This document shows positions 1-64,000 of a stretch of 64,000 nt of DNA, in pieces. The stretch is taken from positions 2,824,501 to 2,888,500 of the forward strand of contig CP126192.1 of assembly GCA_030272155.1 (NCBI GenBank), read 5' to 3'. Origin of the DNA: Tetradesmus obliquus (lineage: Eukaryota > Chlorophyta > Chlorophyceae > Sphaeropleales > Scenedesmaceae). The notes beneath the pieces were generated by a model. It searched no databases. It saw only the letters and a program-made list of their open reading frames with translations, and had not been told where the DNA came from. The position numbers were made by a program, and so were the translations under genes. The first letter of the stretch is position 1. Each line of letters begins with the position of its first letter.

Positions 1-6648
<6,648 letters not shown>

Positions 6649-9171
6649 TGCGTTGAATGCTATCCGAAGCCTGCTTGGCCTGTGGAAATGCCGTGGCTGG
6701 GTTTGTGGAATGGTAATTGGGGAGAGAGTCCCAAAACGAGAGGTGCTGAAGTATGGACGTTGTGGGGTTTTGGTTGACAGGCACAATGCACACTGCGCAA
6801 ATGCAGTGTTTTAACGTACACGCCGAGGCTTGGAAGTGATGAAGTACGGTGTAGCCGATGCAACTGCATACCAAGGTGATCACATCATGTGCTGTGAGGA
6901 CATGTGGTGCATCACTGTCAGCACCACACCAATTGTACGGCAGTACAAAAGAGTTCTCTGCATGCCACTGCATGGCACTTACGCCGGTGGCTTGCTTTCA
7001 GTTGTTTTCTTGACAGTGCCCAAAAATTTAGCACATCAGTGACGAGAAAATGTCAGCTGGCTGTGAGACACATACATACTGCTTGCTGACTCACTGCTGT
7101 GTTCCATGTTGTGACCATTGCACGCTTCTTGGATCTTGCGACAGTGCTGTGTGCAAAGGCTTTGATGTTGACAGAGGGTTTGCATTCTACATGTGGGATG
7201 TGCTCGCAACAGCCAACACATAGACGCCACTGAACTGATGCAGCCAATGCAGCAATGTGCGTGCTATGATAGCTCAATGTGCCAGTTCATATGTTCCATG
7301 CCCTGGTGGCTCCAGTTTGTTTGGGTTATCAGGGTTGCCACTCATGTCACGCCTCATCCCAGCAGCACTGTCTGCATGCCCCCCTTATGCTGCTGCTCAC
7401 TTTCTTTAGGCCAACCTAGGCGCATGCTGGTTTGCATCTAAACAAATCTGCATTGCCACAGCATGCCCATGCCAGCCTTCCACTTTTCCGCGCAATCACT
7501 GAGTGCTGGCAGACGTTGGGGTGCTGGGAGAGAGCTAGGGACTAAGGTTACAAACTTAGCTGGGGCGACGAAGGATACCTGCCTGGAGCTGCTCCTTTTG
7601 AACTGCTTACGCACTTGTTTCGTGCATGTTGCATGCATGCTGCCCCTGTGCTGCTGCACCCTGCCTTGGAGGCTGACAGAGGCACATGATAGTTGTTGCA
7701 CATCTGAACTGACCTGCATTACTGTAAGAGAAAAGAGTTGAGAACTGAGGCTATAGCTTAGCCGGGGCGCTGAAGGCTGCCAGCCTGGCGCTGCTCCTTT
7801 TGAACTGCTTGCATGCTGGCCTTGTGCACTCATTTCCCCTTCGCACACAGCACCTCCCGCATCAGATTCTGCCATGCATGCGGCTGCACCACGGTGCGCG
7901 GCCGTGCCTTTTGGTGCTTGATTGTAGCACACTTTTGGCAAAGTTTGGTTTAAAAACTGTTGATTGAAGGTTTAAGGCACTGTACGCATGTGTAGATGGG
8001 CTGCCTATGCTACTTGTCCTTCCCCTCTGCCAGAGGCAGTACCTAATGTTGGCAGCAGGAGCATACCCTGCATGTGGGAGTCATGCGCATTACGGCCTTC
8101 ACTGCGCCCGGAGCTGAGGAGTGAGCTGGTTTGCTATACATGTGCATGCATGTTTTGGGCTCTAGCGTGCTGTTAGCACGCTCATGGGGGTGAACAACTG
8201 GCAGTGCTGTTGATTGGGAAGCACCAGCTGCACTTTAATTTGGAAGCACCTGTAGAACGCATGCATTGTGGGAAACGGGCGTACCGCAGCACAGCACTTT
8301 GTTGTTTTGGGGGTTGGGGGCGAGGCATTGCGGGGGAACTCCTACTAGCTGGCCACACACACTTTGTGTGGACCAAGATTCGTTTGGTGGGCAATGGCAG
8401 CATCATGCGTACGTCCCAGGGCGTGTTTCGTTGACTTGTTGACTGGTGATGGCAGCCGCTTGTGAAGTGACACGTGTGAACTACTCACACAGTTTCACAT
8501 GTAGTTTTACTCACACAAACCATGGGTGTTCAGGGATGTTTAATATGTCATGTTGGATGTGGTGGTTGTGGAGCAGTTACTCATGTTGTGCAGCTCTGAT
8601 GCACTGCCACTGCCACACTGGCAGTGAGGCAGAAACTGGTTAGTGGGTGATGTGGAGACATTAGCGTTGTTGCTATGTCTGGATGAGAACATGAAATGAT
8701 GTTGTTGCTGCCTACGAATGAGCACTTGCAGGCAAAATGTAGGGCTGCTGCTCAGCTGAGTCAAGCAGCAGGCTGTTGCTGCTGCTGCTGCTGCTGCGTA
8801 ACCTGCCGGTGTGCTACTTTCGCCAAGCCGATTGACCAGAAATATCCTGATATTATCATATTTGATGCCCCTGAGGCTCCGCTAGACACCAGCAGCCGAG
8901 GCCCGCAGTAACGATATGACATCAGGGTGTAATGCCTGGGGGCGTAATGGGTCTTCATTACGGAAGGCACGTCTGACGACCCAAGAGCTACAGCCAAATC
9001 GCGATTGGATAGTATGCTGTTTAATGTAGTATGAGCGCACGCTGAGCGTGCTCGCACGCAGCAAGTAACCTGTACTTCAATTACAGACGCACGCAAATAA
9101 CCTTAATCTTCGCATGTTCAATAGAGACTTGTTAAACCTATCATGAGGATAGCAGCGCAGATTGAGGTTCC
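6649..9171. other. Intergenic stretch between LRR gene and paralogue A
   Basis: I see no gene supported by protein similarity or closing splice phases. It must hold the LRR 3' UTR and the promoter of paralogue A. It contains a roughly 57-bp imperfect direct repeat (about 7553-7608 and 7754-7810, sharing gctgctccttttgaactgct), a (CTG)7 tract near 8776 and the CGTAATG elements described separately. A short open stretch at 8827-8911 looks mildly protein-like but cannot be tied to a gene. Confidence 0.6.
8926..8962 (+). promoter_or_regulatory. CGTAATG element, shared by both paralogues
   Basis: A GGGGGCGTAATGGG motif lies about 220 bases before the ATG of paralogue A. CGTAATG at 8943-8949 and CATTACG at 8956-8962 form a 7-bp inverted repeat with a 6-base loop. 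The same motif occurs 225-270 bases before the start of paralogue B. It may be a retained promoter element; function is inferred. Confidence 0.45.
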
Positions 9172-10363
9172 ATGTCGTATGTGCAGATCGACACTTTCGG
9201 AAGCCGGCAGCAGGGGTTCCCCGTGCCTCCTGTCGACGCAGGTAGCCCCAGGAAGCTCCATGCTGCTGTCTTTGCTGCCGCTGTCGCATGCAAGTCTGCA
9301 GCAACACCATTTGCAGCATCAACCCAACAGGCTGCTGCAGCCAACAGCCAGCCGTTCACAGGGCACCCAGTTTTCTTCCCTCTACTGTCAGCGCTGAACA
9401 ATTATGTGAATCAGGACGGCAGCAATGGCCCCTGCAGCCGGCAACAGCAGCAGCAGCAGCAACCAGGGGGTGGCTCGTCAGATGGACAGCAAGATGGCAG
9501 CCCGCGGCAGCGCCACCTGCAGCAGGACAAGGGCAGCAGCAGCCTTGGCATCGCTGACGGCGGCATTGCAAAGAAGAAGAAGATGCACAGCAGCACGCGC
9601 GCTAAAGTGCGCCTGGCTGATCTGAGTGACAGGCACCAGGTGCGCTGCAGAGCATGCTGGCAGCTGCTTCCTTGTGACTTGCAGGTGGCAGCTTACACCT
9701 GTGATTGTGTATTGACACCTACTGTAACAAGAGTTCTGATGCTTACATCCTTGTGGTGGCGTAGATCTGCAGCCTGCCGCCGTGCAGCGGTTACACCAGC
9801 AGCTGCAGCATCACCTAGCCTGCGGCAGTACTTTGGCGCTTCTGATGTTTATCCCCTGCAACAGCATGCGCACCACCTGCCTATCTGCTGCTCAATATAC
9901 CCACCAACATAACTGCCCACCTGTCCCCCTTGCCTGTGATTAGAAGCTGTTGGAGCAGTACATGGAACTGGCTGCAGCAAACAGCCAGCTGCAGCAGCGG
10001 CAACAACAGCTGTCAGAACAGTACGACGCATCACTACCAGAGCTGCTGGCCCTGCAGCAGCAGCAGCAGCGGCGCCCACACAGCGCCCGCACAAATGATT
10101 CAACAGCAGCAGCGGGCGCTACGACAGCCGCTGCAGCAGCCGCAGCAGTCTTTGACAGCAGCAGCAGCAGCAGCGCCGCGCAGCTGCAGCTGCTCAGCAA
10201 CCTGCAGCTGATGCTGCCGCTGTTTCCACAGCTGCCGCCTGACCAGCAGCAGTGTGTACTGGCCCTTGCTGGTGACTTGTGGTGCAGCCTTGTGCAGCAG
10301 ATGGCCGCATTGCTGCCAGAGCTAGATCCGGCATCTATGAGCCACAGCATTGAGTCGCCCGTT

Positions 10364-10398
<35 letters not shown>

Positions 10399-10644
10399 GC
10401 TGCAGGAGCTGCAGCAAGAGCTAAGCTTGCTGCAGGCAGATCTTTCTATGATGCCGCTGCCGCTCAAGCCGCCGCCGCCGCAGCAGCTGGAGGATCAATC
10501 AGGCAGCTTTGTACTGCCAGAGCTATCTGTGCTAATAGCGTCTGCACGGCAGCAGCAGCAGCAGCAACTAGCACGCCGCCTGGAGGCATCCAGCCCTGCG
10601 CTGGTTACACTGCAAACAGAGATGTCTGTCGTGCCAGCAATGGG

Positions 10645-10676
<32 letters not shown>

Positions 10677-10827
10677 TATCAGTGGCCATGCAGCCAGTGC
10701 TGTCAGCTATACCACCTCATCAGGTGCTGCTGCAGCAGCAGTGCCTCACCATGGCGGCTGCAGATGGTCCTGCTGCTGCTGCTGCTGCTGCTGATGTGCC
10801 AGTGCTGTCTGTGGTGGCTTCAACGTC

Positions 10828-10860
<33 letters not shown>

Positions 10861-11512
10861 GGCAGCCGGGTTTGTGGTGCCAGCTGCTTCTGTCAACCCC
10901 TTTGCCATTGCAGCCGCAGCAGACTGGGAGCAGGCGTTTCCACAGGCTATGCCTGTTGCTTTGACACCTGCCGCTCCTGGCATTGCTGTTGCGGCACCTG
11001 CTGTGATGCCCACACCAGCAGCAGCAGCATCACCAGTGAAGCGTGACAGGTCAGCACTGAAGCAGCAGCAGCAGCAGCAGCAGGAGAGTGGTGCATGTGC
11101 TGCATCTGAGCTCATCCGCTTGATGGGCAGCAGCCTGTCACTCTCAGCTGACGCTCCACGCGCAAAGCAGCCAAAGCTGGCACCCGGCAGCAGCAACATA
11201 ACACATGACACACATGGCGGCAGTATCAGCAACACGCTGCTGCAAGCCGCAGGTAGCTTTAGTTTCTCTTTGCAGCTGCCCAGCGGCCTGAGTGGATTGA
11301 GCCTGCCAGAGCTGAGCGGCCTAAGCAGCCCAATAGTTACGAGCAGCAGCAACGCTGTTAATGGCTTCACATTTGACGGCAGCATCAACATGCGGGCTGC
11401 TGATGTCTCTGCCATTCAAGCAGCCGTTGATGGCCCGGCAGCAACGGCGCTTTTTGACTGCAATGCACCTGCTGCAGTGTTTGACACAGCAGCAGCCAAT
11501 GCAGGAGCTGCT

Positions 11513-11590
<78 letters not shown>

Positions 11591-12724
11591 CCTGCCGGGC
11601 CAGCAATGCAGCAGGCGCTAGCTCTGGAGAGCAACTTGCTGCTGCTGCTGGACCTGCTGGTCTCAGGCGGCCCAAGCCTGCTGTTCCGGGTGTTTGGCAG
11701 CAGCCCTATCAGCAGCTGCGATGCTGCAGCTTGCACAGGGGCCGGTGCCGGGAGTCAGGAGCAGGTCAGGCAGTCTGCATGGGAGGACATGCAGCTGGTG
11801 TTCCCTGATGCGGCGGCTGCAGAGCCAGCAGCAGCAGCAGCAGCAGCAGCGGCGGCGGCAGCAGCAGCAGCAGCAGCAGCAGCGGCGGCAGCAGTGATGG
11901 ATACTAGTAGTGCACTATGCTTTGGCAGCAGCATGAGCGCTGGTGGCATTGCTGCAGCTGGCTGCAGCGACCGTGAGCAGATGCTGGGCAGCATTGGGCT
12001 GTCAGGGCAGCAGCGGCAGGCGCTGCAGCAGCTGCTGGATGCTGCTGCTGCCAGCCATGCTGCCAACCACGTGAGCCGCCAGCAGCAGCTGGCTTTGCTG
12101 GCTACACAACTCCGCTGGGGTGGAAGTAGCACAACTTCTAATGTGGCGGGCAATGTGGGCTCTGTGGGATGGGAGACAGTACAGCTGCTGGAGGCGGTGC
12201 ATGACAGCTGCAACAGCGATGCTGCTGTGCTGCAGCACCTGCTGCAGCAGTGCTGGGGAGCCCAGGTGGGCAAGGCTGGTGCTGCTGCTGCTGCTGAAAC
12301 TGTTGAAAAGCTATGTCAGACTGCCACGATCTGCACTGCATGGTAACCGGCAGCATGCTGGGCCGTTCACTGCATGCGCGCACACCAGTGCTGTTGATTT
12401 TCGCTGTCAGTCAAATTTATGTGCCCACTTATCTCAAGTTTGGGCCTCCTGTGCCGCTGCTGCTGCCACCAGTCGCCGCTGTCCCTGGTGCAGCGGGTGC
12501 GCTGCCTGGCGGCTGCCCAGCCGCACCTGCCCGGCTACTGCCTGCTGGAGGCGCTGCTGGGGCACTGCTGGGGCGCTGCTGGGGCACTGTGTGCACACAG
12601 GACTGAACTAGGCGCTGCTGGGGCACTGTGTGCACACAGGACTGAACTAGGCGCTGCTGGGGCACTGTGTGCACACAGGACTGAACTAGGGCAGAGCATG
12701 CAACGTGGTGTCATTAACGTGTGA
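9172..12724 (+). CDS. Paralogue A: poly-Q/poly-A protein with basic patch and leucine zipper (bZIP-like)
   Basis: Exons 9172-9639, 9944-12265 and 12473-12724, all phase 0, give 1013 residues. The end of exon 1 carries a basic patch (KKKKMHSSTRAKVRL). Exon 2 opens with KLLEQYMELAAANSQLQQ, which has Leu at four successive heptads (L2, L9, L16, L23) and an Asn inside, as in a leucine zipper. The basic part lacks the canonical Asn-x7-Arg of bZIP proteins, so DNA binding is only suggested. The rest is Gln and Ala runs plus recurring short blocks conserved in paralogue B: SGSFVLPELSVL, LPSGLSGLSLPELSGLSSP and LGSIGLSGQQRQALQQLL. The last exon (SPLSLVQRVRCLAAAQPHLP) is also conserved. Start chosen because both copies begin MSY-Q. 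Likely a nuclear regulator; family unknown to me. Confidence 0.8.
12572..12688 (+). repeat. 39-bp unit, three perfect copies, in the last exon of paralogue A
   Basis: Units 12572-12610, 12611-12649 and 12650-12688 are identical and in frame, adding GAAGALCAHRTEL-type repeats to the C-terminus. The unit grew from the exon sequence coding LLGHCWG. Perfect identity indicates a recent expansion. Confidence 0.9.
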
Positions 12725-12888
12725 ATGTGCTTCAGAGCGTGGTTTGTGATTTGTGTTTTTTAGCATTTCCCCAACAGAACATCACTTACGCTGTGTTGAG
12801 TGACTGAGCTTGATGAGCAGCAGCCACACTTGACGTGCAGTTTGCACCTGACACGGCAGGCAATGATCATAAAAGCAGCTGCATTACG

Positions 12889-13326
12889 GCATTTGCGGCA
12901 CATGTACTGCACTCGTCTCTAAATCTACCCCATCTGCAAAGCTATGAATGCTGTGATACTCCCTCCCTGCCGCTGCTACGCGGCTACCAAATGCTTTGCA
13001 CCTCACACGGCAGACAGTGATTGTGAAAGCTGTCCAGACAGCAAGACTTGGCAGGGACGTGTGCTGTGTCTGCGACAATTGCAGTCTGTGTGCATGCTGC
13101 TGCTGCTGCTACAGCAGCAGGCAAACCTACGCATGTAGCTACGTCTGCACGGGTGACGAAGGGACTGCATCTTGTTTTTCCAGGCAGTAATATGTGGGAC
13201 ATCCAGAATCTGCCATGCATTTGCGCCACATGTACTGCTTTCGTCTCAAAATCAACCCATCCGCAAAGCTATGAATGCTGTGATACTCCCTCCCTGCCGC
13301 TGCTGCGTGGCTGCTAGATGCTTTGC
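12889..13326 (+). repeat. Pair of ~110-bp direct repeats
   Basis: 12889-12998 and 13217-13326 match closely (both contain gctatgaatgctgtgatact and end in atgctttgca), offset by 328 bases. Noncoding as far as I can see. Confidence 0.85.
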
Positions 13327-14233
13327 ATATCTATATTTGCTATGCGTGATCAGGGAATGGGCTGTTTTGGTACTGCTGCATGATGGCTGCACTGACATTC
13401 TGGGGTTGTTTTGGTGCGTTAGATTTGAGAGTTTTCAAATGAAAATGATGTGCATGGGTTACAAGAGCATATACGTCAGCTGCTAAGACCGGCGTCAGCT
13501 GCAGTGCTCAATTGGATGGCTTACATGGCTGCTGCAGCAGCAGTCAGCAGTCAGCAGTGTTGATGAGTGGCCAGCTGGCTGTTGCTGCTGCAAAGACCGA
13601 GTAAACTGCGCATCATGGAATGAGATGCAGATGTTGCAGCACGCACTGCAGACAGTCACATTGTGGAGTTTGCTTGACAGCTTGCATTTGCCATGCTGAG
13701 CGTATGTGGATGTACATGGTGAACGTACTTGATGGCGGCGTGGTGACAAGATGCATTTTGGCTTTAACTGCTCGTACGTTTCACCATAGTTGCCTTTGGT
13801 GACATGTGGTTTTGAGAGAGGATAGTTACATGTGGGTCCGGGCACCATCTTAGATGGTATCAGCCACAACAGGATAGAGTTTTGTGATCACACACAGCAT
13901 TTGGTCAGCAGCATCTGCATCTGTGTTGTGTAGCAGTCTGCATTTGTTCAAAAGTTGCATTGTGGCGGGACAGCTCGAACTGTCTTTTCATGAGATGCCT
14001 GTCTCACATCCCCAAGGAGCCTTGCGTTGGTGTAGTTGGCTCCTGACTCAGCCGGACTGGGGTCTCTTACGTTGGATTAAACATGCAAAATTGGCAGTTG
14101 AGCATGCAACGGGTTGACGCAGCCATGTGTGCTAGAAACATTGTCGTGAGCAGGCTGTCGCGGGTGTGAATAGCAGCTGGCAGATAGACGCACAACCAGC
14201 GCTTGCTGCTGATGCACCAGCCTTGCGCAAGCG

Positions 14234-14235
<2 letters not shown>

Positions 14236-14277
<42 letters not shown>
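14236..14277 (+). repeat. (CTG)14 tract, intergenic
   Basis: Fourteen CTG units with no neighbouring exon that I can support. Confidence 0.85.
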
Positions 14278-14279
<2 letters not shown>

Positions 14280-14999
14280 ACTTTCTGGGGTCTCGTAGTG
14301 TGACTGCCATTGAATGAGGGTCGAGCACTGGTGCTTGGCGTCAGTGTACATCCATGTCTAATCAGAGACAACACATCTGCAGCAGGCTCTACACCTGAAG
14401 CGCAGTGCTTGCCTTGACTCAGTGGTCCGGCAGCTATTGCATTTGACTACAGGCTGCTTGACCACACTGGCACTGCTAACTGAGCTATCTTTTGTGATTG
14501 CGTTATGTTTAGGACACTTGCAGATGTGAAGCACTGCTTGCATGGGGGTATGAGCTCACCGCCTATTGTTGATGAACGCAACATAGTGGCCCGCTGCGTC
14601 CATTTGCCTTTCCACCACTGGGGACCGTGGTTAGCCAACATCAGCGGTTGCAACCGTTGTCTTTGCACAATACACTGTGAACTACAGTATGCTTGCTATG
14701 TCGCTGGCGAGCGCATTTGCCAGTCTGGCAAGGCCCCTCAGGGTGTGGGGAACCCCAACAGGCGACAAGCGTGCGCTAGCTAGTGCAGCAGCACTGCAAG
14801 GGTTGTGCGTGGGTTCTGTAGCACGCGGTTTACTGTGATATTTCATCAGCATGTTGGTGCACAGCGGCACGATGCTCCCGCCGATGTGTGTTTCCATGCC
14901 ACAGCTTGGTGGCTGTCTGGCTCCTGCTGCGATCTGTACCTTCCAGGCATGCTGGGAGTGCTGCTGCTGACAGAGCGTTGGCACGTGGCATGTGGGCAT

Positions 15000-15028
15000 G
15001 TGGGGCAGTGCTGCAAACACTGCCCCAC
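15000..15028. other. Perfect 11-bp stem-loop
   Basis: GTGGGGCAGTG at 15000-15010 and CACTGCCCCAC at 15018-15028 are exact reverse complements around a 7-base loop. No gene lies next to it; role unknown. Confidence 0.7.
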
Positions 15029-16278
15029 TTGAGTGCACCGGGGCTGTCACTTGCTCACAGGCAGCGGATATGTGACGCACTGTGACTGCTGCCAGCACTG
15101 TGCTGCGCCTCTTGTCTGCTGCATGCCGCGTGTGTTGACACATGTGGGTCCTGGCACCATCAATTGCGGATGCAGCTAGTGTGGTGTCAACGGATGTCTC
15201 GATTGCTGTGAGGGATGTAGTGCGTAAACGTTGCGTATGGCAGCCTTACAGCAGGTCTTTGCATGTTTTTGATCATTGAAGGCTTGCAGCGCTGGGCATG
15301 ATGCCGTTGGCTTCCAAGAGCAGAATATTGTGCAATCAGTGGTGCTGGGCCCAGGCCGTTTTGGAGACCAGCTCTCACATGAATCTGTTTCATGCGACAA
15401 TGTGTGACAGCTGCTGCAGACGTGTCATGCAGTTACATGCCGTGCCCTGCAGTCACTGCTGCATCTCGCGGGTCAACCCATGATGTTTGGAAAGCTGTGC
15501 ATGCCATTGAGATGCGTTGCTGCAGGCGTGCCGTGCAACTACATGCAGCCATGCCCTGTGGTCACTGGGCAGCGGCATGCAGCCGCTACTGATGTGCCAC
15601 TCAGACGTGCCATGCAGGCATGTCATGAGTGATATGGCCTCACAGACACATGCTGCGTTTCATCTGCAGCTGGCTGCCTGAGAAGGGTTCTCACACACTT
15701 TGTTTGATATGGTAATCTGTCCAGATACAACCCTGGATACCCTGCACTCCAGCAAGGCACCCAGCAAGCCCAACTGGGATGCATCCAGTGACCTGACAGC
15801 CGCTGCCAGCAGCTCAGCTGCAGTGCAGCCGCGCTGCCACGCTGCAATGCAGACGCAGGCCGTGATGCATTTAAAGCTGCATATTTCATGCAGCGTGTGC
15901 ATTGGTAACATCGGTACCGTTGGTAACAAAAAAGCGTATGCATTGTGGGTTGGTGCTTGCAGCGCTTGCAACATCCTCTGGCTGCTGCGGGTTCAATGAC
16001 ATGCCGGTTGCTGCAGCTGCCAGGTTGAAAGTTGAAAGTTGAAAGTGTCTACGCTCCCTTTTCACAGAGAGTAACTAACGGAAAAAGGAAGGCAGGGCCG
16101 GCACTGCAGCTGCCAGGCTGCACTGCCTGGTGCCTGGCTCAGTGTGCCTCTGCAGCACACTGCAGCGTGGGCATGGCAGCAGCTAATGCCCTGCTACTAC
16201 ATGGCTTACCGTAAGGGACGTTTTATCTGAATGAAGCAGGGAATGGAGCTCACAGACCAACGCTCACCTGATCCTGCC

Positions 16279-16370
16279 AGGGGCGTAACCCAGGGGAGGG
16301 GGGCGTAATGACGGGGGGCGTAATGGGGTTCAGGCCCCACGAAGGTGCCCGATTTCTAATGCTTATATAG
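16279..16370 (+). promoter_or_regulatory. CGTAATG repeats and TATA-like site before paralogue B
   Basis: Three GGGCGTAA copies, two of them reading GGGCGTAATG (16281, 16300 and 16317 areas), are followed by a gaaggtgcc stretch resembling the one after the motif in paralogue A, then by cttatatagg at about 16361. The ATG lies 190 bases further on. TATA role is inferred from sequence and distance. Confidence 0.45.
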
Positions 16371-16550
16371 GAGGCGTTTTTATCAATCATATGCCACCAC
16401 AAACTCTAATGAAGAGGCTGACTTCACGCAAGGTCTTGTGCCTGCAGAACACGAGATCCGAGGTGGTGCAAGCGCTGCGTCGACTGACAATAGCAGTTCC
16501 ATAAGCACGTGTCAGCCGCCCATCGTCGCATCCTGCTCGTGGTGGGTGGT

Positions 16551-17972
16551 ATGTCGTACGAGCAGAGCGACAACCAAACGAGTTTGCAGCAGCCGGTTCC
16601 TGCGCAACCATCCCGTGAATTTCAATCCTTAGACAATCCTGTTGTTGTTTCAGTCGAACCCGGAAGCTCCAGCAAGACAGCCGCGCCAGCCATGACACCA
16701 CCACCAGCAGCTGCTGCTGTTGCTGCATCAGCAGAGGAAGCCAGCATGCAGCAAACACCACCGCACCTGGACATCATGCCACTGCTGTCGTCATACCGCA
16801 ACTTCATCAAAGAGCAAGAAGCATCAGGTGACAGCACTCGCTTTCCAGAGCAGCAGCAGGACGCCAGCACGCAGCAGCAGCATGCATCGCAGGCAGGACC
16901 ACTGCTCTCTAGCAGCTCACAGGAAAACTCACAGCAGCTGCAGCAGCAGGATGAGCAGGGAGGCTCGGGCCGTGCTGTGCGCAGCACTCGCTTTGGCGCT
17001 GGCAAGAAGAAGAAAAAGAAGGTCCACAGCAGCACCCGCACACGTGTTCGCCTGACAGACCTCACAAGCAGACACCAGGTGAGGCGGGACAAGCAGACAT
17101 AACCAGACCCATTGACAACTACTCACAGCCTGTCTGCGTGGCGAAGTGCTTGTATGCTCGCATGCTGCATGTCTGCTTGACACGTTCATCGGCAGGCTTG
17201 CCTGACTGCCTGGTTGCCTGCACAGTCGCTAACTCTGCCACCTTGTATTTTTGCCCCAGAGTACTGGCGCAACTTGCTGATGCTATTTCCCGCCTGCTGC
17301 CTCACAGGCGCTGTTGGAGCAGTACATGGAACTGGCTGCAGCAAACAGCCAGCTGCAGCAGCACGAGCAGCAGCTGTCAGAACAGTACGACGCATCACTG
17401 CCGCAGCTGCTAGCCCTGCAGCAGCAGCAGCAGCAGCAGCAGCACCCAGACAGCACCTGTGCAACAGATGGTGACGCAGCAGCACCAGGTGTAGGGGCCA
17501 GCAGCCGCAGCGGCAGCAATGGCGGCCCGGGCGAGCCTGCGGTAGGATGGCAGCAGCTGGCAGGCAGCAGCAGCAGCAGCAGCAGCGCGGCGCAGCTGCA
17601 GCTGCTCAGCAACCTGCAGCTGATGCTGCCGCTGTTTCCCCAGCTGCCCCCTGACCAGCAGCGGTGCGTGCTGGCCATAGCTGGCAGCGTGTGGGGCAGC
17701 ATGGTGCAGCAGCTGGCAGCCCTGCTGCCAGAGCTTGATGCAGTGCCTGCAAGCCACAGAATTAAACAGCCTGGCATGCCGCTGCACCAGCAGCAGCAGC
17801 AGCAGCAGGAGGAGGAGCAGGAGGAAGAAAAAGCAAAGAAGGAACTGCAGCAGCAGCCAAATCTGCTGCAGACAGAGCTGTCCATGGTGCTGCCTGCCCC
17901 GCATGAGCAACAGCAGCATAACCAATCAGGCAGTTTCGTGCTGCCAGAACTATCTGTGCTGATGGCGCTTGC

Positions 17973-18034
<62 letters not shown>

Positions 18035-18657
18035 AGCAGCAGCAGCATGAGGCAGCCACTGCTCTGCAAGTGGAGCTGTCAGTGCAGCCACCTTCAGCAC
18101 ACCAGCAGCAGCAGCAGCAGTTGGCTTCGTGGTTCCCGTCACCACAGCTGCCCTTGCTGACAGGGGACACTCAGCAGCAGCAGCAGCATCAGCATCTGAG
18201 CCAGCTGCCAGGCATAGTGCTGCCGGAGCTGTCACTTCTGCCACCCCACCACCTGCTGCTGCAGCAGCAGTGTACAGCTATAGCAGCAGCAGATGCCCCT
18301 GCTAGCCTGGAGCCATCATCACCTCTAGCACCAGCTGCTGCACCAATGCTGTCTGTTGTGGCCTCAACATCTGCAGCAGCAGCAGCAGCAGCAGCAGCAG
18401 CACCGGACAAGGTGGCAGAAGGTGGCATGGCTCCCACAGTTTCAATCAACCCTTTTGTGGTGGCCGCAGCAGCTGACTTTGAACACAGCTACCTGCACTC
18501 ACTGTCAGTGGCAGTACCGCCTGCTGCCGCTGCTGCTGTTACCGCTGCGTCTGCTGCTGCTACAACGTCACAAACAGCAGCAGCACACTACGCCACACCA
18601 GCAACAGCAGCTGGGGCGTCATCAGCTGCACCAGCAAAGCGGGACAGAGCAGCATTC

Positions 18658-18689
<32 letters not shown>

Positions 18690-20119
18690 TGAGGCTGAGC
18701 TGGTCCAGCTCATGAGTGACAGCCTGTCACTGTCTCTGGATGCCCCGAGTGCCAAGCAGCTTAAGCAGGCCAGCAGCAGCAGCAACAGAACAGACAGCAG
18801 TGGCGGCATTGGAGACGGAAGCTTTAGCTTCTCTCTGCAGCTACCCAGCGGCCTCAGCGGTATAAGCTTGCCTGAGGTGAGTGGCCTCAGCAGTCCGAGG
18901 TTCACAGTCAGCAGCAATAGCTTCCCCTTCAACTGCAGCATTGCAACGCCTGCTGGCAGTGCTGCTGTGGCAGCAGCAGCAGCAGCAGGAGACGGCGGCG
19001 GCGATGTGCAGATGGCGGAGGGTGATGGTGCAGCAGCTGCTGCTGCAGCTGCAGACACAGGCACTGCAGGTGTTGCTGCAGCTGCAGACACAGGCGCTGC
19101 AGATGCCCTGTCACGTGCGGTGCAGCAGGCAGTCACCATCTACAGCAACCTGCAGGTGCTGCTGCAGCTGCTGGCCACCGGCCCGGGCTTGTTTTACCAG
19201 CTGCTTGATTGCGGCTATGACAGCAGCAGCAGCGGTGATGCATGTGCAGCCCCAGCAATCCTTCAGCAGCAGATGCTGGGCAGCTTAGGCCTGTCAGGGC
19301 AGCAGCAGCAGGCGCTGCAGCAGCTGTTGGATGCTGCTGCTGCCAGCCACGCTGCTAATTACATGAGCCGCCAGCAGCAGCTGGCAGCGCTTGCTGCTGA
19401 ACTGGACTCTGCAAGGCACAGCAGCATTGCTTCTGCTGTGATGTGCAGTGTTGGTGTGGCGGGTTGGGAGACAGTAGAGTCATTGGTGGAGGCGGTACAC
19501 GGCAGCTGCAACAGTGATGCTGCTGTGCTGCAGCAGGTGCTGCAGCAGTGCTGGGGACACCAGGTGGGCAGGCTGGCGGTGGTGACGCGGCTGCAAGTTG
19601 TGACTGCAGAGCAAATGCATTTTGGGCAGGTTGTAAAGACGGTTGAGAGAAGGTTATAGTCTGGCGCATGCAACTGGTCAGATTCACCCCTGGGGAACAT
19701 GTTTGGTTGGTTCGATTACAAACTGTGTAGTCACGAGGGGGCCTCACTACAGTAAGGGCTTGCAACTGATGCGGCAGGCGTTGCTGCGCATATGTTGGCA
19801 GCTTAATGAGATTACTGACAGGGCCAAACAAATGGCAAGGAAATGCCATTTTGAGTATCACACGCTTGCACACAACCCTCCACGCAACAGCAAATACATG
19901 GCACTGCTGTACTGCTGCCGCACCTTCACATCCAGTGTGTGCTGCTGCTCACAAGCCCCTGATCTTGGCTGCTGCACTTGCACTTGCTGCTGCTGCTGCC
20001 GCCGCCGCCAGTCGCCGCTGTCCCTGGTGCAGCGGGTGCGCTGCCTGGCGGCTGCCCAGCCGCACCTGCCCGGCTACTGCCTGCTGGAGGCGCTGCTGGG
20101 CTGCCACACAGCAACATAG
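16551..20119 (+). CDS. Paralogue B: poly-Q/poly-A protein with basic patch and leucine zipper (bZIP-like)
   Basis: Exons 16551-17078, 17308-19563 and 20012-20119 (all phase 0) give 963 residues. Same architecture and intron positions as paralogue A: basic patch KKKKKKVHSSTRTRVRL ends exon 1, and exon 2 starts ALLEQYMELAAANSQLQQ with four heptad leucines. Shared blocks are SGSFVLPELSVLMAL, LPSGLSGISLPEVSGLSSP and LGSLGLSGQQQQALQQLL, then the terminal SPLSLVQRVRCLAAAQPHLP exon. An in-frame ATG at 16509 would add 14 residues; 16551 is preferred because MSY matches A. One Gln run near 17980-18045 is over 20 residues long. The copies have diverged in their Q/A runs while keeping the leucine-rich blocks, so those blocks are probably the functional parts. 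Confidence 0.8.
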
Positions 20120-20252
20120 CAGTGTGTGTGCTGCCCGGCTACTGCCTGCTGGAGGCGCTGCTGGGCTGCCACACAGCACCATAGCAGCGTGTGTGGGCTA
20201 CTGCCTGCTGGAGGCGCTGCTGGGCTGCAACACAGCAACTTAGCAGTGTGTG
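20071..20252 (+). repeat. ~60-65-bp unit, three copies, at the end of paralogue B
   Basis: The end of the last exon (cggctactgcctgctggagg…gctgccacacagcaacatag) is repeated at about 20136 and 20197, each copy keeping a TAG stop. The stop in the first unit terminates the protein, so the extra copies fall in the 3' UTR. Confidence 0.85.
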
Positions 20253-20917
20253 TGTGCTGCCCTTGTAGTACAGCCTGGGCTACAGTTTCTGCAGTTGTGA
20301 TGATCAAGATTTGATTATAGTTTGAATGTCGCTCACAGTTGTCTGCTTACTGCCTGTGATCCTGATGGCGCCGTTCTTGCAGTGGCCGTTGTTTTCGGCC
20401 AATGTTCCACATTGATCAGCTGGCAGCTGCTTTTTTGGTGACTTGCAAAGGGGTGGCGGTGATGACATACTTTCTCTCAGCTTACATAGTGGTTTTTCAT
20501 GCTGGTGTTCATGGTAATATTTACATGCTGGTGTTCATGGTGGTTTTCATATGCTGGTGTTCAGTTCAGCCACCCGCAGCTGGCCAGGCCCCGCTGGGCA
20601 GCAGCAGTGGCAGCGCAAAGCTTCACAGTTTGGGTCAGGCTTTGCTGGTTTGATTTGGGGTCATGCATCAGCAATGCTTTGGGGCTGGGGTTAATGTGAT
20701 GTGCATGCTCACTTAAATGCATGCAGCTCATGCCATAAAGAATGCGCGCCGCCTGGCACGGTCTGCAGGTGTGTGCTGCTGCAGAGCTTCTCTGCTCTTG
20801 GCAGTTTTTTAGTTCACCAGTTTGCAACGGTTGTCCCTTGCACTGCTCTCAAGATGTGCTGCAGCCGCTGCATGGAGGAGCCTGCTCTGCTGTGGTGTGG
20901 TGTTGCTATGGTGTGCA

Positions 20918-21990
20918 CAGCGTCAGTGCAGTGCTAGCAAAGCTGCACAACGCTATTCCTGAAATGCTTTGCCTCGGGTAGCGGTGTACAGCGGCTTGTT
21001 TGTTTTGCGACAGAAATGCTTGGCGTCCAGTGGGTCTGCAATGGGCAACATTGGGAATGGAGTGATAAAGGGTGGTGCCTGTTATAATAGTTTGCCGCTG
21101 CACATTGTGGGGCCGCTGGCGCTTGCTGGTGCGCTACTCAACAGGTGCAGCCAGTGTTGTTGCACTCTGCTGCGTGGCTGCATACCTTGCCATTGAGGTT
21201 TACCAGGGGGCGGGGGAGAGGGGGCTTACACACTTTGGGTTTCAATGCATGCACCTGTGTCAGTAGCCACACACCCCTGTTGCAGGTTGCTTGAAGTTTC
21301 TTAGGCGCCTTGCATCAGACCACGTGGCACGGTGTGCGCGCATGCTTGCAGCATCTTCAAGGTCGGGGCTTTGACCATTTTCTCACTGCGCCTTTGTTGG
21401 GGTTGGGGTGGCACGAGCACTGCAGCATCACAGAGTGGTGTGACCAGCGTCAGTGCAGTGACTGTGAAGCTGCACAGCGCTATTCTTATAATGCTTTGTT
21501 TGCCTGAGGTAGCGGTGTGCAGGAACTTGTTTCGAAAAGAAATGCTTGGCTTACAGTGGTTCTGCAGTTGGCAGCAATAGAGTGATAAAGGGTGGCGCCC
21601 ATCACAGAGGATTGCCGCTGCACATCGTGGGGACCTGCTGGGCTGGCTGGTGCGCTGCTTAACATGTGCAGCTGATGTTATTGCATTGCACTCAGCTGCG
21701 TGACGCATGGCAGCAATTTCACGTTGCTTTACCTGGGGGAGGGGGGGGGGGGTTGAGCGGGGTTCAAACACTGTGCATTCAATGCTTGCACCTGTTATGG
21801 TGGCCACGGCTGTGATCACTGACGCCTGTTACAACTTGCCCTAGCTTTCAAAGTGCATTGCATCAGACTAAGTGGCACTGTTTCCGCGCATGCCCACAGC
21901 ATCCTCAGGGTTAGGGCTTTGCAACTTTCTCACTACTACGCCTTTGTTGGGGTTGGGGTTGGCATAAGCACTGCAGTATTACGGCGGCAC
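20918..21990 (+). repeat. Two diverged ~530-550-bp tandem units
   Basis: Landmarks recur in order: cagcgtcagtgcagtg at 20918 and 21445, gagtgataaagggtgg near 21059 and 21580, and gcctttgttggggttgggg near 21389 and 21940. The offset is 527-550 bases. I see no conserved reading frame. Confidence 0.8.
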
Positions 21991-22084
21991 TGCACCCAGT
22001 TGGTGGCTCACACATTGCACTGGGACTATCCTGGAAGTGCAGCGCAACGGCGCTCACAGCTGCATCCATGGGTTATGCGTTCCT

Positions 22085-22580
22085 CCAAAAAGTCTGGGAA
22101 CTTGTTCCAGCCAGTTTGGTACCTGCTCATGTGATACATTCAGCTCCTGTGTTTTACACGACCATTGCCTGCGCTTGCAAGCTTGCACCGTTTCTCTTGA
22201 TTGCACACCTGCTTTTCTGAGCATGAAGTGAGGGGTGAGCTGCACACAACCCCGCAATGCTTGTGCTGGTGCTCAAGCGCTGCCGGCCGTGCGTTCCTAG
22301 AAAAAAGAGCTTGTCGAGGCCAGTTTGGTACCTACTCCTGTGATACATGGCTCTTGTGTGTTGTGATAACCATCGCCTGCGCTTGCAAGCTTGCACATTT
22401 CCTTTTGATTGCACACGTGCATTGCTGAGGCGTGATGTGAGTGGTGACACTGCACCTACAGCTGCTTTCCCTAACCGTTCCCTGAGGCTTTTTCTGAATG
22501 AGCCTTGGGCAACGGTTTCAGGTATCATCAGCTGCACACACCCCACTATGCTTGTGCTGGTTGCTCCAGCACAACTGTCA
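22085..22580 (+). repeat. Two ~220-bp direct repeats
   Basis: Both contain gccagtttggtacct, then tgcgcttgcaagcttgcac and ttgattgcacac, then tatgcttgtgctgg or a close form. Offset about 235 bases. Noncoding. Confidence 0.75.
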
Positions 22581-23868
22581 TGCATAAGCGCATTCATCAT
22601 AAGCGCATTCATCATAAGCACATTCATCCATGCATTGGCACCCAGCTTGTTGCTTTCCCTGCATAAGTTATTTCAGCCAGGCCTACCCCAGCCGCCTGGC
22701 AGCTCTGCTGCTAAAATCCTAGAAGCTGATTTAAAGGGGATAAGGCGCGCAGTTGCTGCAGCTGGCAAGGGCTGGCTTAGCCCTGGGGCTTTGGGGTGGT
22801 ACGCATCATTGTCAGTTTCACAGTGTCCTGCTGCAATGAGCTTTTCCTTAAGCGTTGACATCATCGGCATCGTTTTGCTGTGCACATGTGTTAGGGAAGT
22901 TTGGTGCAGCGAGTGTGAATAAATTGCTTGCATCAATCGTCCATTGGGATGGGTGGTGGCTGTTATGCTGCTGGAGCAGAGGTTACATAAATGAACTGAA
23001 GCAGCATGCTGGCAGCTGCTGGCATGCTTCAACAGGCAAGCGCAGCGCTTGCTGTGTAGCTGCGCAGGCCTGCGGCTGCTGCCCTGCCTGACAGCAGTTG
23101 TGGCTGCAGGAAGCTGGCGTGTGTGCTGTAGACATGGGCAACTTGGCTACGCTACGTTATCACTCTGGTAGTGCCTGGCAGCTGTTGAGTTTTATCCGCA
23201 GCTGCATGCTCTGTCTTGTTGTACATGTGGCATCTCTGTCTTGTTGTACATGCGCCTGCATGGTGGAGGTGCCTGCTGCAGCTGCTGTGCGCAATTGGCT
23301 TTGTTTTTGTGGGTAGCTTTGCTGTATGTCATGCGAGTGGGGTCAAAGAGCCAAGTAATATGTTCTTTTCCTGTTCGTGGTCTTGTGTAAGAAGGGTGGC
23401 CAGTGCAGAACATGGCTGTTGCCTTGCAAAGAGCAGCAAGTTGTGCTTTGGCGCGTTGGCCGTCACAATATCTGCTTGATGATTCTGCAGCACAACTGTT
23501 CAATGGACAGTACTGTTGGTTGTTTCGTTCACACTGGCAAAGCGCACCAATCTGATTGCAAGCACAACCGCTTGTTGACAGAAGCTGTGTTGAGCCGCTG
23601 CTGGGCGTGCAATCTGGCGCCCCGGGGCTGTCGGGATTTGTGACGTTCCTGCAAGTCATGTCACTGGATTCACACAAAGTGTAAACCAATGCGCAGTGAT
23701 CTATGAAGAGCAATTGGCACAGGATTGGTGGGAGCCATCAACATATGCCCGACAGTTCCAGCACTTGCACGCACTACAACCAGATTTGATGCGCACACGG
23801 CGCACATCTGCTACCACCCCCAACGCATCAAACATGTGTTTGAGACGCTGCAATTGCAGCAGCTGCTG

Positions 23869-34548
<10,680 letters not shown>

Positions 34549-35339
34549 GTTTTGCCCGTGCAGAAGCTCTCTGCACGTGCTTGCTGCATGTTCGACGCTT
34601 GCGGAAGCAGAATCCGGACAATCTGCATGTTACCGTGCAGGAGAGATCTAAGTCACTAATGCAACATGGAAAACGCCAGTAAGATGGTGTGTCACGTGTA
34701 CATGGCTCTTGCAGGCTTTGTGCTCAGGACAAGCCCTGGCTTGATTACGCCCCCCTGCAAACGACCAAGATTTCTGCAAATGAAACTTCAAGTACGATTG
34801 TGTATGCGTAGCACGCATTTATGTGTGAATAGGAGACCGTATCCGAGTTGCCAATGCGTGACTGCCTTGTACGGTGAGTATGAACTTCTGCACCTGTGGA
34901 TCGGCCCACCCAACCCCCAATGCCAACGCTGCAGCGAGAACGTGGGGCCTATGCGGCCTGTTGAGCACTCACAAAAAATGGTCGACGTGTGCTTCTGGAT
35001 ATATGGCTTTAAGACATCCAACCTCCATGTTAACACCCAGAGAATGGCACTGGCAGTGAAGGCGAATGCCCGTACTCGTAGTACTGTACGGTATAACCCA
35101 CCAGTGTCTAGTGCCACCCTGAATTGGAGGGGCACCGCTGCGCACTGCCCAGTCTCTGTACACTGCATCCAACCGCCCTCCAATCAGGAGCCAGAACCAG
35201 TTACAAATACAGCCTCCACCATGGGATCACTATTATCCAGCAACTCCACAACGCACTGCCAAGCCTCTGTACACTGCACAGGCACCGTCCTACAGCAGCT
35301 GCAACAAACTTGTGCTGCTGCTGCTGCTGCTGCACCTCT
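34549..35339. other. Intergenic stretch between beta-helix gene and YIP1 gene
   Basis: Both neighbours are on the minus strand, so this holds the YIP1 3' UTR and the beta-helix promoter. A TTACA at about 35202 would read TGTAA, the green-algal polyadenylation signal, 138 bases after the YIP1 stop. A long forward open frame here has no domain support. Confidence 0.55.
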
Positions 35340-37000
35340 CTAGTACACTGTGAGCAGCGCGAAGGAGCCGTACAGCAGGAAGCACGGTATCAGCACCAGG
35401 CTGCGCACCTCCGCCAGCGCATGTGAGATGCGCGCCAGCACCTTGGCTGCTGTGATGGCTGACCAGGCTACTGCTAAGATCGCCAGCACTGCACTGACAG
35501 GGCCCCTGCAGCACACACGCACACACAGCAGCAGCAGTGTTACCATCAGACCTAGGATGCGGTGAACAGTCCCCGCAGGTCCTGCTCTTCACTGCAAGCA
35601 GCCAGCACTGTGCAATGCCAGATCATTGGCTGTTGCACAACGTCTTGCCAACAACTGTTGATGCATATCTGCCTTCTTCAACCTCGCAACTGCACGCTCT
35701 TTCTCAGCTGCATGCCCGCTGTGCAGCAAGTCCACCCTCCTGCAGCATCGTCAACTTGCATCACGCATGGCGTCCATTCAAAACATCCCCTACCCCACCT
35801 GGGCGTCAGCAGCACCGCCACGCTCAGCAGGATGAGCGGCAGCATGCCGTAGCCCACGATGCAGCAGCAGCTGTACAGGTCCAGCGCGCGGTGCTCCGCC
35901 GCCTCATTGCTGGCGATCTGGTTGACCACAAACCACAGCACGATGCTCTGCACCACACTCCAGCCCAGCAGCACACCAAAGTGCATCTTGCCCAGCTGGC
36001 AGCATGTACAGCAGCAGGCAGGCGGGCGGCGCCAGCAGCGCAGCAGTGTACCGACAGCAGCTGTGAGAGAGCAAAAGCCAGCAGAAACGTATTTGCAGTC
36101 CGCTGCCACGCTGCACAGACCAGCTGCTGCACTACACCCGTGTAATGCTGTCTGGGGGAAGCCGTGTAATTCTGCCAGCACTCCCCAGCAGCCTGCTACT
36201 ATTACCAATGGGCATGAGGCTGCAGGCTCCCAAAGATATCAGCACTGCGCTGCCCTTTCCTGCAAGCTGCAAATAGTTGCAATGTAACCCTGGGGCTGGC
36301 GCTGTGCTCACCAGCAGGTGCAGGCCCCCCAGCAGCAGCAGGAAAATGAGTGCGCCGCCAAAGTCCAACTCATCCAGGCAGTTTGACTTCATCTGGTGCA
36401 GCAGGATGGCCTTGGTCTTCTGCAGGATGGAGGGTATGTCTATGCCCAGCTCTGCAAGAGCAGACATTATGTGTACGAGTGGAGATAATGAGCAGGATAT
36501 GCGAACAGTTTGCAGCATGATCGGTGCACGCATGAGATGCGATGGCGTGTGTGGAGTGGAAGTATGTCTACGGGTAGTACATGCCAGCTTGCCAGCTTGC
36601 CCGCGTGCAGCACCACAACCAGATATTGCTGCTTATCATGTACCGGCATAGATCACGCTGAAGCAATCAGCAAAATCAACAGTATGGCAAGGTATGTGTG
36701 CCAGGGACAGTGCTAGTTGCACCTTCTGTGCTTGCGCGGTGCTGACTTGCATGCGTTGCAGGTGCTTGCTGCTATCCTGCATGCAGATTGTAAATACATT
36801 GCACTGTTGCTTCACCACAACTCACCTTCTAGAAGTGGCGGTTCATCTTCAAAGCTGTTGCTGTATGCTGATGCTGCTGCAGTGGGCGGTGGTGCGTACT
36901 GGTAGCTGCTTGGGTTGTAAGCGCCCGCTGTGCCGCTGCTGTACCACTCCACGTTGCTGCCGCCACTGAAGGAGTTCGGCTGCTTCATGCCGAACTCCAT
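35340..37000 (-). CDS. YIP1: YIP1/YIPF5-type Golgi membrane protein
   Basis: Exons 37000-36826, 36451-36312, 35995-35799 and 35505-35340, with closing phases, give 225 residues (the human YIPF5 family is about 257). The cytosolic N-terminus ends in EDEPPLLEELGIDIPSIL, the family's signature junction; the membrane part has LDFGGALIFLLLLGG, KMHFGVLLGWSVVQSI, IVGYGMLPLILLS and a last segment ending FLLYGSFALLTVY. These match the DLYGP- and GYG-type positions of the Yip1 family. About five transmembrane helices. YIP1 proteins bind Ypt/Rab GTPases through the C-terminal membrane region and act in ER-to-Golgi vesicle formation. The N-terminus contains SGGSNVEWYSSG and a Pro/Tyr-rich stretch usual for the family. 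It is the nearest divergent neighbour of the NHX gene. Confidence 0.93.
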
Positions 37001-37921
37001 CCTGCCTGTCTGCTGCAGTTGATTGTGTGCCTAGCTAGGGCCGGGCTGCTGGCCTTGATGGCAGGTAAAAGCAGCAACTGCTGTTGTGATGCAGACCCTT
37101 CCCGACGCTTGAGGGCCCACAAGACCAAACGTGAGGCTTACAACAGGCGATCAGATACTCAGGTATATGATAAGGCAGACAAGACAGCGCAACAGGGCGT
37201 GCTGGAGACAGCGAAGGGTGCAACTGATAGTGTCAGTCAAGTTGTGACGATGGTGCAGTGCGTGCAGCAGTTCAAACAATGTATCGTGACAGGTGCTTGC
37301 GACAAACGTGTTCTTCATCCCAGTAATCAAAAAATAGTGGAGTGACACAGTCAGTTGTCTGTTCGCATTGTGCATGCACAATATTAGGCGTATTGACGCA
37401 CTCGCATGCTAAGTTTCCTATACGTCAAACAACGCAACCAAAGGAACACAGCACAGCAAGCTGTTCGCCCACTTCCTTCTTTCCAGTGTTTGCTGGACGT
37501 GTCTCATGCGGGACACTGGCCCGATCCTTCAACACAAGGTTGAAATGCAGTAGTTAGAGACCTCCGAGGCAGTGTGGAGCAGTGACTGGCAGAATGGCGG
37601 ATCCAGAGTCATCCCCTGCACCTCCTGCCCCTGCCCCAGCGCCCCACACAACACATGACATCGTTCATGCAAGCAACATGAGCACATGTGCGCTTCAGGC
37701 AACTCTGATGCCGCCTGCTGCTCAACCCTAGCTTGCAATACAGTCAGCTGCTGCCTTCAGGGCTTGATGAATGCAGCTGCTGTGCTTTGCATTGTCAGTA
37801 TATACACCACATCAAGCTGACAGTGATTCAATTCTCCAGGCACATTTTTGTCACCGTGTAGCAATGTGCAGAGCAGCAGCACAACAGCACATGCACCCCA
37901 GCCTGTCATGTGACTGATCAC
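37001..37921. other. Divergent intergenic region between YIP1 and NHX
   Basis: Should contain both promoters. I see no clear TATA box and no coding exon. An upstream NHX exon could exist here, since the acceptor-like ttgcag at 37955-37960 would allow one. Confidence 0.5.
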
Positions 37922-40900
37922 ATGGGCTGCGTTGTGCTGGCGTGTATGCTTGCAGGTGTGCTGGTGGTGCTGGTGATGGCATGGTGCCTGGGGGGCCACC
38001 ACCTGGCCAAAAGGTGCAATCAGCAGCAGCAGAAGCAGCAGCAGGATCACCACCAGAACCACTGCATGCTCAGCTGTGCACATGCATCTACGACACAAGA
38101 TACAGCAGTACATGCATTCCTGGACGTCGCTTGCAGCATGAGTGCAACAGCAAGGCCAGATGCGTGCAAATGCCATGCGACTCCTGAACAGCCTGGTCCG
38201 CTGATGCTCTGTAACATATTGGACACACACTCTTCTCCTGCACTCGCTGCCGCTGCAGGAGCCGCCACTTCACGGAGGGCAGCGCTGCGTGTGCGCTGGG
38301 GCTGGCCACTGGTCTGGTGCTGCTGGTGTTCCACCACTACACGGGCTGGAGCTGGGTGAACAACCTGCTGGAGTTCAACGCGGCAGGGTGAGGCGGCGGG
38401 CGCGGCTGTTGATGTGTGCTCGCACAGGCTGTGCTGAGTGATCCAGTGAATGACAGCATGTGCCTACAGGATGGTTCTGGCGGCAGGAGTGTCAACGCTG
38501 CGGAGGGTGCTTGCCAGAGTATGATGGGGTACGGGAAAGCTGTCCTTTGGTGCAGCTGCAGCTGCCAACTGTCACAGTTGTGCATTGCCAGTATCTGTTT
38601 CCCATATGCTGCAGGCATAGCTCAGTTTGCTGCTGCTGCTGCTGCTGCTGCTGCTGTGCAGGTTCTTCACGTGAGTGTCACCGCCAGCATGGCATGGCTG
38701 GCAGCACCAGGTGGCCACACACTGCTGCTGGTAGAGCACAGATGGATGCAGTCGGCTGCAGCAGCAGCAGCAACAGCAGCAGCAGCATCAGCAGCAGCAA
38801 CCTGCCCTTGCGCAACTGTTTTCAAGCAGCCAGCGTGCTGACGTGTTGAGTAAGAGCGGTGTGTGTGGGTGTTTGCAGCATGCAACCGTGCCACACCACG
38901 TTGCCGCGCACTTGCTGGCTGCACTGCACCTAGCGCAGCAACAACAGCATACCAGGTTGAATACAGCAGCGCTCTCAGCTGTATTTGCATTCCTCTGCAG
39001 GCATTTGACCGCGCTCAATGCAACAGCATGTCCTGTGCAGCAGCGAAGCAGCAGCAGCAGCAGCAGCAGCGGCAGCACCTATCCGCCATCCGCCTTCTCC
39101 TGGTCGGTCCTTTGTTTATTTGCGCTTCAGACTGACCTAACATGCCTGGCTGCCGCATGCGTGCTGCTGCTGCTGCTGCTGTCAGCTGGCTGCTGCCGCC
39201 CGTGATCTTCTACTGCGGTCTGTCTGTGGAGCACGAGCGCTTCTTCTACGCACTGCCCTCCATCCTGCTGTACGGCGTGTTTGGCACGCTGGCCAGCTTT
39301 GCCATCATCAGCCTCTTCATGTACGGCGCGCTGGGCTTCGCGCTGTTCAAGCTGGAGGTGAGGAGGGCTACAAATTGCTGTATCACATGCCAACCTTGCA
39401 ATATGAGGGTGGCCAGCTGTGGCGCCATCAGCTCAGGTCATTTGCGGCGCGCTGGGCTTTGCCCTGTTCGAGCTGGAGGTGACTTGTGTCATGCAGTTGT
39501 TATACAACACGTCAATCTTGCAACATGAGGGTGGCCAGATGTGCCATCATCAGCCTCTACATTTCCGGCGCGCTGGGCTTCGCGCCGTTCAAGCTGCAGC
39601 TGAGCTGAGTTTGAAATAGCTAAGCCGCTTGAGCCATAAGGCTGCTGCTTGAGGTTTCAAACTTTTGATGTACGGTGCGCTGGGCTTGCTGCTCAAGCTG
39701 GAGGTGAGTGAAGCCCCGGATCCTGAACCCTTGAACCCTTCCAGGTTTCATTAACGGTGCTGCTTGTGGTTCATGCCTTTGGCAATGTTTGCATGCATGT
39801 GGCACTGAATCAGAGTGACTGCTAGCTTTCCTGAACACGAAGCGATGCAGTGGATGTCCACATAACTCACAAGCCTGGCCTGCCTTGCCTGCTCTGTCTC
39901 TCCTCTGGCTTGGCCTGGACAGGACTGCATGCCATGGGCGCCATGCCTGCACCACTTACACCACTTGAACCACTTGAACCCCCTCAACCCCTAAATATTG
40001 CAACCCTGCTGCCGCTTTCACGACTGCCTGGCCATGGGCGCCTTAAACAATTGGGCCCTTCAACCCTCAAAACCCCTTCAACCCTGCTGTCCTTGCCCTG
40101 CAGGACTGCCTGGCCATGGGTGCCATCTTTGCGGCCACCGACAGCGTGGCCACGCTGCAGGTGCTGGACCGCAACACCATGCCGGGCCTGTTCAGCCTGG
40201 TGTTCGGGGAGGGCGTGGTCAACGACGCAGGTGAGAGAGGGGTGGGGTGGGGTGGGGTGGGAGGTGGGGGGTCGTTGACCACAGCACCCGAGGCAAAGGC
40301 AGCGGGCAGGAGTCAGCCTGGTGTTTGGGAAGGGCGTGGTCAACGACGCAGGTGCGGCCGAGGGGGCAGGGTTTGACTAGACGTGTACCACCTGCTTGAA
40401 GCGATGTACGTTTCAGATAGTGTCTGGTAGTTGAAGTGAGGGTCAAGCAGGCCTTGTGTGTAGAATAAGCGGCAGAGGCAGAGGCAGCAGTCACCTACTC
40501 AGCAGCAATGTGTAGCGTGCCTGGCACAGACGCACACATTTATGTGTAGCTTGTTGAACAAGCCAAAAAGTTGGCGAGACAGCACACAAGCGTCATGCAC
40601 CATCCTCGTGATGTGCAGGTCACTCAACATCCACGGAAGCGGCAGCCTGTGGTTGCACTTGTCAGTTGGTGACAAGTGCAACCTCAGGCTTCCGCTTACT
40701 GAGGATGTTGTGGGGCCTACACCTAGTGACGATGGCGCACGCACGCTGCACACTAGACAAACCATGTGCGGATCCTGCCTGCCGCCCCCACAGCTGCAGC
40801 GGCTGCGGGCTGGAATCTCCACCATTGCTCATCATGCTCACTGGTCGCTGTGTTTTGCAGCAGCTTGATGTCTTGCTGCATGTCTGTGCATGCATTATCT

Positions 40901-42882
40901 ATGCATGCAATTTCAAGAGGCAATGTCATGTTGCATGTGTGCGCTGCACCTGCAGTGAGTGTCGTGCTGCTGGGAGCTGTCGCCAACACCGCGCGTGCGC
41001 ACGAGGCAGCAGCAGCCGGCGGCGCCGCCAAGGACACGATTGCTGGCGGCGTGGTCTTCAACTTTGTGTACCTGCTGGTGCTGAGCCTGCTGCTGGGCGC
41101 TGCCAGTGGGCTGGGCATTGCTGTGGCGCTGCGGCGGCTGACGCTGACGGAGGCGCACCAGGTGCGGGTGGCGCTGCTGCTGCTGCTGCTGCTGCTGCGG
41201 TGCTGCAGCGCTTGTGTTGTTGTCTTGTTGTATAGCGTGATGCACCATGGACTAGCCGCGTCTGGTGACGCAACAGCAGCTGCCCGGCGCACACACAACA
41301 CAAAGGCATTACCTGAGTTTCTGGTGCATCCTCTTTGTTCAGTTTGTATCTGACATGCTATCCACGTAGCTGCCAAGCAAACGTCTGCATGTAAGTTCAC
41401 CGCCCTCCTGCCTGTGTGTTATCTTCCTGCGATGTCTTCAATGTTCCCTGCTGCCGCCAGGAGCTGGCTGTCATCACGCTGCTGAGCTACTTCAGCTATC
41501 TGCTGGCCGATGTCACCGGCCTCTCTGTGACCAACTTTCACTCATGCTGTCTCAATTTTTCTGCCGCCAGGAGCTGGCTGTCATCACGCTGCTGAGCTAC
41601 TTCAGCTACCTGCTGGCTGATGTCACCGGCCTCTCAGGCATCTTGGCGCTGTTTGTGTGCGGCGTGGTGGTCAGCCACTACGCGCTGAACAACGTGAGCG
41701 AGGAGGGCCAGGCAGCGACACTCACGAGCTTCAGGTGAGACGCGATAGCGGGGGAAGTGAGCTTCAGGTGAGACGCGATAGCGGGGGAAGTGAGCGCTGC
41801 CTGGCATTCATGTGTGAACAGTGAAGAGGTGGTCCCCAGCTGGTGATGGCTGCTGCCAGCTGCGTGCAGCGTCGCAAGCGTCATGCAATGGCTCATTTTA
41901 TACAGCAGCCGCGTGTTCCAGCGTGTTGCTGTCGCTGCTTACAGGATGCGTTGTGCCTTGCGGAGGGCATCCTCTCTGGTTTTCTCGTCCCTCATAGTGT
42001 GATTGCACTGCCGGTGCGCCGCCACCTGTGCAGGACTGCCTCGTACCTTGCTGAGGGCATCATCTTCCTGTACGTGGGCATGGACGCACTGGACCCACTC
42101 AAGTGGCAGGTGACGCGCTGAGTCATTGTGAATGTCTTGATGCCACCTTGTCACTGTTACTAATGTTGTTGCAATTTTACTTTGATGTACAGTTACCAGT
42201 GCGGCATCTTTAGAGGCAGGTGGCAAGGGCTGCACTGCCGTCACAGCGGTTGCACATGCCGTTGCAACCTTACGGATGGTGCAACACAGCCAGCCAGCAA
42301 TATGTCCCTTACACGGTGTTGCCCTTTGCTATTGATCAGCCCTAGCAGTGCCATTGTACATTGTTTGAACTGCATCTACAGCGCCCCTCTGACATGTCTT
42401 CATCTGTCCTTGTGTTTGTTCTGGAACTTTCCTGCAGGGTGCCAATGCTGCCGAGGCAGTGTGGCTGGTGCTGGTGCTCACCGCGCTGCTGGCTGCTGCG
42501 CGGGCCGCTTTTGTGGTGCCCTTCTCTCTGCTGCACAACATCTGGTCGGCAGACAAGCTCAGCAGCAGAGACATTGTGGTGGTGTGGTGGGCAGGTGCGG
42601 CGCAGCGGCAGCACTGACAGCGTGTACGTGGCAGCGAGGCTGCTGCAGCTGCTCCACGTACCCTGCCTCTGCATGGTGCTGGAGCCGGACTGATGCCTAG
42701 AAGACTGGCGCTATGCCCATTGGCAGCGGCAGCGGCAGCAGCAGTGGGAGTGTTGCTGCATGGGGGATGAACAAGCATGGATCAGCTGGCCTGGTCACGC
42801 TGGGGCCCCCCTGGCACGAGTGGTACACATATGGCTGCTAGCACAGCACACGCCGCTGATGCACAGGAGCACATGCTGACCT

Positions 42883-42917
<35 letters not shown>

Positions 42918-43181
42918 GCTGATGCGCGGCGCAGTGAGTGTTGCGCTCGTGTACTACTACTTTGACGACAACCCCCGCCAGGTGCTGGACAGGAGCCGGG
43001 CCACACTCATCGTGTCAACCCTCATGGTGCGGCCAGCTGACAGGGGCTTGGGTTTTGTTGTTTGGGGTGCATGCTGGCCAACAAGCACATCCAGGCGCTG
43101 CGAGCAGCTGTTTCCCTGCATGCAGCTGTTTCCCTGGTCGCAATGCTATGCACACCCACGAGTTGGATTTGCCTGTCATGC

Positions 43182-43219
<38 letters not shown>

Positions 43220-44546
43220 TGGTGATGATCAGCATCCTGGGCTTTGGCGCGCTCACAAAGCCGCTGCTGGCAGCCATGCTCAAAGGGGAGCGCGAGGCCA
43301 GCCTGAGGGACCAGCTGCGCACCATTCCGCTGCTCAGGTGCGCGCGCTGTCGCACTTTTGACTCGGGTTTTTTTGCCGGATGTTGGGTTTGATAAGCCGC
43401 AGGAAAGCACACTGTGCAGGTCTTGATGCAGCCAGTGCAGAAGAAGAAGCATGGATGGGCTGTGATTTGGATGAGAATAGCGGCTGCTTGTGGCTGCGTA
43501 AGGTGCTGTTGGCTGTGCTGCTCTGCCACATGCTATTGATGCATCGTTCGTGCAGCACCAGAGCTCCTGCTCCATCCTGAAACTTTGTGCACAGGCGCCC
43601 TCGTTGACTTGTTGATGCGCAGTTCATACGGACGTACTCATGATTGTGTCGCTGCCTGCTTGCCTGAACTGCTGCCAATTGCCGTCCATGCAGCACGCTT
43701 GCACACAACAGCAGCAGCGCCAACTCCTTCATTGAGCAGCTAGACAACAGCTTCAGGCCGCACAGGGGCGGCCAGGCGGCTAGGCAGGGCAGCAACAGCA
43801 GCAGCAGCGGCGGCGGCAGTCAACATGGCAACGGCAACAGCAGAAATAACGGAAATAACGGCAGCAGGAGAGGGCCACCGCCAGGGGGCGGGGGCTCTGG
43901 TGTAGCTGGTGCTGTTGATAGTAGTAGGGGTGGCGGGCGGGTGTGGGGCGCTGTTGCTGGCGTAGCACGCAGCAGCGGCCGCATGTGGGGTGCTGCTGGG
44001 GGCCCTGCTGCAGCTGCAGCAGTACCTGCCGGGCCAGCAGATGGCAGCGGAGGCTTTGATGGCTTTGACGTCGATGGTGCAGCGCTACAAGCAGCAGAGG
44101 AGTATGACTCTGCAGATGCAGCTCTCATATCGATCAATGAGACAGGAGCTGCTGCTAGTACAGCCGGCGGTCCTGCCGGCAGCCGCAGTGCAGGCAGCTT
44201 GTCATTTAGCCGCTTCCTGCCAGGCCACCAGCAGCAGCAGCAGCAGCAGCAGCAGTCAGCAGGCGCGGCAGCAGTTGAGCTGCAGCAGGGCGGCCTGCAA
44301 GGGGCAGCAGGCGGCAGCAGTGCTGCCGCGGGTGGTGGCACTGTGCTTGTGGCCATGCGCCAGATGGGTGAAGCCTGGGGCCACTTTGACAGAGATGTGA
44401 TGCGGCCGCTGTTTGGAGGGCCTGGCAGCAGACCCAGCAGCAGCGAAAACATTGCTGGGCAGCAGCAGCCGCAGCCGCAGCCAGGCATGCCGCAGAATCC
44501 AGCAGGACTGGGGAGCAGCACTGCTGGCAGCAGCTTGCTACCCTGA
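37922..44546 (+). CDS. NHX: NHX-type Na+(K+)/H+ antiporter (CPA1, plant vacuolar class)
   Basis: Exons 37922-38013, 38259-38387, 38662-38670, 39186-39357, 40104-40230, 40956-41161, 41571-41734, 42034-42109, 42438-42594, 42917-43026, 43219-43337, 43694-44546. All phases close, giving 737 residues (plant NHX about 540). Diagnostic blocks: FFTWLLPPVIFYCG (amiloride-site region), GAIFAATDSVATLQVL, SLVFGEGVVNDAVSVVL (with the ND pair of CPA1 exchangers), FLYVGMDALDPLKW, WWAGLMRGAVSVAL and FGALTKPLL. The tail ends with WGHFDRDVMRPLFGG, a match to the vacuolar NHX C-terminus. These carriers move Na+ or K+ into the vacuole or endosomes in exchange for H+. The tail (454-737) is enlarged by Ser/Gly/Gln-rich sequence. 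The start is the first ATG giving the N-terminal helix; an upstream exon is possible. Confidence 0.93.
38630..38656 (+). repeat. (CTG)9 before the NHX microexon
   Basis: Nine CTG units then tgcag, then the 9-nt exon at 38662. Similar tracts precede the NHX exons at 39186 (39164-39181), 42917 (42886-42912) and 43219 (43185-43214). Confidence 0.85.
38662..38670 (+). other. 9-nt microexon of the NHX gene
   Basis: The bases gttcttcac are flanked by tgcag and gtgagt. They enter and leave in phase 2 and restore FFT before WLLPPVIF, matching the FF-IY-LLPP order of plant NHX proteins. Skipping it would keep the frame but delete three residues in a conserved helix. Confidence 0.85.
39300..39710 (+). 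repeat. Four copies of the end of NHX exon 4 with its donor
   Basis: The true exon end (39316-39360, GALGFALFKLE|gtgagg) is followed by diverged copies at about 39426-39484, 39541-39600 and 39668-39710. The first two repeat with the intervening DNA at a period of about 120 bases (shared aacttgcaa-type and atgagggtggccag sequence). Two copies keep a GT donor. Confidence 0.85.
39918..40047 (+). repeat. Two partial copies of the start of NHX exon 5
   Basis: gactgcctggccatgggcgcc-type sequence at about 39920-39950 and 40026-40047 precedes the true exon start at 40104. The spacers between them are rich in aaccc and ccttcaaccc repeats. Confidence 0.75.
40312..40356 (+). repeat. Copy of the end of NHX exon 5 with donor
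   Basis: cagcctggtgtttgggaagg…gacgcaggtgcgg repeats the true end at 40193-40236 (SLVFGEGVVNDA). One substitution changes GEG to GKG. Lies in the following intron. Confidence 0.85.
40581..40756 (+). other. Long imperfect hairpin in an NHX intron
   Basis: The arm 40626-40664 pairs with 40670-40709 over about 39 bases with few mismatches, around a 5-base loop. Weaker pairing extends out to about 40581 and 40756. It sits between NHX exons 5 and 6. It may be a microRNA-type precursor or a small inverted-repeat element; sequence alone does not decide. Confidence 0.7.
41461..41529 (+). repeat. Copy of the start of NHX exon 7 with acceptor
   Basis: ctgccgccag|gagctggctgtc… at 41451-41529 nearly equals the true boundary at 41561-41640. 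The copy codes ELAVITLLSYFSYLLADVTG but runs into a non-matching tail, so the downstream copy is the one that joins in frame to the rest. Confidence 0.88.
41726..41791 (+). repeat. 33-bp tandem duplication over NHX exon 7 donor
   Basis: gagcttcaggtgagacgcga… occurs at 41726 and again at 41759, giving two identical donors 33 bases apart. Use of the second would insert 33 bases (11 codons) in frame. Confidence 0.88.
41941..41988 (+). repeat. Diverged copy of the start of NHX exon 8
   Basis: caggatgcgttgtgccttgc…gagggcatcctctctgg resembles the true exon start at 42031-42075 (caggactgcctcgtaccttg…). Its frame is broken. Confidence 0.6.
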
Positions 44547-45478
44547 CCGGTTGTGTTACCGCGGGGGTCAAAGTTGTGCCTCCTTATGTACACCGTGTTG
44601 ATGTGATATCATTTTGTGAGATCATTTGGTAACCATGCCAGGGTGCCAGGCTGGCGCAAGTGTTCTGTCATGATGGCCCTGGGGCCCTTCTCGCTATGTG
44701 AGTACTCCGAGTACTCATAATGAGTCAGTATGTTGCATAATGCTTGCTTGTAATGTCTGACCTGCATGCACGCTGTAACTCTGTATCCTGTCACTAGTGT
44801 GTGGCGCATGGAGCATGCATGGTGAGCAGCAATACAGCCCTGGACAATAACCATAGACGTGTGTCTTGTTGAAGCAGGCCTTTTCTTATCGTTTGGCAAC
44901 TATTGGTGTGTTACAGGTGCTGTAGGTTCAATGCAATAATAGCTGTGAGCACTGCCTCTGTTGTTGCACACGTCATGGAAGCACCTCCTGACACATGCAT
45001 GCAACTGTCACATGCTGCTGCAAATAACACACACCTCCTAAACAGCAAGCCAAACACATCGGCAGTCACTACAGCTGCTGCAGTAACAGTGAGACGTACA
45101 ACTGCGCTTGTTCAGCGCAGCCCGCCCTGTGCGTTATCACACAGGCTGGCATCAGCCTGCTACCTGCCACTGTTTGCAGCCAAATTCCAGCAACGCATGC
45201 TCAGCAGCATGCCGCGCCAACAAGGTTGATGCACGTGCTGTGATCGGCAGCTGCTATGACAGACACCTGCTGCTGCGCTTGCGCATGCTTTCCGCTAGGC
45301 GCCGCAGAGCACAGCAACTGCTCTTGCTACTGGGAGCATGATGATTGCTGAGTATGCCGCTGCGTGCTGCTGCTGCTGCTCCCGCTGGCTACTCCGTGGG
45401 CGTTGCTGCTGCTGCTGCTGCTGCCGATGTTGCTGCGGGCTGTAACTTGGGCATTGCTGCTGCTGCTGCTGCTGCCGT
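44547..45478. other. Convergent 3' region of NHX and the C2 gene
   Basis: TGTAA, the usual green-algal polyadenylation signal, occurs on + at 44749-44753 and 44774-44778, about 205-230 bases after the NHX stop. TTACA at 44912 gives TGTAA on the minus strand for the C2 gene. No coding exon seen. Confidence 0.55.
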
Positions 45479-47337
45479 CTACTGCTCCTCCTCATCGTCA
45501 TCGTCCATCATCATTTCACCACCATCCAGCAGGTCCATCAGTGCGCTGTCATCAACCTCAACTGCAGCAGCAGCAGCAGGCAGCAACAGGGACAAGTGCA
45601 GTAGTCAGCAAAGGCCTTCAATTAAGGGAGGTGGTGGGCAAACCGCAGGACGACGCACCCCTGTTGATGGTGCGCCTCAATGGCAGGCACAACCTTCTGG
45701 ACGGCAGCACAGCAGCAGTGGCCGGCCGGCCTGAGATGCTGCCTTGCAGGATCGGCGGCACACACACTTCCTCTACCCTGCCGGTGCGCTACTGCAGCCC
45801 AGAGGCAGCTGCATCTGCTCGTAGCTATATTCATGCACCCCACCACCACTGCACCACCACCAGCACCACCAGCAGCACCAGCTCAATCCACATCACCCCC
45901 CCCCCTGGCCCTCACCGTCCTCCTTGCCGAAGCCCTTGGCTGCAAATCTGCCCCCAGGTACAACCAAACTCCCCACCACCACTGCGCCACCACTGCCGCC
46001 ACCACCAGCAGCACTAGCTCAATCCACATCAACCCCCCACCCCCCCGGGCCTCCTCACCGTCCTCCTTGCCGAAGCCCTTGGCTGTGAACATCATGTCCA
46101 CCTTGCCGCCCGGCACGATGAGCCCCTTGTAGGTGGGCTTGTTGATGATCAGCGCGGGCAGCAGGTACTCGCCTGCAGGGGGGGGGGGGGGGGGGGGCAG
46201 CGCAGGAAGAGAGAGATGTGTTACACACGGAATGAAACAAAGAAGGTTATGTGTAACTGCTAATGATATCAACCCGCTGGCTGTGCAACCGCTGGTGGTA
46301 CACGCGGTGGCGCTACCACCACCAGCCATGCGCCACAAGCAGCTTGCTGTACAACTGCTGACGATACAGAAACCACAGCAAGTCTCAGCAGCAGCAGCAG
46401 CAGCAGCCCCAGGCGGCCACTCACACTCGTCGCCGATCTGCTTCTCCTCGCCCTCAGCGCCCATCATGAACTTCACGAAGCACTTTGTGGTGGCCTCGTC
46501 AGTCACTGTGAACTCAAAGGTCTCCTCCCAGGTGGGGTCCAGGCCTGCAGGAAAAGGGATTGGTGGGAAGCCAAGCACAGCCAGCAGAGGGCACAGGTTG
46601 TGAGACAGTGTCGCTAGCATGGAAGTGTCCTGGTTGCCTGCGCATGTTGACTGCACAATTTTAAAATTGGAGTTTCTATGCATGCTTGCCGCAAAAGATC
46701 TGCTTCCATGCTGAGCATGCTGCTACTGTTGCATGAGCCGCAGCTGCATGCTGCTGTTGGACACAACTTCCAAACCCAGCCTGCAGCTCTCTGCTGCGTA
46801 CCCAGGCCAACAGTGGTCTTCTCCTCCTTGTCGCCGACCTTCACGACAACATATGAGCGCTGCTTGGTCACGCCATAGGCCTGTGCAGGCGATGGTAACA
46901 GGAGCAGGAGCAGCAATCTCAGCTGACAGGTTGCATCAGCATGAGTGCAGGCTGGCGCTGGTGCTGCGGGAGTGCTGGTCAACTGCTGCCATGAACTGAA
47001 TGTTGCAGAATACCCCTCCAGCAACGATTGAGACCACGAAACACTAGCAACTGCACTTGCTGGATTCAAGCACCTGCTGTCTGCCCTGCTTCACCACCAG
47101 GGTGCTGCATCAAGTGCTGGTTGTGCTGGTACTGCTGAAGGTGCTGCTGCGTCTCGCGGCAGCAGAACGTGCCAACACGCCGATTGCTACACATTTCTAC
47201 CAAATGTATCATGCTAGATCGGATGCTGGGCTAGCCTGTGGCGGCACCAACAGGAAGCATCTGCGGGCGCCCACCTTGAGGTCCAGCTTCTTCACGTTGC
47301 AAGAGGCAACTTCGATCACAAGTGTCTTCTCTGCCAT
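45479..47337 (-). CDS. Small single C2-domain protein with acidic tail
   Basis: Exons 47337-47275, 46880-46802, 46544-46425, 46172-46059 and 45561-45479, with closing phases, give 152 residues. The start MAEKTLVIEVASCNVKKLDL and the later DPTWEETFEFTV are the first strand and the central strand of a C2 fold. The usual Ca2+-binding Asp of loop 1 (SDPY) is replaced (KQRSYVVVKV), so calcium binding is doubtful. The C-terminus is very acidic (MMMDDDDEEEQ). Small plant C2 proteins of this size bind membranes or protein partners. Exon 46172 is preceded on the sense strand by an unbroken run of 20 C. I cannot assign a specific role. Confidence 0.85.
45838..46100 (-). repeat. ~137-bp duplication including a C2-gene exon end and donor
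   Basis: 45911-45943 copies the end of exon 46172-46059 (AKGFGKEDG and the gtgagg donor), and the flanking cca/ccg-rich DNA is copied with it. The copy lies in the last intron and even has ttgcag before it, so it could serve as a short cassette exon. Confidence 0.8.
46178..46197 (-). repeat. Homopolymer of 20 C on the gene strand next to an acceptor
   Basis: The run of 20 G on the + strand reads as C in the C2 gene and is followed by tgcag and the exon at 46172: a pure-C polypyrimidine tract. Confidence 0.85.
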
Positions 47338-48664
47338 TTTGAGATATAATTCGGAGGCGAAGCGTAGAAGGGGGTGAGAGGGTGGTGGGCGGGCGGGTGT
47401 GTAGGTTGTGCAGCACAGCAGCAGAATCAAGCAACGCTAGTTGCTTCTGCACAAAAAGGTAACGATTCAAGCAAGGAGCCAGGCTTTGTAGCGATCGCAG
47501 AGGATGGGAATCCTGTCACAAGGTCTGTCAGCTCTGAGGCTGTAGCAGCAGCCGTAGCAAGTGAACATTCAAAGCACGGCGCAGCCACCTCTCAGCAGCA
47601 CAGCTGCCTCTTGTGCATGCATACAAAGTATCACTGTCGACTAACGCAGTCCATACAACAGTGCTCAGCATCAAGCAGAAGCAGTGTATCAGCTGAGGTT
47701 GACTCCACTGCAGAATTGTTGACCAGCACCCTGCAACATGATCCACAACCCTTCAACGCATGCAGTACGGATATTCCAAAAAAAAAACCACGAATTGCGA
47801 CGTAGCAGTGGAAGTAGCGCTACAGAATAGCACATGCACGACACAATCGAACTGCCAGTTGGCCAAAGGCCCCACTGGGCCCATTGCCAACGTAGGGCTT
47901 GATAGACATCACCATTCGCACAGCACAAGGCAGCGCGCAGCCAGCTACATGAGCAAAACGCAGCAAAATGCGCGGCGCCATGCTGACCACCATACACTGA
48001 CAGATGAGGCGCTGCTGATGTTTGGAAGTCGAGAGCGCCTGGCTGCAGTGGCCCCAGGCAGCAAATGCTTTCCCTGTCAAGTTGCCTGTCTGCTGCCACC
48101 ACAACCAAACCCCTGGCACAACAGCTAGGTGCTGCAAAGCACGTCATTGCGGCACTGCGGTACAACAGCAACAAACCCTTACGACAAGCAGAAGAGCTGC
48201 TCAGCGATGATGAAGTGCTGGTTGCAATTGGAACTGCTTGCAGCTGCTGTGATGGCATCGCAATTGTACGCAGCTGCATGCTACAGCAGCACTGTGCCAT
48301 GCAGCACCTCCACCTCTGGCACCAGGATACACGGCACACCATGCAGTAGTAATGGCAGTACAACGGCACCATTGTGCCGCAGAACATGCAGCCACAGGGT
48401 GTGATTTTGGCCTGCTTGGGGTTGCTGCCAGTTTGTCCTGCGCCTGCTGCACGGAGAGCGGGGCAGCTGCAACGCCGCTGCGCAGCTGAGTGTTGGAGCG
48501 GGGAGCGGGAACAGCTGCATCACAGGCTTCGGGAGTGTAAACACGCCGAGCAAGGCAGCTGCTGCTGCCCTGCTGCGGCGGGCAGGGCCAGCCTCACTAG
48601 CGGAGCTGTGGCGGTGTCTGCTTCTTGTGCTGGGGAAGGAGGTGGCTCCAGCTGGCGCAAATCG
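47338..48664. other. Stretch between the C2 gene and PIG-P
   Basis: Both genes are on the minus strand; this holds the C2 promoter and PIG-P 3' UTR. Open frames in it have no domain support and no convincing splice partners. Confidence 0.55.
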
Positions 48665-50201
48665 TCAGCTGGGGTCGTGCTGCTGCTGCTGCTGCTGCTT
48701 CCAAGCGCGTGCAAACACTTGGGCTTCTTCCTCTGCAGGCCATGAGACAACAGCAGGCGTAAATACACCAGAAGTTAGCTGGAAGCTGCTGTTGAACACT
48801 TTGTGACACTGGGTGAGTCAACTGTTATCTGCCAGGGCAGGGTGCTCGCGCAGCAAGTTTGGCGCTTGAGGCACCGGTGATGCGCATAAAAACAGGCCAC
48901 TCCTGCTGCTAGCACCACCACACCGCGCGGCAGCTGTCATGGCTCACGACCTCAACTGTACGGCACTCCTTGCATGCCTGATGGTTACCGACTGTGCTGC
49001 ACTTGCTGCCCTCTCACCCACGTACCTTGGAAGCTGGCTCCTCCATACAGCACCCTGCTGGCCAGGTGTGGGGGCATGTGCACCAGGGGAGGGATGCTGT
49101 GCGTCGTGGATGCAGCAGCGCTCAGCATGCCCAGCTGCGTGATCCACTTGCTCTTAGAGTCTGCAGGAGGCAGCAGAGTTGGGAGGTTGAGCAAGTTAGG
49201 GTGTTGCACATGTGCCGCAGCAACACGCAGTGAATGAGCGGAGCTGTGGTGGCTGCAGCTGATCATGTACAGGCAAGGCGATGCAGGCTGTATCATGCAG
49301 CGGGGCGGTTCTTGAATGGCAGCTGCAAGCCTACTGCTAGGCAACCAACGTTTGGGCAGCTTGGCAGCACGCACCACAGACGGTTGACAGGGAGTCAGGG
49401 CGCGGCACACTCATCATATTGAGGCTGCAGCAGCAGCAGCAGCAGCAAAAGCAGAAGCAGCAGCAGCGGCAGACACAACTGTGTGAGATCCAGCAACCAC
49501 TTGGGCCTGGCAATACACAGCATTAACCTGCACCAGAACAGCAACTAACACTGTTGGAATGAACAATGCTCTGTGAAAAGCGCCCCCAAAACTTTCCAGC
49601 TGCCTTGCTGTGCGATTATGCTGGGACTGTGGGACAGTACCTCACCTCTCATAGACCCAATAGACGAACACCACACATGCAATCAGGTATGAGGGGATGA
49701 TCAGAGCCCACTCCCTGCAGCAGAGCAAGCAGCACCAACACTGTCATCTGACAGAGGGTCTGCAGAAATGCAGGTGTCGTGGCACAACAATATACACTGC
49801 TGCTGGGTGCGGGATCAGCAGAGCATGTCTGCTTATGACCCTCACCAGGCAAGCTGCCTGCAATCAAATACTAACAGCTGCCGCTGCTGCTGCTGCTGCT
49901 GCTGCTCACTTGTTGGGGTAGTATGTGATGCCTGCTTTGTGCAGCAGGGCCTCAGGTACAAAGGCCCAGAGGCAGTACAAGACTGCAAAAGAGGTTCGAT
50001 GTCAGCTCGATTGTAATGACAGTTGCTGGTGCATGTGAGCAGCAGCAGAGAACAACAGCACCAGTAGAGAGCTCGCGGCGGCAATGGCAGCAGTTGCGGC
50101 TCACCAAAGGTCACTGCTGAAGCGATCCATCCCACAAAGCCGTAGACCTCGACACTGCTAGCTCCACGTGACGACGCTCGCGGAACAGCGACTGCTGGCA
50201 T
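48665..50201 (-). CDS. PIGP: PIG-P, subunit of the GPI-GlcNAc transferase
   Basis: Exons 50201-50105, 49982-49910, 49714-49646, 49424-49375, 49160-49026 and 48732-48665, with all phases closing, give 163 residues, near the usual size. The PIG-P domain is clear: VEVYGFVGWIASAVTFVLYC forms helix 1, then the lumenal link ending HKAGITYYPNKEWALIIPSY leads into helix 2 (ACVVFVYWVYE). SLNMMSVPRPDSLSTV follows, then the family's C-terminal block ending ASRVLYGG. The last exon adds a short Glu/Gln-rich tail. In the ER membrane PIG-P joins PIG-A and partners in the first step of GPI-anchor synthesis, moving GlcNAc to phosphatidylinositol. The start is the only ATG upstream of the domain in that exon; a further upstream exon is possible. 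Confidence 0.93.
49428..49445 (-). repeat. (CTG)6 before a PIG-P acceptor
   Basis: On the gene strand six CTG units run directly into the acceptor of exon 49424-49375. Similar sense-strand CTG tracts precede C2 exon 45561 (45565-45579) and beta-helix exon 28184 (28193-28210). Confidence 0.8.
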
Positions 50202-51026
50202 GAGAATTCTTGGGATAGAGGCCAAACACGAGGGAGCTGCTGATCCTCACCGACATCTGTGAACAACTTGTCGATGACGTAAAGGCTGGAGCCCAAAAGG
50301 CGTAAAGTAGATTGACTGTTGAATCAAACAAGTAGGGTTCTGGCAGTGACACCGAGCTGCCCGGCGGCATGTCGGGAGTATGGAGGAGGAAAACAAGCCT
50401 TGAAAGCGTCCTATGCTATGTAAGTGAATGAGCATGATCCTGCGTGCCTGCTGAGAATTGCCTGCGAGTGCCTGTGCCTTGCCAAGGTCATGCGCAGCTG
50501 CTGCAGGCCTGCAACATGAGCCTGGGCTGGTTCACGTTGACAAGGCGTAGGTACTGCGCTACAGTTCCTTCAAAAACAGTTCCAATCACTGATGCACACT
50601 TTCTCATGCTTGTTTGGAACGTAATGACCAGCTGTGCCTTTGGAGCAATATGCACCGCAAGTGCTACCACACCACAAGTTGTTGTGACCGTTAGGTTTGT
50701 TTAATATGCCCGACCAAAAGCGTCAAAACACTTTCATGTGACTGAGTAAGAGTGCAGGCTAGGCGCTGGCTGCTGCTCCGATTCACACAAGTCAATGATC
50801 GTCAAAGCGTCAAACCCTGCAGACCAATTGTCACTCAGGGAGCAGTCCGATCGCCGTGGCTGTGATCGCAGATCACTGCCTGCCTTTGTTTGCGGCCTTC
50901 AACGTCACACTAGCAGCACTCCAGCTTGCTGGGCCAGACCAGACAGCTGAGTACTGTAGCGGTGCACCGCTGTCCGGGGAGGGACAGCGTGCTAATTATA
51001 TAAAACGCTGTTGTTTGGCCGTTTAA
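50202..51026. other. Divergent promoter region of PIG-P and the profilin-fusion gene
   Basis: An 825-base head-to-head spacer. Near the right end it holds a 14-bp palindrome, an inverted repeat and a TATA box, described separately. No exon seen. Confidence 0.6.
50958..51003 (+). promoter_or_regulatory. Palindrome, inverted repeat and TATA box of the profilin-fusion gene
   Basis: AGCGGTGCACCGCT (50958-50971) is a perfect 14-bp palindrome. CTGTCC (50970-50975) and GGACAG (50982-50987) form an inverted repeat around 6 bases. A TATATAA box follows at about 50997-51003. With a usual 25-30 base TATA-to-start distance, transcription would begin near 51027, so the in-frame ATG at 51051 may be the real start. 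Confidence 0.6.
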
Positions 51027-52510
51027 ATGAACAATTTTCGCGCGCTGGCCATGAGGCCAGCTGCGCTACATCCTCTCTGTCCCGTGCGAGCGTTGCAGAG
51101 GCCCCTGCTGGAGCGGACGCTGCGTAAGCCTTCAAAGTCTTTCCTGAGACCCGTAAATGTCGGGTCTGCAAGCAGCGACCTGGTGGAGGTTTCCAGGGGC
51201 CCCGAGAGCAGCAGCAGCACACCTGGCAGCAGCCCTAGCAGCCCTAGTCCGCAGCCCCCTCCTGCCAGCCCCCAACCCGCACGTAAAAGCAGCAGGATCG
51301 TCTTCAACCCCGTTTATGTTATCCTGGGCGCGGTTGCAGCGATGGCAGCCGCTGCTGTTGCCATTTGGCTACACGGAGCAGCAGCTGCATCTCAAGCAGG
51401 GCAGGGCGGTGCAGCGGCAGCAGGCAGCACGCTCTCAGCTTCAGCAGCAGCTGCTGCTGTGGTACCTGCCCTGGCGAGCGTCTGGAAGGCTGTGGCATCT
51501 CCAGTAGCTGAAGTGCTGCACCATATGTTCATGGGCTGGCAGCACTGCTGGGTGGTCATGACAGCACACCCCAGCATGTCTGGCCTGCAGCAATGCTCAG
51601 AAGTGGCCCGCCAGATCAGCGCTGTCGTGCCCTGGCAGATAATTGCAGCAGTAGCTGCGATAGCTGCCACTGCCTTGAGCATCAGGAGGCAAATGGCAAA
51701 GGAGAAGGCGGCGATCAGGTGGGTAGTGAAGTTGATGTGCAAGTCTGGCAGTGCACTTGAGCACATGTGTACACTGCTGTGTGCAAGCATATCTGTGCAT
51801 AGATGCAGGCACACGGCAAGCGCATATGGGCCACTGCTGCACTTTGAGCAGCAGCATACTACTGCACATACCAGCAGCAGTCGCTCACGCTCGTGCGCAT
51901 ACGATAGGGTGTCAATAGCTCTTTGTACTTGGGCAGTGATCAAAACACTTCTGTATGCCTGCCGTTGCATTGCTGCCCGCCAAACTGCCAGGTCGCACTA
52001 CCAGCAGCAGCTGGAAGCAGCCATGCATGTCCTGCAAGCACAGCAGCAGGCCGACATAGCTGACCTGGCACAGCTCAACGCTTTCCTGCAAGACCTTGGC
52101 ATACCACCCGTGTCTCCTGCAAGCCCAGCAGCAGCAGCGGCCAACGGCAATGGCAGGGTTGCAGCATCACCTGCCCCAGGGCAAGGCAGGCAGCAGCAGC
52201 AGCAGCAGCAGCGAGCAGGGCCGATGGTGGAGCTGCGGCTGCGGCTGCAGAACCTGCGTGGGGCACTGGAGGCACGTGCGAGGTCGCAGCGGGATATGCA
52301 GCAGCAGCTGGAAGCACAGGTCAGTGCAGTGCAGCGAACCCACGTGCATGTTTGGCTGCATTCTAGCAGTGACGATGGTGTTTGTTACGTGATGCGCTTG
52401 GGTTCCCTTTCTGTCTTGGCTCCAACATATTTGGAGTTCCCACCGCGGTTGTTTGAAACACTGCTCGCCGTGACTTGCCCTCACTGCTGTATCATGAGCT
52501 TCTGATCTGC

Positions 52511-52567
<57 letters not shown>

Positions 52568-53478
52568 TTGATGGAGGTGCGGCAGCTGCGTGCCAGGCTG
52601 GCGTCAGCGGAGCAGCAGCTGATGGCAGGCCGCGGCTCGCCAGGCCCAGGCCAGGCTGCTGCTGCTGCTGCAGTGGACATGCAGCGCTTCCAGGTGCGGA
52701 GAGTTGCGCACATTGTTGACTTGCCCCGGACTTGTTCCGCGAGTGAGCAGCGCTGTGGAAGTGCGGTCGCATTCTTTAATGACAGCAGCATGGACACATC
52801 GGCCATTGACCTGCAGCTTTCTACTCGCACAGATGTTGCTTGCAATATATTGTAGTGCAAGCAATGCGTCTGGCTGCGCCATCTTGTCCTGCAGGAGCTC
52901 GCACAGATGACCAGCCGCCTCACTGCGCAGTGCAACCAGCAGCAGCAGCAGCTGGCCCAGCTGGCCGCAGCCAACAACTTGTTGCAGCAGCAGCTCGCGC
53001 AAGCCTACCAGGCCAGCGAGGCAGCCAGCAGCAACGGCCAGGGCGCTGGAGCAGCAGTCGCGCAACTCGCAGCTGACCGCATCATGCTGGCAGCGCAGCT
53101 GGCACAGAGGGACCAGCAGCTAGGGCAGCTGCAGGCGCAGCTGCAGGCTGTGTTTGGCCAGCAGGCGCAGCTGCAGGAGCTGCTGCGGCAGCGGGATGCG
53201 CTGCTGACTGCAGGGCAGGCAGAGGCGCTGCAGTACCAGCAGGCAAGGCAGCAGCTGCAGGAGAAGGAGCAGGAGCTTGCTCAGCTGATGAGCAGGGTGC
53301 GGCAGAAAGAGCAGGAGCAGCAGCAGGCGGCAGCAGCAGCAGCAGCCGCTGATGATGTGTCGGCGGGCTCAGCAGCAGCAGCAGCAGCGGCTTCCGCCTT
53401 GCAGGCGCAAGTTGAGACGCTGGAAGCACAAGTAGCTGACCTGCAGCAGCAGCTGGAAGCAGCAGCAGCAGCACCTAC

Positions 53479-53509
<31 letters not shown>

Positions 53510-56500
53510 ACGGCAGGCGATGCAGCTGCAGGTGATGCTGCTGCTGAGTTGAGGATTGAGCTGGCTCGAGTTGAGTCTGAGGCGTACGAGTTGCGCAGCA
53601 GGCTTCAGGAGATGCGCTCAGAAGTGCGCAACAGCAACCTCAGCACAGACATGCTGCAGCGGGACCTGCAGGCTGCCAGGGAGGCAGCAGCTGCAGCGAA
53701 TGATGAGGTGGCTGCGCTGCGGCAGCAGCTGCAGGAAATGTATGACCAGCAGCAGCAGCCTCTACAGCAGCAGCAGCCACAGCAGCAGCAGCAGTGGCAG
53801 GGTGAGGTGCAGCAGGAGGTGCAGCAGGGCTATGCTACCACTGTCCAGCCAGCAGCAGGTGCCAACGAGCAGCAGCAACTACAGCAGCAGCAGCAGGATC
53901 TCCAGCAGCTGCAGGAGCAGCTGTGGCTAGCAGCGCAGCAGGCTGAGGTGCTGCAGCAGCAGCTGGCAGCTGGGCAGGCTGGGCTGGCTGCTGCTGAGCA
54001 GCAGGCGCAGCAGCTGCAGCAGGCTGTGCAGCAGCGGGACCAGCAGCTGGCGGCAGTCACAGGTGCGGCACAAGCAATGTGGTTTGGCTTATGCATGCAT
54101 CCATGTGTGCATGTAGAGTTGCAGTGCATGCTTGCGTGCATGACGGTCCTTTTGACAGTTTTTTTGGGTGGCACTTGTTGACAGATGTATTGACTTGATG
54201 GGAACAAATCCCTGCGTCAATAGTAATGTCAGGTCTCCAGCAACAGCGCAAGCTGCCACCGTGGGGAGGCTGCACCTACAATGCTAGTGCTATGCGTGCC
54301 ATGTGAGTGGTGCCTGGCTGCTGTTGTTTGTTCCTTGCTGCTGCAGATGAGTTGGTGGCTGCACGCGGCCAGGTGGCCAGCGTAACTGAGCTCGCTGCTG
54401 CCGCCGAGCATCTGAGAGATGAGTTGGCTGCTGAGCTGGATGCCACGCGAGCACAGCTGGCAGGGGTGGCTGCAAAGGTGGAGGACGATGCAGTGGTGAG
54501 TGGGCCAGGCAGTGGCATGCGCTGCAACAGCAGCACATCGACAGCAGCGTGTTGCTTGTTTGTTTGTCTTTTTGTGGCAACCTCACAGCACTCGTGTGCC
54601 GGCTCAAGCAGGCGATGCCTGCATGAGACGTAACACTGTGCTCTCTGCCGTTGCCCGCAGCACAATTAACCGGTCTACCTTGTGTGTATGCTGTGCTCGC
54701 AACAGGGAGTGGCAACCTACATGCAATACTTTTTCCACTGAGTCGTCCTGTATCCATCAAGCGCCTGCTGCTTCACCCAACCTGCCTCGCTGTATGCTTG
54801 TGCCTATCAAGGTGTGCCGTGTGGTGCTGTGCTGCTGCTGCAGGCGCTTGAGGCTGAGCTCGCAGCCAGTGCAGCAGCAGCGCAGCAGCTGCAGGCTGAC
54901 TTGCTGGCAAAGGACGTGGAGGGCTCCATCCTGAGGCAGCAGCTGACAGCGGCGGCGCAGCAGCTGCAGCAGCTGTCGCAGCAGCTGAGCGCTGCACAGG
55001 CTCGCAGCAGTGAGGAGGTCAGCCAGGTGGGGGCAGCTGGCTTTACTATTTACATGCAGCTGTAGCTGCAGGCGTGGTTCTGCCATGTGCTCGAGTGCAC
55101 TTGGTTTAGTGCGGATGGCGCATGGTGAATGTTTATGGCGCTGTAGTGGCACTGGCCAAGTCCTGCTCGTAATTCAGTTGACGCGAGTCGACTGTGGGCT
55201 GCTGCTGCTTGCTGCTGCTGCTGCTTCAATTCTTGCAGGTGGCTGCTGACCTGGCGTTGATGAGCTCAAGAAACGCTGAGCTGGAAGCTGAGTCAGCGTC
55301 ACTAAAAGAGCAGCTGGCAGCAGCAGCAGCGACGACAGAGCAGCTGGCAGCAGCACAAACCGAGCTGCAGGCAGTTCAGCAGCAGTACAATGAGGCGCAG
55401 CAGCAGCTAGCCAGTAAAGATGATCAGCTGGCGGCAGCAGCAGCTGAAGCTGAAAGCCTTGTGGCTCAGGTTTCAGGGCTTGAGCAGACGCTGCAGGGGG
55501 TGGAAGGTGCGGCAGGGCAGGGCCAGCAGCTGCTGCTGCAGTACAAGCAGTCTGTGGAGGAGCTGGAGTCACAGAAGCAGCATTTGCTGAGCCAGATTGC
55601 AGCGGCGGCTGCTGCTAAGGAGTCTGCTGCCAGCAAGGTGGGTGGTGCTGGGTTGTCAAAGGTGATGAGCAGGCTTGTGTGGTTTTGCCTGTTTCTGTGT
55701 CAGGCTGTGTAACCTCATTTCATCAAAGTCGAGGTGTCAGCTGCTGACCATGAACCACTGCAGCCCTTGCTTGTGCTGCATTAGTGTGCAAGACATTTGG
55801 TAGCACTGCTGCACCCTACTGTGTAGATTTTTGCAAATGATAGCCGCCAGCCATGTTGCCCACCACAGCTGCCACAGCCAGCGTTTGATAACCCTTAATT
55901 TCTGCACTGACGCCGCCTGTGCTGCTGCCATGCTGCTGCTGCCACCCCCACAGGCCAGCTTCAGCAGCAGTCAGCTTGAGGCCGTGTCACAGCAGCTGGA
56001 GCAAGCCATCCAGCAGAGGGAGGCAGCAGCAGTGGAGCTGGCGTCGGTGGCGGCGGCAGCAGCAGCAGCAGAGGGCCAGCTGGCGGCTGCGCGGCAGGAG
56101 ATGGCAGGGATAGAGGCGCAGCTGAAAGAGGCCGCAGAGAAGGTGGGTAACATGGGTGAAATAGAAAGCAACCGCCGCATCCGGAAAGAGGCACGTGCTG
56201 TGCATCGAGGCAGGGAAGTTGCGCGGAGAATGCAGGGGATGCGGGGGGACGTATGCTTGTCTGAATGTTCAGCTGTGCGCACTGGGTATGTGTGCGCAGG
56301 ATTCTATGCTGCCAGCACATAACAGTAGAAGCGCTTTGTGAGTTGCGTTGGTTAAAGCCGCAACAGTATGGGCTCTGTTCCCTTTTTGCTCAACTATTTG
56401 CTGAGCTCCTCACACTGACACCTGCCCATTTTGTATTCAAATGCAGGCTGCAGCTGCACTGCAGGCGAAGGAAGAGGCAGCACAGCAGCTTGCAGCACTG

Positions 56501-59055
56501 CAGCAGCAGCTGCAGCAGCAGCAGTCACAAGCGGGTGGTCAGCAGGACACGCTGCAGCAGCAGGTGCAGCAGCTGCAGGGCGAGCTTGCAGAGCAGCAGC
56601 TGCAGTTTGACCAAGCCCAGCAGCAGTCAAAGAAGCAGCAGGCAGGGTTTGAAGCTGCGACAGCCGCATCTGAGCAGCTGCAGCAGGAGCTTGGCAGCCA
56701 GCAACAGCAGCTGTCTGCGGCACAGCAGCAGCTTGACAGCAGAGAGCAGCAGCTGTCTGCAGCACAGCAGCAGCTGCAGCAGCAGCAGGAGCAGCTTGAC
56801 GAGTGCAGCATAGCCCTTGCAGCAGCTGCAGACGTGCGGGATCAGCTGCAATCACAGCTGGCAACTGTGCAGGCAGAGCTGCAGCAGAAAGAGGCTGACC
56901 TTGCAGCAGCAGCAACAGCCAGTGCTGATCTGCAGCAACAGCTGCAGCAGAAAGAGGCTGATCTGGCAGCAGCAGCCACTGCCAGTGACAATCTGCAGCA
57001 ACAGCTGCAGCAGAGAGAGGCTGATGTGGTAGCAGCAGGCACCGCCAGTGACAATCTGCAGCAGCTGCTGCAGCAGAGTCAGCAGCAGCTGGCTGTAGAG
57101 CAGGCAGCGCTTGCTGAAGCCCAGCAGCAGGCGGCTGCTGCACAACAGCAGCTGGCTGAAGCACTGCAGAAGGCTGCAGATGCGCAGCATCAGGTAGGCC
57201 TCAAACAGTACTTGCAGCTGCAGCAATGGCATAGTAGGTGTGGCTGCTTGCACGTGCTTAAACATGTCATACTTGAGCTCCTAACACGTGCCAGAAGCTG
57301 TCTGGTATCAGACAGGGTAACAGCTTTGTATCAACTGTCATGTGTGCGATCTTGCTGCTTGTTGGACTGTGCTGCACAGGTGTCTGCTGTTCAGCAGGAG
57401 AAGGATGCGGCAGCACAGCAGCTGGCAACACTTCAGCAGCAACTAGAGCAACAGACGCAGCAGCTGCAGCAGCAGCAGGAGCAGCTGACTGCCTCACAGT
57501 CTGACCTGGCAGCAGCAACAGACAGCAGCAAGGATCTTCAAGAACAGCTCAGTGAAGTCAAGCCCCAGCTGGAACAGCGTGAAGCTGCACTGGCCGATGC
57601 ACAGGCAGCAGCACAGCAGCTGCAGCAGCAGGCTGCAGCAGCTACTGCTAAGGTGACCAGCCTGTCCAGTGCAGCAGCTGCAGCAGAGGCAGCAGCAGCT
57701 GCAGCAGCAGATAAGCAGGAGGAGGCGGAGGTGCAACTTGCAATGGTGCAGCAGCAGCTTGAAAAGACCAAAAAGCAGCTGCAGGAGCAGCAGCAGGGCA
57801 ACCAGCAGCTGCAGGCGTTGCAGCGGCAGCTTGACGAAGCTGAGAAGCAGCTGGCCAGCCAGCAGCAGCAAGGCAGGGAGAAGGAGCGGCAGCGGCAGGC
57901 ACTGCAGACTCAACTGGAGCAGCTGCAGGAGAAACAGCAGCAGCAACAACAGCAGCAGGAGCAGCAGGTGCAGCAGGCTCGACAGCAGCTGGATGAGTTG
58001 CAGCAGCAAGTGAAGAAGTTGACTGCAAGCTCACAAGAGCTGCAACAGCAGCTGGCAGCTGCTGAGCAGTCAAAGTCAACCGCTGAGTCAGCAGCCGGTC
58101 AACAGCAGCAGCAACTGCAGCAGCTGCAGCAGGAACTTGCTTACCTGAAGGCAGCCGCTGCTGCAGCTGCTGCTGACAGCGATAACGCTGCTAAAGCTGC
58201 AGCTGCTGCTGCAGACGCAAAACTGCAGCAGCTGCAAAAGCACTTGCAGCAGCTGCAGGAGCAGAAGAGTGCGCTGGAACAGCAGCTGGCGGCAATGAGC
58301 TCGACAGGCTCAGATGCAGCAGCTGCAGCTGCCGCAGCACAGCAGCAGCTGCAGCAGCAGCGCCAGCAGACGGAGGCCCTGCAGCAGCTGCTGCAGGAGA
58401 AGGAAGCTGCACTTGCTGCTCTGCAGCGCAGGACCACAGAAGCTGCAGACAGCTACACAGCAAAGGAAGAGCAGCTGCAGCAGGAGCTCGGAAGCATCAG
58501 TAAGCAGCTGCAGGAGGCTCGGCAGGCAGCTGCAGCGGCAGCAACAGCAAGCAAGCAGCTTGAATCAGATGTGGCAGCAACAAAGGAGGCAGGGGAGGGC
58601 GCAGCAGCTGCGCTGGAGGGCAGGGTGCAGCAGCTGCAGCAGCAGCAGGTTGCGGCAGTGCAGGCTGCGCAGGCACAGCTTGAGCAGGAGCAGCAGCGGG
58701 TGGCTGCGCTGCAGCAGCAGCTGCAGCAGCAGCAGCAAGCATATGAGGCAGAGCTGGTGGCAGTCAAGCAGCAGCAGCAGCAGCTTGATGCAAGTAAGGC
58801 TGAAACGCCGACAGGCAAGTCTGGTGCAAAGGGGCAGCAGGTAGCTGCCAAGACAGCAGCACCTACAGCAGCCAAGCCAGCACAAGCAGCGGAAGCACCA
58901 GCAGCGCCAGCTGTGGTGAAGCCAAAGTTTGCGGCCGGATCAATGAGCATTGCTGTTCAAGCTGCTCAACCCTCCAACAGCAGCAGCAGCAGCAGTGGTG
59001 GTGGCAAGGCGGCAGCTGGCGGTCCGCCTCCTGTTGCCTCCTCTGCTGCAGCCAA

Positions 59056-59091
<36 letters not shown>

Positions 59092-59638
59092 CGCAAGCAA
59101 CGCAGGCTCTGCATCTGCATCTGCTCCCGCTGCTGTTGCTAATGATGATGGTGGCAATGGCTGGCAGGTGTATGTTGATCGCTACCTGCTGATTGACCTG
59201 CCGGAAGGAGGCAGGCTGGCGCATGGCGCGATTGTGGGGCCTGACTCTGGCGTGTATGCATCTGACCCTAGCTTCCCAGCAGTGTCACAGACAGAGGCTG
59301 CTGCGCTTGCTGCATTGCTGACACAGCAGGTGGGAAGCAGCAATGCAGCAGCAGCGGCTGGCAGCAGCAGCAGCAAGGGCTCCGCAAAGTCGTTTGATGT
59401 GGCCATCGCAGGCAAGCAATATGAGGTCAGCATAGAGCAGCGGGAGGCTGCGCTACTGCTGGTGTGCAAGGCAAAAGGATCCGGGCTGTTTGGCATGGGT
59501 GGGGGCAAGCAGGGTGGGGTGGTGGCAGCCACAAGGCAGACGTTAGTAATCGGGCTGTGGGATGACAAGCGCGCTGAGCTGGGCTGTGGCAATGCAGTGG
59601 CAAGGCTGGCACAGGCGCTCGAGTCATACGGCTACTGA
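51027..59638 (+). CDS. Membrane-anchored giant coiled-coil protein with C-terminal profilin domain
   Basis: Exons 51027-51718, 51992-52319, 52568-52693, 52895-54062, 54347-54495, 54844-55026, 55239-55637, 55954-56142, 56447-57193 and 57380-59638, with closing phases, give 2079 residues. The N-terminus is Arg/Ala-rich, transit-peptide-like, followed by a Ser/Pro-rich stretch (about 66-88) and two hydrophobic segments (about 96-118 and 203-220). About 230-1850 is Gln/Ala/Leu/Glu coiled coil. Residues 1921-2079 are a profilin fold: NGWQVYVDRYLL, HGAIVGPDSGVYASDPSFPA, then QTLVIGLWDDKRAELGCGNA and the final ALESYGY. The Trp, Tyr and terminal Tyr of the poly-proline site are kept; a Ser/Ala insert of about 19 residues enlarges it. 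Profilin binds actin monomers and proline-rich proteins, so an organelle- or membrane-to-actin tether is inferred. The ATG at 51051 is an alternative start. Confidence 0.9.
52513..52563 (+). repeat. (CTG)17 at an intron 3' end
   Basis: Seventeen CTG units followed by ccag and the exon at 52568 (LMEVRQLRARL) of the profilin-fusion gene. Confidence 0.9.
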
Positions 59639-61354
59639 TTTGTGCAAGCTGGAAGTTTGCCGGCACAGCAGCAGCATGGGGTTGAGTGCGGGCGGCTGTT
59701 GCAGCGGTGCTGCAGGTTGTGTGCGTTGCTGGTGCTGCTGTGATTGTCTCCCGATTGCTGGCGACAGCGGTTGTATCAGTGGATGCTTTCATTGGGTCTA
59801 GGGCCTGGTTGCTATGGCAAATGCCGTGTGACTGTGTGTGAAGAAGGGTGGTGAAGGGTCACCGTGACCATTGCATCCCTGTGAAATGTATCCAGCACAG
59901 AATGAGGTGTGCATGCTGTGTGCTGTTTCAGGTGCTGAGATTGTGTTCTATGCTAGGCCAGCAACCTGAGAATGGTGCTTGCGACGGCACTTAATTGCAC
60001 GATTTGCATGTGATCCGCACTCCAGTTGCTGCACGATCATATTTCGGCTCCCTATGTTGACACGGTTGTGCCTGTACAGTGCCCCGAGGGCATCTCGATA
60101 GTCATCACGACGTTTCCACAACAGGTGCCCCGGCTCATTGATTATTGCGCTTGCCGCTTCTGCAATCAGTGACACTGTCCAGCAGCTGTGGAGGCCTGCA
60201 CCATATTGCGTAGCGCGCTCAGCAGTTGAATGCATTTCACCAAGCCCATCATTGCAGGCTTGCTGGGCATCTTCAGCAGATGCTTCCAGGTTCACGCTTT
60301 GGGTGTGTACCCAATGGATCCATACATGGATGGCTGCGTTGCATTACTGCGGGGTGTTGGCATCTGTGCAGCAAAGATGTGCGCGATATGCTGCGCCCCA
60401 CAGTGGGTTGTCTGATAGAGCCTTTTATTTTGCTGGTTGACAGAATGAAAGCAGGTTTCGGCCCTCAGATGATTTGTATTTGTATTGTTGTATTGCCAAA
60501 GCAACGACCCCAGACAGTTGACCAGATTGTACCATGCACAGGGAACGCTTGGGTGAATGGCTGTATATCAGTGTAACAGAAGCTTGGAACACCACCAGCC
60601 TGAGTGAAAAAAACACCAGTGATGCGCTGCCACGTGACGCAACATTGGTGTCAATTAGCCCAACGTGATTCGCTGCCACGTGACGCAACATTGGTGTCAA
60701 CCAGCTTGCGCTCAACAGATGCCATGCAGCAACATGTGGCGTGCACGCACACATTAGACAAGGTTCATCCTCCGCTGCGCATATTTCAGAGAAGACGTGG
60801 TTGCTGCTCCTCTCCCGCAGCAGCAGCAGCTGATCAAATACATGCTTACATGCACAATGCACTGCTAAGCAGGACAGCAGCAACTTGCTGTGCTCAGCAC
60901 GTGCTGAGTGCAGCAAATGCGTGCAAAGTGATTCAGTTTGTGTTGCCTGCTGGTGCCGTTCACACATGTTATTGTGTGCACATGCTGATAGACATAGCAA
61001 CGACGTTGAAAACAATTTGGACACAATCTGATCTGCCCTAGCAACACCAAACAGACAGCGTTACAAACAGCACAACAATAATAACACGACCTGCTGCAGG
61101 CATCAACGGCCAGGCCAAGTTCAAGCACGGCTGCGTACACCAGCTTTGACCAGGCTTATACAGGGCTGCTCAATCAACAGAATCATCGCACTGCCTGACA
61201 TGCACATGAACCAGCACAACAGCCCACAGCACGCAGCACACAGCAGCGCGACATCCTTTCCACGGCGCTACACTGCACGCCCTCAAGCCGCACTCAGTGA
61301 CTGCACATTGTGTGAAAGCACCACACCCCCTCATCCGCCCTGGCCAAGCACACT
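59639..61354. other. Convergent intergenic region
   Basis: Lies between the 3' ends of the profilin-fusion gene and the F-box-like LRR gene. A 30-bp perfect direct repeat containing CACGTG occurs at 60625-60654 and 60671-60700. TTACA near 61071 would read TGTAA for the minus-strand gene. No exon seen. Confidence 0.55.
60625..60700 (+). repeat. Two 30-bp perfect repeats containing CACGTG
   Basis: cgctgccacgtgacgcaaca… occurs at 60625-60654 and 60671-60700, offset 46 bases. CACGTG is the G-box core, but the site lies between two 3' ends, so a promoter role is doubtful. Confidence 0.8.
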
Positions 61355-63019
61355 TCACTGCAGCGAGAAAGTGAGGCCACCCACACGTATCTCTCTCAGT
61401 GCTTCACACCGCTTCAGCGACACATGCCCCGCCACCTGGCAGTTGGACAAGTCCGGCAGCTGCTGCAGGCTGCTGCAGCCCTCGACATACAACCCCTTCA
61501 AAGAGGCTGGCAGCTCTGGCAGCTGCTGCAGTGCCTTGCAGCCATTGAGCTGAAGATGCTCAAGCGTAGGTGGCAGGTGCGCAGGCAGCCGCTGCAGGGC
61601 GCTGCACCACCTGCAGTCAAGGTGTATGAGGCCAGCAGGCAGCTGCTCTGGCAGCTGCTGCAGCTGCGAGCTTTCTGATACATTCAACTCCTTGCAGCTG
61701 GGCAGAGCCGGTAGACGCAGACCTGGCTTCAGGCTGCACAGCAGCACCTCCAGGCGTGGCAGCGAGCCAGGCAGCTCGCTGATGGTTGTGCCGCGTATGT
61801 TCAGTGTCTTCAGTGTGTCTGTAGGCAGTTTGGGGAGCGTGGTGAGGCGTTCCAGCCGAACGGCCCGCAGGTGTTCAAGGCTGTATGGCATGTCTGGCAG
61901 CTCCTCCAGCCAGCAGCAGTAGCTGCACTCCAGCTTAATGATGCCTGTGTGAGCTAGCTGCGGCAGCTGTCCCAGTAAACGGCACCAGGAGCAGTCCAGG
62001 TGAACCAGTGCCGCTGGCAGCACTGGCAGCTGCAAGGTGGGTGACAGCGGGAGGTGGAGCAGGGCAGGCAAACAGCCAGCCAAATGCTGTGTCAGCTGAA
62101 CTGAGCAACAACAGAAGGGCAGCTGCCACTGACCGCAACAACTTTGTTACCATTTTTGGGGTGCATGGGTGAGCGATAAAGCCTAGAAGTAGCGCTTGGA
62201 GGGGCCCTTTCAATATAGTAGGACAGCATCAAGAGAACCCTGAACAAGGCTCAAACGCAGCCTACAAGTGTACACGGTGCAAGGACTGCTGCGTGTGAAT
62301 GCGCAGTCTATTTCAGAAGGATAGGCCGCTCTGTGAGGGCTTGGACTGCGTCTGTGCGACAAACACTTGCACAGCAACAGCAACAGGCTGCAGCACCGCT
62401 GTGTGCCAAGCATTTTGCATCAGCGTGGTTCTGCTGCCAGAGCTCACCTCTTTCAGCGCCCTGCAACCAGATATGTTCAGCCGCGTGAGGCCTTCGGGCA
62501 GCGCCGGCAGCTGCGCCAAGCTGTCATACATCGAGAGATCAGAGACGGCCTCCAGCTCAGCCAAACTCGGCGGCAGCTCTGGGAGACTCTTCAGCATGTG
62601 GCAGCAGTTGCATCTCAGTTTCTGCAGCGTGCGGGGCAGAGCTGGCAGCGCGCGCAGCTCCTCGCACTCTTCAAGGACCAGCTGCTGCAGCTGTGGTGGC
62701 AGCGGCGGCAGCGCCTCAATGTGCTCGCTGATGATGGTGAGGCAGGTCAGGTTGCTGCAAGGAAATGTCGGTGCAAGAACACAGTGGTTTGATTACCCGG
62801 CCGCAACCTGTATCAGACTATGGGGTTGAAAGCGCACAAGCACCAAGTTCATGTGTTTGCTTGCAAACCAAAGCAGTTTTCTGCTCCGCTCACAGCGCAA
62901 CTTGCTGTGCTACCCCTTCATCCCCCTCAGACAGCAGTGCATGGTATGTTTCCACTACAGCTGCTTCAGTTTGTGTCTTAAGTTGCTGCTGCGGCTGGAC
63001 AGTCGCTGTGCAGAGAATC

Positions 63020-63091
<72 letters not shown>

Positions 63092-63399
63092 GTTGCTGCT
63101 CACCTGCCACCCTTCATGGCATCCTGCAGGACCTTCGGCGCCACTGCAGCGCTTATCCTGAGGCTGAGCTTCCTCATGGACTTGATGTTTTTCTGCAGCC
63201 ACGAGTTAGCAGATGCTGACCCATCCAGCTGGAAGTCGATGCTGTGGCCGAGCCAGGACACCACCAGCTTCTGCGTGTTCTCGTCTTCGTCTCGCAGCTC
63301 GGAGCAGCTGCACCTCAGCATGCAAACGTCCTTTGGAATCAGCCAAGGGAGGCACAGCTGCATGATCCGCAAAGTTTCGTTCGACAGCTTGAAGTCCAT
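61355..63399 (-). CDS. Leucine-rich repeat protein with F-box-like N-terminus
   Basis: Exons 63399-63104, 62754-62448 and 62029-61355, with closing phases, give 425 residues. Residues 1-40 (LSNETLRIMQLCLPWLIPKD then VCMLRCSCSELRDED) have the spacing of an F-box, though Leu-Pro at the start is missing, so this is tentative. The rest is a run of short repeats of the form LPxLPxxLxxLxxxxCxxLxxLP, for example LPPTLEHLQLNGCKALQQLP and LPASLKGLYVEGCSSLQQLP, about 20-22 residues each. This pattern is common in F-box/LRR and in bacterial-type LRR proteins. If the F-box is real, the protein would be a substrate adaptor of an SCF ubiquitin ligase. No signal peptide or membrane helix. Intron 1 has a CAG tract after the donor. 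Confidence 0.8.
63021..63077 (-). repeat. (CAG)19 on the gene strand, near a donor
   Basis: Nineteen CTG units on the + strand, with further interrupted units to about 63100, read as CAG just after the donor of F-box-like exon 1. This is the one intronic tract with the opposite sense and opposite intron end. Confidence 0.88.
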
Positions 63400-64000
63400 G
63401 CTGCTTTGGCGATGGGAGCAAAAGACCGTGATCTGAAAGCTGTTTTAGTAGTGGACAGTTTGCGAGGCAGTGCTGAATTGGCACCTAAGTTGCCTGATGT
63501 AGCCGCTATACAGCGGCAGGTTCCTCGGACTTCCTTGGGACCTAAACCATTGGAACGGCCTGAGGCACAGCTGTCCAACCGACACCCCTGTGGCTGTTGG
63601 GGCAGATCTGTTAATGCATTGGACAGGAACAAGCATAATACATGCCTGGCATCCAACTGCACACATGCACCAACCTACAGTGAGTATGCTGAGGATCAGC
63701 AAAGTCCAGGTGGCACTGGCATGCCAGCTGGCTTGAGTTCTCAATACTTCAACATGCATCCACAGATGTGCCACTGCTACATGACCTTTGATGTATGACA
63801 CATAAATGCGTTGCATGTCCATATGCATTGGTGCTCCTCCCCACAATGCCAGCCCTCAGCTGCTGAAGCAGGGCAGCAGGCCTCAGCTGCTGACGAAGAG
63901 CAGCAGCAACATGCTGGGCTGAATACACACAATGTGTAAATGTGAAAATTCGTTCTTATACACACAAACCACATCACACACTCCAAGCAAGCCAGCACAT
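63400..64000. other. 5' flank of the F-box-like LRR gene
   Basis: Presumably promoter. I see no exon or other clear element in it. Confidence 0.5.

Follow-up and report, generated by a model that had tools for sequence, protein, structure and literature searches.

Profilin is an old and widespread regulator of actin in eukaryotes, and profilins are normally free-standing, small soluble proteins of about 125–135 residues. A gene predicted on the forward strand of Tetradesmus obliquus contig CP126192.1 raised the question of whether a profilin has been built into a long, membrane-anchored coiled-coil protein in this alga and, if so, what such a protein would do. The gene lies at 51027–59638 (+) of the 64,000-nucleotide stretch analyzed here (the window; all positions are counted from its first letter), and its ten predicted exons give a 6240-nt coding sequence with one terminal stop and a product of 2079 residues. 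Elsewhere in the window, the ORF at 4548–5660 (+) gave strong matches to leucine-rich-repeat profiles, and the ORF at 61358–62146 (−) weak ones just above the cut-off; another at 62313–62792 (−) appeared leucine-rich-repeat-like by eye, and one of 631 residues at 28366–30258 (−) matched right-handed beta-helix and Chlamydia PMP-type repeat profiles above the cut-off.

An earlier note on this DNA, made from the letters alone, had proposed a profilin fold at the C-terminus of the protein and had named a profilin HMM search of the last 160 or so residues as a check. Residues 1921–2079 (59159–59635, +; the first Trp is residue 1922, encoded at 59162), used as a query consisting of nearly the domain alone, matched Pfam PF00235 over model positions 2–127 of 127 with 46.5 bits (E 5e-12; the curated cut-off is 25 bits), in agreement with the proposal. 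With the rest of exon 10 included in the query, the match fell to 39 bits (E 1e-9). The search of solved structures from Trp1922 onwards returned 24 matches with E ≤ 10. Of the first 22 (E 2.5e-9 to 0.034), 20 carry the name profilin, and the other two are PRF3 and the pollen allergen Art v 4.01, itself a profilin; the last two matches were WD-40 proteins (E 0.24 and 0.42). As an independent control, an HMM was made with three solved profilin chains together with the ordinary profilin of the same genome, the fusion domain being left out. It gave the domain 52.9 bits versus 8.5 bits for the best of 5000 shuffles, and a chance match to profilin was rejected on these grounds. Of the 639 window ORFs of at least 60 residues over which the control HMM was run, the ORF carrying the domain was the only one among the eight best matches listed. 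An AlphaFold2 model of the domain, made without an alignment, was too low in confidence for use (pLDDT 37.2, pTM 0.29).

As judged from profile comparisons, the C-terminus is a full-length, divergent profilin domain. With the profilin family it shares the match to the full-length model, W3, Y6, the AI-G-D--V-A---FP core, and the terminal Tyr; it differs in forming the C-terminal part of a 2079-residue protein and in its low-complexity inserts. Unlike a free-standing protein of about 125–135 residues, it is a domain of about 158 residues in frame with 473 residues of coil, and we therefore call it a profilin domain set in a novel architecture rather than a profilin. Its identity to ordinary profilin is 23–32%, and the persistence of a full-length open frame at this distance argues for selection.

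The join between the domain and the coiled coil was clear from the reading frame. Exon 10 (57380–59638, +; stop at 59636–59638) encodes, in one frame, the coil's final 473 residues followed by linker and profilin; this frame contained no stops from 57380 to 59161, versus 10 and 24 in the other two frames. The coding frame is open from 56405 to 59638 (1077 residues). At the level of the open frame, the profilin–coiled coil join is a true fusion, and since coil, linker, and profilin share one stop-free exon, this part of the fusion is independent of splicing. The linker, residues 1801–1920 (58799–59158, +), is rich in Ala, Ser, Gly, and Pro and contains 8 K/R versus 4 D/E when counted to residue 1921 (Gly). 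Its third-position GC is 0.38 versus 0.63 in the coil and 0.64 in the profilin domain, a difference that we counted against a tether made from a single gene. An in-frame ATG at residue 1849 would allow the profilin part to be produced from its own internal start, or it might be skipped by splicing, the linker being read through on paper only. We consider separate expression of this kind very improbable: the frame from coil to profilin is stop-free, so that an unspliced transcript stopping short of the profilin region would be left without a stop codon, and no TATAAA was found nearby.

The hydrophobic segments of the N-terminus would be joined to the coil–profilin part only through predicted splicing. 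In the gene model, exon 1 (51027–51718), whose ATG stands directly after an in-frame TAA, carries the start, the basic transit-peptide-like N-terminus, and both hydrophobic segments. The coiled coil begins in exon 2 (51992–52319) and continues through exons 3 (52568–52693), 4 (52895–54062), 5 (54347–54495), 6 (54844–55026), 7 (55239–55637), 8 (55954–56142), and 9 (56447–57193), all on the + strand. All nine introns have GT-AG ends. Retention of seven of them would bring in one to five in-frame stops each; introns 1 and 9 contain none, and their removal is hence less certain, with an effect on internal length only. The sole TATAAA box on the + strand within 50500–61500 lies at 50999–51004, just 28 nt 5′ of the first ATG, and in view of the usual distance between TATA and start, translation may begin at Met9. 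The first TGTAA (the green-algal poly-A signal) 3′ of the stop is at 60572–60576 (+), 934 nt after it.

A second + strand TGTAA, at 55708–55712, lies within intron 7 (55638–55953) and coincides with the stop met on reading into the intron; a shorter anchor-plus-coil product is possible there. The same TGTAA, together with the in-frame TAA encountered on retention of intron 7, may be taken to mean that the locus consists of two transcription units, an anchor-and-coil gene ending near this intron and a downstream coil–profilin gene, which would place profilin on a coil without a membrane anchor. However, exons 7 and 8 join in frame through GT-AG sites, no TATAAA was found on the + strand from 50999 to 61500 beyond that at 50999, and a TGTAA can arise by chance. 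Two units thus seem improbable, and a single gene is retained as the basis for what follows.

Between anchor and linker, residues 231–1800 showed a 3.5-residue hydrophobic periodicity of 0.605 versus a shuffle mean of 0.152 (n = 100, z 24). Among the 14 periods tested, 3.4, 3.6, and 3.7 were also raised (z 15, 18, and 6, respectively), the other ten lying between z −2.8 and 0.9. The coiled coil, put at about 1600 residues in the earlier note, comes to about 1570 residues, over which the 3.5-residue repeat is very strong. Together, Q, A, L, and E account for 70% of its composition. With the coiled-coil rise of 0.15 nm per residue, the rod, if unbroken, would reach about 230 nm. CAG-type repeats are common across the gene (34 rows in the tandem-repeat listing), and the coil was also considered as the mere translation of such repeats. 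This was rejected: over 57380–58790, the 3.5-residue periodicity was 0.633 in the coding frame versus 0.137 and 0.041 in the other frames, and these contain stops. Exon 9 carries a 63-nt tandem repeat at 56877–57077 (3.2 copies, 89% match), whose unit of 21 residues corresponds to three heptads.

Hydropathy analysis of the N-terminus located the two hydrophobic segments that had been noticed before, at residues 95–117 (51309–51377, +; 19-residue Kyte–Doolittle maximum 2.28) and 199–219 (51621–51683, +; maximum 1.98). A third, weaker hydrophobic stretch lies near residues 134–161 (Kyte–Doolittle 1.53). Residues 1–50 (51027–51176, +) hold 9 K/R versus 1 D/E and contain the best amphipathic window (28–45); the windows starting at 26–30 had the top hydrophobic moments among the first 45, and the best of them was matched by 0.1% of the windows of the whole protein. 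On charge make-up and hydrophobic moment, the N-terminus looks like a plastid or mitochondrial transit peptide. No twin-arginine (RR) motif was found in residues 1–94.

The positive-inside rule for membrane protein topology was applied to the charges around the two segments. Ahead of segment 1 stand R86, K87, and R90, with no acidic residues over 85–94; after segment 2 come R220, R221, K225, K227, and R231 with one E, and the 81-residue loop between the segments is almost uncharged (2 K/R, 2 D/E). Basic residues at the outer ends of the pair and a near-neutral loop favour a hairpin, with both ends of the protein on the same side; taken as whole stretches, the flanks are mildly basic (4 K/R vs. 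3 D/E over 51–90 and 5 vs. 4 over 220–262). A search of the genome with the N-terminal 269 residues gave nine matches with E ≤ 10, two of which were the gene itself; the other seven were weak (best E 0.0117), and five of the seven contained stops.

To the residues of the domain we applied a MAFFT alignment of the fusion domain with the three solved chains, which we take to be land-plant profilins, and the genome's own profilin, in the numbering of chain 5fds. The four references share 58 invariant positions, a count that leaves out the last residues, two of the reference chains being short at the C-terminus. The fusion domain keeps 26 of these and departs from 32, S2 being among the latter because the query piece was cut at the Trp (the preceding residue is Gly). 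The kept invariants are distributed as 14/25 at positions 1–60, 3/11 at 61–88, 5/12 at 89–112, and 4/10 at 113–131.

The poly-proline site of mammalian profilin is described, in the part of the source consulted, as Trp3, Tyr6, Trp31, His/Tyr133, and Tyr/Phe139, with Asn9 (PMC2694148). Three of the five aromatics are kept in the fusion (W3, Y6, and the terminal Tyr), whereas Trp33, corresponding to Trp31, is Tyr, and Tyr125 is Ala. The claim that the site is kept therefore holds for the most part, not fully. Tyr125 is the position at which we place the His/Tyr133 of the mammalian set, and the loss of this one of five aromatics was counted against a proline-gripping role. In the fusion, K71 is replaced by Q, R84 by M or V, G113 by L, N116 by G, and E120 by A; we take these positions to form the side contacting actin in plant and other profilins. 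A long glycine-rich insert lies in the R84 loop, where the alignment is unstable: MAFFT turned R84 into M and K86 into G, and the HMM alignment turned R84 into V and kept K86. As the two methods align this loop differently, loss of actin binding is not proven. Altogether, the substitution pattern makes poly-proline binding by the head plausible and actin binding doubtful. Mammalian PFN4 is reported to bind neither actin nor poly-proline (PMC2694148), which sets a precedent for a profilin being retained though it does not bind actin.

The remainder of the genome (104.66 Mb, 17 contigs) was searched for the proteins with which such a domain might share its work. The profilin profile found three places with E ≤ 1, two of them above the cut-off: an ordinary 136-residue profilin on the contig labelled C1 (121.8 bits) and the fusion on C2 (43.9 bits in this genome-wide search). 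The third, on C9, was weak and below the cut-off as found (19.1 bits). Spliced by hand, this profilin-like gene (C9:4460324–4463434; exons read at 1302–1403, 1504–1599, 1887–2020, and 2269–2341 within the locus) reached 28.7 bits versus the cut-off of 25; it has no N-terminal Trp, and we regard it as reminiscent of the PFN4-type profilins. Actin matches were found at 21 places, many of which are exons of a few genes, and formin FH2 matches at three places with E ≤ 0.01, one above the cut-off, which suggests, at the level of sequence matches, a genome with the usual actin system. Given the separate ordinary profilin and the actin and formin matches, the fusion is a second, derived profilin. One copy of its domain was found in the genome: among 12 matches with E ≤ 10, the next best (E 3e-6) fell in the ordinary profilin, on its N-terminal third, and the remaining ten had E 0.07 or worse. 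No relatives of either the fusion domain or the ordinary profilin were confirmed in the viral and prokaryotic contig collections, a result without bearing on algae.

These data bear directly on the function first proposed for the fusion, the delivery of profilin–actin to an organelle membrane. The presumed actin-side residues are changed, and an ordinary profilin is present for actin work, so that delivery of profilin–actin is not supported. The proposal needs a cytosolic head, which is at odds with the comparison to MFP1 made alongside it, and an intact actin face, which is doubtful. In its most concrete form, the anchor would sit in the outer envelope of the plastid or in some other membrane facing the cytosol, and the head would bring actin monomers to nearby formins or filaments. 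CHUP1, located in the outer envelope, binds both profilin and actin (PMC3867660), the genome has actin and formin FH2 matches, and the poly-proline aromatics are mostly kept, all of which suits a cytosolic actin tether. Nevertheless, we find it rather unlikely in the face of the five altered actin-side positions and of the 94 residues preceding segment 1, which are more transit-peptide-like than signal-anchor-like.

The earlier note had likened the layout to CHUP1, which has a coiled coil, and the N-terminal half to MFP1. The two comparisons conflict with each other, one pointing to the outer envelope and the other to the stroma. CHUP1 resides in the chloroplast outer envelope and binds actin and, through a proline-rich motif, profilin (PMC3867660). 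The fusion resembles it, by description, in having a predicted membrane anchor and a link to profilin; it differs in having the profilin built in and in an anchor of two segments placed after about 94 residues. Arabidopsis MFP1 is described as a thylakoid-anchored coiled coil that sites the initiation of starch granules; it combines a transit peptide with a Tat signal and a membrane segment, and its coil, believed to lie on the stromal side, would collect starch-initiation proteins there (PMC10801857). On hydropathy and periodicity, the fusion is like MFP1 by description in its transit-like N-terminal stretch, membrane segment, and subsequent long coiled coil, and unlike it in having two segments, a profilin head, and no twin-arginine before the first segment. 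Lacking that motif, the protein is not classed as MFP1, though it could work alike, as a coil standing out from a membrane and collecting a partner. If the N-terminus is MFP1-like, and a transit peptide as its composition suggests, the profilin head would lie in the stroma of the plastid and would not meet cytosolic actin.

Other known proteins provide partial parallels. Like mammalian PFN4, the fusion head departs from the actin site and is kept nonetheless; unlike PFN4, which the consulted part of the source describes as having lost its poly-proline site (PMC2694148) and which is free-standing, the head keeps most of the aromatics. The Chlamydomonas proteins SAGA1 and SAGA2 are plastid coiled-coil proteins acting as local scaffolds, but they carry starch-binding domains and Rubisco-binding motifs, and the portion of the source consulted makes no mention of a profilin domain in them (PMC13167743).

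We tentatively prefer, with somewhat less than even confidence, a membrane tether encoded by one gene, in which a divergent profilin head grips a proline-rich partner. The two hydrophobic segments would enter an organelle membrane as a hairpin, leaving both ends of the protein on one side, and the coiled coil of about 1570 residues would project from it as a rod. A flexible linker would present the profilin domain at the tip, and the head, through its mostly kept aromatic cleft, would grip the proline-rich segment of a partner and hold that partner away from the membrane. Actin binding by the head would be lost or weakened, with ordinary profilin covering the actin work. As to the organelle, we infer that the plastid interior, in the manner of MFP1, is somewhat more likely than the cytosolic face. 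In a speculative and on the whole unlikely extension, a profilin fold would be at work within the plastid, forming the stromal head of a tether that resembles MFP1 and sits in the thylakoid or envelope membrane; it would have given up actin and become a dedicated proline-peptide receptor that positions a plastid structure such as starch, the pyrenoid, or the nucleoid.

The gripped partner might also be the protein itself. The SPSPQPPPASPQP stretch ahead of the first hydrophobic segment (residues about 70–84) and a PPP in the linker offer sites at which the head could bind its own proline-rich stretch or the linker of a neighbour, joining the rods in a network along the membrane. Profilin ligands are quoted as having eight to ten prolines (PMC3867660), more than these sites contain, and residues 70–84 possibly lie near or inside the transit peptide; we hold self-gripping to be quite improbable.

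Among the literature matches listed (titles and the starts of abstracts, with few subscription journals), none described a fusion of profilin to a coiled coil or a membrane anchor. The parts are of known kinds and the combination appears to be new, although the fusion may already be present in databases without having appeared in print. If the protein resides in the plastid, a profilin domain would be found in a compartment for which the cited literature, as far as it was consulted, mentions none. A diverged profilin kept in a membrane tether would show the profilin fold as a fixed peptide grip, and such a tether would offer a direct way to ask whether the functions of profilin are separable from actin. 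The fusion suggests a use of the profilin fold as the gripping part of a tether, perhaps one in which its customary work with actin has been given up.
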